Part shown: positions 1 to 64,000 of the stretch, piece after piece
Numbering within the stretch: the stretch's first letter is position 1
How the letters are laid out: each line of letters starts with the position of its first letter
From: Ensifer sp. Root278
Lineage (GTDB): Bacteria > Pseudomonadota > Alphaproteobacteria > Rhizobiales > Rhizobiaceae
Assembly: GCF_001429285.1 (NCBI RefSeq)
Contig: NZ_LMJJ01000044.1
Location: 150,842 to 214,841, forward strand
Direction of reading: 5' to 3'
Length of the DNA stretch: 64,000 nt
Position numbers and translations under genes: made by a program
The notes under the pieces: model-generated
Database searches by the model: none
The model's input: only the letters and a program-made list of their open reading frames with translations
Told to the model about the DNA's origin: nothing

Positions 1-230
1 TCGATGGTATCTATTCTGCCGATCCGAAGAAGGATCCGACCGCGACCCGCTTCGACCGCCTGACCCACAGCGAGGTGCTCGAAAGAGGCCTGGCCGTCAT
101 GGATGTTGCCGCCGTTGCGCTTGCACGCGAAAATACCATTCCGATCGTCGTCTTCTCGATCCACGAAAAGGGTGGCTTCGCGGAAATCTTGACCGGCGGC
201 GGTCGCGCGACCATCGTCACAGACAACTAA
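1..230 (+). CDS. pyrH: UMP kinase, C-terminal part (5' end outside window)
   Basis: This is the last 75 codons of an open frame that enters from the left edge and stops with TAA. The residues fit the C-terminal part of bacterial UMP kinase, which phosphorylates UMP to UDP in cytosolic pyrimidine nucleotide synthesis. The tail contains [13 protein letters not shown]-like sequence (first visible residue D) and the end motif [14 protein letters not shown], both typical of PyrH. The normal protein is about 240 aa, so roughly two thirds is missing. It sits 55 nt upstream of frr, the usual pyrH-frr order. The identification rests on the C-terminus only but the match is strong. Confidence 0.93.
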
Positions 231-285
231 AGAGCTGCAAAGCGGCCCCCTGCGGCCGGCGAATGTTAGAACGGGAGTTTTGACC

Positions 286-846
286 ATGAGTGAAGGTGTT
301 GAACTGAAGGAACTGAAGCGTCGCATGGATGGCGCCATTTCCGCATTCAAGAGCGATATCGCATCGCTTCGTACCGGCCGGGCGTCGGCGAACGTTCTCG
401 ATCCGGTGACCGTTGAAGCCTACGGCTCGCGCGTGCCCCTCAACCAGGTCGCCAACATCACCGTTCCGGAGCCGCGCATGCTGTCCGTTTCGGTCTGGGA
501 CAAGCAGATGGTTGGCGCCGTCGACCGTGGCATTCGCGAATCGAACCTCGGCCTCAACCCGATCATCGACGGCCAGAACCTGCGCATTCCGCTGCCCGAG
601 CTCAACGAAGAGCGCCGCAAGTCGTTGGTCAAGGTGGCACACGATTACGCGGAAAAAGCCAAGGTTGCCGTGCGCCACGTGCGCCGCGACGGCATGGATG
701 ACCTGAAAAAAGCCGAAAAGGATGGCGACATCGGTCAGGATATCAGCCGTTCTCAGTCCGAGCGCGTGCAAAAGATGACCGATGAAACGATTTCCGAGAT
801 CGACCGCTTGCTCGCCGAGAAGGAAAAGGAAATCATGCAGGTCTGA
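286..846 (+). CDS. frr: Ribosome recycling factor
   Basis: A 186-aa protein, the usual length for ribosome recycling factor, which with EF-G splits the post-termination ribosome. The start ATG at 286 is preceded by CGGGAG at about 8 nt. A TTG two codons upstream is open but has no better site. Family signatures seen are the [13 protein letters not shown] stretch near residue 28, the [20 protein letters not shown] stretch in the middle and the three-helix-bundle C-terminus ending KEKEIMQV. It follows pyrH and precedes uppS, the standard order in proteobacteria. Confidence 0.97.
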
Positions 847-883
847 TCTGCTCGTGATCTGAGTCTCCTTTCGCGGACGCCTT

Positions 884-1627
884 ATGCAAAACCTCATCTC
901 CACGACCGTTCCGGAACATGTTGCCATCATCATGGATGGCAACGGGCGTTGGGCGAATGCACGTGGGCTACCGCGTACCATGGGGCATCGCAAAGGCGTC
1001 GAGACCGTTCGCGATGCCGTCAAGACGGCGGCCCAGGTGGGTATCCGCTATCTCACGCTTTTTGCATTTTCTTCGGAAAATTGGAGCCGGCCGGAGTCGG
1101 AGGTGAGCGACCTCATGGGGTTGCTCAAGACCTTCATCCGCCGGGATCTCGCCGATCTGCACCGCGAGAATGTCCGCATCCGTGTCATTGGCGACCGCTC
1201 GAACCTGCGTGGCGACATCCTGCCGCTATTGATAGAGGCCGAGGAAACGACGCGGGCGAACACGGGAGTTACCCTGGTGATCGCCTTCAACTACGGCGCG
1301 CGTGACGAGTTGACCCGGGCGATGCGTCGCCTCGCGGTGGACGTCGCCGAAGGGCGTTTGCGCCCTGAGGACATCAATCAGGAACGCATTGCAGCCTCGC
1401 TGGACACCGCCGACATACCCGATCCGGACCTGATCATCCGCACGAGCGGTGAAGAGCGACTGTCGAATTTCCTGCTCTGGCAGGGCGCCTATTCCGAACT
1501 GATCTTCGTTCCCGAACTGTGGCCGGATTTCACGCGTGAGATTTTCCTGTCGGCGCTGGAGAAGTATGCATGCCGGGAGCGCCGTTTCGGCGGACTGGTC
1601 GAGCCGACGCGGGCGGTTGGTTCCTGA
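884..1627 (+). CDS. uppS: Isoprenyl (undecaprenyl diphosphate) synthase
   Basis: A cis-prenyltransferase of 247 aa that elongates farnesyl diphosphate with isopentenyl diphosphate to the C55 carrier for peptidoglycan and O-antigen. The N-terminal signature [10 protein letters not shown], with the catalytic Asp at residue 18, and the C-terminal [19 protein letters not shown] with the expected Arg and Ser residues are both intact. The start at 884 lies 37 nt after frr. The stop overlaps the cdsA start by one base (TGATG), so the two are translationally coupled. In many relatives uppS-cdsA is followed by dxr, but here cdsA is followed directly by rseP. Confidence 0.97.
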
Positions 1628-2460
1628 TGCAAACTGAACTCAAGCTTCGCATCGCTTCGGGAGTGGTGCTCGCGGCGGTCGCTCTCGCTGCGACCTGGTT
1701 TGGCGGTTTCGCTTTCCAGCTACTTTCGGTCCTGATCGCGCTTCTCGTCTACTACGAATGGTCGACGATCACCGGCCTTGTCGAGCGCGATTTCCAGGGC
1801 AACGCCTTCGGTTGGCTCTCCATAGTTGTGATCGCAGGCCTCGTTGTCACCGGTTACATTGGCTACAGCCTTCCTTTCCTGGCGTTCGGCCTCGGAGCGG
1901 CATTGCTTTGGGTCCTTACTCAAAAGACAAGCTGGTGGCTGCCGGGCGGCATCGCCTATGCGGGCCTCACCGGCATATCGCTCGCAGCACTTCGTGGCGC
2001 CGACGATCTCGGCCTGATCGCAACGCTGTTCGTCTTCGCGGTGGTCTGGGCAACCGACATTTTCGCCTATTTCACCGGCCGTGCGATCGGGGGGCCCAAG
2101 CTTGCGCCGCGCATATCGCCCGGCAAGACCTGGTCCGGCGCCATCGGTGGCACGATTTGTGGCATTCTTGCTGGCGTCGCCGTCTTTATGGCTTATTTTT
2201 CGCTGCAAGATCTTCGGATCCCGATCATCGCCCTGGTGCTCTCGGTTGCCAGCCAGGTTGGGGACTTGTTCGAGTCCTTCATCAAGCGGCGCTTTGGCGT
2301 GAAGGATTCGAGCCGTCTCATTCCAGGGCACGGCGGAGTCATGGATCGGGTCGACGGTTTGATATTCGCCTGCGTGGCGGCGTTGATTCTGGTCATGGTT
2401 CAGTATTTCGTCAGCGATGGGCGCCAGATCGCCTTCGGTTCGGTCCTGCTTGGCCCTTGA
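1627..2460 (+). CDS. cdsA: Phosphatidate cytidylyltransferase
   Basis: An integral inner-membrane enzyme of 277 aa that makes CDP-diacylglycerol from phosphatidic acid and CTP, the branch point of phospholipid synthesis. The protein has about eight hydrophobic segments. Its C-terminus carries the CTP-transferase signature (KRRFGVKDSS, then IPGHGGVMDRVD), which includes the conserved HGG and DR-D residues. The frame is open further upstream inside uppS, but the ATG overlapping the uppS stop gives the normal length and places the first membrane helix near the N-terminus. It is part of the uppS-cdsA-rseP-bamA block. Confidence 0.95.
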   Translation: MQTELKLRIASGVVLAAVALAATWFGGFAFQLLSVLIALLVYYEWSTITGLVERDFQGNAFGWLSIVVIAGLVVTGYIGYSLPFLAFGLGAALLWVLTQKTSWWLPGGIAYAGLTGISLAALRGADDLGLIATLFVFAVVWATDIFAYFTGRAIGGPKLAPRISPGKTWSGAIGGTICGILAGVAVFMAYFSLQDLRIPIIALVLSVASQVGDLFESFIKRRFGVKDSSRLIPGHGGVMDRVDGLIFACVAALILVMVQYFVSDGRQIAFGSVLLGP

Positions 2461-2489
2461 TGCCGACCGCAGGGACTTGAGGAACGTTC

Positions 2490-3623
2490 ATGACATATCT
2501 GCTTGATGCCTTTCAGCTTCTGACCGGCTACATCATTCCCTTCCTCCTCGTGCTGACCCTTTTGGTCTTCGTGCACGAGATGGGGCACTATCTCGTAGGC
2601 CGCTGGTCGGGAATCCGTATCCTCGCCTTCTCGATCGGTTTCGGTCCCGAACTTTTCGGTTGGACCGATCGGCACGGAACACGTTGGAAACTGTCGGCGA
2701 TCCCGCTTGGTGGCTACGTCAAGTTCTACGGTGACGAGGACGCGGCGAGCGTGCCGGACTACAAGCGTCTGGAGGCAATCGCGCCGGAAGAGCGCGGCAA
2801 GACCTTCCTCGGCGCCAGGCTCTGGAAGCGGGCAGCGACGGTTGCCGCAGGGCCGATCGCCAACTTCATCCTCGCGATTGCCATCTTCGCCGTTCTGTTC
2901 TCCGTCTACGGACGCCAGGTCGCAGATCCCGTGGTTGCGCGTGTGAATGAAAATAGCGCAGCCGCACAGGCAGGCGTTGTTCCGGGCGACCGCCTGATCT
3001 CGATCGACGGCTCGCCGGTGACGACCTTCGACGACGTTCGTCGCTACGTCAGCGTGCGCCCCGAGCTGAAGATCACCATCCGAATCGAACGCAACGGCGC
3101 GACACTCGATTTGCCGATGGTGCCCCAGCGGACGGAGCTCACCGACCAGTTCGGCAACAAGATGGAGATCGGCGTCATCGGTATCCTGACCGATCAGGAA
3201 GCCGGCAACTTCCGCACCGTCACCTATGGCCCGATCGAGGCCGTAGGGCAGGGCGTCCTGCAAAGCTGGCACGTCATTACGGGCACCTTCGACTACCTCG
3301 GCAATGTGCTGACCGGGCGGATGAAGGCGGACCAGATCGGTGGCCCGATCCGCGTCGCCAAGGTTTCCGGGCAGATGGCGACGCTCGGCATTCCATTCTT
3401 GCTGAATATCGCCGCGATCCTGTCAGTTTCCATAGGATTGCTTAACCTCATGCCCGTACCGGTGCTTGATGGCGGCCATCTGATGTTCTATGCGGTTGAG
3501 GCGTTGCGCGGGAAGCCTGTCGGTCCCGCCGCGCAGGATGTCGCCTATCGGATCGGCTTTGCCATGGTGCTGATGCTCATGGTCTTTGCCACCTGGAACG
3601 ACATATCGATGTTCTTCGGCTAG
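2490..3623 (+). CDS. rseP: Site-2 intramembrane metalloprotease RseP
   Basis: A membrane zinc metalloprotease of 377 aa of the site-2 protease family, which cuts anti-sigma factors and leftover signal peptides within the membrane. The zinc motif HEMGH lies at residues 29-33 in the first membrane helix. A PDZ domain occupies about residues 120-205. The second active-site motif LDGGH begins near residue 326 in a late membrane helix. The gene is 29 nt after cdsA and directly upstream of bamA. This neighbourhood fits a role in envelope stress signalling, but the substrate here is unknown. Confidence 0.95.
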   Translation: MTYLLDAFQLLTGYIIPFLLVLTLLVFVHEMGHYLVGRWSGIRILAFSIGFGPELFGWTDRHGTRWKLSAIPLGGYVKFYGDEDAASVPDYKRLEAIAPEERGKTFLGARLWKRAATVAAGPIANFILAIAIFAVLFSVYGRQVADPVVARVNENSAAAQAGVVPGDRLISIDGSPVTTFDDVRRYVSVRPELKITIRIERNGATLDLPMVPQRTELTDQFGNKMEIGVIGILTDQEAGNFRTVTYGPIEAVGQGVLQSWHVITGTFDYLGNVLTGRMKADQIGGPIRVAKVSGQMATLGIPFLLNIAAILSVSIGLLNLMPVPVLDGGHLMFYAVEALRGKPVGPAAQDVAYRIGFAMVLMLMVFATWNDISMFFG

Positions 3624-3872
3624 CGTTCGGTCGGGGAAACGGCGAGGGGAATTCGGCGGATACTGTGAACGATTGGTTTTCAACGGCTTGCGAAGAAAGG
3701 TTTTGTTTACGATAACTCGAGGCTGTAGTGGCCGTTAAGCCACGGTTCGAATTGAAGTAAACAGAAATTAACGAGCTGGCTTGCTTGTATGGGAAAAGCG
3801 GTTAAAACGGCAACCGTGACCGGAGTCGGCACGAAACTGCCGCGCGACGTTTGGAAAAGGTAAGATTTGAAC

Positions 3873-6206
3873 ATGAAAGCTGGTTCAAGGTTTTTGAACG
3901 CGGTGTCGGCGGCTGCGCTGTCAACAAGCATTGTTGTTTCTGGCGCTGGTGTTGGGTTGCTCGCAGGCACGTCCGTCGCAGAAGCTGCGGTCATCAATCG
4001 TGTCGAAGTACGCGGGGCAACGCGCGTCAGCGCTGAGACGGTCCGTGCGAACATCACGATCGTTCCCGGCAAGGCCTTCAGCAACGCGGATATCGACGCT
4101 TCCGTGAAGCGCCTGTACTCCACGGGCTACTTCTCCGACGTCAGCATCAATGTCGCCGGCGGTACGCTGGTCGTCAGCGTGAACGAGAATCAGCTGGTCA
4201 ATCAGGTCGTCTTCAACGGCAACCGCAAGATCAAGGACGACAAGCTGCAGGGCGTCGTGCGCACGCAGCCGCTCGGCCCGTACAGCGAAGCGACGGTCGA
4301 AACGGATATCCAGTCCATCAAGGACGCCTACGCTGCCATCGGTCGCAGCGACATCACGGTGACGACGCAGGTTGTTCCGGTTGCCGAAGGGCGCGTCAAC
4401 CTTGCCTTCGTGATCAATGAAGGTGAGCGCACCAAGATCTCCCAGATCAATTTCGTCGGCAACGAAGCCTATAGCGACGGTCGTCTTCAATCGATCATCG
4501 CGACGAAGGAATCGGGCATCTTCTCGTTCATCACACGCAAGGATGTCTACAATCCGGACAAGCTTCGCGCCGACGAAGAGCTGCTGCGCCAGTTTTATTT
4601 CAACCGCGGCTACGCGGACTTCCAGGTCGTTTCCTCGGACGCGGCGCTCAATGAAGCGACGAACGAGTACACGGTGACGATCACCGTCGAAGAAGGTCCG
4701 CGTTATGACTTCGGCGCCGTCAATGTCGAATCGACCGTCGAGGGCGTCAATGCCGAAGAGCTGAAGGGGCTTATCCTCAGCCGCGAGGGCTCGGTCTACA
4801 AGGCCAAGGACGTTCAGGCGACGATGAGCGAGATTTCGCAGCGTGTCGCTTCGGCCGGATATCCTTTTGCGCGCGTCACGCCGCGCGGCAACCGCGACCT
4901 CGCCAATCACACGATCGCCGTCGACTACCTCGTCGACCAGGGCGAGCGTGCTTACGTCGAGCGCATCGAGATCCGCGGCAACACCCGTACGCGTGACTAC
5001 GTCATCCGTCGCGAATTCGACATGGGTGAAGGCGACGCCTTCAACCAGGAAATGGTTGCCCGCGCCAAGCGTCGCCTGGAGGCACTCGGCTACTTCTCGA
5101 CCGTCAACATCTCGACCGCGCCGGGCAGCGCTGCCGACCGCGTCGTCGTGATCGTCGACGTGCAGGATCAGTCGACCGGTTCGTTCGGTATCGGTGCTGG
5201 TTACTCTGCGGGTAGCGGCGGCGGCTTCCTCGTCGAAGCTTCGATCGAAGAAAAGAACTTCCTGGGTCGTGGTCAGTACATCCGCGTCGCCGCCGGTCGC
5301 GGTGACGAGAGCCGGACTTACAACGTTTCGTTCACCGAGCCGTACTTCCTTGGCTATCGTCTGGCTGCCGGCTTTGACGTCTTCAAGAACGAGAACGACT
5401 TCGACGACGAGGACTACAGCTACGAAGATCAGGGCTTCAGCCTGCGCGTAACGGCGCCGATCACCGAAAATCTGTCGACCACGCTGCGCTACAACTTCAC
5501 GCAGTTCGACTATAGCGGTAACGTCGCGAAGCTGTCGTCGCCCTACGTTCGTGCAGTTGAGGGTGGAAACTGGGTCCGTTCGTCGGTATCGCAGTCGATC
5601 ACCTACAACACGCTCGACGATCCCCAGCTGCCGCATGACGGCATCCTGGCGACCTTCACGCACGAGTTTGCAGGTCTTGGTGGCGACTCCGACTTCTACA
5701 AGATGACTGGTAAGGCCAAGTGGTACTACACGGTCAACGACGAGGCGGATATCATCGCGTCGCTTGCTGGTAGCGCCGGTCATGTCTTCGAAACCGGCAG
5801 CGATCTGCAGGTCTTCGACCAATTCCAGCTCGGCTCCAACGATATTCGTGGCTTCGAGCGCAACGGTATCGGTCCGCGCGATCAGGCGACGGGCGATGCG
5901 CTCGGCGGCACGACCTACTTTACGGCTTCGGCCGAAGCGTCGTTCCCGCTTCCGGGCATCCCGCGTGACAGCGGCTTCCGCGGTGCGGTCTTCGCCGATG
6001 CCGGTACGCTCTACAGCAACAAGGTCGCGACCCTTCCCTCTGAAACGGTGCAGGGCAACGACGCGTCGCTGCGTGCATCGGTCGGTATCGGCCTGATCTG
6101 GGCTTCGCCGTTCGGTCCGCTGCGTGTTGACTATGCTTGGCCGGTTGCCAAGGAAGACTTCGACCGGGTACAGAACCTGAAGTTCGGTATTTCCTCGTCG
6201 TTCTGA
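3873..6206 (+). CDS. bamA: Outer membrane protein assembly factor BamA
   Basis: A 777-aa protein that is the core of the BAM machine, inserting beta-barrel proteins into the outer membrane. The N-terminus is a signal peptide ending [11 protein letters not shown] around residue 35. Repeated POTRA domains follow to about residue 350 ([12 protein letters not shown]-type starts recur), then a C-terminal beta-barrel. The final residues GISSSF end in Phe, the usual outer-membrane signature. The ATG at 3873 was preferred over a TTG six bases upstream, because an AAGG-type site lies about 12 nt before it. No skp (ompH) gene follows, which differs from many gammaproteobacteria. The neighbour is lpxD. 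Confidence 0.97.
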
Positions 6207-6253
6207 TAAAAAGCAGTCCAGAACTGCCGGAAAAAGATCGTTCTGGAGTGTCC

Positions 6254-7321
6254 ATGGAACAGAACTGGTTTTTTCCGCCCCATAAAGGGATTCGTCTGGG
6301 TGACCTGGCGAATCAAATTGGGGCGGAGTTGAGCAATGGTGCGGTCGCCGACTGCACCATTCATTCTGTAGCGCCAGTCTATCGGGCCAAGCCCGGCGAC
6401 GTCTGCTACATGTTGTCTCGCAAGAGCCGAGCCGAGCTTGATACCTGTCAGGCATCCGCGATCATCTGCGACAAGACGATCTTCAGCCTTGTGCCTGCCC
6501 ATATCCCAGTCCTGCTGGCGGCTCGCCCGCATACGGCCTTCGCCCTTGCCGGCACCTTGCTGCACGAGGCGGCGATGCGTCCTGCGCGCAACACCAGCCT
6601 CAAGGGCGTGGCACCGGGTGCTTTCGTGGATCCGACCGCGCGTCTGGAAGACGATGTCGAGGTCGAGCCGACGGCGGTCGTCGGGGCTGGCGCCGAAATC
6701 GGCCGCGGCACCCGCATCGCTGCCGGCGCCGTCATCGGGCCGGGCGTGCGCATCGGCCGTGACTGTACGATTGCCTCTGGCGCAAGCGTGCTCTGTGCTC
6801 TCGTCGGCAACAGCGTGATCATCCATCCCGGCGCCCGTATCGGGCAGGATGGTTTTGGTTATGCGCCCGGGCCGAAAGGCGGAATGATCAAGATCGTTCA
6901 GGTCGGGCGCGTGATCATTCAGGATCATGTCGAGATCGGCGCCAACACGACGATCGACCGCGGCACGATGGATGACACGGTGATCGGCGAGGGGACGAAG
7001 ATCGACAATCTCGTCCAGGTCGGCCACAACGTGCGCATTGGCCGTTATTGTGGCATCGTCGCCCAAGTGGGCATTGCAGGCAGCACAAAGATCGGCGACG
7101 GCGTGATGATCGGCGGTGGCAGTGGCGTCAACGGCCACATCACGGTCGGTGATGGCGTACAGATCGCCGCGATGAGCGGCGTGGCGAGCGATGTTCCCGC
7201 CGGCGAACGTTATGGCGGTATTCCGGCGCGCCCGATGCGCGATTTCCTGCGCGATGTCGCGGAGATGGCGATGCGGGCAAGCGACAGACAGAAAAAGAAG
7301 AAGGGCGGCGCGAATGAGTGA
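6254..7321 (+). CDS. lpxD: UDP-3-O-acylglucosamine N-acyltransferase
   Basis: The third committed enzyme of lipid A synthesis (355 aa), adding a 3-hydroxyacyl chain from ACP to the glucosamine amine in the cytosol. The N-terminal uridine-binding domain covers about residues 1-100. Many hexapeptide repeats follow ([20 protein letters not shown] and similar) that build a left-handed beta-helix. The [10 protein letters not shown] motif is typical of LpxD, and the catalytic His is expected in [10 protein letters not shown]. The frame is open upstream into the bamA 3' end, but the ATG at 6254 fits family length. The stop overlaps the fabZ start by 8 nt. Confidence 0.96.
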
Positions 7322-7778
7322 GGCAGCAACGGTTCTCGGTACGGCGGACATTCAGGAAATTCTGAAACTGCTCCCGCATCGCTACCCATTTCTGCTCGTC
7401 GATCGGATCATCGAGATCGACGGCGACAATTCGGCGATCGGCATCAAGAACGTCTCGGCGAACGAACCGCATTTCACCGGTCACTTCCCCGAACAGCCGA
7501 TCATGCCTGGCGTTTTGCTTGTCGAGGGCATGGCCCAGACGGCCGGTGCGATCTGTGCCCGCAAGGTGGGTAGCGGAACGAACCTCGTCTATTTCATGAC
7601 CATCGACAATGCGCGCTTCCGCAAGCCGGTCGTTCCCGGCGATCGCGTCGAATTCCATGTCGTGAAGCAGAAGCAACGCGGCAATATCTGGAAATTTCAC
7701 TGTGACGCAAAAGTTGACGGGCAACTGGTCGCAGAAGCTGATATCGGCGCGATGATCGTCAGCAAGGAAGACGCCTGA
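7314..7778 (+). CDS. fabZ: 3-hydroxyacyl-ACP dehydratase FabZ
   Basis: A 154-aa dehydratase of the hotdog fold that makes trans-2-enoyl-ACP in fatty acid elongation. It competes with LpxA/LpxD for 3-hydroxyacyl-ACP, which explains its place among lpx genes. The signature [13 protein letters not shown] at the N-terminus and [19 protein letters not shown] are intact. The catalytic His is about residue 57 and the Glu about 71. The ATG at 7314 overlaps the lpxD stop. Longer upstream open sequence in this frame lies within lpxD and was rejected as coding. Confidence 0.97.
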
Positions 7779-7780
7779 AC

Positions 7781-8590
7781 ATGATTGCAGCAACAGCGAA
7801 GATCCACCCGTCCTCGATTATCGAAGACGGCGCTGCGATCGGCGAGAACGTCAAGATCGGCCCTTTTTGCCACGTGGGGCCGAAAGTCGTTCTTGGCGAC
7901 GATGTCGAGCTTCACAGTCATGTCGTGGTCACCGGCCGTACGACGATCGGCACGGGAACCAAAATTTTCCCGCAGGCGGTGATCGGCGCCGATTCGCAGA
8001 GCGTTCATCATAGCGCCGTCGATACGGAACTGTTGATCGGTGCGAATTGCACGATCCGCGAAGGCGTGACGATGAATACGGGCACCGTCGAACATGGCGG
8101 ACAGACGGTCATTGGCGACAACAATCTCTTCCTGGCCTATTCGCACGTGGCGCATGATTGCCGGCTCGGCAACCATATCATCCTGTCGAACAACGTGATG
8201 TTGGCGGGCCATGTCACGGTCGAAGACCGCGCCATTCTTGGCGGCGGCTGCGCCGTGCATCAGTTTACCCGTGTCGGCCGTCAGGCGTTTGTCGGGGGCC
8301 TCTCCGCCGTCAGCTACGACGTCATTCCCTACGGTATGCTCAACGGCAATCCGGGCATACTGAGCGGGCTGAACGTCGTAGGTATGACGAGGGCCGGGAT
8401 CGACCGCGCGACGATCCACGTCGTTCGCCGCGCCTACAAGCAGATCTTTGAAGGCCCGGAGTCGATCCGCGCCAATGCTGCGGCCATTCGCGAAGAATAT
8501 GCCGACTGCGCACCGGTCGTCGAAATCCTCGATTTCATCGCGGCCGAGAGCGACCGGGCACTATCGTCGCCGTCTCGCGGCAAGGCGTGA
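7781..8590 (+). CDS. lpxA: UDP-N-acetylglucosamine acyltransferase
   Basis: The first enzyme of lipid A synthesis (269 aa), transferring a 3-hydroxyacyl chain to the 3-OH of UDP-GlcNAc. The protein opens with hexapeptide repeats ([32 protein letters not shown]) forming a left-handed helix. It contains the active-site region [14 protein letters not shown] and ends in the alpha-helical C-terminal domain typical of LpxA. It begins 2 nt after the fabZ stop and overlaps the lpxI start. The length agrees with the family. Confidence 0.97.
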
Positions 8591-9483
8591 GCGTGATGTC
8601 GGCTGCTGCGAGCCACGCAGCGACCGGCGGTCGGCTCGCAATCATCGCCGGCGGTGGCGCGCTACCGCACCACGTAGCCGAAGCTGTGCGCGCGCGCGGC
8701 GAAGATCCATTCATCATCGCATTGTCGCGAGAGGCGGAAGAAGCCGATTGGGTCGGCTTCGATCATTCCGTGCTGGGGATCGGCGACTTCGCCAATATCA
8801 GCCGAACCTTCAAGGAAGAGGGGATCGATCGGGTCGTCCTGTCGGGTTGGGTTCGCCGCCGGCCGGAATGGCGTGACATTCGCCCGACGCTGAGAACGCT
8901 GGCAAAGATCCCGGCCGTCTTGAAGACGCTGGTGTCCGGTGGAGACGACGCCGTCCTGCGCATGGCGATGGCACTGATCGAAGCAAGCGGCGCCCATGTC
9001 ATCGGCGTTCATGAAGTGGTGCCCAATCTCCTGGCAGAACCGGGGCCGATCGGGGCGGTTACACCTGATGCCGACGATCGCCGCGACATCGAGGCGGGCA
9101 TCGCTGCCGCCAACGCGCTCGGCGCGCTCGATGTGGGGCAGGGTGCTGTGGCCGTCGGTGGGCGCGTCGTGGCGCTGGAGGGCGCTGAGGGTACCGATTC
9201 TATGCTGGAGCGTGTCGTCGCCTTGAAGGCCGAGGGCCGTGTCTCTTCGCGCCGGCGAGGGGTCCTCGTCAAGCTTTGCAAGCCCGGGCAAGATTTGCGC
9301 GCCGACCTCCCGTCGATCGGACCGTCGACCGTTGCACTTGCAGAAAAGGCCGGTCTCGCCGGCATTGCGGTCGAAGCAGGCAGGGCTCTGGTCCTGGAGC
9401 GCGGCAACGTGATTGATGTCGCCAATCGCGCTGGTCTGTTTGTCGCCGGTGTCGAACGATCGGCCAAGGGAGCCGAGCGATGA
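8587..9483 (+). CDS. lpxI: UDP-2,3-diacylglucosamine pyrophosphatase LpxI
   Basis: A DUF1009-family protein of 298 aa. LpxI cleaves UDP-2,3-diacylglucosamine to lipid X and UMP and replaces LpxH in alphaproteobacteria. The N-terminal half opens [22 protein letters not shown]. The C-terminal half holds a [21 protein letters not shown] stretch (20 residues from Q) and ends with [21 protein letters not shown]-type sequence. Its place between lpxA and lpxB supports the role. The GTG at 8587 overlaps the lpxA stop. An AAGG at 8582-8585 would be better spaced for GTG 8593 or ATG 8596, so the true start may be 2-3 codons later. Confidence 0.93.
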
Positions 9484-10655
9484 GCGCATCCAGCTACAAG
9501 CTTGCAGTCATTGCAGGCGAGGTTTCCGGCGACCTCCTGGGCGCCGATCTCGTCCGGGCGATTCGAACGCAAAGCAGCAGCACGATAGAGCTCGTCGGTG
9601 TCGGCGGCGAGGCGCTGGAGGCGGAGGGCCTTCGATCGCTCTTCGACTATTCCGAACTATCGATCATGGGCTTCACCCAGGTCCTGGCACGATTGCCGAA
9701 GCTCATTATGCGCATTCGCCAGACGGCAAAGGCGATCATCGCCGCGTGTCCCGACGCGTTGCTGATCATCGACAGCCCGGACTTTACCCACCGCGTGGCA
9801 CGGAAAGTCCGAGCGGCGCTGCCGGATGTGCCTGTCATCAACTATGTCTGCCCGAGCGTCTGGGCCTGGAAGCCGGAACGCGCGCCGCGCATGCGTGGCT
9901 ATGTTGATCACGTCTTGGCCGTGTTGCCGTTCGAACCGCAGGCGATGGAGAAGCTGCAGGGCCCGCCGACGACCTATGTCGGCCACCGCCTCGCAAGCGA
10001 TGCGAATGTGCTCGCGGTTCGGGCAAACCGCCAGCAGCGCCTTGTCGGCGCCATCGATGGGCGGGTCGCGACGTGCCTCCTTCTGCCGGGCTCCCGTTCG
10101 AGTGAGGTCGGCCGTCTGTTGCCGACCTTCGGCCGGGTGGTTGAGGAGCTTGCCGGCCGACATCCCGGCATTCGCTTCCTGTTGCCGACCGTTTCGCGGC
10201 AGGAAAAGCTGGTGCGCGAAATCACGGCATCCTGGCCCATCCAGCCGGAGATCACCGTAGGGGCGGCGGAAAAGTGGGCCGCTTTCGATCGGGCCGATGC
10301 GGCGATCGCTGCCTCGGGAACGGTTCTTCTGGAACTGGCGCTTGCCGGCGTTCCCGTCGTTTCAACCTACGATCCCGATTTCCTGGTGAAGCTCTTGCAC
10401 AAGCGCATCCGCATCTGGAGCGGCGCGCTGCCGAATTTGATCGCAGACTTCCCCATCGTGCCGGAATACTTCGGCGAGTCCATCCGCCCTGGTGCCTTGA
10501 CGCGTTGGATGGAGCGGCTTTCCGGTGCAACGGCGCAGCGCGCCTCGATGCTGGATGGCTATGCACTGGTGCAACAGCGCATGGCGACAATTCATCCGCC
10601 CGGTGAGAAAGCAGCCGAGATTGTTCTTGGCTATCTCACGAAGAATAACAGGTAA
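9480..10655 (+). CDS. lpxB: Lipid-A-disaccharide synthase
   Basis: A GT19-family glycosyltransferase of 391 aa that joins lipid X and UDP-2,3-diacylglucosamine into the lipid A disaccharide on the inner face of the membrane. It contains the N-terminal AGEVSGDLLGADLV motif, the YVCPSVWAWKPERA motif and the LLPGSRSSEV motif, all characteristic of LpxB. The start ATG overlaps the lpxI stop (ATGA), so translation is coupled. It is the last gene of the pyrH-to-lpxB block. The following gene, gltA, is on the opposite strand. Confidence 0.97.
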   Translation: MSASSYKLAVIAGEVSGDLLGADLVRAIRTQSSSTIELVGVGGEALEAEGLRSLFDYSELSIMGFTQVLARLPKLIMRIRQTAKAIIAACPDALLIIDSPDFTHRVARKVRAALPDVPVINYVCPSVWAWKPERAPRMRGYVDHVLAVLPFEPQAMEKLQGPPTTYVGHRLASDANVLAVRANRQQRLVGAIDGRVATCLLLPGSRSSEVGRLLPTFGRVVEELAGRHPGIRFLLPTVSRQEKLVREITASWPIQPEITVGAAEKWAAFDRADAAIAASGTVLLELALAGVPVVSTYDPDFLVKLLHKRIRIWSGALPNLIADFPIVPEYFGESIRPGALTRWMERLSGATAQRASMLDGYALVQQRMATIHPPGEKAAEIVLGYLTKNNR

Positions 10656-10821
10656 GCTTCATAGTTCCTTGAGCGAGCGCGATGCATCCCTCAATGCGTC
10701 GACGTCGTCGTAAGTGTGCGCAAGGGTCCCGCCGGGGGAGCAGGTTTGCGGCCGGCATTGCTTTGCGGCCAGCTGGATGGAAGACGGGGTTCGAACCGAT
10801 GTTCCCGGACCGACAAAATAA

Positions 10822-10858
10822 AAGCCCGGTCATCGCTGACCGGGCTTCGTTTTTCTTG
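10822..10858 (-). terminator. Rho-independent terminator of gltA, possibly bidirectional
   Basis: A perfect 11-bp inverted repeat (AAGCCCGGTCA at 10822-10832 and TGACCGGGCTT at 10837-10847) closes a TCGC loop. On the minus strand it is followed by TTTTATTTT just after the gltA stop. On the plus strand it is followed by TTCGTTTTTCTT, so it may also stop transcripts from lpxB. Confidence 0.9.
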
Positions 10859-10869
10859 GCTGATAACGA

Positions 10870-12159
10870 TCAGCGCTTGGAGACCGGCACGTAGTCGCGC
10901 TGCGGGGCGCCGACATAGAGCTGGCGCGGACGACCGATGCGCTGTTCCGGATCTTCGATCATCTCGTTCCACTGCGCGATCCAGCCGACGGTGCGGGCGA
11001 GCGCGAAGAGCACGGTGAACATGGTGGTGGGGAAGCCCAGCGCCTTCAGCGTGATGCCGGAGTAGAAGTCGATGTTCGGATAGAGCTTCTTCTCGATGAA
11101 GTACTCGTCGGTCAGCGCGATGCGCTCGAGTTCCATCGCGACTTCGAGCAGCGGATCGTCCTTGTGGCCGAGTTCCGCCAGCACTTCATGCGTGGTCTTC
11201 TGCATGATCTTGGCGCGCGGATCGTAGTTCTTGTAGACGCGGTGGCCGAAGCCCATGAGGCGGAACGGATCGTTCTTGTCCTTGGCGCGCGCAATGAACT
11301 CTGGAATGCGGTCGGCCGTGCCGATTTCGGCCAGCATGTTGAGCGCCGCTTCGTTGGCGCCGCCGTGAGCCGGGCCCCAGAGGCAGGCGATGCCGGCAGC
11401 AATGCAGGCGAACGGGTTAGCGCCCGACGAACCGGCCAGACGGACCGTCGAGGTCGACGCGTTCTGCTCGTGGTCGGCGTGCAGGATGAAGATACGGTCC
11501 ATGGCGCGCGACAGAACCGGGTTGACGACATATTCCTCGCACGGAACGGCGAAGCACATGCGCAGGAAGTTCGAGGCGTAGTCCAGGTCGTTCTTCGGGT
11601 AAACGAAGGGCTGGCCGATGTGGTACTTGTAGGCCATTGCCGCGATCGTCGGCATCTTGGCGATCATGCGCAGCGAGGCAACCATGCGCTGATGCGGATC
11701 GGTGATGTCGGTCGAGTCGTGGTAGAAGGCCGAAAGTGCGCCGACGCAGCCGCACATGACGGCCATCGGATGCGCGTCGCGGCGGAAGCCGGTGAAGAAG
11801 CGCGACATCTGCTCATGCACCATGGTGTGGTGCGTGACCCGATAATCGAAGTCGGCCTTCTGTGCCTTCGTCGGCAGTTCGCCGTAGAGCAGCAGGTAGC
11901 AGACTTCGAGGAAGTCGCCATGTTCTGCAAGCTGCTCGATCGGGTAGCCGCGGTGCAGGAGCACGCCTTCGTCGCCGTCGATATAGGTGATCTTGGATTC
12001 GCACGACGCCGTTGACGTGAAGCCCGGGTCGTATGTGAACATTTTCGTCTGCTTGTAGAGCGAGCCGATGTCCACGACGTCAGGGCCGATGGACCCCGAT
12101 CGCACCGGAAGATCCGCAGACTTTCCATCGAGTGTTACAACCGCGGTTTTTTCAGTCAT
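10870..12159 (-). CDS. gltA: Citrate synthase, type II
   Basis: A 429-aa enzyme condensing oxaloacetate and acetyl-CoA at entry to the TCA cycle. The family motifs [10 protein letters not shown] and [15 protein letters not shown], with catalytic His residues, are present, as is the LLLYGELPT region near residue 120. The frame is open 16 codons further upstream, but the internal ATG at 12159 gives [19 protein letters not shown], the usual start and length. A GGAGGGTCCG site lies just before it. It is a single minus-strand gene between two plus-strand blocks, ending at a strong terminator. Confidence 0.97.
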
Positions 12160-12474
12160 CGGACCCTCCGTCTTATGGCAACGTGACATAGAGACATGCC
12201 ACGACAATGAACGTTGCGAATTTGCTATATGATTTATTTTCGACTGCCAAGCTGTACGAAAGGCAAATTGTGCGATGCGAAAATGTGCATATGGCGACGC
12301 AACAATGGCATGTTACGGCAATAAGTCCAAGGAGATCAATAATCTCGTCGGATGATGGTGCGGTACCATTCTATATAGGTTTGCCGCTTTTTTCAGCAGA
12401 TAGCGCGTCGGTTGCGGTTATGTGCCTTTGGTTGCATGATCGGCCGGGTATTCCGGGGAAAGAGCGCTGGCGCA
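12160..12474. other. Intergenic region with divergent promoters for gltA and comEC
   Basis: About 315 nt with AT-rich stretches. On the minus strand, TTGGCA followed by about 15 nt and TATAGC (around 12218-12246) could be the gltA promoter. The match is partial and confidence is low. No further gene is visible. A GGGGAAAGAG at about 12455-12464 precedes an ATG at 12475 in a frame different from comEC (see findings). Confidence 0.4.
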
Positions 12475-12544
12475 ATGAGCGATACTGAAAGGCGGCAGGC
12501 GTCGCAGGACGCTGAGCGCGGCAGCTTCATGTTGTCCGGTTCCG

Positions 12545-14953
12545 ATGCCGCCACTGCCGTTACAGTCTTTGCTCCCAATCGCCGCGCGGCTTGCTTTCGA
12601 CACAGGTGCGCCGCGGCATGTCGACGCTCTCGGCGCGTCTCGGCCGCGCGCGGTCAAGGCGTCGGTCGCCTCCGCAATCGAGGAAGAACGCGCATTCGGT
12701 CACGGTTTTGTGTTGATACCGGTGCTGCTGGTCTCAGGCGTCCTCACCTGGCTGTCGCTCCCTTTTGACGTCGGAATTGTCAAACTTGCACTGCTGCTTT
12801 GCGGTTTCGGCATGGCGGCGGTGGCATGCGTCGGAAAATTTGCACGGCTGCGGGTGCCGCTGACTGGGGCGACACTGTTTGTGGCGGGAATGGTGCTGGT
12901 CGCGGCCGAGACGGCGCGGATCGATACGATCGTCCTCGACGCACCGGTGACGACGAACGTGCGGGGTGTGGTGTTTTCGCGTGAGCAGGACGACCGGGGC
13001 CAGTGGCGCTACGGGGTCGAGATCCACGAGACGACCAGGCCGCGCCTGCGCCGTCAACCGACGAAAGTCACGCTGGTGGCGCGGGGCCGGGAAGATCCGC
13101 TGCCGATAGGTGCGACCATCGAGGGCAGGGCGCGGCTGTCTCCGCCCTCCGGTCCGGCATTGCGGGGTTTGAACGACTTCGCGTTTGACAGCTACTTCCG
13201 GGGTATCGGTGCAGTCGGGTTTTTCTACGGTTCGCCCACGGGCGGAAAAGCGCCTGCGACCGGAGAATCGGAAGCGGCCTCTTCCTTTGGTTCATCCCTG
13301 GCGACCAGCATCGCCGCGATGCGGGAGGCCGTCGGAGAGCGCATCCGTGCATCGATCGGCGGCGACACGGGAGCGCTTGCGGCAGCGCTGGTGACCGCGG
13401 AAGAGCGGGCAATCAGCCGTGAGACGGTCGAGGTGTTGCGGCAAGCCGGGCTTGCGCATGTGCTGGCGATCTCCGGCCTCAACATGGCGCTTGCCGCCGG
13501 GACCTTTCTGATTGGCGCCCGCACCGTTCTCAGCATGATCCCTGGCCTAGCGCATCGTGTGCCGATCAAGAAGGTTGCGGCGACCGGCGCACTGCTGATG
13601 GTTTGCCTCTACATTCTCATCTCCGGGGGAGCGGTGTCGGCATTGCGCGCCTGGATCATGATTTCCATCATGCTCGTGGCGGTGTTTTTCGATCGTATGT
13701 CGATCAGCCTGCGCAACGTTGCCCTCGCGGCGATCGTCATCGTCGCCACAACGCCGTCTGCGGTTGCTGGGCCGGGTTTCCAGATGTCGTTCGCTGCGAC
13801 CCTTGCGCTCGTTGCCGGCTATGCGCGCTGGCGCGAGCGACGGGAGACGGAGGTACCGACGGCGGCGAGGCAGGGCAAGGGAAGGGGCCCGGTCACCAGC
13901 GTGATCGCCGGTGTCGTCATCACCTCTCTCATCGGCGGTTTGGCGACATCGGTCTATTCGATCGCCTATTTTCACCGGTTGCCGGCCTATGGCCTGCTTG
14001 CCAATGTTCTCACGATGCCGGTGATCAGCATTGTGATCATGCCGTTCGGCCTGTTCGCCATGCTTCTGATGCCACTGGGACTTGAACACTATCCATTGAT
14101 GGCGATGGCATGGGGCCTCGACCGGATGCTCGACATCGCCCGCTTCGTAACCTCTCTCGACGGTGAGATCGTCACGGGTCGCATCGGGCATTTCGGCTTT
14201 GCGCTGATTGCCGCAGGCGGTGTTCTCGTCTGTGTGTTGCGGAGCTGGCTGGCCCTGTCGGGAGCGGTATTGATCAGCGTCGGTCTCGTCAGCCTCGCAG
14301 TCGAGCACGATCGTCTGCCCGATGTCGTGATTGCCGAGGATGGTCGCCTCGTCGGCCTCGTTGCGAACGGCGCGATAGCAACCAACAGGATGCGCCCGTC
14401 GGATTTCGTGTTTTCGCAATGGCAACGGGCCCTCGCGGTGGAAAACCACCTCAAGCCAGCGATGCTTCCGCCGCCGGCAGCTGCCGATCCTTACCCGGCT
14501 ACGGAGCCGGCCGGGAAGGGCGCTCCGCCGCTCGACCAGGAAAAACAGGCCGCGATCCGCGCGGATCTGTCGTCGGCGATCGAGGCGAATGCTGCGGGTG
14601 TCTTCATCTGCCGGGAAAAGCAATGGTGTGCGGCGCGCAACGGCTACGGCTGGACGATCCTTGCCATCGAGAACCCGCGGCTCTTTCCGGCCTTGTGCGA
14701 CCAGGCGGATCTTGTGGTGACTGCGGCGCGGGTCGATGGCGCGACGTGCCCGACCAACCGCGCCCGTATTGTGAATGCGCAGACGCTGCGTCGCACGGGC
14801 GCAATCGAAATTCGAGCGCAGTCGGATACGGAGCACGCGCCGCCCGCAATGCAGTTTCGAACGGCATTCACGGCCCTTGCCCGCCCATGGGAACGGCACC
14901 GCGCGTATGACTGGCGGACCGGTTCTTTCATGGACGTTTCGCCAGATTTCTGA
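12545..14953 (+). CDS. comEC: ComEC/Rec2-type DNA uptake channel protein
   Basis: A large polytopic membrane protein of 802 aa that matches the ComEC/Rec2 family, the inner-membrane channel for single-stranded DNA in natural transformation. Segments seen are an N-terminal membrane region with the DUF4131-like soluble domain (about residues 60-230) and the Competence domain with LRQAGLAHVLAISGLNMALA near residue 300 followed by about eight membrane helices. The soluble C-terminus of about 250 aa does not show the HxHxDH metal site of a metallo-beta-lactamase domain, which alphaproteobacterial members often lack. The start is uncertain: the ATG at 12545 has no clear ribosome site. Confidence 0.85.
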   Translation: MPPLPLQSLLPIAARLAFDTGAPRHVDALGASRPRAVKASVASAIEEERAFGHGFVLIPVLLVSGVLTWLSLPFDVGIVKLALLLCGFGMAAVACVGKFARLRVPLTGATLFVAGMVLVAAETARIDTIVLDAPVTTNVRGVVFSREQDDRGQWRYGVEIHETTRPRLRRQPTKVTLVARGREDPLPIGATIEGRARLSPPSGPALRGLNDFAFDSYFRGIGAVGFFYGSPTGGKAPATGESEAASSFGSSLATSIAAMREAVGERIRASIGGDTGALAAALVTAEERAISRETVEVLRQAGLAHVLAISGLNMALAAGTFLIGARTVLSMIPGLAHRVPIKKVAATGALLMVCLYILISGGAVSALRAWIMISIMLVAVFFDRMSISLRNVALAAIVIVATTPSAVAGPGFQMSFAATLALVAGYARWRERRETEVPTAARQGKGRGPVTSVIAGVVITSLIGGLATSVYSIAYFHRLPAYGLLANVLTMPVISIVIMPFGLFAMLLMPLGLEHYPLMAMAWGLDRMLDIARFVTSLDGEIVTGRIGHFGFALIAAGGVLVCVLRSWLALSGAVLISVGLVSLAVEHDRLPDVVIAEDGRLVGLVANGAIATNRMRPSDFVFSQWQRALAVENHLKPAMLPPPAAADPYPATEPAGKGAPPLDQEKQAAIRADLSSAIEANAAGVFICREKQWCAARNGYGWTILAIENPRLFPALCDQADLVVTAARVDGATCPTNRARIVNAQTLRRTGAIEIRAQSDTEHAPPAMQFRTAFTALARPWERHRAYDWRTGSFMDVSPDF

Positions 14954-15138
14954 CCGCAGTCACCGGTCGCGCCCTGAGCGGGCGGGTTGCGAAATTATTC
15001 TTGATTAATAAACTCCACAAATCCTTGTCATTCCGCTCCCCTTTGCGTAAAGAGCCCGAAAGCACGCAAGGGATGTGACGGGTGGCGGCAATCCCTTCGC
15101 TCTGAAATGACGAAACGGACCAGTACGTGAGGAACAAG

Positions 15139-16212
15139 ATGCCGAACCGAGCCCGATCGACGATCAATCTGCTGGCAGCCGCAATGCTGGGTCTGTCATC
15201 GGCTGCTATGCCCGTGGTTGCGTTCGCTCAGTCAGCGAGTGAAGGGGCATCGTCAGCCCCGGCTACGAACGGCACTCAGGGCACTGTCGCACAATCTCCC
15301 ACGCCGACGCCGGTCGTAGAGGGCCAGACGGCAACCGGCAGCGCACCGGTAAACCAGGCGACGCCGATCACTCAGGTGCAGCCCGCACCACAAGCCGCGT
15401 CGCCGGAGACTGCCCCCCTTGCTGTCGAGGGCACTGCCGTTGCGACCGAAGGTGCGGCGAACCCGGTGCTGCCGCACGATCTGTCGCCGATCGGTATGTT
15501 CATGGCGGCGGACCTTGTCGTCAAAAGCGTTATGGTCGGCCTGGCAGTGGCGTCCATTGCCACCTGGGCGATCTTCCTGGTCAAGGCACTCGAGCTTTTC
15601 AGCGCCAAGGCGCGCCTCAAGCGGGCGGTGCGTCTCCTGTCAGCCGCTAACGGTCTGGCTGATGTCAATACTGCATTCGACGGGAAGTCGGGCCCAGCAC
15701 CTGAGATGGTGGCTGCGGCGATCGACGAGATGGTGCGTTCGGAAGCGGTTGTCGACCATGCGCCTGCGAGCGGTATCAAGGAACGCGTCTCTTCGCTGCT
15801 GACCCGCATCGAGGTTCGCGCCGGCAAGCGCATGACGAGCGGCACCGGTATTCTGGCCTCGATCGGCTCGGTCGGACCGTTCGTCGGCCTCTTCGGCACG
15901 GTTTGGGGGATCATGAATTCCTTCATCGGCATCAGCAAGGCGCAGACGACCAATCTCGCGATCGTCGCACCCGGCATTGCCGAAGCGCTGCTCGCCACTG
16001 CTATCGGCCTTGTTGCGGCAATTCCAGCGGTGGTGATCTACAACTATTTCGCACGTGCAGTGGGTGGCTACAAGGTGATCCTTGCCGATGCTACGGCCGC
16101 CGTTGAACGGCTCGTCAGCCGCGACCTCGACCACCGCATGGTCCGCAAGGCGCAGCCCCGCCGGCAGGAAGGCTTCGTCCATGCCGAAACGACCATCGCA
16201 CGGATCGGGTGA
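15139..16212 (+). CDS. exbB: TonB-system energiser protein ExbB with N-terminal extension
   Basis: A 357-aa MotA/TolQ/ExbB-family proton channel subunit that with ExbD powers TonB-dependent uptake across the outer membrane. A signal peptide ends AMPVVAFAQ at about residue 31. A periplasmic stretch of about 85 residues rich in Ala, Pro, Gln and Thr follows. The three-helix channel core runs from about residue 120, with GPFVGLFGTVWGIMNSFIGI as the family signature. The ATG at 15139 has GAGG six nt upstream. A GTG at 15127 is also open. exbD follows after 3 nt. No tonB gene is nearby. Confidence 0.92.
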   Translation: MPNRARSTINLLAAAMLGLSSAAMPVVAFAQSASEGASSAPATNGTQGTVAQSPTPTPVVEGQTATGSAPVNQATPITQVQPAPQAASPETAPLAVEGTAVATEGAANPVLPHDLSPIGMFMAADLVVKSVMVGLAVASIATWAIFLVKALELFSAKARLKRAVRLLSAANGLADVNTAFDGKSGPAPEMVAAAIDEMVRSEAVVDHAPASGIKERVSSLLTRIEVRAGKRMTSGTGILASIGSVGPFVGLFGTVWGIMNSFIGISKAQTTNLAIVAPGIAEALLATAIGLVAAIPAVVIYNYFARAVGGYKVILADATAAVERLVSRDLDHRMVRKAQPRRQEGFVHAETTIARIG

Positions 16213-16215
16213 CCC

Positions 16216-16641
16216 ATGGCCGGAAAAGTAAGCCAGGACGGCGGCGATCTGGACGAGAACAGCGAAATCAACGTCACGCCCTTCATCGACGTCATGCTCG
16301 TGCTGCTGATCATCTTCATGGTGGCGGCGCCGCTTGCCACGGTGGATATGAAGGTGGATCTGCCTCAATCGGCGGCAAAGCCAGCGCCGCGCGACGACAA
16401 GCCGGTCTTCGTGACCTTGAAGGCCGATCTGGCGCTGGCCATAGGCAACGAGGAAACGGCGCGTGAGACCTTCGCCGACGAGCTGAAGCGCCTGACGGAG
16501 GGCAACACCGAGACGCGTGTCCTGCTCCGGGCCGACAAGGCCGTGGACTACGGCGAGCTGATGACGGTCATGAACCTCATCCAGAACGCCGGCTACACCA
16601 AGATCGCCCTCGTGGGCCTGGAAGGCGCACCCGGGCGCTGA
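16216..16641 (+). CDS. exbD: TonB-system energiser protein ExbD
   Basis: A 141-aa inner-membrane protein with one N-terminal helix and a periplasmic domain. The signature NVTPFIDVMLVLLIIFMVAA holds the proton-carrying Asp in the membrane segment. The C-terminal TolR/ExbD fold includes VLLRADKAVDYGELM. It works with ExbB in the TonB energy-coupling complex. It is tightly linked to exbB, and the two are clearly co-transcribed. The next gene downstream is an unrelated methyltransferase after a gap of about 237 nt. Confidence 0.95.
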   Translation: MAGKVSQDGGDLDENSEINVTPFIDVMLVLLIIFMVAAPLATVDMKVDLPQSAAKPAPRDDKPVFVTLKADLALAIGNEETARETFADELKRLTEGNTETRVLLRADKAVDYGELMTVMNLIQNAGYTKIALVGLEGAPGR

Positions 16642-16878
16642 GTTTGCCCGCGGTCCACGTGCCAGCAATGCGTCGCGCCCATGTCCGCGCGTCGCCGCCA
16701 TGATCGATCAGGGCTCTTCTTCCCCGTTTTTCCGGCGCAATTTGCCGCTGTCGCTTGAATCCCGCGGGGCGGCGATTTAAGAGCTTACGTCAAAGGCTTT
16801 CCGTTGAGAGCCACAAGACGATCGCGCGGGCTTCTCCGAAAAGCGGCGCCGCGCCTATCCGGATACGAGGGCACCAGC

Positions 16879-17544
16879 ATGAATTTCGAAGCAGCGCGCA
16901 CCAAGATGGTGGACAACCAGATCCGGACCACGGATGTGACGTCTCACTCGGTCTTGTCCGCCTTCCTCACCGTGCCGCGCGAGGAGTTCGTGCCCGCGAA
17001 GATGAAGGAGCTCGCGTATATCGACACCGACATCGCGCTTGACGCCGCCAACGGCGGAGGGCCGCGCTTCCTGATGGAGCCGTCGCCGCTTGCCAAGCTT
17101 CTGCAGCTCGCCGAGATCGCCAAGTCCGACGTCGTGCTCGAGATCGGTTGCGGTACCGGCTATGCCTCGGCACTGCTTTCCCTGATTGCTGGTTCCGTCG
17201 TCGCGCTCGAAAGCGATCAGGGTCTTGCCGCCACCGCGACCGAAACGCTGGCACGTCTCGGCTATGACAATATCGCCGTCGTCACCGGCGAACTCGAGAA
17301 GGGCTACGCTGCCGAAGCGCCTTACGATGTCATCTTCGTTCACGGTGCGGTGGAAGTGTTGCCTGCGGCTCTGTTCGAGCAGTTGCGTGATGGCGGCCGA
17401 CTCGTGGTGGTCGAAGGATTTGGCAACGCTTCGCGCGCTAAACTCTATGTGCACGAGCACGGAAAAACCTCCGAGCGTGCCGACTTCAACACTGCGGTGA
17501 AGCCGCTTCCCGGCTTCCGCCGCGAGCAGGAATTTGTTTTTTGA
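16879..17544 (+). CDS. Protein-L-isoaspartate O-methyltransferase family protein
   Basis: A SAM-dependent methyltransferase of 221 aa related to isoaspartyl methyltransferases, which start repair of damaged aspartyl and asparaginyl residues. The SAM-binding motif VLEIGCGTGYASALL is near residue 77, and the N-terminal AARTKMVDNQIRT is typical of the alphaproteobacterial branch beside tolC. The ATG at 16879 with ACGAGGG about 8 nt upstream was chosen over an upstream TTG. This is the more divergent of two paralogues here; the clearer pcm is at 43367. The substrate is not proven. Confidence 0.85.
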   Translation: MNFEAARTKMVDNQIRTTDVTSHSVLSAFLTVPREEFVPAKMKELAYIDTDIALDAANGGGPRFLMEPSPLAKLLQLAEIAKSDVVLEIGCGTGYASALLSLIAGSVVALESDQGLAATATETLARLGYDNIAVVTGELEKGYAAEAPYDVIFVHGAVEVLPAALFEQLRDGGRLVVVEGFGNASRAKLYVHEHGKTSERADFNTAVKPLPGFRREQEFVF

Positions 17545-17597
17545 GGTCCCGCTTATTGAGGGATATCAACATTTGAATGTACTGCTAAAATAACAAT

Positions 17598-17662
17598 GTT
17601 GCCAATTCGCAACGCGGTACTTGTTTCTTTTTGAAATGCCTGCGCAGAGTAGGGCTGCGCAG
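17598..17662. promoter_or_regulatory. Candidate operator repeats upstream of tolC
   Basis: Two copies of the palindrome CTGCGCAG lie at 17640-17647 and 17655-17662, seven nt apart. An inverted repeat GTTGC-N6-GCAAC is nearby at about 17599-17614. They sit 170-230 nt before tolC. They could bind a regulator, but there is no evidence beyond the symmetry. Confidence 0.35.
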
Positions 17663-17830
17663 TTGTCGGAATTTGGAATCCGGGTTTCAAAGAGTGCAGT
17701 GGTAGTGATTTGCTCACCAGTGGGCGGTGTGAGCGCTCATCGCCGTGTCTAGGCAGCGCCGTTTTGTAACGAGGACAGCGCTGCGGGAAATGAGGGCAGG
17801 CTTTGCCGCCCCCGATCGGAGAGAGAAGTA

Positions 17831-19201
17831 ATGGTGTCGATTGTCCGCAAAGCGGCCCTGTGGGCCGCCGTCTCGACGAGTGTGCTGCTTGCCCCGCACG
17901 CAGTACTGGCCGAGACGATCTTCGGCGCAATGGCCAAAGCCTACGCAAACAACCCGGATCTGAACGCTGCGCGGGCGGGGCTGCGCGCCACCGACGAGAG
18001 CGTACCGATCGCCAAGTCCGGCTTTCGCCCCCAGGTGGCTGGTTTCGCCAGCGGGACGCTTTCGACCATCGACAGGGAGAGTTCCGGAACTCAGGACGTT
18101 CACCAGGGGCAGGTCGGCATCTCCATAACGCAGATGGTCTTTGATGGCTTTCAGACGCTGAACAATGTTCGCGCGGCCGAATCGAATGTGTTTGCCACCC
18201 GCGAATCGCTGCTCGCCAACGAGATGCAGATCCTGCTTTCGGCGGCGACCATCTATTCCAATATCGCCCGCGATCAGCAGCTCGTGTCGATCCGCAAGCA
18301 GAACATCGCGTTCCTTCAGGAACAGGTGAACGCCGCGAAGGCGCGGCTTGATGTGGGTGAGGGCACCCGTACGGACGTGAGCCTGGCAGAGGCTTCGCTC
18401 GCCAACGCGCAGTCGCAGCTTATCGTCGCTGTTGCGCAGCTGAAGCAGAGCGAAGCGACCTATGTGCGGATCGTCGGCGACTTGCCGAAGAACATCAAGC
18501 AGGCGTCTCCCGCATCGAAGAGCCTGCCGCGCTCGCTCGACCAGGCGGTCGCAAGCGGCCTGCGCGACCACCCGACCATTCTGGCGGCGCAGTACTCGGT
18601 TGATTCGGCCGGTTACCAGGTGAAGTCGGCTGAGGGCACGATGCTGCCCGGCGTGACGCTTCAGGGACAGGTCGGCCGCACCACTGGCAATGTCGGTGAT
18701 GGCATCGACAGCAACACATCGAGCATCACTGCTCGCCTCGAAGTCCCGATCTATCAGGGCGGCCTCGAATACGGCCAGATCCGGCAGGCGAAGGAACGCC
18801 TGGGGCAGCAGCGCATTCTGGTTGATTCGGCGCGAGCATCGATTCAGGAAACGATTGTTTCGGCCTACGCACAGCTCGAAGCAGCGATCGCGCGTATTTC
18901 CGCCAACAAGGCGCAGATCTCTGCCGCCAAGCTGGCACTGGATGGCGTCATTGAAGAGCGCAAAGTCGGCCAGCGCACGACCCTCGACGTTCTCGATTCG
19001 CAGCAGGACGTGCTGCAGGCGCAGGAACTCCTGGCGCTTGCGCAGCGCGATGCGGTCGTCGCGAGCTATACCTTGCTTGCAGCCTCCGCGAGGCTGACCG
19101 TGAAGAGCCAGGGTCTGCAGGTGGCCGAATATCGCGCCGAAGAACATTACGAGGCGGTCAAGGATAAATGGTTCGGTCTTCGAACTGTCGACGGTCGCTA
19201 A
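17831..19201 (+). CDS. tolC: Outer membrane efflux/secretion channel TolC
   Basis: A 456-aa TolC-family outer-membrane factor, the exit duct for type I secretion and RND efflux. A signal peptide ends at HAVLAE around residue 27. Two repeats of the outer membrane factor domain follow, with TTLDVLDSQQDVLQAQ in the second half as a common family motif. Long coiled-coil segments are visible (QLEAAIARISANKAQISAAK). A GGAGAGAGAAG site lies upstream. The gene has its own upstream region of about 286 nt and ends at a strong terminator, so it is likely monocistronic. Confidence 0.95.
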   Translation: MVSIVRKAALWAAVSTSVLLAPHAVLAETIFGAMAKAYANNPDLNAARAGLRATDESVPIAKSGFRPQVAGFASGTLSTIDRESSGTQDVHQGQVGISITQMVFDGFQTLNNVRAAESNVFATRESLLANEMQILLSAATIYSNIARDQQLVSIRKQNIAFLQEQVNAAKARLDVGEGTRTDVSLAEASLANAQSQLIVAVAQLKQSEATYVRIVGDLPKNIKQASPASKSLPRSLDQAVASGLRDHPTILAAQYSVDSAGYQVKSAEGTMLPGVTLQGQVGRTTGNVGDGIDSNTSSITARLEVPIYQGGLEYGQIRQAKERLGQQRILVDSARASIQETIVSAYAQLEAAIARISANKAQISAAKLALDGVIEERKVGQRTTLDVLDSQQDVLQAQELLALAQRDAVVASYTLLAASARLTVKSQGLQVAEYRAEEHYEAVKDKWFGLRTVDGR

Positions 19202-19204
19202 AGA

Positions 19205-19240
19205 AAACGCCCCGGTCTCCCCGGGGCGTTTCTATTTTTC
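19205..19240 (+). terminator. Rho-independent terminator of tolC
   Basis: An 11-bp perfect stem (AAACGCCCCGG at 19205-19215 and CCGGGGCGTTT at 19221-19231) is followed by CTATTTTTCC, four nt after the tolC stop. Confidence 0.92.
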
Positions 19241-19381
19241 CCCCTGAAAACAAATCTGTGCAAGGATCTGAGTGGCTGATTCGTGGCGTATGTTTCGTCC
19301 GCGAACTCACATAAGGTTTGTCGGAAATCGGCGCATGTCCTGTTTTGAAACACATGCCGGCCGCGTCAAACGGGGATAGAA

Positions 19382-20197
19382 ATGGCACAGCTCAATGTCG
19401 CGCGTGAACCTTCGATGGATGAGATCCTGGCATCCATTCGCAAGATCATCGAGAGCAATGAGCCTGGGCAGGCCGGGCTTTCGCCGCAGGAGCATTTCGA
19501 GGACGAGGCGGGTGACGAGATCGAGCTGACGATCGACAGCGAGATCGAGACCGTAGCCTTCGGGCGGCGCGAGGAATCTGCCGAAACATCGAGGCCCGCC
19601 CCCGCGGCTCCTGCCGTAGAGCTTTCCATCGTCTCGTCCGAGGCCAGCGCGTCGGTTGCACAGCCGCCGCTTTCGCTGGCTGATGTCGCAGCACGCGTTC
19701 GTGCGGCTTCGGAGCGTCACGCAACGGGGTTTGCCCCGCGCGAAACGCAGCCAGTCGCGCCAGCGCCGGCGATCCAGGACAGCCCCGTCGTAACGTCGCG
19801 CATGGCCGCGGTATCAGCGCCCAAGGCTCCGGCCGTTCAGTCGATCGTGGCCCCAGAAACACACGAGGATGCGGAAGCCGTCGCTGCCCCAGAGCCATCG
19901 GAGCGTCGCGACAGCGTCGAATCGCCAGCGCCGGCGCCGGCGCCCGTGATCGACACGGTGGCCCCCGAGAAGGCGATCGCAGCCATCGTCTCTCCGGAAG
20001 TCGGCCGGAAGGTCGCGCAGTCCTTCGACAACCTCGCTCTCGCGGTCGATCAGGGCGCAAGGCGCTCGTTCGACGAAATCGCCCAGGAAATGCTGCGGCC
20101 GATGCTACAGGAATGGCTGGACGACAATCTGCCGACACTCGTCGAACGGCTGGTTCGCGAGGAAATCGAGCGTGTTGCCCGCGGGCCGCGTCGCTGA
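19382..20197 (+). CDS. popZ: PopZ/DUF2497-family pole-organizing protein
   Basis: A 271-aa protein with three parts. A short conserved N-terminus (SMDEILASIRKIIESNEP) is followed by a long low-complexity Pro/Ala/Glu-rich middle (about residues 40-210). A conserved helical C-terminus contains EMLRPMLQEWLDDNLPTLVE and VREEIERVA. This layout is that of PopZ of Caulobacter, a scaffold that forms polar microdomains and tethers centromeres through ParB. In Rhizobiaceae the homologue marks growing poles. The function is inferred from that resemblance. It precedes valS and ends at a hairpin terminator. Confidence 0.87.
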   Translation: MAQLNVAREPSMDEILASIRKIIESNEPGQAGLSPQEHFEDEAGDEIELTIDSEIETVAFGRREESAETSRPAPAAPAVELSIVSSEASASVAQPPLSLADVAARVRAASERHATGFAPRETQPVAPAPAIQDSPVVTSRMAAVSAPKAPAVQSIVAPETHEDAEAVAAPEPSERRDSVESPAPAPAPVIDTVAPEKAIAAIVSPEVGRKVAQSFDNLALAVDQGARRSFDEIAQEMLRPMLQEWLDDNLPTLVERLVREEIERVARGPRR

Positions 20198-20221
20198 AAT
20201 TCAGATCTTTTGATGCGTGGG

Positions 20222-20246
20222 GCCGCGGCGACCGTCGCGGCTTTTT
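20222..20246 (+). terminator. Rho-independent terminator after popZ
   Basis: A short GC stem (GCCGCG at 20222-20227 and CGCGGC at 20236-20241) is followed by TTTTT, 25 nt after the popZ stop. Confidence 0.75.
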
Positions 20247-20255
20247 GCGTTCGTG

Positions 20256-20284
20256 TTGACTTGCACCGGCCGTTCCGGTTTACA
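20256..20284 (+). promoter_or_regulatory. Candidate sigma-70 promoter of valS
   Basis: TTGACT at 20256-20261, 17 nt, then TTTACA at 20279-20284, about 35 nt before the valS start and just after the popZ terminator. The -35 match is good and the -10 is weak. Confidence 0.5.
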
Positions 20285-20319
20285 AGACACAGACATCACT
20301 CTCCAAAATTGGCTCCAAA

Positions 20320-23160
20320 ATGCTTGATAAGACCTACGATTCCGCATCCGTCGACCCACGTATCGCCAAGAAGTGGGACGAAGAAAACGCGTTTCGTGCA
20401 GGAGCGGGTGCCAAGCCCGGCGCCGATAGCTTCTGCATCGTGATCCCGCCGCCGAACGTAACCGGTTCGCTGCACATGGGCCACGCGCTCAACAACACGC
20501 TTCAGGACGTCATGGTTCGCTTCGAGCGCATGCGCGGCAAGGACGTGCTGTGGCAGCCGGGCATGGACCATGCCGGTATTGCGACCCAGATGGTCGTCGA
20601 GCGCAAGCTGATGGAAACCCAGCAGCACCGTCGGCAGATGGGGCGCGAGGCCTTCATTGAGAAGGTCTGGGAGTGGAAGGCCGAATCCGGCGGCTTGATC
20701 TTCAATCAGTTGAAGCGGCTCGGCGCATCCTGCGACTGGTCGCGTGAACGCTTCACCATGGACGACGGCCTCTCGGAAGCCGTTCTGGAGGTCTTCGTCT
20801 CGCTCTACAAGGAAGGGCTGATCTACAAGGACAAGCGCCTGGTCAACTGGGACCCGAAGCTTCTGACGGCGATTTCCGATCTGGAGGTCGAGCAGCACGA
20901 GATCAACGGCAATCTCTGGTATCTGCGCTATCCGCTCGAACCGGGTGTCACCTATGAACATCCGGTTGCCTTCAATGAGGAAGGCAAGGCGACCGAATGG
21001 GAGAAGCGCGACTATCTGGTCGTCGCGACCACCCGCCCGGAAACGATGCTCGGGGACAGCGGCATTGCCGTCAACCCGGACGACGAGCGCTATAAACCGC
21101 TCCTCGGCAAGCATGTCATCCTGCCGATCGTCGGCCGGCGCATTCCGGTTGTCGCCGACAGCTATGCGGATCCGACGGCCGGCACCGGCGCGGTGAAGAT
21201 CACGCCTGCGCACGACTTCAACGACTTCGACGTCGGCAAGCGCGCAGGCCTCAGCGCGATCAACGTCATGACGATCGAAGGTCGCATCACCATCAAGGAC
21301 AACGAGGAGTTCCTCGAAGGGCTTTCCGATCCGGCAGCCCTGCATGGTGCGTGGGACGAACTCGAAGGCAAGGACCGCTTCGAGGCGCGCAAGATCATCG
21401 TCCGCATCTTCGAAGAGGCTGGCCTGCTCGACAAGATCGAGCCGCACAAGCACATGGTCCCCCATGGCGACCGTGGCGGCGTGCCGATCGAGCCGCGCCT
21501 GACGGAACAATGGTACGTCGACGCCAAGACGCTCGCGAAGCCTGCGATTGCCGCCGTCAAGGAAGGCCGGACGAACTTCGTTCCGAAGAACTGGGAAAAG
21601 ACCTACTTCGAGTGGATGGAAAACATCCAGCCCTGGTGCGTCTCGCGCCAGCTCTGGTGGGGGCATCAGATCCCGGCCTGGTACGGCCCGGATGGTCAGG
21701 TCTTCGTCGAGAAGACCGAGGAAGAGGCGCTGCACGCCGCGATCCAGCACTATCTCGCGCATGAAGGCCCGATGAAGGCCTATGTCGAGGACCTGCTCGA
21801 AAACTTCAAGCCGGGCGAAATCCTGACTCGCGACGAAGACGTGCTCGACACCTGGTTCTCGTCGGCGCTCTGGCCGTTCTCCACGCTCGGCTGGCCGAAC
21901 GAGACGCCGGAACTGGAGAAGTACTATCAGACCGACGTCCTGGTGACAGGCTTCGACATCATCTTCTTCTGGGTCGCCCGCATGATGATGATGGGCCTGC
22001 ACTTCATGAAGGATGCCGACGGCACCCCGGTCGAGCCGTTCCATACGGTCTACGTCCATGCGCTCGTTCGCGACAAGAACGGCCAGAAGATGTCGAAGTC
22101 GAAGGGCAACGTCATCGACCCGCTCGAACTTATCGACGAATATGGGGCCGACGCACTGCGCTTCACGCTGGCGATCATGGCTGCCCAGGGCCGCGACGTG
22201 AAGCTCGATCCCGCCCGCATCGCCGGTTATCGCAACTTCGGCACGAAGCTCTGGAACGCGACGCGTTTTGCCCAGATGAACGGCGTGGTCGACAGCGACG
22301 GTTTCATCCCCGAAGCCGCGTCGCTTACCATCAACCGCTGGATCCTGACGGAGCTTTCGCGCACCATCCGCGACGTCACCGAGGCGATCGAGGCCTATCG
22401 TTTCAACGAAGCCGCCGGCAGTCTCTATCGTTTCGTCTGGAACCAGTTCTGCGATTGGTATCTCGAACTGCTGAAGCCGGTCTTCAACGGCGAGGACGAG
22501 GCGGCCAAGCGCGAGTCGCAGGCCTGCGTCGCCTATGTTCTCGATGAGATCTACAAGCTGCTGCACCCGTTCATGCCGTTCATGACCGAGGAGCTCTGGG
22601 GGCAGACGGCAGGCGAGGGCCGTGAACGCGAGACGCTGCTCTGCCACGCCGAATGGCCGGCGGCTTCCTATGCCGATGATGCGGCCGCCGACGAGATCAA
22701 CTGGCTGATCGACCTCGTTTCGGGCATCCGCTCCGTCCGCTCGGAGATGAATGTTCCCCCGGCAGCAACCGCGCCGCTGATTGTCGTCGGTGCGAACAAT
22801 CTGACGCGCGAACGCCTGCAGCAGCATGCTCCGGCAATCGCGCGCCTGGCGCGTGTCGAACACATCGACTATGCGACTGTCGCCCCGCGCGGCAGTGCCC
22901 AGATCGTTGTGGGTGAGGCGACCGCGTGCCTCCCGCTTGGCAACCTGATCGATCTCTCCGCCGAGAAGTCGCGCCTGGAGAAGGCGATCGCCAAGGTGGA
23001 TGCGGAGCGCGAGCGTATTCTTGGCAAATTGGCCAATGAAAAGTTCGTCGCGAACGCAAAACCGGAACTGGTGGAAGCGGAGCGTGAGCGCCTGGTGGAA
23101 CTCGATCTTCAGAAAGATTCGCTTGGCGTCGCGCTCACGCGCGTGGCGGAAGCCGGTTAG
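20320..23160 (+). CDS. valS: Valine--tRNA ligase
   Basis: A class I aminoacyl-tRNA synthetase of 946 aa that charges tRNA-Val. The HIGH-type motif is HMGH at residues 52-55 (PPPNVTGSLHMGHAL), and KMSKS lies at residues 590-594. The editing (CP1) insert with TTRPETMLGDSGIAVNP is present, and the C-terminal tRNA-binding arm ends in a coiled coil (residues about 880-946). The length matches the family. It has its own promoter candidate and a perfect terminator, so it appears monocistronic. Confidence 0.98.
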   Translation: MLDKTYDSASVDPRIAKKWDEENAFRAGAGAKPGADSFCIVIPPPNVTGSLHMGHALNNTLQDVMVRFERMRGKDVLWQPGMDHAGIATQMVVERKLMETQQHRRQMGREAFIEKVWEWKAESGGLIFNQLKRLGASCDWSRERFTMDDGLSEAVLEVFVSLYKEGLIYKDKRLVNWDPKLLTAISDLEVEQHEINGNLWYLRYPLEPGVTYEHPVAFNEEGKATEWEKRDYLVVATTRPETMLGDSGIAVNPDDERYKPLLGKHVILPIVGRRIPVVADSYADPTAGTGAVKITPAHDFNDFDVGKRAGLSAINVMTIEGRITIKDNEEFLEGLSDPAALHGAWDELEGKDRFEARKIIVRIFEEAGLLDKIEPHKHMVPHGDRGGVPIEPRLTEQWYVDAKTLAKPAIAAVKEGRTNFVPKNWEKTYFEWMENIQPWCVSRQLWWGHQIPAWYGPDGQVFVEKTEEEALHAAIQHYLAHEGPMKAYVEDLLENFKPGEILTRDEDVLDTWFSSALWPFSTLGWPNETPELEKYYQTDVLVTGFDIIFFWVARMMMMGLHFMKDADGTPVEPFHTVYVHALVRDKNGQKMSKSKGNVIDPLELIDEYGADALRFTLAIMAAQGRDVKLDPARIAGYRNFGTKLWNATRFAQMNGVVDSDGFIPEAASLTINRWILTELSRTIRDVTEAIEAYRFNEAAGSLYRFVWNQFCDWYLELLKPVFNGEDEAAKRESQACVAYVLDEIYKLLHPFMPFMTEELWGQTAGEGRERETLLCHAEWPAASYADDAAADEINWLIDLVSGIRSVRSEMNVPPAATAPLIVVGANNLTRERLQQHAPAIARLARVEHIDYATVAPRGSAQIVVGEATACLPLGNLIDLSAEKSRLEKAIAKVDAERERILGKLANEKFVANAKPELVEAERERLVELDLQKDSLGVALTRVAEAG

Positions 23161-23211
23161 GAAGCACGCTAAGGGTGCAACCGCCCACAGGGTTGATCGG
23201 CCAAGGAAGTC

Positions 23212-23248
23212 AAAATCCGCGACAGGTCCGTCGCGGATTTTTTATTTT
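23212..23248 (+). terminator. Rho-independent terminator of valS
   Basis: A perfect 12-bp stem (AAAATCCGCGAC at 23212-23223 and GTCGCGGATTTT at 23230-23241) has a six-nt loop and is followed by TTTATTTTAG. Confidence 0.92.
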
Positions 23249-23648
23249 AGTATGATTTTATATACTTGCCGGGGCGCGCTTCGCGATCGAATCGCTGAGC
23301 TGAATACTGTCGGCCGTTCACGAAATCGCTTGGCATGGGCAGGCGGAGTTTCAACGGCCATTTTTGTTGATCTTCAGCAAAAACCAATATTGTTGTCTCT
23401 ACGACACAGCTTTCGCGAGTGTTGGAAGTTTTTCCTATTTTATTGGGTTATTTACCTATTTTCCGGAATATCATTTCGGAAATGCGCGAATGTGTCTAAA
23501 TCATGAGAATCTTACGTAAATTATGTGACGCATAGTGCCGCACCGCCTCTGCATCTGGCATTTGCGATTTCACATGTTCGTGAGAATACTTCCGCCATAC
23601 GCGGCATGAGGTGGAATGTCGCAGATTGCAGTGCAGGGGAGGAGCTTG
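23249..23648. other. AT-rich intergenic region upstream of the FadL-type gene
   Basis: About 400 nt with no convincing gene. It is distinctly richer in A and T than its surroundings, especially 23380-23530. An inverted repeat TTTCCG-N11-CGGAAA at 23460-23482 could be an operator. It probably contains the promoter and control region of the downstream porin gene. Confidence 0.5.
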
Positions 23649-24929
23649 ATGGCTCACATGAATTTTAAGCGTGGCGTCCTGACGGTGGCGGCTGGTTTGC
23701 TGGTTGCGTCGGCGGCCCACGCCGGCGGTCTTGAGCGCGGTGGTTACAACATCGATCTGCTGTTCGACCCGTCGGACTACGCCGGCGAAGCTTCGGCGAC
23801 CTACGTCAATCCGCAGCGCGAACTGAAGAATGTCAGAGACACGGATACGACGTCTGCGGTTTTCCCGTTTAATGGAACGGGGCCGGGTGCTGGCGGTGGT
23901 AACTTGAATTCCCGACCGAATACCGCCGACGATACCGAGAGCTATTGGGTTCCGCGCGTTGGGGTCAAAGCGCGCTTTGCTGACGATATCGACTGTATGG
24001 CCGACTATTCACAGCCCTGGGGTGCGCATACCAACCCGGGCCTCAACTGGGCCGGTGCAAACAACAACGTCGAGACGAAGGTCGAAAGCGACAACTACGC
24101 CGCAACCTGCTCCCATAAATGGGACGTCGGCCAAGGTCAGTTCCGCATCATCGGCGGCGTCTTCTACCAAGAGGTCAGCGGCTTCAAGGAGCGGTTGGTT
24201 CAGGATTTCACGGGCGTGCCACCGGTATTGGCCGCCGGGCGTACCGGCATCGGTCGGCTGGATCTCGAGGGGGATGGTTGGGGCTGGCGCGCTGGCGTCG
24301 GCTACGAAATTCCTGAATACGCAGTGCGGGCGAGCCTCGTCTACAACAGTGCCGTGGACCTCGACAACCTTGCGGGAACGATCGACCTGCGTGACGTTCG
24401 CGGGCCGACTCCGGTTAACTTCTATGGGGTCTCCGGCTTTGCATCGATGCCGGATTCACTCGAATTGAAGATTCAGTCCGGTATTGCGCCCGACTGGGTC
24501 GCCTTCGGCTCGGTCAAATGGACGGATTGGAGCCAACTCCAGGTTCTCAAGTTTTGCCCTTCGTCGGGCGGAACCCTGGCTCAGCCCTGCACCTCGCTTG
24601 ACCTGCTTTATCGAGACGGCTGGACGATTTCAGGCGGCTTTGGTCACAAGTTCAACGATCAGTGGAACGGCGCTGTTAGCCTGACCTGGGACCGCGGTAC
24701 CAGCCACGGCTATGGCACTCAGTCCGATACTTGGTCGCTTGGCTCGGGTGTATCCTATTCGCCAAACAAGAATATCGAGCTTCGACTGGCTGGTGCAGTG
24801 GGCATCCTGACGAGCGGCAGTTCGGGCCCCGTTAACTTCGACGGGCAGGTTATCGGCGGCGATGTGTCCTACGACTACGGTAACGATTTCTTCGGCGCCA
24901 TATCGACGTCCCTTAAGGTCAAGTTCTGA
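23649..24929 (+). CDS. OmpP1/FadL-family outer membrane transport protein
   Basis: A 426-aa outer-membrane beta-barrel of the FadL type, which carries long-chain fatty acids or other hydrophobic compounds inward. A signal peptide ends VASAAHAGG at about residue 26 of the mature start. The N-terminal part has GGYNIDLLFDPSDYAGEA, where other members have the NPA-type hatch region. The C-terminus ends in an alternating strand SLKVKF with terminal Phe, an outer-membrane assembly signature. ATG 23649 follows GGGGAGGAGCTT. The substrate cannot be told from sequence. It is an isolated gene with its own terminator. Confidence 0.85.
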   Translation: MAHMNFKRGVLTVAAGLLVASAAHAGGLERGGYNIDLLFDPSDYAGEASATYVNPQRELKNVRDTDTTSAVFPFNGTGPGAGGGNLNSRPNTADDTESYWVPRVGVKARFADDIDCMADYSQPWGAHTNPGLNWAGANNNVETKVESDNYAATCSHKWDVGQGQFRIIGGVFYQEVSGFKERLVQDFTGVPPVLAAGRTGIGRLDLEGDGWGWRAGVGYEIPEYAVRASLVYNSAVDLDNLAGTIDLRDVRGPTPVNFYGVSGFASMPDSLELKIQSGIAPDWVAFGSVKWTDWSQLQVLKFCPSSGGTLAQPCTSLDLLYRDGWTISGGFGHKFNDQWNGAVSLTWDRGTSHGYGTQSDTWSLGSGVSYSPNKNIELRLAGAVGILTSGSSGPVNFDGQVIGGDVSYDYGNDFFGAISTSLKVKF

Positions 24930-24953
24930 TCCTTCGCCAATCTGAGTGTTTGG

Positions 24954-24982
24954 GCCCGGTTTCGACCGGGCCTTTCTTTTTG
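24954..24982 (+). terminator. Rho-independent terminator after the FadL-type gene
   Basis: Stem GGCCCGGT (24954-24961) and ACCGGGCC (24966-24973) closes a stable TTCG tetraloop and is followed by TTTCTTTTT. Confidence 0.93.
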
Positions 24983-25403
24983 ATGTGGAACTGTTCGCTG
25001 TTGCCTTTGCACCGTTCGCTAATGTGACGATTCAGCAACACATTTAATGCTAGAGTTTGCTAGCATCGGACTCGTCCCGGCTATGTCCATTTCCCGCCAC
25101 AAACAGGGAGCAGCGATAGTAGGGACAAAGCTGCAACCGTGAAAACGAAACCTGCGGCGTTTGGTGTGAAGTGAAACTTGGACCGTCGATGTTCATGTCA
25201 GATGTGGCCTTCGGCACTTTTGTGCAAGTGGTCGACTGAAATGGTCTTTTCGGTGCATGTGTCGAAGTTTCGTTCTGGAATGGTGCGTCGATGTTCTCGG
25301 CGGAATTGGTGAAGTTTTGGGCGGCGACGGGTCGTCCGGGCGTTTGTGTTTGCAGCGGTGATGAGTTCGGCGTGGCCGGCTGGAACGGAAGAATTAGACT
25401 GTG
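24983..25403. other. Long upstream region of exoR
   Basis: About 420 nt between the FadL terminator and exoR. It contains no gene I can support. It holds a perfect inverted repeat ATGCTAG-N6-CTAGCAT at 25047-25066, and the stretch from about 25190 is G/T-rich on the plus strand. It probably carries the exoR promoter and regulatory sites. Confidence 0.5.
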
Positions 25404-26210
25404 ATGCTTGCGGGTGAACTGAAGTCACTGAAGGTTGCGATACTCGGCGTGTCGCTGGCGGTCTGCGGGACCAGCACCATGCCGGCCCTTGCCTTTGATC
25501 CGGGGGCAGGCGTCACGAAGGAATCCGGTCCCTTCGCGCTCTTCAAGTTCGGTTTCTCCGCTTACAAGAACGGCCGCAAGGACGAGGCCGTCGAGGCCTA
25601 CAAATACGCTGCGGAGAAGGGGCATACCGGCTCCCGCTGGGCTCTGGCCAACATGTATGCCTATGGCGACGGTGTCGCCGAAAACGACCTCGAGGCCTTC
25701 AAGATCTACAGCGAGATCGCCCAGCAGGGTGTGGAGCCGGGTTCTGAGGATACCGGCTATTTCGTCAACGCGTTGATCTCTCTTGCCGGCTACTACCGAC
25801 GCGGCATTCCCGACAGCCCGATCCAGTCGGATATGGCCCAGGCGCGGCAGCTCTATTTCCAGGCGGCGTCGACCTTTGGTGTCGCTGAGGCGCAGTTCCA
25901 GCTTGCGCGCATGCTGCTGTCGGGCGAGGGCGGTAGCGTCAACGTTCAGCAAGCCAAGAAGTGGCTCAACCGTGCCCGCAAGAGCGGCCATGCCGGTGCC
26001 ATGGGTGTCTTCGGCAACGTAATCTTCCAGGAAGGCCAGACCATTCGCGGTCTCGCCTATATGACCGCCGCGCTCGACCAGTGTTCGCCGAAGGATCGGC
26101 CCTGGCTCCAGTCGATGCAGGAGCAGGCGTTCTCGCTTGCCACCGAAGATGATCGCCGTACGGCGATCTCGCTGTCACAGAACCTGCATATGCAGGTCGA
26201 CGACGACTGA
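25404..26210 (+). CDS. exoR: Exopolysaccharide regulator ExoR, Sel1-repeat periplasmic protein
   Basis: A 268-aa protein matching ExoR of Sinorhizobium, both in length and in recognisable stretches such as FDPGAGVTKESGPFALFKFG and SAYKNGRKDEAVEAY. A signal peptide ends near ALA-F at about residue 32. Sel1-like repeats follow, for example AAEKGHTGSRWALANMYAYG and AEAQFQLARMLLSGEGG. ExoR is known as a periplasmic inhibitor of the ExoS sensor kinase. Its proteolysis releases ExoS-ChvI signalling, which controls succinoglycan and flagella and is needed for symbiosis. ATG 25404 was preferred over GTG 25401. It is transcribed alone and faces xthA. Confidence 0.95.
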   Translation: MLAGELKSLKVAILGVSLAVCGTSTMPALAFDPGAGVTKESGPFALFKFGFSAYKNGRKDEAVEAYKYAAEKGHTGSRWALANMYAYGDGVAENDLEAFKIYSEIAQQGVEPGSEDTGYFVNALISLAGYYRRGIPDSPIQSDMAQARQLYFQAASTFGVAEAQFQLARMLLSGEGGSVNVQQAKKWLNRARKSGHAGAMGVFGNVIFQEGQTIRGLAYMTAALDQCSPKDRPWLQSMQEQAFSLATEDDRRTAISLSQNLHMQVDDD

Positions 26211-26268
26211 GTTCACCGCACGGCTACCCCTCAGCCAGCACCGAATAGCCGAACGGCAGATCCGCACC

Positions 26269-27060
26269 TCAGGCGGCCGCGAAAGCAAACTCGCCGATAA
26301 CAGGAACGTGGTCCGAGGGCTTTTCCCAGGCGCGAACATGTTTGTCGATCGACGTCGAAACCAGTCGATCGGCTGCCTCCGGCGACAGCATCAGATGGTC
26401 GATGCGAATGCCGAAATTCTTCGGCCAGCAGCCGGCCTGATAATCCCAGAACGTATAGAGCGGCACCGCGTCTGAGGTGGCCCGCACCGCGTCGGTGAAA
26501 CCGAGATTGCGCAGGCGCCGATAGGCCGCGCGCGTCTCCGGCAGGAAAAGTGCGTCGTTCTGCCAGACTTTGATGTCCCAGCAGTCGTGCTCCTCCGGGA
26601 TGACGTTGTAGTCGCCTGCCAGGATGAAGGGCTCTTCGAGCAGAAGGCGCTGCTCGGCATAGGCGGTCAGCCGGCGCATCCAGGCGAGCTTATAGGGGTA
26701 CTTCTCACTATCGACGGGATTGCCGTTCGGCAGGTAGAGCGAGCAGACACGGATCACGCCGCCGGCAACCGAGAACACGCCTTCGATGAAACGCGACTGC
26801 TCATCGGAGTCGTCGCCCGGCAGGCCGCGGTTGACTTCGTCCGGACGCAGCTTGGAGAGCAGGGCGACGCCGTTGAAGCCCTTCTGGCCGTGGGTCTCGA
26901 CATGATAGCCGAGGGCTTCGATCTCCAGACGAGGAAAGCCGTCGTCGACAGACTTGATCTCCTGCAGGCAGACGATGTCCGGATTGGCTTCCTTCAGCCA
27001 TGCCAACAGGCTGTCGATTCGCGCCTTGACGCCATTGATGTTCCAGGTGGCAATCTTCAT
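26269..27060 (-). CDS. xthA: Exodeoxyribonuclease III
   Basis: A 263-aa AP endonuclease/3'-5' exonuclease of the endonuclease/exonuclease/phosphatase fold, acting in base excision repair. The start MKIATWNINGVKARI and LQEIKSVDDGFP carry the metal-binding Asn and Glu. GDYNVIPEEHDCWD and the C-terminal SDHVPV with the catalytic His are also present. The length is typical. It is convergent with exoR and divergent from the cardiolipin-synthase-like gene. Confidence 0.96.
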   Translation of the reverse strand: MKIATWNINGVKARIDSLLAWLKEANPDIVCLQEIKSVDDGFPRLEIEALGYHVETHGQKGFNGVALLSKLRPDEVNRGLPGDDSDEQSRFIEGVFSVAGGVIRVCSLYLPNGNPVDSEKYPYKLAWMRRLTAYAEQRLLLEEPFILAGDYNVIPEEHDCWDIKVWQNDALFLPETRAAYRRLRNLGFTDAVRATSDAVPLYTFWDYQAGCWPKNFGIRIDHLMLSPEAADRLVSTSIDKHVRAWEKPSDHVPVIGEFAFAAA

Positions 27061-27266
27061 GGCTCGAAACGCCCTTCCATACAGGTGAGTCCTTGCGGCG
27101 GGACTCTTCTAGCCGCTCCGGATTCTTTTGACAAATCCGATACCTGCGGACTTTCAGCGCTGGGCAGAGCTGCAACGACGACGGGCGACGCCGCGCGCAG
27201 TTTATATACGGTATAGGTGCGGCTGCTTGAATTGATTCCGATCCATGGCCGGCTATAGTCCGGCGC

Positions 27267-28730
27267 ATGATCGATCTCGTGCAGAACTACTGGCCGCATA
27301 TCCTGGCGCTGCTGTCCTTCGCGCTTGGCATCCCGGCTGCCATTCACGCCGCCATGACCAAGGACGACGTTCGCGCCGCCGCAGGTTGGGTCGGTGTCGT
27401 TCTGCTCTCGCCGATCGTCGGGGCATTGCTCTATGCCGTTGCCGGCATCAACCGTATCCGCCGCTCCTCGATCGGCTCGCAACGCGCACTGCTGCGCGGG
27501 CAAGGCCCCGATCAGTTCGGCAGGTTCGATATCTCTGAAACAGATATTGCCGGAAGTTTCGGGAATCGTTTTGCCGCGATGAAAATCCTCGGCGACCGTG
27601 TTTCCCGGCACCGCATGTGTTCCGGCAACGGCATCGAGGTGCTGGCCGGCGGGGATGCTGCCTATGAGGCCATGCTGGTGGCCATTGCCGGTGCGCAGCG
27701 CAGCATCCTGATAGAGAGCTATATCTTCGATCGCGACGTGGTCGGCCTTCGCTTTTCCGACGCCTTGATCGCCGCGATCGCGCGTGGCGTCCAGGTGCGC
27801 GTACTGATCGACGCAGTCGGCGCGCGCTACTCCGTCCCCAGCATTGTCGGTCATCTGAAGACGGCCGGCGTTCCGACGGCCGTCTTCAACGGCAATATCA
27901 TCATGGGGCTGAGGTTGCCCTATGCCAATCTGCGCACGCACCGAAAGATTCTCGTGGTCGACGGCCGCGTCGCCTTTGCCGGCGGCATGAACATCCGGGC
28001 GGGCTTTAGCAGCGAGATTGCCGGCGAGGAGCCGGCCCTCGACACGCACTTTCGGGTAACGGGCCCGGTGGTCGCCGACATCTTTCAGGTCGCCGCCGAG
28101 GACTGGCAGTTTTCCGGCGGGGAGATGCTGACGGGCGGTGCCTGGGCGCTCGAAGAAATGCCTTTGCCGGCAGAAACGTCTTCTGTGCTGATGCGCGCCA
28201 TACCCTCAGGGCCGGACGCCACGAACGAAACCAATCACAAGATGCTGATGGGGGCGTTCTCGGTGGCGCGCAAGAACATCCGCCTGATGTCGCCCTATTT
28301 CCTTCCGGACCGCGAACTGATCAGCGCCTTGGTGACCGCGGCGCGCCGGGGCGTCGAGGTCGACATCATCGTGCCGGCGGTCAACAATCTGCTTCTGGTC
28401 GATCGCGCAATGACCGCCCAGTTCGATCAGGTATTGAAAGGTCATTGTCGGGTCTGGCGCGCCGAGGGCGCCTTCAACCATTCGAAGCTTCTGATCGTGG
28501 ACGAGCGCTGGGCCTATGTTGGGTCGACCAATCTCGATCCGCGTTCCCTGCGTCTCAACTTCGAGTTCGATCTCGAAGTGCTGGACGATGGTTTCGCCCA
28601 TACGATCGGCGGCATGATATCGGATGTGCTGGCTTCGGCCGAACCGGTCACGCTCGAGGCCTTGCGCGCCAAGCCACTTATCGACCGGCTGGCGAACCGT
28701 GTGCTTTGGCTGGGGTCGCCGTATCTCTGA
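27267..28730 (+). CDS. cls: Phospholipase D-family cardiolipin synthase
   Basis: A 487-aa membrane protein of the PLD superfamily. Two membrane segments near the N-terminus (about residues 10-65, with the PLDc_N type sequence) are followed by two PLD domains. The HKD motifs are HRKILVVDG from residue 225 and HSKLLIVDE from residue 405. Each is followed by the expected Gly/Asn residues (AGGMN, GSTNLDPRS). This arrangement is that of bacterial cardiolipin synthase, which joins two phosphatidylglycerols. Other PLD-family membrane proteins share it, so the substrate is inferred. ATG 27267 is the first in frame. Confidence 0.88.
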   Translation: MIDLVQNYWPHILALLSFALGIPAAIHAAMTKDDVRAAAGWVGVVLLSPIVGALLYAVAGINRIRRSSIGSQRALLRGQGPDQFGRFDISETDIAGSFGNRFAAMKILGDRVSRHRMCSGNGIEVLAGGDAAYEAMLVAIAGAQRSILIESYIFDRDVVGLRFSDALIAAIARGVQVRVLIDAVGARYSVPSIVGHLKTAGVPTAVFNGNIIMGLRLPYANLRTHRKILVVDGRVAFAGGMNIRAGFSSEIAGEEPALDTHFRVTGPVVADIFQVAAEDWQFSGGEMLTGGAWALEEMPLPAETSSVLMRAIPSGPDATNETNHKMLMGAFSVARKNIRLMSPYFLPDRELISALVTAARRGVEVDIIVPAVNNLLLVDRAMTAQFDQVLKGHCRVWRAEGAFNHSKLLIVDERWAYVGSTNLDPRSLRLNFEFDLEVLDDGFAHTIGGMISDVLASAEPVTLEALRAKPLIDRLANRVLWLGSPYL

Positions 28731-28763
28731 CGGCGACCGCAGGCAGGCCAGGTGGCCGTTGGC

Positions 28764-29096
28764 TCAGATGGAAAAACTCGTTCCGCATCCGCAGCTTGCT
28801 ACCGCATTCGGATTCTTGATCTGAAACGACTGGCCGAGCAGGTTGTCGACGAAGTCGATCTCTGAGCCGCCCATATAGACGAGCGACAGGCTGTCGATCA
28901 GCACCTTGGCGTCGTTCTTCTCCAGCACCAGATCGTCGTCGTTGGCGCTGTCGACCAGGTCGAACTTATAGGAGAATCCCGAGCAGCCGCCGCCTTCGAC
29001 GGACACCCGCATCGCGTTGTTGTGACTGTCCGAACGAAGGATCGTGGCGATCCGCTTTGCAGCAGCGTCCGAAAGGGTCACGGTTTCTTGCGTCAT
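28764..29096 (-). CDS. erpA: A-type iron-sulfur carrier protein (ErpA/IscA family)
   Basis: A 110-aa protein that carries and inserts iron-sulfur clusters. The three conserved cysteines are at residue 38 (GGGCSGFSY) and residues 102 and 104 (SCGCGTSF). It closely resembles ErpA and HesB. ErpA is the best guess because it stands alone and not in a suf or isc operon. It is divergent from dgt, with about 210 nt between them, and convergent with the PLD gene. Confidence 0.93.
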   Translation of the reverse strand: MTQETVTLSDAAAKRIATILRSDSHNNAMRVSVEGGGCSGFSYKFDLVDSANDDDLVLEKNDAKVLIDSLSLVYMGGSEIDFVDNLLGQSFQIKNPNAVASCGCGTSFSI

Positions 29097-29309
29097 ATCT
29101 GCCTCCTGCCGGGGTCAAGAACCGGAGAGATTTGATTGTCGTTTGCAGCACCGCCTCGGCCAACGCCGGAGGTCGTTTCAACCCCCGCGGCCAAGCCGTT
29201 GCTTTCGCTTGCGGAATCGGTCGATGCTTGCGCGACGCGTTTCCGTGGCTTTCACTATAGGTATGAAGGCTTCAATGTCCCGTCAATGGGATGACGATTT
29301 GGGTGGAAA

Positions 29310-30527
29310 ATGACATTCGACAAAAATGCGCTGGGCTTCGGTTATGGTGAACACGCGCCGTTCGCGTCGAACCCCTGGGCGACGCGCGGCAGGCTCTATC
29401 CGGAAGCGTCGAGCGCGACACGTTCGGATTTCCAGCGCGATCGCGATCGCATCGTCCACACGACGGCCTTTCGCCGGCTGAAGCACAAGACACAGGTCTT
29501 CATCGCTGCCGACGGCGACCACTATCGGACGCGGCTGACGCACACGATCGAAGTGGCGCAGATCGCCCGCGCCCTGGCGCGTGCCCTCAAGCTCGACGAG
29601 GACCTCGCCGAAGGCGTCGCCCTCGTTCACGATTTCGGTCACACGCCGTTCGGCCATACGGGCGAGGACGCCCTGCACGAGATGCTGAAGCCCCATGGCG
29701 GCTTCGACCACAATGCCCAGTCGCTGCGCATCGTCACCAAACTCGAGCGGCGCTACGCCGAGTTCGACGGGCTGAACCTGACCTGGGAGAGTCTTGAGGG
29801 GCTGGTCAAACACAATGGGCCGTTGCTCACGCCCGACGGGCAGGGCACGCGTGGACCGGTCCCTCAGCCGATCCTGGACTACTGTGCTCTTCACGATCTG
29901 GAACTGGCGAGTTACGCGAGCCTGGAGGCGCAGGTCGCGGCCATCGCCGACGATATCGCCTACAACACCCATGATATCGATGACGGCCTGCGGGCCGGCT
30001 ACCTGACCTTCGAAATGCTGGAAGACGTGCCGTTCCTTGCCCGTCTGATGCGCGAGGTTCACGATCGCTATCCCGGTCTTGAAAGCAGCCGCTTCACGCA
30101 CGAAATCATGCGCCGTCAGATCACGGCAATGGTCGAGGACGTGATCGGCGTCGCCCAGCAGCGTATCGCGGACATTCGCCCCGAGAGCGTAGCCGAGGTA
30201 CGTCAGGCGGGTACGGTCATGGCGACGTTCTCCGAGGAGATGAGCGAGACGGACAAGCAGATCAAGCGTCTGCTGATGACCCGGATCTATCGCCACCCGG
30301 AAGTGATGCGGGTGCGGGAAGGTGCGGCGTCGATCGTCTGCGATCTCTATCATGCCTTCATGGACGACCCACAATTGATGCGGGAGCACTATTGGATCGA
30401 TCAGATCTCGGGCATGGCCGAACCGGCGAGGGCCCGTCATGTCGGCGACTATCTGGCCGGCATGACCGATACCTTCGCGATCAGCGTGCACAAGCGCTTG
30501 TTTGACCACACGCCGGATTTGCGGTAG
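29310..30527 (+). CDS. dgt: Deoxyguanosinetriphosphate triphosphohydrolase-like protein
   Basis: A 405-aa HD-domain dNTPase of the type 2 Dgt family, which cleaves dNTPs to nucleoside and triphosphate. The metal-binding HD residues are in [18 protein letters not shown] and [16 protein letters not shown]. The [14 protein letters not shown]-type N-terminus (here [15 protein letters not shown]) is conserved in the family. The preferred nucleotide is not determinable. It precedes argS and ends at a hairpin terminator. Confidence 0.94.
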
Positions 30528-30541
30528 GGACGCCCCGCCCG

Positions 30542-30578
30542 GAGGCTTACGGTTCAAGCGAACCGAGCCTCCTTTTTG
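30542..30578 (+). terminator. Rho-independent terminator of dgt
   Basis: A stem of 13 pairs with a 2-nt bulge (GGAGGCT-TA-CGGTTC and GAACCG-AGCCTCC) closes an AAGC loop and is followed by TTTTT. It lies between dgt and argS and rules out the longer argS frame beginning at 30576. Confidence 0.88.
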
Positions 30579-30623
30579 AGTTTTGCGCCGGCCACATGTG
30601 GTCGGGAAAAGCGGACGGATCAG

Positions 30624-32384
30624 ATGAATCTCTTCACGGACTTCGAATCAAGAATTAAGGACATTCTCGAAACGCTTGACAGCGTTCGAGAAAAGCGATC
30701 CGAGCTTGACTTCGGCCGTGTCAATGTCGAGCCGCCGCGCGATCCAAGCCACGGTGATGTCGCGACCAATGCCGCCATGGTACTGGCCAAGCCCCTCGGC
30801 CTGAACCCGCGGGCGCTCGCTGAACTCATCGTTGAGAAGCTCAAGCAGGATCCGGAAGTCACCGAAGTGACCGTTGCCGGTCCGGGCTTCATCAACGTCC
30901 GGCTTTCGGTTTCCTATTGGCAGAAGCTGCTGTCGAACATGGTGCGCACCGGCCCCGACTATGGTCGCAGCACCGTCGGTTCGGGCCGCAAGGTCAACGT
31001 CGAATATGTCTCGGCCAACCCGACGGGGCCGATGCATGTCGGCCATTGCCGCGGCGCCGTGGTCGGGGACGCGCTTGCCAACCTTTTGGCCTTTGCCGGT
31101 TATGCGGTGACCAAGGAATACTACATCAACGACGCCGGGTCGCAGATCGACGTTCTCGCACGTTCTGCCTTCATGCGGTATCGCCAGGCGCTTGGTGAAG
31201 ACATCGGCGAAATCCCGCCGGGTCTTTATCCGGGTGATTATCTCGTCCCGGTTGGCGAAGCGCTCGCCGATGAATTCGGCACGAGCCTGCGCCTGATGCC
31301 CGAAGACAAGTGGATGCCGCTCGTCAAGGACCGGACGATCGATGCCATGATGGTGATGATCCGAGAGGATCTCGCGGCGTTGAACGTCACTCACGACGTC
31401 TTCTTCTCCGAACGCACGCTTCACGCCAATGGGGCGGCTGCGATTCGTACGGCAATCAACGACCTGACCTTCAAGGGGCACGTCTACAAGGGTACGTTGC
31501 CGCCGCCGAAGGGGCAGCTCCCGGAGGATTGGGAAGATCGCGAGCAGACGCTGTTCCGCTCGACGGAGGTCGGTGACGATATCGACCGGCCGCTGATCAA
31601 GTCGGATGGAAGCTACACCTACTTCGCCGCCGACGTTGCCTACTTCAAGGACAAGTTCGACCGCGGCTTCGACGAGATGATCTATGTGCTGGGCGCCGAC
31701 CACGGCGGTTACGTCAAGCGGCTTGAGGCGCTGGCACGCGCCGTGTCAGGCGGTTCGTCGAAACTTACGGTTCTGCTCTGCCAACTGGTGAAGCTCTTCC
31801 GCGACGGTGAGCCGGTGAAGATGTCGAAGCGCTCCGGCGATTTCGTCACGCTGCGCGAAGTCGTCGATGAAGTCGGCCGTGATCCGGTTCGTTTCATGAT
31901 GATCTACCGGAAGAATTCCGAGCCGCTCGACTTCGACTTTGCCAAGGTTACAGAACAGTCCAAGGATAATCCGGTCTTTTACGTGCAGTATGCGCATGCG
32001 CGTTGCCGGTCTGTGTTCCGCCAGGCGGCGGACGCGTTCCCGGATCTGGACATCGAATCGCTTGATTTCGCCGGTGCGGTTCAGGGGCAGATCGAGGATC
32101 CGACGGAGCTTCAGCTCGTTGCCAAGCTCGCAGAATATCCGCGCGTGATCGAGGCCGCGGCACTGGCTCAGGAGCCGCATCGCATCGCGTTTTACCTGTA
32201 CGATCTTGCCGCTGCCTTCCACGGACACTGGAACAAAGGTAAAGAGAATCCGGAATTACGTTTTGTTAACGATAAAAATAGACAATTAAGTACTGCCAGA
32301 CTCGGGCTGGTGCATGCTGTCGCTTCGGTATTGAAGTCCGGCCTGTCTATTACAGGCACCTCCGCACCGGAGGAAATGCGATAA
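30624..32384 (+). CDS. argS: Arginine--tRNA ligase
   Basis: A 586-aa class I synthetase charging tRNA-Arg. The HIGH-type motif is HVGH at residues 138-141 ([14 protein letters not shown]), and the KMSKS-type motif is KMSKR at residues 399-403. The DALR anticodon-binding domain occupies the C-terminus ([16 protein letters not shown]). ATG 30624 gives [10 protein letters not shown], the standard start. The longer frame to 30576 overlaps the dgt terminator. The SPOR protein follows after about 63 nt. Confidence 0.97.
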
Positions 32385-32447
32385 GTATTGTCACCATTTT
32401 CCCACAATGCACTGGCACATAAATACAGGCAATTGTGAGTGGAGAGC

Positions 32448-35363
32448 ATGGCAGACAAACAATTCGCACGAAGCGGGCCGGCTGAATTCGATGTATTGGC
32501 AGACGATGATCCGTTGGCCGAACTCGCCCGGATCGTCGGTTACGATGCCCGTTCGGCCGTACAGCAATTGCAAGAGTTGCAGCGACATCAGGAGGCGGTC
32601 CGTCAGGAACCCGCCTTCGATCTCGAAGACGAACTCCTTCGCGCTTTCGACAGCTACGATGCACCCCGTGCTGGGCAGCAGCCTGTTGTGGAGCCGGCTT
32701 CGGCGCCGCAGCCGGTCGAAGAGGCCCGGATCGAGCCGGTAGCCGAATTCGCGGAAGAGTACGAGGCGCCGATATTCCGTCAGCCCGAGCCGGTCGCAGC
32801 ACCGGCCGCTGTCGCCGAAGAGGAACCGGAGCAGGTTGTCGAGGTGCAGTCGTTCTCGGCCGCCCCTCAGGGTGCCGAAGTCGATAGCGCGGAATTCGTC
32901 GCCGACGAGCCGGCGTTCGACCTGGAGCGCGAGCTCGAACTGTCGCTCGGCGAAGCCGATCTGTTGCCGTTCGAAGAAGAGCCGGTATCTGAGGCGAAGG
33001 AACAGGTAGTCGACGACTGGCAGGCACCGGCCGCAGAATTGTCGACGGCTTGGTCCGAGCCCGCTGCTGTCCCCGAGCCGTTCCCGGTTTACGACGAGCC
33101 GAGCCTTGAGGTCGCCAACCTTGATGCTACTAGCCTCGACGTCGTTCCTGAGGACCGCGCGGACGAGACCGTATACGTGAGCGAGACAATCCCGGAAGAG
33201 CCCGCTGGCCATGACACTGCCCGCGACGATCTTCTTGCGGATATCGAGCGCTTCCCGGTTCCGCCGGTGACCGCCGTGGTTGCCGCTGCCGTGCAGTCTC
33301 ATCCTGCCCTTCACGCCACGCAACAGCCGGTCGTTGCTCCCGCCGCCGCCCCGGTAAACACGGTTGCGACGCCGGCGAAGAAGAGCCCCTATCCCTTTAC
33401 GCCGACCTTCAGCCGGGCGACGCCCGTTGCTTCGCCCTCGGGCGCCAGCCAGCAGCGCGCCTTCGCCGGTCCGCTCGTGACACAGGCAGCGCCTGTTGCG
33501 GCAGCTGCCGCAGTCGCCACTCCTGCCGTTACGCCGGTGGTCGAGGCTGCCCAGCCGGTCCAGCCGGTCCAGCCCGTTGCAGAACCGGAGAACGAGCCGG
33601 GCTTCGACATCGAGAACTTCGAAATGGAGCTCTCCGATGCCGCACTGAAGCTCGATCTTGCGGACCTCGGGCCGACCGAACCGATTGCCGTCGCACCTGC
33701 GGTCGTGCCGCAGGCTGCTGCGCAGCCGGTCATCGAAGCGGTTGCTCCGCAGCGTGAACCGGAACGTTCCGTCGAGACCTTCGTGGCTCCGGCCCCGGTG
33801 GAGCAGCAGGACGTGCAGCCTGAAAGCACGCTGCCCTTCGATCCCTCGATGATCGCCGACGCCGAGAATGGCGTTGCGCCGATCGCCGACATGGACGTGC
33901 CGCAACTGCCCGTCATCGAAACGGAAAAGCCGGTCGCCTATCCGGCAGACTACGACCTCGATATCGACGCGGAAATGGCGCAGCTGTTCGGCACGCCGGC
34001 TCCGGCCGCCAAGGATGCCCGTCCGGCCGCGGTTGAAAAGGCCGAGGCGGCTCGTCCGGCCCCGGCAGCAAATGCAAATCCGTCGTTCGGAGGCGGCGCG
34101 CTCGACGATTTCGACGAATTCGAGAAGGCGATGGAAGAGGACTTCCGCCGCTCCATCACCGAACGGAAGTCCCCGACGCGTGATGCCGAGCGGGTTTCCC
34201 CGGTGCAGAGCCAGGACGATGCGGGCGACTATCACGACTACGGCTCGGGTCGGCGATCGCAGCGCACGATGCTGCTTGCGGCAAGCGTTGCTGGCGTCAT
34301 CATTCTCGGTGGTGCGGCTGTCTACGCCTGGATGGGCGGCAGTGGTGCGGTAACCTCTGCCGAGGGTCCCAAGATCATTCTCGCCGACAAGGGACCGGTT
34401 AAGGTCGTGCCGGAAGAAAAGGGCGGCAAGACCGTACCGAACCAGGATAAGGCCGTTTACGATCGCGTCGCTGGAGCCCAAGCCGGAGCGCCGCAGCAGG
34501 AAGCATTGGTTTCTTCGACCGAAGAGCCGATGGACGTCGTTCAGAAGACGCTGACGCCGGAAACGCTGCCGCTCGAAGGCAGCGACGACTCGGACGGCGT
34601 GCAGGCCAACCTGCCGGCGGATGACGAGGACGGCGCTCGCTTGCTGCCGGATGGCGGCGCCCAGACTGCCGCTCAGGAAGAAGACAAGGCACCGGCCGTT
34701 GCACCGCGCAAAGTGCGCACAATGATCGTCAAGCCGGATGGCACGCTGGTTGCTCGTGAAGAGCCGGTTGCCGCACCGGCGACCGATGTCGCCGGTGCGA
34801 CGCAGCCGCTGCCGGAAGCGGCCTCGAAGGAAGTCGCTTCGGCTGATGTCACTGCTGCCGGTCAGGCATCGGCCAATGTCGATCAGGTGGCGCTTGCCGC
34901 AACGGGCAATGCCGATATCGAACAGGTTCCGGTTCGCAGCGTGACGACGACGGCAACAGGCGACAAGGCGCCGACGCCGCAGGCGCGTCCGGTCGAGCAG
35001 CCGGCTAAAGTTGCCGGCACTGCTACCGAGCGCGGCAACGTGCGTCCGGCCGAAGAGCAGGCGGTTGCCACTGCAGAAGCCCAGCCGGCGCAGCAGGTTG
35101 CAACCGCATCGGTTCCGACCGGCGGATACTTCATCCAGGTCGCATCCTTGCCGTCCGAAGCCGAAGCACAGAAGTCCTACAACAGCCTTTCCAGCAAGTT
35201 CGGCAGCGTCATTGGCGGCCGTGGCGTCGATATCCGCAAGGCGGAGATCGCCGGCAAGGGCACCTACTATCGCGTCCGCATCCCGGCCGGCTCCAAGGAA
35301 GAGGCAAATGCCCTGTGCTCCAAGTACAAGGGCGCTGGCGGAAGCTGCCTGGTGACCAAGTAA
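32448..35363 (+). CDS. Large SPOR-domain membrane protein
   Basis: A 971-aa protein made of an acidic cytosolic region (about 1-600) rich in Ala, Pro, Glu and Val, one membrane helix at about 608-630 (MLLAASVAGVIILGGAAVY), a Pro/Ala-rich periplasmic linker, and a C-terminal SPOR domain (about 890-971, TGGYFIQVASLPSEAEAQK to the end). SPOR domains bind denuded septal peptidoglycan, so a place at the division site is likely. The cytosolic part has repeated short acidic motifs with EPAFDLE-type cores (EPAFDLEDEL, EPAFDLEREL, EPGFDIENFE). I do not recognise a named homologue. It sits directly before nagZ. Confidence 0.85.
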   Translation: MADKQFARSGPAEFDVLADDDPLAELARIVGYDARSAVQQLQELQRHQEAVRQEPAFDLEDELLRAFDSYDAPRAGQQPVVEPASAPQPVEEARIEPVAEFAEEYEAPIFRQPEPVAAPAAVAEEEPEQVVEVQSFSAAPQGAEVDSAEFVADEPAFDLERELELSLGEADLLPFEEEPVSEAKEQVVDDWQAPAAELSTAWSEPAAVPEPFPVYDEPSLEVANLDATSLDVVPEDRADETVYVSETIPEEPAGHDTARDDLLADIERFPVPPVTAVVAAAVQSHPALHATQQPVVAPAAAPVNTVATPAKKSPYPFTPTFSRATPVASPSGASQQRAFAGPLVTQAAPVAAAAAVATPAVTPVVEAAQPVQPVQPVAEPENEPGFDIENFEMELSDAALKLDLADLGPTEPIAVAPAVVPQAAAQPVIEAVAPQREPERSVETFVAPAPVEQQDVQPESTLPFDPSMIADAENGVAPIADMDVPQLPVIETEKPVAYPADYDLDIDAEMAQLFGTPAPAAKDARPAAVEKAEAARPAPAANANPSFGGGALDDFDEFEKAMEEDFRRSITERKSPTRDAERVSPVQSQDDAGDYHDYGSGRRSQRTMLLAASVAGVIILGGAAVYAWMGGSGAVTSAEGPKIILADKGPVKVVPEEKGGKTVPNQDKAVYDRVAGAQAGAPQQEALVSSTEEPMDVVQKTLTPETLPLEGSDDSDGVQANLPADDEDGARLLPDGGAQTAAQEEDKAPAVAPRKVRTMIVKPDGTLVAREEPVAAPATDVAGATQPLPEAASKEVASADVTAAGQASANVDQVALAATGNADIEQVPVRSVTTTATGDKAPTPQARPVEQPAKVAGTATERGNVRPAEEQAVATAEAQPAQQVATASVPTGGYFIQVASLPSEAEAQKSYNSLSSKFGSVIGGRGVDIRKAEIAGKGTYYRVRIPAGSKEEANALCSKYKGAGGSCLVTK

Positions 35364-35390
35364 GTCGGGCACAACGGATAGAGTTGAGGA

Positions 35391-35418
35391 GGGCGCGGCT
35401 CATAGGCCGCGCCCTTCG
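35391..35418 (+). terminator. Hairpin terminator after the SPOR gene
   Basis: A 9-bp GC stem (GGGCGCGGC at 35391-35399 and GCCGCGCCC at 35406-35414) has a TCATAG loop. The T tract after it is weak (TTCGCATTT), so termination may be partial. Confidence 0.6.
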
Positions 35419-35517
35419 CATTTCAGGGTTTTCGTTTGCCCCATGGCCTTGTGCATGAACGACGGGGCTTCGTCTTTGTGGCTTCGCGCCGGGCGGCGCC
35501 CGCTCTATGCTCTCTCA

Positions 35518-36534
35518 ATGAGCGAATCAAAAGCATTTATCTCGGGCTGCAAGGGCCTTTCTCTTAACGAAGACGAACGCCAGTTCTTTGCCGGCGAGCG
35601 GCCATGGGGCTTCATCCTGTTCGGGCGCAATATCGGCGAGGAGCAGCAGATTTCCGATCTGGTGGCGTCACTTCGCGACAGCATCGGCAATCCGAACGCG
35701 CCTGTGCTCATCGACCAGGAAGGCGGGCGCGTGCAGCGCATTCGGCCACCGCTCGTCCAGCAATACCCGAATGGCGCGGCGATCGGCGAAATCTATCGCC
35801 GCGACCGGGAGCTCGGTCTGCGTGCTGCCTGGCTGATGGGACGCCTCCACGCCTTCGACCTGATGCGCTTCGGCATCACGGTCGATTGTCTGCCGGTGCT
35901 CGATGTGCCGGTGCCCGGCAGCCACGACGTCATCGGTAATCGCGCTTATGGTCACGCCCCTGAGGCCGTAACGGCGATCGGCCGCGCGATGGGCGAGGGG
36001 TTGAAGGCCGGCGGCATGCTGCCTGTCATGAAGCACATGCCCGGTCACGGCCGCACCTTCGTCGACTCGCACCACAATCTGCCTGTGGTCAGGGCTACTT
36101 TCGAAGAGCTTGCCGCCAGCGACTTCCTGCCCTTCGTTGCGATGAAGGACGAGGTGATGGCGATGTCGGCGCACATGGTCTTCACGACGATCGACCCGGA
36201 CAATCCGGCGACAACCTCGGCGAAGGTGGTGCGCGAGATCATTCGCGGTCACATCGGTTTCGACGGTCTTTTGATGTCGGACGACGTCTCGATGAACGCG
36301 CTGGCCGGCGACATGACCACTCGCGCGCGCAACATCATCGCCGCGGGGCTTGATCTCGTCTTGCATTGTCATGGCATAATGGAAGAAATGAAGGCCGTCG
36401 CCGACGTGGTGCCGGTTCTCGCCGGCGAGAGCCTGCGTCGGGCGAAGGCTGTCGAAGCGGCGTTCCGGGCGCCTGACGATGCGAGCGAAAGCGATCTACG
36501 GACGGAGTTTAACGGCCAGTTCGCGACGGTGTAA
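35518..36534 (+). CDS. nagZ: Beta-N-acetylhexosaminidase NagZ
   Basis: A cytosolic GH3-family enzyme of 338 aa that removes GlcNAc from muropeptides in peptidoglycan recycling. The signature KHMPGHGRTFVDSHHNLPVV carries the catalytic His, and MSDDVSMNAL holds the nucleophile Asp. DQEGGRVQR is also present. The ATG at 35518 gives the normal length, and an open frame to 35443 adds unconserved sequence. No strong ribosome site is visible. It precedes scpA, the usual alphaproteobacterial order. Confidence 0.95.
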   Translation: MSESKAFISGCKGLSLNEDERQFFAGERPWGFILFGRNIGEEQQISDLVASLRDSIGNPNAPVLIDQEGGRVQRIRPPLVQQYPNGAAIGEIYRRDRELGLRAAWLMGRLHAFDLMRFGITVDCLPVLDVPVPGSHDVIGNRAYGHAPEAVTAIGRAMGEGLKAGGMLPVMKHMPGHGRTFVDSHHNLPVVRATFEELAASDFLPFVAMKDEVMAMSAHMVFTTIDPDNPATTSAKVVREIIRGHIGFDGLLMSDDVSMNALAGDMTTRARNIIAAGLDLVLHCHGIMEEMKAVADVVPVLAGESLRRAKAVEAAFRAPDDASESDLRTEFNGQFATV

Positions 36535-36570
36535 GGTAGGCGCGGCCGGCAGGAAAGGATTGGACTGTCA

Positions 36571-37437
36571 GTGAGCAATGCGGGCGAAAGACAAGGCAAG
36601 CCTGCGTCGAAGGCGCCGATGGAGCCCCTGTGGCAGGAAGAGACTTCAGAGCGCGGGCTGCATGAAGAAGCGCTGGTGGTTGATCTTGCCGGTTTCGAAG
36701 GCCCGCTCGATCTCCTGCTTCATCTTGCCCGCAGCCAGCGTGTCGATCTTTCGCGCATCTCCGTACTTGCACTCGCCGAGCAATATATCGCCTTCATCGA
36801 GCGGGCGCGCAGCATCCGCATCGAGCTTGCCGCCGACTATCTCGTCATGGCGGCATGGCTTGCCTATCTGAAATCGCGCCTGCTGATCCCACAACAGGCG
36901 AAGGACGACGGTCCAACGGGCGAGGAAATGGCCTCGGCCCTGGCTTTCCGGCTGAAACGCCTGGAGGCGATGCGTGAGGCGGCAACAAGGCTCATCAATA
37001 GAAACCGGCTCGGCCGGGATGTCTTCGTTCGCGGTGCCCCGGAACATATCGTCACCGAGAAGAAGTCCGGCTTCGATGCCTCGCTCTATGATCTCCTGAG
37101 CGCCTATGCGAGCCTGCGTCAGCGTCAGGCGATCACGCAGGTGACGATCGAGAAGCGCCATGTGTGGTCGCTTGCCGACGCGCGCCTGATACTGGCGCGC
37201 ATGATCGGCGGTCTCGACGATTGGACAGCGCTCGATCATTTTCTCATCCGCTACATGACGACGCCGAAGGAGCGGGCAACGGCGATCGCCAGTTCCTTCG
37301 CAGCTTCGCTCGAGATGGTTCGCGAGGGCCGGCTGGAGATCCGCCAGGAAGAGGCCTTTGCGCCCATCTATCTTCGGCGCGGACCGAACCCGATCGATGC
37401 GGAGACGCTTGCCGAAATGGAGGCAGCCCGTGGCTGA
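36571..37437 (+). CDS. scpA: Segregation and condensation protein A
   Basis: A 288-aa kleisin subunit that bridges SMC and ScpB in the bacterial condensin. The N-terminal motif DLAGFEGPLDLLLHLARSQR is diagnostic, and the C-terminal winged helix includes LEMVREGRLEIRQEEAFAPI. The start is GTG at 36571 with AGGAAAGG about 13 nt upstream. The stop overlaps the scpB start by 8 nt, so the pair is coupled. Confidence 0.95.
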   Translation: MSNAGERQGKPASKAPMEPLWQEETSERGLHEEALVVDLAGFEGPLDLLLHLARSQRVDLSRISVLALAEQYIAFIERARSIRIELAADYLVMAAWLAYLKSRLLIPQQAKDDGPTGEEMASALAFRLKRLEAMREAATRLINRNRLGRDVFVRGAPEHIVTEKKSGFDASLYDLLSAYASLRQRQAITQVTIEKRHVWSLADARLILARMIGGLDDWTALDHFLIRYMTTPKERATAIASSFAASLEMVREGRLEIRQEEAFAPIYLRRGPNPIDAETLAEMEAARG

Positions 37438-38161
37438 AGCCCAAAAGTACGTGCCCGAAGCTTCCGACGAGGACGATGAGATCGGAGCGACGCCGACCTT
37501 CGATCCTCGGATGGAGCAGGAAGCCGAGCGGATCGCGGAAGCCCTGGTGTTTGCTTCGGCGCAGCCGGTGTCGGAGACCTATATCGAAAGTCGCCTGCCG
37601 CGTGGTGCCGATGTCGGTCGCATCATGATGCGGCTGAAGGCGCTCTACGCGACGCGCGGCGTCAACCTGGTTCAGGTCGCCGACCACTGGGCTTTCCGCA
37701 CGGCAGCCGATCTCTCCTTCGTCGTGCAGACCGACGAACAGGAGGTCCGCAAGCTCTCGCGCGCTGCGCTCGAAGTTCTTTCCATCATTGCCTACCACCA
37801 GCCGGTGACCCGCGCGGAGATCGAGGATATCCGCGGGGTTCAGACGTCGAAGGGCACGCTCGACGTGCTGATGGAAGCGGGCTGGGTCCGCTTCAGGGGA
37901 CGCCGGCGCACGCCGGGCCGGCCGGTCACCTTCGGCACCACCCGCGATTTTCTCGATCACTTCGGTCTCGAAGAACTGCGCGACCTGCCGGGTATCGAGG
38001 AGCTGAAGGGGGCGGGGCTGCTTTCCGGCCGCGTGCCGTCCAATCTCAATATTCCCGTTCCGGTAGGCGAAGACGAACTTGCCGAGAACGAAGACCCCAT
38101 CACCCAGCTGGACCTTGAAGAACTGGGGCTCTTGACACCGAAGGGCGAAGAAGCTGATTAA
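37430..38161 (+). CDS. scpB: Segregation and condensation protein B
   Basis: A 243-aa ScpB, the second accessory subunit of condensin, with two winged-helix domains. Family motifs are EALVFASAQPVS near the N-terminus and AALEVLSIIAYHQPVTRAEI with VQTSKGTLDVL in the middle. GTG 37430 lies within the scpA end, with GGAGGC about 6 nt upstream. The longer frame to 37358 duplicates scpA coding sequence and was rejected. A long acidic C-terminal tail follows the core. Confidence 0.94.
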   Translation: MAEAQKYVPEASDEDDEIGATPTFDPRMEQEAERIAEALVFASAQPVSETYIESRLPRGADVGRIMMRLKALYATRGVNLVQVADHWAFRTAADLSFVVQTDEQEVRKLSRAALEVLSIIAYHQPVTRAEIEDIRGVQTSKGTLDVLMEAGWVRFRGRRRTPGRPVTFGTTRDFLDHFGLEELRDLPGIEELKGAGLLSGRVPSNLNIPVPVGEDELAENEDPITQLDLEELGLLTPKGEEAD

Positions 38162-38237
38162 AACCTGAATGGGGATATCGGCTTTCCCTGGCGCCCGGCC
38201 GTTTCAGCGGGCGCGACTGGTGTCAAGGAATGCAAGC

Positions 38238-39350
38238 ATGGTTTCAGATCCGCAGGACGCTCCCGTCATGACAACGCGACGGACGGCGGGTGTATCCTTC
38301 GCGGCGAGCCTGGCCTTCGAAGATATTCATCACAGCTATCACGCCAAGGAAACGATCAAGGGCGTCAGCCTGGCGGCCAAGGCCGGCGAGGTCCTTTGCC
38401 TGCTCGGTCCGTCTGGGTCCGGCAAGACGACCTTGCTGCGTATCGCCGCAGGGATCGAGAAGCAGAGCACGGGACGCCTTCTGCTCAATGGCCAGGAGAT
38501 TTCCGGCCCCACGGTTTTCCTGCCGCCCGAAAAACGCGGTGTCGGGCTGATGTTCCAGGATTTCGCGCTCTTCCCGCACATGTCCATTCGCGACAACGTC
38601 CGCTTTGGCCTGACGGCGATTCCAAAGAAGGAAGCCCTGAACCAGGCGGACGCGGCACTCGAGCGTGTGGGGCTCTCCCACTACGCTAACCAGTACCCGC
38701 ACGTGCTTTCCGGCGGCGAGCAGCAGCGTGTGGCGCTTGCGCGCGCGCTTGCGCCGCGTCCTGCCGTACTTTTGATGGACGAACCGTTTTCCGGCCTCGA
38801 CTCGCGTCTGAAGGATTCGATCCGCGCCGATACGCTCGCTATCCTCAGAGAGACCCGGGCGACGGCGATCGTCGTCACCCACGATGCGGAAGAAGCGATG
38901 CGCATGGCCGATCGAATTGCGCTGCTGCAAGATGGGCGACTTGTCCAGGTTGGTACGGCAGATGAGCTTTACCGCCATCCGAGAAACCTCTTTGCGGCCG
39001 GTTTCTTCTCGGAAATCAACGTGTTCAATGCGCAGGTTCGCAATGGCCGCGTCGATACGCCGGTCGGCACCGTAGCGGCCGGGCGCCACGGCGAAGGGGA
39101 GCGCGTTTCGGTCGCGGTGCGGCTTTCCGGGGTGCGCGTCGGCGAGGAGAATGGCGACACGCCTGCGCGCATCGTTTCCCGCCGGTTCATCGGTGTGGTG
39201 GAGTTGTTGGAACTGGCCGTGCCGGGCTGCGAGGACATTGTGCGCGCCCGTATCCGCGCGGACCAATTGCCGCAAGGATTGCGTGACGTAATGCTTTCGG
39301 TTAACGAGCGGGATATATTGCTGTTTGAAAAAGACGCACCAACGTCTTAG
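38238..39350 (+). CDS. ABC transporter ATP-binding protein, FbpC-like, orphan
   Basis: A 370-aa ABC ATPase of the iron/polyamine/sulfate class. Walker A GPSGSGKTT starts at residue 57. The signature LSGGEQQRVALARAL is followed by Walker B VLLMDEPFSGLD and the switch His in VVTHDAEEAMRMADR. A C-terminal TOBE-like regulatory domain covers about 270-370. There is no permease or binding-protein gene beside it: scpB lies before and tatA after. It must pair with a membrane partner elsewhere or act otherwise. ATG 38238 has AAGGA about 10 nt upstream. Confidence 0.9.
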   Translation: MVSDPQDAPVMTTRRTAGVSFAASLAFEDIHHSYHAKETIKGVSLAAKAGEVLCLLGPSGSGKTTLLRIAAGIEKQSTGRLLLNGQEISGPTVFLPPEKRGVGLMFQDFALFPHMSIRDNVRFGLTAIPKKEALNQADAALERVGLSHYANQYPHVLSGGEQQRVALARALAPRPAVLLMDEPFSGLDSRLKDSIRADTLAILRETRATAIVVTHDAEEAMRMADRIALLQDGRLVQVGTADELYRHPRNLFAAGFFSEINVFNAQVRNGRVDTPVGTVAAGRHGEGERVSVAVRLSGVRVGEENGDTPARIVSRRFIGVVELLELAVPGCEDIVRARIRADQLPQGLRDVMLSVNERDILLFEKDAPTS

Positions 39351-39443
39351 GGTCGATCGCAAGGCGCGATTGTCCGTGGCACGGCTGAAATTTGACATGT
39401 GGCAGGCTCTTAATTTTGATGAGAGCCTCAAGGGAGTAAGAGC

Positions 39444-39650
39444 ATGGGGTCCTTAAGCATCTGGCACTGGCTAATCTTTTTGGCGGTGGTCCTGCTATTG
39501 TTCGGCCGTGGCAAGATTCCGGAATTGATGGGCGACGTTGCCAAAGGCATCAAGAACTTCAAGAAGGGCATGAGCGAGGACGACGCCGGTTCGGCTGACA
39601 AGACGATCGACAACAAGACGGTCGACCACAAGTCAGACGAAGTTCGCTAA
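39444..39650 (+). CDS. tatA: Sec-independent protein translocase TatA
   Basis: A 68-aa protein with one N-terminal membrane helix ([20 protein letters not shown]) followed by an amphipathic helix ([14 protein letters not shown]) and a charged tail. This is the TatA pattern. TatA polymerises with TatBC to form the pore that moves folded twin-arginine substrates. An AGGGAGTAAG site precedes the ATG. It is the first gene of tatABC. Confidence 0.96.
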
Positions 39651-39724
39651 CGATCAAGCGTCCGTAGGGCCCGGCTGGCATTGATGCCAGGCGGGCTGGA
39701 TCATGGATTTGCAGGACATATCAA

Positions 39725-40402
39725 ATGCTTGATATCGGCTGGACCGAGCTTGTCGTCATTGCAATCGTTCTCATTGTCGTTGTCGGGCCGAAGGATCTGC
39801 CGCCGATGCTGCGGGCATTCGGGCGCATGACCACGAAATTGCGTGGCATGGCCTCCGAGTTCCGTCAGCAGTTCGATGAAGCGTTGCGCGAAGCGGATCT
39901 GGACGACGTCCGAAAAACGATCAGCGATGCGCAAAGTCTCAACCCGGCCAATGCGCTCAGGGATGCGATGAATCCGCTTCGCCAGATCGGCAACGATATC
40001 AAATCGGACCTGCAGAAGGCTGCGACGCCTGATAAGCCCGCCACGACGGGTACCACCGAGCCCGCGACTGCGGAGCCGGTCATGGCCGCTCCGGTAGCTG
40101 TCGCGGAAGCGAAGCCCGCAGATGCGGTCGCCGCTGCGGCCGTAGGCTCTGCCACTCGTCAGCTCGAGCGCGCCGAGGTTGCCGTCCCGGCTGAAAAGCC
40201 CAAGCGGATGCCAAAGGCGAAGGCCGATCCGGCACCGGTGGCAAAGAAATCTGCAACGCCAAAGGCGGCTGCGCCCAAAACTCCGGCAAAGGCACCCGCA
40301 AAGGCGGTGGCCGAGAAGAAGTCGTCGAAGCCCGCTCCAGCCGAGCCGGCTACCAAGACGTCCAAGCCGCGCGCCAGCACGCGCAAGAAAGGTGAAGCAT
40401 GA
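39725..40402 (+). CDS. tatB: Sec-independent protein translocase TatB
   Basis: A 225-aa TatB, part of the twin-arginine receptor with TatC. The N-terminus MLDIGWTELVVIAIVLIVVV is a membrane helix, followed by GPKDLPPMLRAFGRM and an amphipathic helix. The C-terminal half is a long Ala/Pro/Lys-rich tail, longer than in enterobacteria but usual in rhizobia. Its stop overlaps the tatC start (ATGA). Confidence 0.95.
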   Translation: MLDIGWTELVVIAIVLIVVVGPKDLPPMLRAFGRMTTKLRGMASEFRQQFDEALREADLDDVRKTISDAQSLNPANALRDAMNPLRQIGNDIKSDLQKAATPDKPATTGTTEPATAEPVMAAPVAVAEAKPADAVAAAAVGSATRQLERAEVAVPAEKPKRMPKAKADPAPVAKKSATPKAAAPKTPAKAPAKAVAEKKSSKPAPAEPATKTSKPRASTRKKGEA

Positions 40403-41241
40403 GCGGCGATATCGAGGACCGGCCGCAGCCGCTGATCGAGCATCTGATCGAATTGCGCAGACGCCTGATGTGGGCCGTCGGTGCGTTCTTCATGGCGTTC
40501 CTCGTCTGCTTCTACTTTGCCAAGGGCCTCTTCAACCTTTTGGTGCTGCCGTTCAAATGGGCAGTGGGCTGGGCCGGCCTGAACCATCGCAATGTCGAGC
40601 TGATTTATACGGCCCCGCAGGAATTCTTCTTTACCCAGATCAAGGTGGCGATGTTCGGCGCTATGGTCATCGCCTTTCCCGTGATCGCCGCGCAGATCTA
40701 CAAGTTTGTCGCCCCAGGCCTCTACAAGAACGAACGCGCTGCCTTCCTGCCATTCCTGGTCGCGTCGCCGATACTGTTCCTCATGGGGGGCGCCCTGGTC
40801 TATTTCTTCTTCACGCCCATGGTTATGTGGTTTTTTCTGGCCATGGAGCAGGGCGGCGGCGAAGGGCAGGTGGCAATCCAGCTCCTGCCAAAGGTATCGG
40901 AATACCTGAGTCTGATCATGTCGCTGGTCTTCGCTTTCGGCCTCGTCTTCCAGTTGCCGGTGGTGACGACGTTGCTTGCGCGCGTCGGGCTCGTCACTTC
41001 CCAGGGCCTCAAGGATAAGCGAAAGTACGCGATCGTCATTGCGTTCTTCGTCGCAGCCATCTTGACGCCGCCCGATCCCGTTTCCCAGATCGGCCTTGCA
41101 CTGCCAGCCATCCTTCTCTACGAAATTTCGATCTATACGGCGCGACTCATCGAAAGACAGCGGGCAGCGGACGCGCTCAAGAGCGAAGTTGCCGAGTCGC
41201 AGGAAGGATCTTCCGGAGAGGTCGGCCCCGCCAAGGGCTGA
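40399..41241 (+). CDS. tatC: Sec-independent protein translocase TatC
   Basis: A 280-aa polytopic inner-membrane protein with six predicted membrane helices, the core of the receptor that reads the twin-arginine signal. The N-terminal PLIEHLIELRRRLMWAV and FTQIKVAMFGAMVIAFPV are family signatures, and TPPDPVSQIGLALPAILLYE is near the end. It overlaps tatB by 4 nt and precedes serS by about 46 nt. Confidence 0.97.
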   Translation: MSGDIEDRPQPLIEHLIELRRRLMWAVGAFFMAFLVCFYFAKGLFNLLVLPFKWAVGWAGLNHRNVELIYTAPQEFFFTQIKVAMFGAMVIAFPVIAAQIYKFVAPGLYKNERAAFLPFLVASPILFLMGGALVYFFFTPMVMWFFLAMEQGGGEGQVAIQLLPKVSEYLSLIMSLVFAFGLVFQLPVVTTLLARVGLVTSQGLKDKRKYAIVIAFFVAAILTPPDPVSQIGLALPAILLYEISIYTARLIERQRAADALKSEVAESQEGSSGEVGPAKG

Positions 41242-41287
41242 GCATTCGAGATTTCGCGCCGTGAGTTGACCAACGCGTGGAACGACA

Positions 41288-42571
41288 ATGCTTGATATTA
41301 AATGGATCCGTGAAAATGCCGAGATGCTGGACGCCGCCCTGGCGAAGCGGGGCGCGGAGCCTTTGTCGGCGTCGCTGATCGCCCTCGACGAACGCCGCCG
41401 CACGATCCTTCAGTCGCTGCAGCACATGCAGTCGCGCCGCAACGCTGCGTCCAAGGACATCGGCGCCGCTATGGCGCAGAAGAACGCCGAGCTTGCCGAA
41501 AAACTGAAGGCCGAGGTGGCCGAACTCAAGAACGCCATGCCGGCGCTTGAGGAAGACAGCCGCAAGGTGGAAACAGAGCTCAACGACGCGCTCTCCCGCA
41601 TTCCGAACATCCCGCTCGAGGACGTTCCGGTCGGCGAAGATGAGACCGGCAACGTCGTCAAGCGCGTGGTCGGCAACAAGCCCACCTGGAATCACCAGCC
41701 GCGCGAGCATTTCGAGATCGGCGAGGCGCTCGGCCTCATGGATTTCGAAGGGGCTGCCCGCATTTCCGGCTCGCGCTTCACGATCCTGAAAGGCCAGCTG
41801 GCCCGGTTCGAGCGTGCGCTCGGCCAGTTCATGCTCGACCTGCACACCCAGGAACACGGCTACACCGAAGTGCAGCCGCCGCTCCTCGTGCGCGACGATG
41901 CGATGTACGGTACGGGACAGCTGCCGAAATTTGCCGAAGACCTGTTCCGCACGACGGACGGTCGCTGGCTGATCCCGACTGCAGAAGTGCCGCTCACCAA
42001 CATCGTTCGCGAGCAGATCCTCGAAGGCGAAAAGCTGCCGCTGCGCTTCACCGCGCTGACGCCGTCCTTCCGCTCGGAGGCGGGTTCGGCCGGTCGCGAC
42101 ACCCGCGGCATGCTGCGCCAGCACCAGTTCAACAAGGTCGAATTGGTTTCGATCACCGATGCCGAAACTTCGGTGGATGAGCACGAGCGCATGACGGCGT
42201 GTGCGGAAGAGGTGCTGAAGCGCTTGGGTCTGCACTACCGTGTGATGACGCTCTGCACCGGCGACATGGGCTTCGGTGCACGCAAGACCTATGATCTGGA
42301 GGTCTGGCTGCCGGGACAGGATACCTACCGCGAGATTTCGTCCTGCTCGGTCTGCGGCGATTTCCAGGCCCGCCGGATGAATGCCCGCTACCGCACCAAG
42401 GAAGACAAGGGCACGCGCTTCGTTCATTCGTTGAACGGATCCGGTGTCGCCGTCGGGCGCGCGCTGATCGCCGTCATCGAAAACTATCTGAACGAAGACG
42501 GTTCGGTATCGGTGCCGGATGTGCTGGTGCCCTATATGGGCGGCCAGACGCGCATCGAGAAGGCCGTCTGA
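41288..42571 (+). CDS. serS: Serine--tRNA ligase
   Basis: A 427-aa class II synthetase charging tRNA-Ser and tRNA-Sec. The N-terminal coiled-coil arm runs from about residue 25 to 105. Class II motif 2 ([20 protein letters not shown], 20 residues from L) and motif 3 near the C-terminus ([19 protein letters not shown]) are intact. Its place between tatC and surE is conserved in rhizobia. Confidence 0.97.
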
Positions 42572-42598
42572 GCGGACGTCAAGGGAAGGACGGCAACC

Positions 42599-43366
42599 AT
42601 GCGGATCCTGCTGACAAACGATGACGGCATTCATGCTGAAGGTCTCGCTGTGCTCGAAAGGGTCGCCAGGACGATCTCGGACGATGTCTGGGTCGTGGCA
42701 CCCGAAGCGGACCAGAGCGGTTTGGCGCATTCGCTGACCCTGTCGGAGCCGCTGCGGCTCCGGCAGATCGCCGAGAAGCGCTTTGCCCTCCGGGGCACGC
42801 CGACGGATTGCGTCATCATGGCGGTTCGCAAGGTGCTGGATCGCAAGCCTGATCTCGTGCTCTCCGGCGTCAACATCGGTGCCAACATGGCCGATGACGT
42901 GACCTATTCCGGCACGGTTGCGGGCGCTATCGAGGGCACGTTGCAGGGTATTCGCGCGATCGCGCTCAGCCAGGCCTATCACCACGCCGTCGGCAAGGCT
43001 GTGCCTTGGGATGTGGTGGAGACACACGCGCCGGGCCTGATCCGCAAAATGATGGCCGTGGACCTGCCCGATGGCACGTTCCTCAACGTCAATTTCCCGA
43101 ACTGCTCGGCTGACACCGTTGCCGGGATCGAGGTAACGTCGCAAGGCAAGCTCGACTTTGGCCTGTCGATCGATGAGCGGACGGACGGCCGTGGTTTTCC
43201 CTACTTCTGGCTGCGCTTCGGCGAGCGGTTCGGCGATTTTCGCGCCGGAACCGACATTCACGCTCTGCGCGAGAATCACATCTCGGTGACGCCGCTCAAG
43301 CTCGACCTGACGGACTATAGCGTCCAGGACCGTCTGATGCGGGCTTTGAACGAAGGGGCTCATTGA
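42599..43366 (+). CDS. surE: 5'-nucleotidase SurE
   Basis: A 255-aa survival protein of the SurE family, a metal-dependent nucleoside 5'-monophosphatase linked to stationary-phase survival. The N-terminus [16 protein letters not shown] carries the metal-binding Asp residues 8 and 9. [20 protein letters not shown] holds the Asn and Ser of the active site. A GGGAAGG site lies upstream. The following pcm gene begins at the very next base after the stop. Confidence 0.96.
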
Positions 43367-44020
43367 TTGAGCGTGCGCGTTTCGGAACAGGAAGGCTTTG
43401 CCAAGATGGTGCTGCGGCTGCGCGCCGCCGGCATCATCAATCATGACCTTCTCAAGGCGGTCGAGCAGACCTCGCGCGGCCAGTTCGCGCCGCCGCAATA
43501 TCAGGCCGAGGCTTACTCGCAGCGCACGATTCCGCTCGAGTGCGGCTCGTTCATGGAAGGCTATGATTTCGCGGTGCGGTTGCTGCATTGTCTGAACCTG
43601 AAGACAGGACAGCGCATCCTCGAGGTCGGTACCGGCAGCGGCTTTACCGCGGCTGTGATGGGGCGGGTGGCTGAACGCGTCCTGACGATCGACCGCTATC
43701 AGACACTCGTCGGTACGGCGCAGAAAAACCTTGAGAAATCAGGCGTTCGCAACGTCATCGTTCGCCATGCGGATGGCAGCGCCGGGGTGCCGGGCGAGGG
43801 CACGTTCGACCGCATCCTGATCACCGCTGCCTTCAATAGCCTGCCGCGCATGTTTTCCGATCATCTCGTCTCAGGCGGAACCTTGGTGGTGCCGATCATG
43901 ATGAGTGAGACTCATTGCCGGGTCGTTCGGGTCAACCGAACGGGAAGCCGCTTCGATCGCGAGGATCTGTTCGATGCGCCCTACCTTCCGATCGTGCCGC
44001 AGCTCGCGTCGTTCCTGTGA
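43367..44020 (+). CDS. pcm: Protein-L-isoaspartate O-methyltransferase
   Basis: A 217-aa PCMT that methylates isoaspartyl residues to allow repair. The substrate-proximal SQRTIPLECGSFM region and the SAM motif ILEVGTGSGFTAAVM are present. The surE-pcm pair is a classical partnership in proteobacteria. The start is TTG at 43367, an uncommon codon, but CGAAGGGG is about 8 nt upstream and the spacing is good. GTG codons at 43373 and 43379 are alternatives. It differs from the tolC-linked paralogue at 16879. Confidence 0.94.
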   Translation: MSVRVSEQEGFAKMVLRLRAAGIINHDLLKAVEQTSRGQFAPPQYQAEAYSQRTIPLECGSFMEGYDFAVRLLHCLNLKTGQRILEVGTGSGFTAAVMGRVAERVLTIDRYQTLVGTAQKNLEKSGVRNVIVRHADGSAGVPGEGTFDRILITAAFNSLPRMFSDHLVSGGTLVVPIMMSETHCRVVRVNRTGSRFDREDLFDAPYLPIVPQLASFL

Positions 44021-44201
44021 TACGGCCGCTGCCGAACATCTCCGCCGGCACTTTGGTGCGTTAAGGAATTCTTAACCGCGTCCAGCCTCGCGCAAGCTTC
44101 GCGCCATACCCCTCCACTGCACGATAGGTTCCGCCCGCGAGTCGTCGCTCTTGCACGACTGGGATGTTGCTGCCGGATCGTGAGATTGACGGAGACGGCA
44201 A

Positions 44202-44846
44202 ATGCAGATCGCGAACAGGCTGACGGCCGCAGCATCGGGCGACGGGCTGAATAATCTTGCAGGGCGCAACGCCGGCCAGGCGAATTCCGCCGGCAAGGAC
44301 GAACAGTCCGCACAGGCGCTCGCGGCGAGTCTCTTCGACCCCACTCCGCGCATCTCGCTTTCCGCCGATGCTCTGCTCTATCTCAGCCAGACGAAGAAGG
44401 CATCGGACGGACAGCCGGCGCTCAGCCGCGACGAGTGGAACAACCGCCTGTCTCCGCAGCTGGCGTTGCGCGAATACCAGGCCTTCGGCAAATTTCTCGA
44501 TGCCGGGGATCATGAGGGCTACTACAAGAACTTCATCGACTACTACGACAGCCTTCGTCCCGAAGATCAGGACAGCCTGCGCTATTTTGGGACGCGTGAG
44601 GCCGCCGTGGCCGGTCTGCGGTCGCTTGAATATGAACGGGCGAGCGGTGCGGACGGCGACACCACGTTCCAGACGCTGGTGAGTGTCCTGCTTGAAGAAG
44701 ACAAGACCGCTCAGTCCGAAACCCCGGTCCGTCCCGAGGGGCGTCCGATTTTCGCCTGGGATCTGACAAGCATCAGCTATGAAGATGAACCAACGGAGCG
44801 GCGTTCCGTTTCGGAAATCGAGCGTCTCTATTCCGAACTGAGCTAG
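44202..44846 (+). CDS. Conserved hypothetical protein
   Basis: A 214-aa protein I do not recognise. It has no signal peptide or membrane helix. The N-terminal 50 residues are rich in Ala, Gly and Asn. The middle has a helical, Tyr-rich stretch (YYKNFIDYYDSLRPEDQDS). ATG 44202 is preceded by GGAGACGG at a good distance. It lies between pcm and the LysM/LytM lipoprotein gene, but it has an intergenic gap on both sides. Coding is supported by the ribosome site and codon use. Function is unknown. Confidence 0.75.
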   Translation: MQIANRLTAAASGDGLNNLAGRNAGQANSAGKDEQSAQALAASLFDPTPRISLSADALLYLSQTKKASDGQPALSRDEWNNRLSPQLALREYQAFGKFLDAGDHEGYYKNFIDYYDSLRPEDQDSLRYFGTREAAVAGLRSLEYERASGADGDTTFQTLVSVLLEEDKTAQSETPVRPEGRPIFAWDLTSISYEDEPTERRSVSEIERLYSELS

Positions 44847-44989
44847 GTTCTCGCGATTGCCGCACGCGGGGCTTCTGCGCCCGCGAAGCGTGGCGGGACG
44901 CTCGCGGCGTGCGGCCAGGCCGATCGGCATTCTCAGATGGCCGGCCGGGCCTATGGTTAGCGTTTCGTCAAATTAGTCCTTTGGTGGTG

Positions 44990-45018
44990 CTGACCTTAAC
45001 CGGGCGGTAACTCTAATA
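44990..45018 (+). promoter_or_regulatory. Candidate sigma-70 promoter of the LysM/LytM lipoprotein
   Basis: CTGACC at 44990-44995, 17 nt, then CTAATA at 45013-45018, about 48 nt before the start codon. Confidence 0.45.
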
Positions 45019-45065
45019 CGCTTTAATCATCCCACATCGAGTTGCGTTCGGAGTGGGTAAGCGTC

Positions 45066-46619
45066 ATGCGTCAGTTTGTATCTCCCGGGGTTGGAAAGTC
45101 CACGATCCGCCTTTGCGTGGCGGTCCTGCTAGCAGGCGCCGCAACGGGCTGCAGTTCGGATGTCAGCCGATTTGATGGCCTGTTCTCCCGGTCGGACAAC
45201 ATCACCACAAATTCAATTCCGCGCGATGCGACGCCGGTTCCGCGTGGCGACGTGGCAGTCGGCCAGATGGCGGCAGCTTCTCCGGCGGATAACGGTGCTC
45301 TCGGCCAACCCTATCCGACTGCAAGCGCGCAGGGTGGCTATGATCCAGTGAATACCGCTTCCACTCCGGTGTCGGCTGCCCGTGGTGCGTCAACGCCGAT
45401 CTCCGTCCAGCGCACGACCCTGACCGATCCGAGCGCGACGACGCGTCAGCGTCCAGAAGCGCAGCCGTTCCCCGCTGCTCGTCAGCAGGCGGCAATCGCG
45501 ACGCAGCAGACGCTCCCGGCGGCCGTCAACGAAACCGCAAGCAAGAGCGGCTGGACGACGCAGAATGCGCCGACGATCATGGTTCGGCCCGGCGACAACG
45601 TCGCAGTTCTCTCCAAGCGCTTCGGCGTTCCCGAGAAGGAAATTCTGAAGGCCAACGGTCTGCAATCGGCTGCTCAGGTCGAAACCGGCCAGCGCCTGGT
45701 CATCCCGACCTTTGGTTCCGTCGGTAGCCCTGCGAAGGGGGCTGCGACCAACTCGATCGCTGGTCTCGATGGTAGCAAGCGCCAGCCTTCGCCCTTGCCC
45801 AACGATCAGCGCGACGTTGCAATCCTGCCGGGCTCCGCCCAGTCTCGCGACAAGAACGCTGGCAAGACGGATGTCGTTGCCGGCAAGCCGGCGACGAACG
45901 GCGAAGGCAGTGGCGGTGGCACCTACACCGTGAAGCCCGGCGACTCGCTCAATCGCATTGCCAAGACGACGGGCGTGTCTGTCGCAGCCCTCAAGCAGGC
46001 GAACGGTCTGAGCGCAGAATCGATCCGCGTCGGCCAGACGCTGCAGCTGCCGGGTGCGGCGGGTGCCGCGCCGGACCAGGTCAAAACCGCATCGGTTCCG
46101 AGCAAGAAGGCTGAGCAGCCGCAGGTTGCCTCACTCGAAAAAGGTAAACCGGCAGAATACCAGCCGCCGGCCGCCAAGCAGAGCGTTACGGACGTTGCTG
46201 CGCTCAAGGCGGATGTCGATGAGGACTCGCCGAAGTCGACTGGGATCAGCAAGTATCGCTGGCCTGTTCGCGGCGCAGTGGTTGCCGGCTACGGCGCCAA
46301 CGTCGACGGCAACCGCAACGACGGCATCAACATCTCGGTGCCTGAGGGCACGCCGATCAAGGCGGCCGAGAACGGCGTCGTCATCTACTCGGGCAGCAGC
46401 CTGAAGGAACTCGGCAACGCTGTCCTGGTTCGCCATGACGATGGCACGGTCACGGTCTACGGCAACGCTTCCGAACTCAAGGTTCAGCGTGGCCAGAAGG
46501 TACAGCGCGGCCAGACGCTCGCGGCTTCCGGCATGACGGGTCGCGCCAGCCAGCCGCAGGTGCACTTCGAGGTGCGCAAGAATGCGACCGCGGTGAACCC
46601 TTCGACTTTCCTCGAATAG
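45066..46619 (+). CDS. nlpD: LysM/LytM lipoprotein, NlpD/DipM-like amidase activator
   Basis: A 517-aa envelope protein. A lipoprotein signal peptide ends LLAGAATGC with the lipidated Cys at residue 29. Two LysM domains follow (TIMVRPGDNVAVLSKRFG and TYTVKPGDSLNRIAKTTG), then a C-terminal LytM/M23 domain (about 400-517). In the M23 domain the usual zinc ligands are missing: NRNDGINISV stands where HxxxD is expected, and QVHFEVR keeps only one His. Degenerate LytM domains activate amidases at the septum, as in NlpD, EnvC or DipM. It probably helps cell separation. ATG 45066 follows GGAG by 11 nt. Confidence 0.85.
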   Translation: MRQFVSPGVGKSTIRLCVAVLLAGAATGCSSDVSRFDGLFSRSDNITTNSIPRDATPVPRGDVAVGQMAAASPADNGALGQPYPTASAQGGYDPVNTASTPVSAARGASTPISVQRTTLTDPSATTRQRPEAQPFPAARQQAAIATQQTLPAAVNETASKSGWTTQNAPTIMVRPGDNVAVLSKRFGVPEKEILKANGLQSAAQVETGQRLVIPTFGSVGSPAKGAATNSIAGLDGSKRQPSPLPNDQRDVAILPGSAQSRDKNAGKTDVVAGKPATNGEGSGGGTYTVKPGDSLNRIAKTTGVSVAALKQANGLSAESIRVGQTLQLPGAAGAAPDQVKTASVPSKKAEQPQVASLEKGKPAEYQPPAAKQSVTDVAALKADVDEDSPKSTGISKYRWPVRGAVVAGYGANVDGNRNDGINISVPEGTPIKAAENGVVIYSGSSLKELGNAVLVRHDDGTVTVYGNASELKVQRGQKVQRGQTLAASGMTGRASQPQVHFEVRKNATAVNPSTFLE

Positions 46620-46646
46620 TCCGGTCTCCGGGTCTGACTGGATCTA

Positions 46647-46694
46647 CTGCATGTCTCCTTAAATCGAGCTCGATTTAAAGACAAAGACATGCAG
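46647..46694. repeat. Nested inverted repeat downstream of nlpD
   Basis: An outer pair CTGCATGTCT (46647-46656) and AGACATGCAG (46685-46694) flanks a perfect 20-bp palindrome TTAAATCGAGCTCGATTTAA at 46659-46678. The 48-nt unit can form a cruciform or RNA hairpin. Its sequence is not part of any gene. Confidence 0.8.
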
Positions 46695-46706
46695 AAAATC
46701 AAAGTG

Positions 46707-46750
46707 CTACAGCGACCTTTGCGCGTCTGATAAGACGCGCGGCGCTGTAG
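46707..46750. repeat. Intergenic hairpin element, RIME-like
   Basis: An outer stem CTACAGCG (46707-46714) and CGCTGTAG (46743-46750) encloses an inner stem GCGCGTCT (46721-46728) and AGACGCGC (46733-46740) with a GATA loop. Sequences of this type recur in rhizobial intergenic regions as palindromic repeats. I recall the pattern but cannot name the exact family from sequence alone. Confidence 0.65.
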
Positions 46751-46766
46751 GAAGCGTAAGAATCAG

Positions 46767-46803
46767 ATACCGCCCGCCGGATTTCGGCGGGCGGTATTTT
46801 TTT
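46767..46803 (+). terminator. Strong Rho-independent terminator, plus strand
   Basis: A perfect 13-bp stem (ATACCGCCCGCCG at 46767-46779 and CGGCGGGCGGTAT at 46785-46797) is followed by TTTTTTT. It is oriented to stop plus-strand transcripts such as nlpD or a small RNA made in this gap. Confidence 0.92.
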
Positions 46804-46840
46804 GTCCATGGTCGAGCAGATTTGGCCAGCGATCCGATCG

Positions 46841-47716
46841 CTAGGCCCATGCGTCCAGTCGATGGCGCATGCGTCCGGCAAGATCCTGAATGAATTGCCA
46901 GGCGACGCGGCCGGACCTTGCGCCGCGGGTCGTCGCCCATTCGAGCGCTTCCGCATGCAGGGTCTCGGCCTCGACCGCAAAGCCGTAATGCTTTGCATAG
47001 CCATCGACCATGGCAAGGTAGTCTTCCTGGCTACATTTGTGGAAGCCAAGCCACAGCCCGAAGCGGTCGGACAGCGACACCTTTTCCTCGACCGCTTCGG
47101 AAGGATTGATGGCGGTCGACTGCTCGTTTTCCATCATGTGGCGCGGCAGCAGATGGCGCCGGTTCGATGTCGCGTAGAGCAGCACGTTCGACGGCCGACC
47201 TTCGACGCCACCGTCGAGTACGGCCTTCAGCGATTTGTAGGACGTGTCGTCATGATCAAACGACAGGTCGTCGCAGAAGACGATCACGGGCACCGGTGCG
47301 GTCTTGAGGATGTCCATCAGGGCGGGCAGGGTGGCGATGTCCTCCCGATGCACCTCGACGAGCTTGACCGCGACGCCGGTATCGCGAGCGACCTGCGCAT
47401 GCACGGATTTCACCAGCGAAGACTTGCCCATGCCACGGGCGCCCCACAGGAGAACGTTGTTGGCAGGAAAACCTTCGGCGAAGCGCAGCGTGTTGTCGAG
47501 CAGGATGTCACGGACGTGATCCACTCCTGATATCAGCGACAACTCGATACGGTTGGGCTTGGCAACCGGTTGCAGGTGATGTGTGGCTGGAGCCCAGACG
47601 AAGCATTCGGCGCCGTCCCAGTCATTGCTTGCTGCGGCTGGACCGGCCATGCGCTCGATCGCCGCGGAAAGCTTCTGCATTTCCCTGATGAGAACGTCGA
47701 TCTTTGCTTCCGGCAT
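46841..47716 (-). CDS. DUF815-family AAA ATPase
   Basis: A 291-aa cytosolic P-loop ATPase. Walker A is GARGMGKSS, Walker B is VIVFCDDLSFD, and YATSNRRHLLPRHMMEN is typical of the DUF815 family. The C-terminal part holds EEKVSLSDRFGLWLGF. Family members are widespread but their biochemical role is unclear. The ATG at 47716 has GGAG about 8 nt upstream; an earlier Met is ten codons away. It is divergent from yajC. Confidence 0.85.
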   Translation of the reverse strand: MPEAKIDVLIREMQKLSAAIERMAGPAAASNDWDGAECFVWAPATHHLQPVAKPNRIELSLISGVDHVRDILLDNTLRFAEGFPANNVLLWGARGMGKSSLVKSVHAQVARDTGVAVKLVEVHREDIATLPALMDILKTAPVPVIVFCDDLSFDHDDTSYKSLKAVLDGGVEGRPSNVLLYATSNRRHLLPRHMMENEQSTAINPSEAVEEKVSLSDRFGLWLGFHKCSQEDYLAMVDGYAKHYGFAVEAETLHAEALEWATTRGARSGRVAWQFIQDLAGRMRHRLDAWA

Positions 47717-48018
47717 ATGTCTATCTCCAACAACTGAATCAATCATTTGGTCGCGCTACAATGAAAACGGGGCGCCAGGAACGGCACGCGATTGCCCCGC
47801 AATTGCGACGCTACCGTTAACAGACACCCGGTAGCACGCAGGTTTGCGCTGGAAAAGGCCGCAGAGCCCCGTGCGGGGGGTTCTCCTCTTGTCCAAATTG
47901 TGTCAGAGGCACAGGAACGGGTAAGGGTGCCGCCGCTTTGCAGAGCGGCCGCGCGCCCCTATATTCCGGCCGATTTGGTGCGGAGGAACCGCCGATATTT
48001 GAACTCAAGGAGTGATCG
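47717..48018. other. Divergent intergenic region between the AAA ATPase and yajC
   Basis: About 300 nt holding the control regions of both genes. The yajC promoter candidate is at 47937-47965. No further gene is visible. Confidence 0.5.
47937..47965 (+). promoter_or_regulatory. Candidate sigma-70 promoter of yajC-secDF
   Basis: TTTGCA at 47937-47942, 17 nt, then TATATT at 47960-47965 (CCTATATTCC context), about 54 nt before yajC. CTATAT is the usual rhizobial -10. Confidence 0.6.
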
Positions 48019-48354
48019 ATGTTCATTACCGAAGCTTTTGCGCAGACAGCCGGTGCCCCTTCCACCGGCGGCGCGGACATTCTCATGTCCATCCTGCCGT
48101 TCCTGCTGATCTTTGTTGTCATGTATTTCCTGATCATCCGTCCGCAGCGCGCCCAGATGAAGCGCCGCGAGGAGCTGTTGAAGAACATCCGTCGCGGTGA
48201 TCAGGTGGTGACCGGCGGCGGCATCGTCGGCAAGGTTACGAAGGTCGTCGATGACAACGAACTCGAAGTCGAAATTGCCGAAGGCGTGAAGATCCGCGTC
48301 GTTCGCAGTGGCGTATCTGAAGTTCGCGTCAAAGGCGAACCTGTGAAAGAATAA
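48019..48354 (+). CDS. yajC: Preprotein translocase subunit YajC
   Basis: A 111-aa small inner-membrane protein, accessory to SecDF at the Sec translocon. A single membrane helix (ILPFLLIFVVMYFLIIRPQ) is followed by RAQMKRREELLKNIRRGD and TGGGIVGKV, the family signature. AAGGAG precedes the ATG. It is the first gene of yajC-secDF. Confidence 0.96.
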   Translation: MFITEAFAQTAGAPSTGGADILMSILPFLLIFVVMYFLIIRPQRAQMKRREELLKNIRRGDQVVTGGGIVGKVTKVVDDNELEVEIAEGVKIRVVRSGVSEVRVKGEPVKE

Positions 48355-48401
48355 GGGACGCGGACAGCCACCATCCGACGAGCAACTGGAGCGTTTGAGG
48401 C

Positions 48402-50972
48402 ATGCGCAGATTTCCGCCGTTGAAACGTATCCTCGTTTGGTTGGTGGCACTCGCCGGCATCGCCTGTGCGTTGCCGAATGTTCTGAGCCGTGAAGAGGCA
48501 GCCGGATTACCGTCCTGGCTGCCGCATCGCCAGGTGGCGCTCGGCCTTGATCTCCAGGGAGGCTCGCACTTCATGCTGCGGGCCGCGCGCAGCGACATCG
48601 TCGCCGAGAGGCTCGAAGCGGTGGCCAGCGAAGTCGGCAAGTCCTTGCGCGATGCCGATATCGCCTATATCGGCCTATCGGGCGAAGGTCAGTCGATTTC
48701 GTTCCGGGTTCGGGACCGTGCGCAACTCCCCGCCGCTCGCGATAAGCTGAAGACACTGACGGCGCCGGTCGATGCCGGCGGATTTGGCTCCGGGTCGATT
48801 TCCGAAGTTGTGTTTGACAGCGCCGACGAGGATGAACTCGTCCGTCTGCGCCTGACCGACGAAGGCATCGACTACCGGCTGTCACTGGCCCTTGCGCAAT
48901 CGATCGATGTGGTGCGTCGCCGCGTCGCTGAAGTTGGCGTTCTGGAGCCGCTGATCCAGCGCCGTGGCGAAGATCGGCTTATCGTCCAGGTGCCGGGGCT
49001 CGACGACCCGCAACGACTGAAAGATCTGCTCAGCCAAAGCGCACATCTGACTTTCAGATTGCTGGATACGTCCGTGCCGGTTGAGCGAGCCGTCGATGGC
49101 CAGGTGCCAGCGGGCGCAGAAGTCCTCTATTCCTATGACGATCCGCCGGTTCCCTATCTGGTCCAGAAGGAACCATTGCTGGCGGCGGCCAGTTTTGTCG
49201 CCGCGCAGCCGGAAGCAGATGCCGGCGCCGATACGGCGTCGGTCGCGGTCAAGCTCGAGGCGGCCGCGCAGCAGCGGGTTACCGCCGTCACGGCGCAGCA
49301 GCCGGAGGCGAAGATTGCGATCGTTCTTGATGGCCAGGTTGCCGCAACGCCCAAGCTTTCGGAAGCCGTCAAAGGCGACACGGCGCGCATTTCTGCCGAG
49401 CTTCCGGCCGACTCTGCTGCGGATCTCGCCGCTCTCATCAGGACCGGACCGCTCCCAACACCGCTGACTTTCGTCGAGGAGCGGACGGTCGGCCCTGGTG
49501 TCGGTGACGACGCGATTGCCTATGGCCTCAAGGCCGGCTTTGTCGCGGCGATCGCCGTCGCCGCCTCGATGATCTTCTTCTACGGCGTTTTCGGTGTCTT
49601 TGCCATCATCGCGCTCGCCTTGAATATTGTCTTGATCCTTGCGACGCTTTCCGTGTCGGGGGCGACGCTGACCCTGCCGGGGATTGCCGGCATCATCCTG
49701 ACGATCGGCGTCGCGGTCGATTCGAACGTGTTGATCTACGAGCGCCTTCGCGAGGAGGTTCGTGGTGGCGAGCCCTTGCTCCGCACGATCAACAACGCCT
49801 TCTCTCGCGTCTTCAGCAGCATTTTCGACGCCAACCTGACGATGCTGATCGCCAGCGCCATCCTGTTCTACCTCGGTTCCGGGCCAGTGCGCGGTTTCGC
49901 CGTCACTCTCGCGATCGGCAGCGTCACGACGCTTTTCACCGCCTATACGGTGACCCGTCTGATCGTGAAGCGTTGGCTCCGGCAGTGGAAGTCGGAACGC
50001 CTGCCGAAGGGCATTCGAACCGGGCGCTTCAGCGATCTGGACATCCGTTTTATGCGGATCCGTAATCCGGTGTTCATCCTGATGGCCGCCTTGTCGGCGG
50101 CCTCGGTGCTCCTGCTTGCGGGTATCGGGCTCAATCTGGGTGTGGACTTCAAGGGCGGCTCGATCATCGAGCTGCACTCCAAGGGCGGTCCCGTCGACGT
50201 TGCCGACCTCCGCACCCGCCTCGACGAGCTGAACTTTGGCGAGGTCCAGGTCCAGCAACTGGGCTCGGGCGAGGATGTGCTGGTGCGGGTTCCGTCTCAA
50301 GAAGCGGGCGACAATGCCGAGCAGACCGCAGCCAGCGTCATCAGGACGGAGCTGGCCGACGAATACGACTTCCGCCGCGTCGAAGTGGTTGGCCCGGTTG
50401 TTTCGAGCGAGCTGACGCGCGCGGGAACGCTTGGGCTCGCAATCTCCTTCGTGGCGATCCTGCTCTATGTCTGGCTGCGTTTCGAGTGGCGCTTTGCCGT
50501 CGGTGCGATTATCGCAACCGTGCACGACGTGCTGCTGACGATTGGGTTCCTGGTGCTGACGGGCATCGAGTTCAATCTCGGCAGTATCGCCGCCGTTCTC
50601 ACCATCGTCGGCTACTCGTTGAACGATACAGTTGTGATCTACGATCGCATTCGCGAGAATCTCGGCCGCTATCGCCGCATGCCGCTTTCGGTGCTGATCG
50701 ATACGTCGATCAACCAGACACTCTCGCGCACGATCCTGACGGCGCTGACGACCATTCTGGCGCTCGCCGCGCTCTATCTCTTCGGCGGCGGCCTCATTCG
50801 CTCATTCAGCATCACCATGCTGTTTGGTGTCGTCGCCGGGACGATCTCCTCTATCTATATCGCCGGCCCGATCCTCATCCTCTTCGGGAAGCGGACCGAC
50901 CACATTCCGGGGGACGAAAACGCGTCCGGCGCGGATACGGGTGCTGCCGGCGCGGCAAAGGGTACAGTTTGA
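48402..50972 (+). CDS. secDF: Fused protein translocase subunit SecDF
   Basis: An 856-aa fusion of SecD and SecF that uses the proton gradient to pull exported proteins across the membrane. The SecD half begins with a helix and GLDLQGGSHFML and has six membrane segments to about residue 520. The SecF half has LGVDFKGGSIIELHS and another six to the end. Fused SecDF is common in alphaproteobacteria. It lies 47 nt after yajC and 1 nt before the Mth938-like gene. ATG 48402 is the first in frame. Confidence 0.96.
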   Translation: MRRFPPLKRILVWLVALAGIACALPNVLSREEAAGLPSWLPHRQVALGLDLQGGSHFMLRAARSDIVAERLEAVASEVGKSLRDADIAYIGLSGEGQSISFRVRDRAQLPAARDKLKTLTAPVDAGGFGSGSISEVVFDSADEDELVRLRLTDEGIDYRLSLALAQSIDVVRRRVAEVGVLEPLIQRRGEDRLIVQVPGLDDPQRLKDLLSQSAHLTFRLLDTSVPVERAVDGQVPAGAEVLYSYDDPPVPYLVQKEPLLAAASFVAAQPEADAGADTASVAVKLEAAAQQRVTAVTAQQPEAKIAIVLDGQVAATPKLSEAVKGDTARISAELPADSAADLAALIRTGPLPTPLTFVEERTVGPGVGDDAIAYGLKAGFVAAIAVAASMIFFYGVFGVFAIIALALNIVLILATLSVSGATLTLPGIAGIILTIGVAVDSNVLIYERLREEVRGGEPLLRTINNAFSRVFSSIFDANLTMLIASAILFYLGSGPVRGFAVTLAIGSVTTLFTAYTVTRLIVKRWLRQWKSERLPKGIRTGRFSDLDIRFMRIRNPVFILMAALSAASVLLLAGIGLNLGVDFKGGSIIELHSKGGPVDVADLRTRLDELNFGEVQVQQLGSGEDVLVRVPSQEAGDNAEQTAASVIRTELADEYDFRRVEVVGPVVSSELTRAGTLGLAISFVAILLYVWLRFEWRFAVGAIIATVHDVLLTIGFLVLTGIEFNLGSIAAVLTIVGYSLNDTVVIYDRIRENLGRYRRMPLSVLIDTSINQTLSRTILTALTTILALAALYLFGGGLIRSFSITMLFGVVAGTISSIYIAGPILILFGKRTDHIPGDENASGADTGAAGAAKGTV

Positions 50973-50973
50973 A

Positions 50974-51360
50974 ATGCCCAAGGGTATTGAAATTCGCGAA
51001 GCGCATTTTCCGGGCCGCGCACCGATCGATGCCTATGGCAACGGCGGCTTTCGCTTTGCGGACATGTCGCATCGCGGCTCGATCCTGATGCTGCCCTCGG
51101 GCGTCTATGCGTGGGACGTGGCCGAAGGCGATCCCCTGGCCGTCGAGAAATTCCTCAGGGTCATCGATGAGGCGAAAGACATCGAAGTACTGCTGGTTGG
51201 CACCGGTAAGGACATCCGCCCGCTGCCCGCAGACCTGAAGGCCGCGCTGCGTGCCGTCAATGTATCGTCGGATCCGATGAGCACCGGGGCTGCGGTTCGC
51301 ACCTACAATGTGATGCTGGCCGAATCGCGTGCTGTCGCCGTCGCGCTGATCGCTGTCTGA
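50974..51360 (+). CDS. Mth938-domain protein, NDUFAF3-like
   Basis: A 128-aa protein of the Mth938 (DUF498) fold, with RGSILMLPSGVYAWDV and LLVGTGKDIRPLPADL as recognisable motifs. The human relative NDUFAF3 is a complex I assembly factor. The function in bacteria is not settled. ATG 50974 starts 1 nt after the secDF stop with AAAGGG upstream, so it is co-transcribed. The longer frame to 50824 overlaps secDF and was rejected. The next gene, 22 nt later, is another complex I assembly-factor relative. Confidence 0.88.
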   Translation: MPKGIEIREAHFPGRAPIDAYGNGGFRFADMSHRGSILMLPSGVYAWDVAEGDPLAVEKFLRVIDEAKDIEVLLVGTGKDIRPLPADLKAALRAVNVSSDPMSTGAAVRTYNVMLAESRAVAVALIAV

Positions 51361-51382
51361 TCGGGCATTCGGGGAAGACGAC

Positions 51383-52225
51383 GTGCAAGATATTTCCGCT
51401 CAGATCCTGGCCGACCTCAGGGATACGGACCGCGACCGCTATCTCGCCTGCCTGCTTGCCCCCGCCGACAAGCAGCGCTCGCTCGCGGCACTCTATGCGT
51501 TCAACGCGGAAATCGCGCGAATTCGCGATCTCGTGCATGAGCCGATTCCAGGCGAAATCCGCATGCAGTGGTGGCGCGATCTCATCGGCAACGATGCAGC
51601 CTCCGGTGAGGGGCATCCGCTCGCCGAAGCGCTTCTGCAGTGCATTCGCGAGCACAGGCTGCCGGTCTCGGTCCTGCAGAACATGATCGATGCCCGGATC
51701 TTCGATCTCTATGACGACCCCTTGGAAGACCGCTCGGCGCTCGAAGGTTATGCCGGCGAGACCGCTTCGGCCTTGATCCAGCTCTCGTCGCTGGTGCTCG
51801 ACCCGCAGAATGCGGCCAAATCGGCGGAAGCCGCTGGTCACGCCGGTGTGGCGCAGACTGTCGCCGGCCTCCTGATGCTGTTGCCGCTGCATCTGAGACG
51901 CGGCCAGGTCTATTTGCCGGCAGAACTGCTGCGCGCGACCGGCCTTGATCGGGAAACGCTTATTGCCGGCAAAGACAGCGACGGTATCGGCCGGGCGATT
52001 AGGGCATTTTCTGGGTTCGGGCGGGATCATCTGGCCAAGGCACGGGCTCAGATGGCGGCGATCTCGCCGTCGAATTTTCCGGCGTTCGTGCCGCTCGCGC
52101 TGGCCGAGCCGATCTTCGATCGCGCCGAGGCGGCTGGCGCTGGACTTTTAAAGACACCCATCCGGCCGGCGCAATGGCGGCGGCAATGGTGGATGTGGCG
52201 CGCCGCTCGGCGGCGTCGCTTCTAG
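51383..52225 (+). CDS. Squalene/phytoene synthase-family protein, NDUFAF6-like
   Basis: A 280-aa protein of the squalene/phytoene synthase fold. The usual Asp-rich motifs are changed: where catalytic members have a DDxxD, this has RIRDLVHE, and the second motif is YAGETASALIQL with no paired Asp. It is therefore likely not a prenyl synthase but the NDUFAF6 (C8orf38) type linked to complex I assembly. The C-terminus is basic and ends RAARRRRF. The start is GTG at 51383 with GGGGAAG about 8 nt upstream. Confidence 0.83.
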   Translation: MQDISAQILADLRDTDRDRYLACLLAPADKQRSLAALYAFNAEIARIRDLVHEPIPGEIRMQWWRDLIGNDAASGEGHPLAEALLQCIREHRLPVSVLQNMIDARIFDLYDDPLEDRSALEGYAGETASALIQLSSLVLDPQNAAKSAEAAGHAGVAQTVAGLLMLLPLHLRRGQVYLPAELLRATGLDRETLIAGKDSDGIGRAIRAFSGFGRDHLAKARAQMAAISPSNFPAFVPLALAEPIFDRAEAAGAGLLKTPIRPAQWRRQWWMWRAARRRRF

Positions 52226-52368
52226 GGCGGCAAAGCAGACGCGCTACTTGTTAAGAACCCGATGCGTTCCGCGTCGGCGCGCCCGACGGGACGCCAAATT
52301 GGCACAAGCCTCGTAGTCTATAGAAGCGGTTTATCGGCGTCATGCCGAGCGAAGGGGAGCGCCCGCGG

Positions 52369-52836
52369 ATGCTTTGGTTATTGCTCATCGCCGTCATTGT
52401 TCTGGCCGGCGCATTCTACATGTGGATGAACGCTCGTGCCGAGCGGGATTGGGACAATCCCGATGCAGGTTCTGCGATGGTGGAATTCGGGCGCGCATTT
52501 CCGGATGAGGCGATCCGGGCACTGCATTCCACCGCGGATCGGAAGGCGATCTTCCTGAGGCTGCACGACGGCAAGGCGGGCTTCATCCAATCGCATGGCA
52601 CGCACTATGTCTGCCACGTCATCCAGCCTGGAAAGGTCCGGGTGAACAGCTCTGAGACCGGCCGTGGGCTGATCGTGCATTTCCCCGACTTTGCCTATCT
52701 GGACAATGCCTTCGAGTTCCAGAACGCCGGCGAGGCGGCGGAAGTTTCTCTCTGGCTGCTCGGCAGTTTCAACCCGAAATCGGAATTCACGCAGCCCAAC
52801 TCGGAACTGTCCCCTGCAGCGCAGTCGAGCGAGTAG
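52369..52836 (+). CDS. Membrane-anchored hypothetical protein
   Basis: A 155-aa protein with one N-terminal membrane helix (MLWLLLIAVIVLAGAFYMWM) and a soluble domain carrying GFIQSHGTHYVCHVIQPG and IVHFPDFAYLDNAFEF. I do not recognise the family. ATG 52369 has AAGGGGAG about 9 nt upstream. An ATG at 52342, nine codons earlier, is also in frame. It is probably transcribed with or after the genes above. Function is unknown. Confidence 0.72.
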   Translation: MLWLLLIAVIVLAGAFYMWMNARAERDWDNPDAGSAMVEFGRAFPDEAIRALHSTADRKAIFLRLHDGKAGFIQSHGTHYVCHVIQPGKVRVNSSETGRGLIVHFPDFAYLDNAFEFQNAGEAAEVSLWLLGSFNPKSEFTQPNSELSPAAQSSE

Positions 52837-52860
52837 CGACTTCACAGTTCCATTCAAAAG

Positions 52861-52903
52861 AAACGGCCCGCTGGCGGTATCACGAGCGGGCCGTTTCGTT
52901 GTT
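52861..52903 (-). terminator. Terminator of trmFO, convergent with the upstream plus gene
   Basis: A perfect 12-bp stem (AAACGGCCCGCT at 52861-52872 and AGCGGGCCGTTT at 52885-52896) has a 12-nt loop. On the minus strand the T tract TTTCTTTTG follows it, so trmFO is the main target. The plus-strand tract (TTTCGTTGTT) is weaker. Confidence 0.82.
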
Positions 52904-52921
52904 CTGGTCTCATATTCGCCG

Positions 52922-54340
52922 TCAGGCGGACTTGCCGAGCCATGCGGCGCAATCTGCGAGCGCACGCGACGCCGTTGCCTGCTTCTTGGCAGCGGCCTTT
53001 TCCTTGCCACGGAAGCGCTTGGCGCCCTCCGGCTTGGTGATTGCTCCCGGATCGAGCGGCGGGAACAGGCCGAAATTGACGTTCATCGGCTGGAACGAAC
53101 GTTTGCCCGGCTCATCGTCGGAAACGATGTGCCCGCCGGTGATATGGTTCAGCAGCGCGCCGAAGGCGGTGGTCGCTGGCGGTGCGGCCAAAGTCGCGCC
53201 CTTGCGCTCAGCGGCGGCGAAGCGCCCGGCGAGCAGGCCGATGCTGGCGCTCTCCACGTATCCTTCGCAGCCGGTGATCTGACCGGCAAAGCGCAGGCCC
53301 GGGCGCGACTTCAGCGTCAGCGTTCGGTCGAGCAGCGTCGGCGAATTGATGTAGGTGTTGCGGTGCAGGCCGCCGAGGCGTGCAAATTCGGCATTCTCCA
53401 GGCCCGGGATCATCCGGAAGACTTCCGCCTGGGCGCCGTATTTCAGTTTCGTCTGGAAGCCGACCATGTTGTAGAGCGTGCCAAGCGCGTTGTCCTGGCG
53501 CAGCTGCACGACGGCATAGGGCTTGACCGTGGGGTTATGGGCATTGGTGAGGCCCATCGGCTTCATCGGCCCGTGACGCAGCGTCTCGCGGCCGCGTTCG
53601 GCCATGACCTCGATCGGCAGGCAGCCATCGAAATAGGGCGTACCTTCCCATTCCTTGAAGCCGGTCTTGTCGCCGGCGATCAGCGCGTCGACGAAGGCGT
53701 TGTACTGCTCCTCGGTCATCGGGCAGTTGATGTAGTCTTTGCCGGTGCCGCCGGGGCCGACCTTGTCGTAACGCGACTGGTACCAGCAGACGTCCATGTC
53801 GATCGTCTCGGTGTAGACGATCGGCGCGATGGCGTCGAAGAAAGCGAGCGCATCGGCGCCCGTTTCCGTGCGGATGGCTTCTGCAAGATCGGGTGCCGTC
53901 AAAGGGCCGGTCGCGATGACCGCGAGGTCCCATTCCCTCGGCGGTAGGCCGGTGATTTCTTCGCGCACGACCGTGATCAGCGGATGGGCCGCAATCGCAG
54001 CGCTGACGGCGTCAGAGAATCCATCGCGATCGACGGCGAGCGCGCCGCCGGCCGGAACCTGGTTGGCATCGGCGGACTTCATGATCAGCGAGCCGGCAAG
54101 GCGCATTTCCGCATGCAGAACGCCGACCGCATTGCTGGTCGCATCATCCGAGCGGAACGAGTTGGAACAGACGAGTTCGGCGAGACCGTCCGTCTTGTGC
54201 GCATCGGTGCCGCGCACGCCGCGCATCTCGTGCAGTATGACCGGGACTCCGGCCTCGGCGATCTGCCAGGCAGCCTCCGAACCGGCAAGGCCGCCGCCGA
54301 CGACATGGATGGGAGAATGGGAAGAGGTGTCTTTGCTCAT
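52922..54340 (-). CDS. trmFO: Methylenetetrahydrofolate--tRNA-(uracil-5-)-methyltransferase TrmFO
   Basis: A 472-aa FAD enzyme that makes 5-methyluridine at position 54 of tRNA with methylene-THF as carbon donor. The FAD-binding motif is [19 protein letters not shown] near residue 13. [10 protein letters not shown]-type sequence ([10 protein letters not shown] here), [19 protein letters not shown] and [16 protein letters not shown] follow the family. The length fits. It is a minus-strand single gene downstream of the DUF1127 pair. Confidence 0.95.
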
Positions 54341-54389
54341 GGGCGGCTTCCTATCACGGCTCGGCCCTTCGTTCCAATGTCAATAAACG

Positions 54390-54416
54390 AAAACGGCGCC
54401 CGGAGGGCGCCGTTTT
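54390..54416 (-). terminator. Terminator of the first DUF1127 gene
   Basis: A 12-bp stem (AAAACGGCGCCC and GGGCGCCGTTTT) has a three-nt loop, read on the minus strand, and is followed by CGTTTATT. It lies between trmFO and DUF1127. Confidence 0.85.
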
Positions 54417-54440
54417 GGAAGTCAGTTCGAACCGTTGAGA

Positions 54441-54584
54441 TTAACGGAAGGAACGGGCCGCAATGTTGCGGATATCGTAGCGGGTGATGCCGATATCACT
54501 GAGAGCGTGGTTCGACAGGTTGCCGAGCTCGCTGACGGTGCGGCGGTAGTTGATCCAGCTTTTTGCGATACGAATCGGGTTCAT
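54441..54584 (-). CDS. DUF1127 small protein, copy 1
   Basis: A 47-aa basic protein of the DUF1127 family, MNPIRIAKSWINYRRTVSEL at its start and LSDIGITRYDI near its end. The core pattern (YRRTVSELGNLSNHALSDIG) matches the family. DUF1127 proteins are short, Arg-rich RNA-associated proteins in alphaproteobacteria, some acting with small RNAs. The ATG at 54584 has GAGG about 8 nt upstream. The longer frame to 54737 has no support. It ends at a perfect terminator. Confidence 0.85.
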   Translation of the reverse strand: MNPIRIAKSWINYRRTVSELGNLSNHALSDIGITRYDIRNIAARSFR

Positions 54585-54931
54585 GACTTTTTCCTCAAGA
54601 TCGGTTTGTCGCGACAGCCATCTGTCTGCGTCGTTGAGGTTCTTATACGCTTGTCTAATTAGAAGGTGGAGTGCAAAGAAAATGCAGCTGCTATGCATTT
54701 GTGCAGTGCATCGCCGCATAGATGGGCACCGCTTCAAAAGGTGGCATCAATTAACGATTGATTAAAATGCGGATCACTACGCTCTAGTGTTTTGTTTTTC
54801 ATATGTTTTTGGAATTGGAGCGCGAGCGGTTGCAATGCGTGGCACGAGGGTGGTGCTCGCTGCTCGCCGGCGAGGTGGGCTACAGCATTTCGCACGTGCG
54901 AAAGGGCGGCGGTGACGCCAGAGCAAGAGGC
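54585..54931. other. Intergenic region upstream of DUF1127 copy 1
   Basis: About 350 nt, AT-rich at 54640-54800. It should contain the promoter of DUF1127 copy 1. No gene or sRNA hairpin of the type found further right is visible. Confidence 0.4.
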
Positions 54932-54969
54932 AAAAGAAAACGCCCCCCGGAATGAACCGGAGGGCGTTT
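54932..54969 (-). terminator. Terminator of DUF1127 copy 2
   Basis: A 13-pair stem with one mismatch (AAACGCCCCCCGG at 54938-54950 and CCGGAGGGCGTTT at 54957-54969) is followed on the minus strand by TTCTTTTG. Confidence 0.82.
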
Positions 54970-55004
54970 ACTGGAGGTCGGTCGCGCTTGAAGCGCAGCC
55001 TGAA

Positions 55005-55148
55005 TTACTTGATCGCCTGGCGAGCAACGTAGGGGATGTCGCCGCGGCCGATGCCGAGGTCGCTCAGCTCACGGTCGCTCATGCGGCCGAGTTCGTTGCA
55101 GGTCTGACGATACTTGCGCCAATTGTTGAAAGAACGTGCGAGGTTCAT
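55005..55148 (-). CDS. DUF1127 small protein, copy 2
   Basis: A 47-aa gene read on the minus strand, the same length as copy 1. It starts MNLARSFNNWRKYRQTCNEL and contains ELSDLGIGRGDI, the DUF1127 core. The stop is at 55005-55007. AAAGGA lies just upstream of the ATG at 55148. It is followed by its own terminator and preceded, on the same strand, by the two small RNA copies. In Rhodobacter a DUF1127 protein is made beside sRNAs with the same loop motif, so a functional link is likely but inferred. Confidence 0.85.
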   Translation of the reverse strand: MNLARSFNNWRKYRQTCNELGRMSDRELSDLGIGRGDIPYVARQAIK

Positions 55149-55375
55149 GATCCTATCCTTTCTAGGGTCGTGTGCCAGCGCTCATCTCTCTTGCTGGCCG
55201 TCATCTGATGGTCTGGAATATAATCGTTTTGAGCAGAAGTTACAGAGATAATGCTGCATCGCACCCATGCAGCACGTGCAAGCCTGAGCGCGGCGGACAG
55301 ACGTCGGATGGCGTTCGAAACGCATCTGCAATCAGGTTCTGATGATTGAAGCTTTCGACCCAAATCGAGGGCCGG
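55149..55375. other. Intergenic region between sRNA copy A and DUF1127 copy 2
   Basis: About 227 nt with no further gene that I can support. It should contain the promoter of DUF1127 copy 2. It separates the sRNA copy A terminator from the coding start. Confidence 0.4.
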
Positions 55376-55515
55376 AAAACAAACAACGCCCGCTGGGGGA
55401 GGAGATCCAGCGAGCGTCGCTTTGTTCTGATCGGCAACCGGGAGGAGGAGTGTCGCCGATCCAAATCGAGGGGCGCTGGGAGGAGGAGTGCGCCGCCCCG
55501 ATCGATGAGTTGAAG
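55376..55515 (-). ncRNA. Alpha-r14-type small RNA, copy A
   Basis: Three hairpins read on the minus strand, each with a CTCCTCCC-type loop. Hairpin 1 (arms 55490-55499 and 55470-55476, one bulged G) has loop ACTCCTCCTCCCA. Hairpin 2 (10-bp arms 55452-55461 and 55429-55438) has loop ACTCCTCCTCCCG. Hairpin 3 (arms 55407-55417 and 55386-55396) has loop ATCTCCTCCC and is followed by TGTTTGTTTT, a terminator. The T tract fixes the strand. The 5' end is not resolved. The pattern matches the Smr14/NfeR1 family, which is known to bind ribosome-binding sites. Confidence 0.85.
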
Positions 55516-55661
55516 ATAGTATGGAGTCGGGCGGAAGGGTAGCGCTGATCCAGAATGGCACCTATGCATCGAGTGCATGGCTGCGAGCGAATACAGAGAA
55601 AGTGTGCACGAATATTGTGCAATTGCGCAAAGTCGGAGATTTTCTTGCTGGGGGAGGGCTG

Positions 55662-55795
55662 AAAACAATAACGCCCGCTGGGGGAGGAGGTCCAGCGAGC
55701 GTCATTTGAAGTGATTGGCAACTGGGAGGAGGAGTGTTGCCAATCTGATCGGAGGAGCGTTGGGAGGAGGAGTACGCTCGACCGAATTCTCTCGG
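55662..55795 (-). ncRNA. Alpha-r14-type small RNA, copy B
   Basis: A second copy of the same design, 285 nt upstream on the minus strand. Hairpin 1 (GAGCGT and ACGCTC, 55774-55779 and 55755-55760) has loop ACTCCTCCTCCCA. Hairpin 2 (GATTGGCAAC and GTTGCCAATC, 55736-55745 and 55713-55722) has loop ACTCCTCCTCCCA. Hairpin 3 (55692-55702 and 55671-55681, one G-U pair) has loop ACCTCCTCCC and ends in TATTGTTTT. The stems differ from copy A but keep pairing, which supports conserved structure. The 5' end is approximate. Confidence 0.85.
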
Positions 55796-55799
55796 GTTT

Positions 55800-56086
55800 T
55801 GCCCGGGCCTTTCTCAGTAAACTGAGGCGGTTGGCCGCTTCCGCCGGCGACCGTCTGGCTTCATGCCGTCGTTCGCCTTTGATGATTTGAATATAGGGGC
55901 TTTAAATCGATTTGTGCAGTGCAATATCCGCATGGAAGATATGCGCATCGCGCAAGCCGTTCATCAGTCTCTTTCGGCTCGGGGCCTCAGTCGCGACAGA
56001 GCGATTGTGTTTCCGCGCCGATACGTGGTTAGCTGGTGACGCAACGGGATCATTTCAAGCATTGGATTCTTAGGGCTGGGGGCAGG
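55800..56086. other. Intergenic region upstream of sRNA copy B and DUF2157 gene
   Basis: About 285 nt. It should hold the sRNA copy B promoter on the minus strand and the promoter of the DUF2157 gene on the plus strand. A CTATAT box is readable on the minus strand at 55891-55896, but its -35 match is poor and it lies about 90 nt from the sRNA. No gene is seen. Confidence 0.35.
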
Positions 56087-57196
56087 ATGTATCGCGCGCG
56101 TCTCGAGCGAGACTTCAAACACTGGATCGACAAGGGGCTGCTGCAGGAAGATGCCGCGCGCGCCATGCTTGCCGAGTATGACGGACGCGAGTCGACGTTC
56201 CGGGCAGGGCGCGTCCTGCTTATGCTGGCGGCCCTTCTGTTATCCGCATCGATCCTGTTGCTTGTTGCCGCCAATTGGGAGGAACTGCCGCGCCTCGCGC
56301 GCGTCGCCGGCATCGTCGCCTTGATCTGGGGCTTCCACTTCGCCGCTGCCTGGCTGATCCAGAATGGCAGGACGACATTTGCCGCCGCGGCGCTGGTTCT
56401 GGGCGCGGCGGCCTTTGGCGGCGGCATCGCGCTCATCGGGCAGATGTATCATTTGTCGGGCGATGCGGCGGATGCAGCGCTGCTCTGGTTCGTTGGCGCC
56501 TGCCTTTCGGCGCTCGCGTTTCGCTCTGCAGCGATGGCAACGGCCGCTGGCGGGCTCGCTTGGTTCTATTTCGGTACCATGTTGACGGAAAATGGTTTCA
56601 GCACGGCTTCTGACTGGCACTTGTGGTCCGTGCCGGTTCTGGCCGTGATCGTCGTTCTTCTGGTCCGCTTCACGGAGGCGGGCAGGGCCCGGCATCTGGC
56701 CTATCTGCTCGTCCTTTCCTGGCTCGGCTGGCTTTATCTGGATAGTCCGTCACTTGCTTTCGCGGTCGGCCTCGCAGTCCTCGGCCTTGCGGCCTTTCTG
56801 GCGGCGACCCTGCCGGGTTCGCCCGTGCGCCAACTTGCGCTCGAGGCGGGTTCAGCGCCCGCTTTCTATTCCTTCGCGCTCGCCCTGCTTGGTTTCACCG
56901 GACTTCAATACGAGGCGGTTGGGGTGACGACGGAGGTCGCGACCGGAACAGGCACGCTGTTGGTTGCGCTCCTGGGCATTGCGCTTGCCGGTGCGCAGAA
57001 CGGGGCGGTGCGTTATCTCGGTTACATCGCCTTTGCCGGCGAGCTTCTCTATCTCGCCTTCGAAACCTTGGGATCGATGCTTGGCACATCGGGCTTCTTC
57101 CTGATTTCGGGCCTGGTCGTCGCGTGCATCGCCTGGCTGGTCATTCGGATCGAGGGGCATATGGCGCGAACGCGCCAGGCGGAGGTTTCTCAATGA
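56087..57196 (+). CDS. DUF2157 multi-pass membrane protein
   Basis: A 369-aa protein with a short cytosolic N-terminus (MYRARLERDFKHWIDKGLL) followed by about ten hydrophobic segments. The N-terminal 60 residues and GGIALIGQMYHLSGDAADA match the DUF2157 family. A GTG at 56036, 17 codons earlier, is also open, but it repeats a FKHWI motif outside the family start. AGG precedes ATG 56087 closely. It overlaps its downstream partner by 4 nt (ATGA). Function is unknown; such pairs are thought to be envelope proteins. Confidence 0.82.
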   Translation: MYRARLERDFKHWIDKGLLQEDAARAMLAEYDGRESTFRAGRVLLMLAALLLSASILLLVAANWEELPRLARVAGIVALIWGFHFAAAWLIQNGRTTFAAAALVLGAAAFGGGIALIGQMYHLSGDAADAALLWFVGACLSALAFRSAAMATAAGGLAWFYFGTMLTENGFSTASDWHLWSVPVLAVIVVLLVRFTEAGRARHLAYLLVLSWLGWLYLDSPSLAFAVGLAVLGLAAFLAATLPGSPVRQLALEAGSAPAFYSFALALLGFTGLQYEAVGVTTEVATGTGTLLVALLGIALAGAQNGAVRYLGYIAFAGELLYLAFETLGSMLGTSGFFLISGLVVACIAWLVIRIEGHMARTRQAEVSQ

Positions 57197-57780
57197 ACAG
57201 TGGTGCATCGACCAGACGTTGGCTGAACCCGCTGCTCGCCGCCCTGCTTGTGGCCGGCGTCCAGACGGCGGCGCTCGGTTACATGATCGAAAGCAGGGCT
57301 TCGATCCTCAGAAGCGGGCGGGATGTCCTTCTGAAGACCGTGCCCGTCGATCCGCGCGACCTGCTCAGAGGCGACTACGTGATACTGAGCTATGATATTT
57401 CAAGGTTGCAGCCGGAACTGTTCAAAGGTGGACTTCCGACACAATCGGGCGAGGTGATGCTCTATGTTCGGCTGGCGAAGCAGCCAGACGGGTTCTGGAC
57501 GGCGACAGAAGCGTCGTTCCAGCCGCTGCCGGTGACCGGCGACAGCGTCGTGCTCCGCTCGCTTCCATTCTCCTACTATCCGTCGCCGTCGCCGTTACCC
57601 TTGACCGTGGACTATGGCATCGAGCGCTTCTACGTGCCGGAGGGCGAAGGGCGCACATTGGAAGAGGCGCGCAATGCCGAGGCGCTCTCCGTCAACATCC
57701 GCGTTGATGGCAAGGGCAGAGCACAGATCCGCGAGATCGCGGTCAATGGCAGCCCGGTCTATGAAGAGCCCCTTTATTGA
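57193..57780 (+). CDS. GDYXXLXY-domain membrane-anchored protein
   Basis: A 195-aa protein with an N-terminal membrane helix (NPLLAALLVAGVQTAALGYM) and a periplasmic domain. The defining motif GDYVILSY is at about residue 58, with VDPRDLLRGDYVILSYDIS around it. It overlaps the DUF2157 gene, which is the usual partner of GDYXXLXY proteins. The pair is co-translated. Function is unknown. Confidence 0.85.
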   Translation: MNSGASTRRWLNPLLAALLVAGVQTAALGYMIESRASILRSGRDVLLKTVPVDPRDLLRGDYVILSYDISRLQPELFKGGLPTQSGEVMLYVRLAKQPDGFWTATEASFQPLPVTGDSVVLRSLPFSYYPSPSPLPLTVDYGIERFYVPEGEGRTLEEARNAEALSVNIRVDGKGRAQIREIAVNGSPVYEEPLY

Positions 57781-57827
57781 AGCTCCGCGAACGCGCTCCG
57801 ATCCGTCGTGGAATTCCGCATTTTCCC

Positions 57828-57856
57828 TTTGATCCCGTGAAAACGAGTGATATAGA
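57828..57856 (+). promoter_or_regulatory. Candidate sigma-70 promoter of tRNA-Leu
   Basis: TTTGAT at 57828-57833, exactly 17 nt, then TATAGA at 57851-57856, about 107 nt upstream of the tRNA. The -10 is a good match. Confidence 0.6.
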
Positions 57857-57963
57857 GACGCCGCGCTCGGGAAAGCCCTGAACTTTCAGCATGCCCATTG
57901 TATCCGCGGTATTCCGCTGGTTGGACTTGCGGAAATACGGTCAGGCGGTGCGATTGTCTGAAC

Positions 57964-58048
<85 letters not shown>

Positions 58049-58226
58049 GACAGCGATCGCGCCTAAAGTCCGGATTCTGCGAGGATGAAGGGGGCTGGAG
58101 TGCCATTTTGCTTGCAAAACGGTTGCAGAACTGCGTAAAGCCACTCCCGGCAAATGGATCGGCTCACGTGCTCGCCAGACCTTTCGAAGGGGAAGAGCAC
58201 AGTCAACGTGAAATGAAGGTTTGAAC

Positions 58227-59705
58227 ATGCAGGTTATCGAAACGCTCGCTCAAGGGCTGAAGCGCGAACTCAAGGTCGTTATCCCGGCCAAGGACATGGA
58301 AGCTCGGATGAACGAGCGCCTGGCCGAAGTGAAGGACCGTGTGAAGATCAACGGCTTCCGTCCGGGCAAGGTGCCGGTTGCGCATCTGAAGAAGGTCTAT
58401 GGCAAGTCGATCATGGCCGACCTCGTCAATGAGATCGTCCGCGAGAAGCCGACCGAGATCCTGTCGGGCCGCGGCGAGAAGTCGGCGACCCAGCCGGAAG
58501 TCGCGATGACCGAGGACGAGGCCGAAGCCGACAAGATCCTCAATGCGGAAGCTGACCTCGAGTTCACCGTTGCCTACGAAATCATCCCGGCGATCGAACT
58601 CAAGGACGTGAGCGGCATCAAGGTGACCCGCGAAGTCGTCGAGATCGCTGACGAAGAAGTCAACGAGCAGATCCTGAAGATCGCCGAAAGCGCCCGCAGC
58701 TACGAATCGAAGAAGGGCAAGGCCGCCAACGGCGACCGCGTCACGATCGATTACCTCGGCAAGGTCGACGGCGTAGCCTTCGACGGCGGCAAGGACGAAG
58801 ACGCCGAGCTGGTTCTCGGCTCCAACCGCTTCATCCCGGGCTTCGAAGAGCAACTCGTTGGCCTGAAGGCCGGCGACGAAAAGACCATCACTGTCAACTT
58901 CCCGGCTGACTACCCGGCCGCAAACCTCGCCGGCAAGGAAGCGACCTTCGACATCACCGTCAAGGACGTCGCTGCCGCCCAGGACATCGAAATCAACGAC
59001 GAACTGGCCACCAAGCTCGGCCTCGAATCGGCTGACAAGCTGAAGGAAATCGTCCGCGGCCAGATCGAAAGCCAGTACGGCAACCTGACCCGTCAGAAGG
59101 TCAAGCGTCAGATCCTCGACCAGCTCGACGAACTCTACCAGTTCGAAACGCCGGAGCGCCTCGTCGAAGCCGAATTCGAAAACATCTGGCGCCAGATCAA
59201 CACCGACCTGCAGCAGGCCGGCAAGACCTTCGCTGACGAAGAAACCACCGAAGAAGAAGCCCGCGCCGAATACCGCAAGCTCGCCGAGCGTCGCGTTCGC
59301 CTCGGCCTGGTTCTTTCGGAAATCGGCGAAAAGGCCGGCGTCCAGGTCAGCGACGACGAACTGCAGCGTTCGCTGTTCGAACAGCTCCGCCAGTTCCCGG
59401 GCCAGGAAAAGCAGATCCTCGACTACTTCAAGAACACCCCCGGTGCTGCCGCTTCGCTGCGCGCTCCGCTGTTCGAAGAAAAGGTCGTCGACCACCTGCT
59501 CGGCGAAATCTCGGTAACCGACAAGACGGTTTCCAAGGAAGAGCTGACGGCTGACGACGAAGAGGGCGAAGGCAAGGCTGCCAAGAAGGCTCCGGCCAAG
59601 AAGAAGGCCGCTGCCAAGGCTGAAGCCGCCGAAGGCGAAGAAGCCGCCGCTCCGAAGAAGAAGGCTCCGGCCAAGAAGAAGGCCGCTGACGACAGCGCCG
59701 AGTAA
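58227..59705 (+). CDS. tig: Trigger factor
   Basis: A 492-aa ribosome-bound chaperone and peptidyl-prolyl isomerase. The ribosome-binding loop GFRPGKVP is at residues 43-50. The FKBP domain (about 150-235) includes [20 protein letters not shown], and the helical C-terminal chaperone domain follows. The last 45 residues are a Lys/Ala/Glu tail ([14 protein letters not shown] and [11 protein letters not shown]), usual in rhizobia. The ATG at 58227 has GAAGG about 8 nt upstream; TTG 58221 is an alternative. Confidence 0.96.
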
Positions 59706-59733
59706 TCGGACCGAAGCCTTAGGAATCAAAAAA

Positions 59734-59764
59734 GCCCTGCCGCTTGCGGCAGGGTTTTTTTCGT
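59734..59764 (+). terminator. Rho-independent terminator of tig
   Basis: CCCTGCC (59735-59741) and GGCAGGG (59748-59754) form the stem, followed by TTTTTTTTTCG. AAAAAAG before it gives possible activity on the other strand. Confidence 0.88.
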
Positions 59765-59791
59765 TTGAGGGGCGTCGGTGACGTCGCCGTC

Positions 59792-60625
59792 TCAGCGGCG
59801 TGGCGAAATGGCCCGGCCGATGTCCAGGAGGAGGGCGCGATGGTCGGAGACTTCCGGCCGTTCGACGACATCGAACCGGGCGACATCAACCTCGCCACTC
59901 ACGAGCATGTAATCGGCAAAGCGGCCGCCCTTCAGATAGTGCGACGTCCGAGTATCCGTGTGGCCACGGGAAACGACCAGGTCAGTCAGCCCTAGCTCTG
60001 CGAGCACCTGAAAGGTCACGCTGTCCGGGAGCACGTTGAAGTCACCGCACACGACAAGCCGCTCATCGCCCGGCCAGACCTGACGGATGAGGTTTACCAG
60101 CGCGTCTGCCTGCGCGTGCCGTGCCGGTGTGTCGTTCTTGCCGCCGATCTCCCGTAGGCCATGCATCTGGGCGATGGTGATTGCCGTGCCGGCATCATGG
60201 TCGAACAGGCGGATGCAATGGGCATTGCGGGCACGTGGATGTGGCCCCCAGCCCTCGGATGAAAAGCTGCCATGCACGAAGCCGAGCGCCTGACCGATGA
60301 CGGAATGGGAGCGTCGGACGAAGGTCGCGAGCCCAAATTCCGAGGCCACCGGCCTGTCGCCGTCAAAGAGCGTGCCGCGCGCCGTCGGGCAGAAGCAGCC
60401 ATCATGCCAAGGAAGTGCTGCCGCGATCTCATCGAAGAGGTTGGCGCGCTGCGGCAGTTCGACATCTGTATCGCGATAGGTGAGCCATTCGGCGTCGGTC
60501 GTCGGCGACCGCGCGATCTCCTGCAGACACAGGACATCGGCGTCGACTTCCGCCAGATATCTCATCAATGGGGAATGGAGCTTGCCGCCCCAGGCATTGA
60601 GGGAAAGGATGCGCATGGCGTTCAT
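59792..60625 (-). CDS. Endonuclease/exonuclease/phosphatase-family protein
   Basis: A 277-aa protein of the EEP fold shared by DNase I, AP endonucleases and sphingomyelinases. MRILSLNAWGGKLHS and VLCLQEIARSPTTD carry the metal-binding Asn and Glu. VCGDFNVLPDSVTFQ and SDHRALLLDI carry the catalytic Asp, Asn and His. It has no signal peptide, so it is cytosolic. The substrate is unknown. ATG 60625 has GAAGAG before it; a second ATG follows after three codons. Confidence 0.82.
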   Translation of the reverse strand: MNAMRILSLNAWGGKLHSPLMRYLAEVDADVLCLQEIARSPTTDAEWLTYRDTDVELPQRANLFDEIAAALPWHDGCFCPTARGTLFDGDRPVASEFGLATFVRRSHSVIGQALGFVHGSFSSEGWGPHPRARNAHCIRLFDHDAGTAITIAQMHGLREIGGKNDTPARHAQADALVNLIRQVWPGDERLVVCGDFNVLPDSVTFQVLAELGLTDLVVSRGHTDTRTSHYLKGGRFADYMLVSGEVDVARFDVVERPEVSDHRALLLDIGRAISPRR

Positions 60626-60803
60626 GTCTCTTCATCAGGAGCGGCAAGGCTACCCGATTCGCTGGCATGGTGGCGTGCACGCAATCTTGAACGGCGCTCT
60701 GGGCGATAGGTGACAAAGCGGTATTGCTCGTCACCTATCGAATTGGATCCCTTTGACTGCCGTTGTCGTCGTTTGATGCGTGCTCAGATATGTCGCTAGC
60801 GGC

Positions 60804-62219
60804 TTACGCTTTCGGCAGTTCCTGCTTGATCTCGCCCATGCGGTTCCAGGCGTCGAGGCCGGCAATCTTGTAGGCTTCGGCAAGCGTCGGGTAGTTGAAG
60901 GTGTTCTCGACGAAATACTCGACCGTGCCCTTGAGGTTCAACACAGCCTGACCGATGTGGACCAGCTCGGTCGCGCCTTCGCCGATGATGTGCACGCCGA
61001 GGAGACGGCGGGTCTTCATCGAGAAGATCATCTTCAGAAGACCGGATTCGAGACCCATGATGTGACCGCGCGAGGTCTCGCGAAAACGGGCAATGCCGCA
61101 TTCGTAAGGGATGCCGCGTTCCTTCACCTCTTCTTCCGAAAGGCCGCAGGTGGAGATTTCCGGCACCGCGTAGATGCCGTAGGGGAAATACTTCTGCGGT
61201 TCCATGGCAATCGCGCCGACAGCAACGCGAGCCGCAATGCGGCCCTGTTCCATAGAGGTCGAGGCAAGGCTCGGGAATCCGACGACGTCGCCGGCGGCAT
61301 AGATGTTCGGGACCGATGTCTGGAACGTCTCCGGATTGACCTTGAGCCGCCCGCGGCTGTCTGCCTCGAGCCCGGCGGCCGGCAGGTTGAGCGTATCGGT
61401 TGCCCCCATGCGTCCGGCGGCGAAAAGCACCATGTCGGTGACGATCTTGCGGCCATTGTCGAGCGTCAGCAGGACCTTACCATCGTCGAGCCGCTCGACC
61501 GTCTCGGCCTTCTGTCCGAGATGCAGCTTCATGTTGCGATCGCGCAGCTGGTAGATGAAATCCTCGACGATCTCCTTGTCGATGAAGTCGAGCATCGTTG
61601 TCTTCGGGTCGATGACCGTCACGTGCGTGTCGAGCGCGCTGAAGATCGTCGCATATTCGATGCCGACGACGCCGGCGCCGATGACGACGAGCGAACGCGG
61701 CAGTTCTGCGATATCGAGCAGTTCGTCACTGTCGAGCACGCTCTTGCCGTCGAAGGGCATGTAGTCCGGACGGAAAGGCTTGGTGCCGACGGCAAGCATG
61801 ATGCTGGTGCCTGAAACAAGCAGGGTCTCGCCGTCGTCCTTGACGACCTCGAGCGTGGTCGGATCGACGAAGCTTGCCTTGCCGCGCATCTGCTGCACGC
61901 GGTTACGGGCAAACTGGTGTTCGAGGACCTCGACCTCGTGATTGAGGGTGATGATCAGCCGTTGCCGGAGATCGTCGGCGCTGATCTCCTGCTTGACGCG
62001 ATAGGCCCGCCCGTAGAAGCCCCGCTCGCGCCAGCCGGAAAGATTGAGCGCCGTCTCCCGCAGCGTCTTGGAGGGGATGGTGCCCGTGTGCACCGAAACG
62101 CCGCCGACGCGTTTTCCCTGTTCGATGACGAGGACCTTCTTGCCGAGCTTGGCGGCCTGGATGGCGCCGCGGCGGCCGGCGGGCCCGCTTCCGACGACGA
62201 TGAGATCGAACTGAGTCAT
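60804..62219 (-). CDS. sthA: Soluble pyridine nucleotide transhydrogenase
   Basis: A 471-aa FAD disulfide-reductase-fold protein. The FAD motif is VVGSGPAGRRGAIQAAKLG near residue 8, and the NAD motif is VVIGAGVVGIEYATIFS. SVHTGTIPSKTLRE lacks the redox-active Cys pair of lipoamide dehydrogenases, as is normal for SthA. The enzyme balances NADPH and NADH. MTQFDLIVVG at 62219 was chosen; upstream residues to 62276 are unlike the family. Confidence 0.92.
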   Translation of the reverse strand: MTQFDLIVVGSGPAGRRGAIQAAKLGKKVLVIEQGKRVGGVSVHTGTIPSKTLRETALNLSGWRERGFYGRAYRVKQEISADDLRQRLIITLNHEVEVLEHQFARNRVQQMRGKASFVDPTTLEVVKDDGETLLVSGTSIMLAVGTKPFRPDYMPFDGKSVLDSDELLDIAELPRSLVVIGAGVVGIEYATIFSALDTHVTVIDPKTTMLDFIDKEIVEDFIYQLRDRNMKLHLGQKAETVERLDDGKVLLTLDNGRKIVTDMVLFAAGRMGATDTLNLPAAGLEADSRGRLKVNPETFQTSVPNIYAAGDVVGFPSLASTSMEQGRIAARVAVGAIAMEPQKYFPYGIYAVPEISTCGLSEEEVKERGIPYECGIARFRETSRGHIMGLESGLLKMIFSMKTRRLLGVHIIGEGATELVHIGQAVLNLKGTVEYFVENTFNYPTLAEAYKIAGLDAWNRMGEIKQELPKA

Positions 62220-62421
62220 GGGCATTTCCGTTTGAAGGGAAGAATCGTTGTGCATCGCAAAAACTCTCGCTTGCAAGCGTCTATACCGTCAATGGCACGG
62301 TTTAATGAAGTGGTTTTCATAGCCGAAACAGCTGGATGAGAATATAAGGGAATGTGCGTATGCTTGGCTTCGTTACGACATGCCGGGCCCATCGGTGTCG
62401 TATTTGCCTGGGAGGGTGGCG

Positions 62422-63465
62422 ATGGGATTGGAGCTGACGAACAGGGCGGTGCCGCAGCCTGACGACGAGGGCGTCATCCGGCAACCGGACCATCGGCCGG
62501 GTGTCGTTGCGGCGGCGGTCTATGAAAACGGCGTAAGGGTACGCGATATCGGCATCGAAGATGCCGGCAAATGGCGCTCGCGGCCGGGCGCGGTGGTCTG
62601 GATTGGGCTGCATGAGCCTGATGCGGAACTGCTGCGCCAGATACAGCAGGAGTTCGACCTGCACGACCTGGCGATTGAGGACGCCTGCAAGGCGCACCAG
62701 CGGCCAAAACTAGAGATCTATGGCGACTCGATCTTCGTCGTGGCGCGCACCGCCCACATGGTTGGTGACGAGATCGCCTTCGGCGAGACCCATCTCTTCG
62801 TCGGGCGAGGTTATGTCGTCTCGGTCAGGCACGGTGCGTCCACGTCCTACATGGCGGTGCGTCAGCGCTGCGAATCTTCCCCGGCAGCACTCGCCCATGG
62901 CGAAAACTATATCCTCTATTCGATCCTCGATTTCATCGTCGACAACTATATGCCGGTCATCGAGGCGATCCATGAGGAGGTGGAGGAACTGGAAGATCGG
63001 CTGTTGCGGGAGCGACTGGTCAAGGGTGACATCGAACGACTCTACCTGATGCGCCGCAATCTTCTCAGGTTGCGCAATGCCGTGGTGCCACTCGTCGATG
63101 TCTGCCGCCGGCACGAGCACATCGATCTGCCAGGCATGGATGCGGCGCTGCAGCCGCTGTTCCGTGACGTGACGGACCACGTGCGCCGGGTGCAGGAGGA
63201 TATCGATGCGTTGCGCGAGGTGCTTGCCTTTACCTTCGAGGCGAGCCTGATGGTCGGGCAATCCGAACAGACGGAAATTTCGCGCAAGCTGGCGTCCTGG
63301 GCCGCGATCCTTGCCGTGCCGACGGCGATAGCCGGTATCTACGGCATGAACTTCGACGATATGCCGGAGTTGAAGTTCCGCTACGGCTACTTCGTCGTGC
63401 TGGCGGTGATCATCGGTTTGTGCCTGACGCTCTTTCGCTTCTTCCGTCGCGCGAAGTGGCTGTGA
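62422..63465 (+). CDS. corA: Magnesium/cobalt transporter CorA
   Basis: A 347-aa CorA-type channel, a pentameric inner-membrane Mg2+ (Co2+) uptake protein. The pore signature YGMNF, with GMN at residues 308-310, is followed by the last two membrane helices and a basic tail RRAKWL. The cytosolic N-terminal funnel (about 1-285) has a long helix (IEAIHEEVEELEDRLLRERL). ATG 62422 has GGGAGGG about 6 nt upstream; the ATG 14 codons earlier has none. It is convergent with radC, 14 nt away. Confidence 0.94.
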   Translation: MGLELTNRAVPQPDDEGVIRQPDHRPGVVAAAVYENGVRVRDIGIEDAGKWRSRPGAVVWIGLHEPDAELLRQIQQEFDLHDLAIEDACKAHQRPKLEIYGDSIFVVARTAHMVGDEIAFGETHLFVGRGYVVSVRHGASTSYMAVRQRCESSPAALAHGENYILYSILDFIVDNYMPVIEAIHEEVEELEDRLLRERLVKGDIERLYLMRRNLLRLRNAVVPLVDVCRRHEHIDLPGMDAALQPLFRDVTDHVRRVQEDIDALREVLAFTFEASLMVGQSEQTEISRKLASWAAILAVPTAIAGIYGMNFDDMPELKFRYGYFVVLAVIIGLCLTLFRFFRRAKWL

Positions 63466-63479
63466 GAGCCGGCGCGCCG

Positions 63480-64000
63480 TTAGAACAGGCGTAGGCCCTT
63501 CAGGCTGACATGCCCATCCTTGCCGATGATGATGTGATCGTGCACGGCGATCCCCAGCGGTTTCGCCGTTTCGACGATGAGCTTGGTCATGTCAATATCG
63601 GCGCGCGACGGCGTCGGGTCCCCGGACGGATGGTTGTGCACGAGAATGATCGCGGTGGCGGAGAGTTCGAGTGCGCGTTTGACCACCTCGCGCGGATAGA
63701 CAGGCGTGTGGTCGATCGTACCGGTCTGCTGCACCTCGTCGGCGATCAACGTGTTGCGCTTGTCGAGGAACAGGATCCGGAACTGCTCTTTGGTTTCGTA
63801 GGCCATTGCCGCGTGGCAATAATCGATGACGGCGCTCCAGGAAGAGAGAAGGTGCTTCTGGCGAAGCTCGCTTTTCAGGGTGCGATGGCCGATGGTGGAG
63901 ATCAGCTTTAGGTCGAGGGCAACGGCCTCGCCGATGCCGTTCACCTCCTGCAATAGCGCAATCGGCGCGCCGAAGACGCCGGCAAGCGTCCCGAAACGGC
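63480..64000 (-). CDS. radC: RadC/JAB-domain protein, C-terminal part (start outside window)
   Basis: This is the last 173 codons of a frame that enters from the right edge on the minus strand. The visible part begins within an HhH-like region ([18 protein letters not shown]) and contains the JAB/MPN metal motif [15 protein letters not shown], as in RadC (DUF2466). [16 protein letters not shown] is near the end. The name radC is historical, and the repair role is doubtful. The normal length is about 230-270 aa. It ends 14 nt from corA in the convergent direction. Confidence 0.93.

Follow-up and report, generated by a model that had tools for sequence, protein, structure and literature searches.

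The 64-kb window, that is the whole 64,000-nucleotide stretch of Ensifer sp. Root278 DNA that was analysed, carries on its minus strand two genes for small RNAs (sRNAs) of the alpha-r14 (ar14) family, a known family at what is very probably a known locus, to which some new detail on the differences between the copies can be added. Taken as a whole, the evidence is with good confidence best explained by a trans-acting alpha-r14 pair equivalent to SmelC398 and SmelC397 of Sinorhizobium meliloti, with LsrB probably acting on both copies, NtrC on copy 2 only and a predicted leader on copy 1 (Table 1). As the pair very probably is SmelC398/SmelC397, which is already on record, the family, the mechanism and the tandem layout are known.

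Table 1. Features of the ar14 locus in the window (positions of the window; aSD, anti-Shine-Dalgarno)
Feature	Position	Strand	Evidence or remark
ar14 sRNA copy 1	55666..55790	-	RF02344 114.9 bits, E 1.5e-20; fold z -8.4; three aSD hairpins
aSD loop core 1, copy 1	55762..55769	-	motif search
aSD loop core 2, copy 1	55724..55731	-	motif search
aSD loop core 3, copy 1	55682..55689	-	motif search
Predicted structured 5' leader of copy 1, 93 nt	55791..55883	-	start placed 71 nt from LsrB-type site, as in copy 2
-10 box CTATAT of copy 1	55891..55896	-	promoter motif comparison
GCACTGCACAAA, conserved element near -39 of copy 1	55911..55922	-	two matches at corresponding distances, 16/16 genus loci
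LsrB-type site of copy 1, TGCG-N6-GCAT	55941..55954	-	one letter off TGCA-N6-GCAT
ar14 sRNA copy 2 (NfeR1-type)	55381..55506	-	RF02344 102.4 bits, E 9e-18; fold z -5.5
aSD loop core 1, copy 2	55478..55485	-	motif search
aSD loop core 2, copy 2	55440..55447	-	motif search
aSD loop core 3, copy 2	55397..55404	-	motif search
-10 box CTATCT of copy 2	55514..55519	-	promoter motif comparison
LsrB-type site of copy 2	55555..55577	-	TGCA-N6-GCAT (55577-55564) overlapping GCAT-N3-TG-N3-T (55567-55555)
NtrC-type site of copy 2, TGC-N11-GCA, at -115	55605..55621	-	same position in 16/16 genus genomes
DUF1127 gene 1, 47 aa	55005..55148	-	PF06568 61 bits; terminator-like 54969-54938
LsrB-type site of DUF1127 gene 1	55258..55280	-	TGCA-N6-GCAT 55280-55267, GCAT-N3-TG-N3-T 55270-55258
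DUF1127 gene 2, 47 aa	54441..54584	-	PF06568 52.4 bits; terminator-like 54416-54390; GCACTGCACAAA upstream at 54709-54698
trmFO, syntenic anchor gene	52922..54340	-	NF003739 683.5 bits

Family membership and the S. meliloti locus

In an Rfam search of the window both blocks pass the gathering cut-off of the RF02344 covariance model (58.8 bits) by a wide margin. The assignment to the alpha-r14/NfeR1 family, proposed in an earlier reading made from the sequence only, is thus borne out, and it gains further from the likeness of the locus to the SmrC14/NfeR1 region of S. meliloti in the neighbouring gene (tig), the strand, the pairing, the spacing and the promoter sites. The 7.1-Mb assembly holds five ar14 matches, four of them above the cut-off, with further copies at L002 and L004 and one at L005. 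The last of these (L005:1501-1603) scores 47.2 bits, which is below the cut-off, and appears by eye to be a shortened form with two hairpins.

The S. meliloti RNA C14/SmrC14 was located between SMc02051 and tig (PMC2780559). Two sRNAs were predicted there in 2008, sm7 (which is smrC14) and sm7', the latter then awaiting detection (PMC2573895), and the pair was listed from sequencing in 2010, the table giving SmelC397 at 1667491-1667614 (minus strand, 124 nt) and SmelC398 at 1667766-1667982 (minus strand, 217 nt; PMC2873474). SmelC397 has since been renamed NfeR1 (PMC7143759). Judging by these printed positions and by the motifs, copy 1 would very probably be the equivalent of SmelC398 and copy 2 that of SmelC397/NfeR1: like copy 1, SmelC398 is the second sRNA immediately upstream of its partner on the same strand, with a listed length of 217 nt against a predicted 218 nt, and the two RNAs are 151 nt apart in S. 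meliloti and 159 nt apart in the window. In the passages on SmelC398 in PMC2573895 and PMC2873474 there is no mention of a leader or of membership in ar14.

The likeness to NfeR1 (SmrC14, SmelC397) extends to three hairpins with CCUCCUCCC loops, the length, promoter sites of the LsrB and NtrC types and tig on the same side. The likely direct counterpart is copy 2, as copy 1 differs in being without an NtrC-type site and in having a long predicted leader. In the window tig lies at 58221-59705, and whereas it is the direct neighbour of smrC14 in S. meliloti, here a DUF2157 gene, another open reading frame (ORF) and a tRNA gene intervene; the tRNA gene, which separates the DUF2157 region from tig, is at 57964-58045 (plus strand, Rfam 55.7 bits). 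Of the six S. meliloti copies only one was reliably detected by Northern blot, according to a review (PMC7143759), so copy 1 may be weakly expressed.

Hairpins, loops and 3' ends

The reading from sequence had each minus-strand block fold into three hairpins that display aSD motifs in their loops, and this is what the folds of the exact ar14 stretches give (z values in Table 1), with the motif unpaired in each loop and with variable stems, as is expected of alpha-r14 RNAs. There are seven matches to CTCCTCCC in the 64-kb window, with 2.13 expected for the whole window on both strands, and six of the seven fall on the minus strand of the 420-nt region, three per block. Two details of that reading need qualification. 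All six aSD motifs do sit in loops, yet the loop sequence is not uniform, with ACCTCCTCCC and ATCTCCTCCC in the third loops, and T tracts are found at the end of each block but are interrupted (TTATTGTTTT, TTGTTTGTTTT). The third hairpin of copy 1 is taken as its terminator; it is absent from a simple terminator scan, the loop limit of which is 8. Between copy 1 and copy 2 the loops are nearly identical.

That the stems differ and still pair is well supported by two sets of sequences. The first consists of 26 chosen copies from the trmFO locus, set on the fold of copy 1, where 23 of the 35 pairs have a two-sided change against a mean of 12.0 in shuffled alignments, and none of 500 shuffles was as high. 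In this set 93.6% of cells are paired, falling to at most 51.7% when the partners are slid, and the first helix is the loosest with 81.2% of cells paired. The second set compares 25 more varied copies (four from the source genome and 21 chosen from 29 new loci) and has at least one two-sided change in 22 of 24 consensus pairs, the invariant columns being mostly in loops. The stems therefore co-vary around unchanged CCTCCTCCC loops. It could be supposed that the blocks are non-functional repeats or terminators that are C-rich by chance, and a weak hit of the ar14 model elsewhere in the window (46688-46803, plus strand, 26 bits) does fall on such a structure, two successive hairpins without an aSD motif, the second strongly terminator-like, and was rejected as a copy. 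For the two blocks themselves this explanation has almost no probability, given the compensatory changes, the conservation across the genus and more widely, and the published transcripts of the S. meliloti equivalents.

Promoters of the two copies

For the nfeR1 promoter of S. meliloti, binding and reporter data show activation by LsrB, the site of which is TGCA-N6-GCAT at -72 to -60, and repression by NtrC, the site of which is TGC-N11-GCA at -116 to -101 (PMC10746234). Copy 2 of the window has this published signature, its LsrB-type and NtrC-type sites lying at -71 and -115 from the ar14 start, whilst copy 1 is without a match to the NtrC type. Across the 16 genus (Sinorhizobium/Ensifer) genomes searched, TGCA-N6-GCAT is found at -71 of copy 2 in only nine, but GCAT-N3-TG-N3-T, an LsrB-type consensus (PMC8844928, PMC7486931), is at -61 in all 16.

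The sites are patchier in seven named tandem loci (L015-L018, L020, L030 and L036, some species of which may also be in the genus set). Here the NtrC-type site is found at -114 to -116 of copy 2 in four (L015-L018) and was not found before copy 2 in L020 and L036; it also occurs outside Sinorhizobium/Ensifer, at -115 in L018 and at -125 in L030. Five of the seven have GCAT-N3-TG-N3-T at -61 or -62 of copy 2. As TGC-N11-GCA is common in the window (37 matches, 28.7 expected), it is informative only through its fixed position, and the genomes compared, 16 in number, are related. For the LsrB-type sites too the weight is carried by position rather than by single matches, which mean little for GCAT-N3-TG-N3-T with 10 in the window and 6.9 expected; TGCA-N6-GCAT has eight with 2.6 expected, a number reached by one of 100 shuffles.

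Before copy 1 the site takes the form TGC-N7-GCAT in 16 of 16 genus genomes, with the TGCG variant in 15. The distance from it to a CTATA[T/C] -10 box is 58 nt in 15 of the 16, the remaining genome (G161) having no CTATA[T/C] match before copy 1, and the same 58 nt separates the LsrB-type site from the -10 box of copy 2 in the window. Both elements of copy 1 sit some 93 nt further upstream than those of copy 2. TGC-N7-GCAT is also before copy 1 in five of the seven named tandem loci, at -164 to -206, and TGC-N11-GCA is before copy 1 in none of the seven, nor within 260 nt upstream of it in any of the 16 genus genomes. A further element, GCACTGCACAAA, occurs only twice in the window, both times on the minus strand, before copy 1 and before DUF1127 gene 2 (Table 1); the same regulator may have a second point of contact there.

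The predicted leader of copy 1

On the assumption that the LsrB-type site is equally far from the transcript start in both copies, and that copy 2 starts where its Rfam match does, transcription of copy 1 would begin at 55883 and run for 218 nt to the end of the Rfam match. Copy 1 is thus probably transcribed as an RNA of about 218 nt with a folded leader, a prediction from the promoter evidence that departs from the 110-130 nt first expected of it.

Folding of the leader is suggested by the 80-95-nt leaders of the 16 related genus genomes, on a structure derived from the same alignment. Two-sided changes occur in six of 22 pairs and in 26 cells, with 99.1% of cells paired and at best 46.4% when the partners are slid; six pairs were reached by three of 500 shuffles and 26 cells by none, while one measure, further pair types, falls below the shuffles. 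A model of the leader finds one strong place in the genome, that of copy 1 (111.1 bits), the next match being at 19.2 bits (E 0.31). In 28 of 80 trmFO loci that were searched, L016, L015 and L017 were found at E <= 2.4e-5, weak matches lie at the expected place in L036, L030, L018 and L059 (E 0.012-0.49), and five similarly weak matches lie at other places (E 0.12-0.86). The leader is therefore clear within Sinorhizobium/Ensifer and only suggestive outside. It has no Rfam match up to E = 1. A short peptide encoded in the leader was considered and rejected; there is an ATG with a 16-codon frame by eye, but GGCATGAAGCC is in only six of the 16 genus leaders. In the literature covered by the searches, no description was found of the copy 1 leader or of the differing promoter make-up.

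Spread and age of the pair

An ar14 match at E <= 0.001 is found in 146 of 151 family genomes, and above the cut-off in 137 of 151. The tandem pair is in all 16 searched genus genomes with start-to-start offsets of 282-287. A tree of 26 chosen sequences has a branch, supported at 98/98, that separates the 11 copy 2 sequences from 12 copy 1 sequences and three single-copy Rhizobium sequences; only three of the 23 inner branches of this tree are well supported. From this branch the copies appear to be old paralogs, the pair predating the divergence of Ensifer, Sinorhizobium, Shinella, Mycoplana and Rhizobium sp. 32-5/1. The three single-copy Rhizobium loci in the tree would be of the copy 1 type.

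It might be argued that the pair is a matter of dosage only, with the copies making functionally the same RNA, the leader of copy 1 being processed off and the difference in promoters having no effect. The nearly identical loops would fit this, as would the variation in copy number among relatives, from one to six per locus. Such a reading is rather unlikely, however, as the copies have been kept distinct across several genera (the 98/98 branch), the leader of copy 1 co-varies, and all 16 genus genomes have an NtrC-type site at -115 of copy 2 but none has one before copy 1, a split that is repeated in the seven named loci (four for copy 2 at -114 to -116, none for copy 1).

Gene order on the trmFO side

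Downstream of the two RNAs in the window lie two DUF1127 genes and then trmFO; the best tblastn segments of its protein were from Ensifer adhaerens Lc04 (95% identity) and two Sinorhizobium records (92% and 91%). Relatives were compared in the region within 7 kb 5' of trmFO, using the best 80 of at least 591 loci and counting ar14 matches of at least 40 bits, a threshold which drops 11 of 83 locus hits and leaves out four loci with only weaker hits (L060, L087, L089 and L092). A DUF1127 gene is in 69 of the best 80 loci and ar14 in 45, of which 20 have two or more copies. Within these 45 the ar14 genes come first in 20, DUF1127 comes first in 23 and no DUF1127 gene was found in two. The ar14-first records are in 18 of 20 cases Rhizobiaceae, placed by genus name, the other two being recorded as Rhizobiales, whilst the DUF1127-first loci include Mesorhizobium, Phyllobacterium, Brucella, Aminobacter, Aurantimonas and Oricola. 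In 21 of the 23 DUF1127-first loci ar14 starts within 14 nt of the DUF1127 stop, the others being at 43 and 136 nt. DUF1127 and ar14 alternate in L050 and L061, the first ar14 of L050 being a 30-bit hit.

The longest array among the best 80 loci is that of Aurantimonas sp. 22II-16-19i (L051:9079-9894), where a single DUF1127 gene is followed by six consecutive ar14-like copies; these score 43-46 bits on an ar14 model built for this analysis and none is above the Rfam cut-off. Two ar14-first loci have weak hits directly behind their first DUF1127 gene (L019:8861-8975, 36.7 bits, E 2.6e-7; L023:9418-9521, 31.2 bits, E 8.5e-6), which by eye are a short hairpin with a CTCCTCCC or TTCCTCCC loop and then a terminator, and these shrunken aSD elements are perhaps remnants of a DUF1127-ar14 order. 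A Stappia record (L084:8896-9084) has an Rfam ar9 sRNA upstream of trmFO (49.8 bits, cut-off 45), and no ar14 was found there.

The neighbouring DUF1127 genes could also mean that the ar14 RNAs are cut from one precursor shared with them, in the manner of the ccaF1-CcsR1-4 operon, and the 23 DUF1127-first loci with their short distances are in keeping with that. For the window it is a quite improbable explanation, since the order is reversed, the Rfam CcsR1 cut-off is missed, and copy 1, copy 2 and DUF1127 gene 1 are each preceded by their own LsrB-type site and conserved -10-like element. For DUF1127 gene 1, TGCA-N6-GCAT lies 130-133 nt before the start in all 15 genus genomes where the start was located (G157 is outside this count, its start not being located by the exact search string), and 40 of 69 loci have GCAT-N3-TG-N3-T in the 220 nt upstream of the first DUF1127 gene, compared with 87 of 6145 background windows. 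In Agrobacterium LsrB/VtlR activates the small-protein gene atu1667 (PMC7486931), which would correspond to DUF1127 gene 1 of the window.

Proposed function

Each RNA would present three CCUCCUCCC-type loops on stems, and by analogy with what is published for NfeR1, a loop would pair with a GGAGG-type ribosome-binding site and so stop translation of the mRNA. As the LsrB-type site is at an equal distance from the -10 box in both promoters, the redox-responsive LsrB probably activates both copies, and as the NtrC-type site is on copy 2 only, repression by NtrC is expected for that copy and not for copy 1. The RNA made from copy 1 should be about 218 nt long, its folded 93-nt leader followed by three aSD hairpins. 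The sequence-only reading had allowed for dosage or for different targets of the tandem copies; because the loops are nearly identical, dosage with separate regulation is the likelier of the two and different targets the weaker.

The three redundant aSD motifs of NfeR1 pair with translation starts including that of ntrB, independently of Hfq (PMC7143759, PMC10746234). The genome has an ntrC gene (697.6 bits), and the ntrB start gives crude duplex energies of -8.1 and -10.5 kcal/mol with two of the loops. These values are unremarkable beside those of 89 ORF starts, many of the ORFs being probably spurious, which average -5.7 (sd 3.7) with the first loop only; the check is too crude to support or oppose targeting.

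A wider reading can be offered tentatively, as one that is less likely than not to be right. The association of DUF1127 genes with aSD RNAs has earlier been named CIN1 (PMC10253847), and the locus could be a split-up CIN1 module run by LsrB, in which two aSD sRNAs have different second inputs (NtrC for copy 2; for copy 1, free of NtrC, a new folded leader) and stand beside two DUF1127 proteins that, like CcaF1, might bind or mature the RNAs. An ancestral DUF1127-ar14 transcript, still present in Mesorhizobium and Aurantimonas and leaving shrunken aSD elements in two Rhizobium-type loci, would then have been broken into separately controlled genes in Rhizobiaceae.

What matters for work on NfeR1 is that it has a neighbour that is seemingly conserved across the genus and has promoter logic of its own as well as a leader that co-varies, and which could therefore compensate for or oppose NfeR1 in knock-outs that address nodulation or nitrogen control. 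The locus on the side of trmFO, common to both, also links the rhizobial ar14 genes to ccaF1-CcsR of Rhodobacter, with the gene order changing between families.

Comparison with known systems

Another tandem pair with aSD motifs is AbcR/suhB, and the question arises whether the RNAs of the window might be of this type in place of ar14. The best RF00519 match in 54300-56100, and the sole one there, has only 27 bits (cut-off 41) and is at a DUF1127 terminator, and the tandem suhB/abcR-type pair of the genome is on another contig adjoining a LysR-family gene (its first 110 residues match HTH_1). By its place this gene is a candidate for lsrB. Given these searches an AbcR/suhB identity deserves next to no weight, even though AbcR1/AbcR2 (alpha-r15, RF00519) are likewise tandem, carry aSD motifs and have a link to LsrB (PMC7143759, PMC8844928). 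They differ in Rfam family and locus, and they bind Hfq whereas NfeR1 is reported to be Hfq-independent. The alpha-r14 assignment stands, and other aSD RNAs of S. meliloti, the family models SmelA075 and SmelA099 with three and four hairpins and CCUCCUCCC loops, are at other loci (PMC3927594).

The likeness to the CcsR/cuckoo RNAs that the sequence-only reading had pointed out is real but is a likeness only. Copy 1 scores 31.1 bits (E 3.3e-5) and the other copy 21.5 bits on Rfam CcsR1 (RF02791) against a cut-off of 65.3, so that copy 1 is a relative and not a member. CcsR1-4/cuckoo with ccaF1 in Rhodobacter sphaeroides shares with the window the CCUCCUCCC loops, the repeated copies and a neighbouring DUF1127 gene, but two stem loops are reported for the Rhodobacter RNA (PMC3927594) where the ar14 copies have three hairpins. 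In ccaF1-CcsR1-4 the DUF1127 gene comes first on a single precursor (PMC10253847), whereas in the window, which has the DUF1127 genes beside the RNAs as in CIN1, the ar14 genes come first and DUF1127 gene 1 has a promoter-like region of its own. It is the DUF1127-first ar14 loci, those of Mesorhizobium, Brucella, Aurantimonas and others, that share the order of ccaF1-CcsR1-4.
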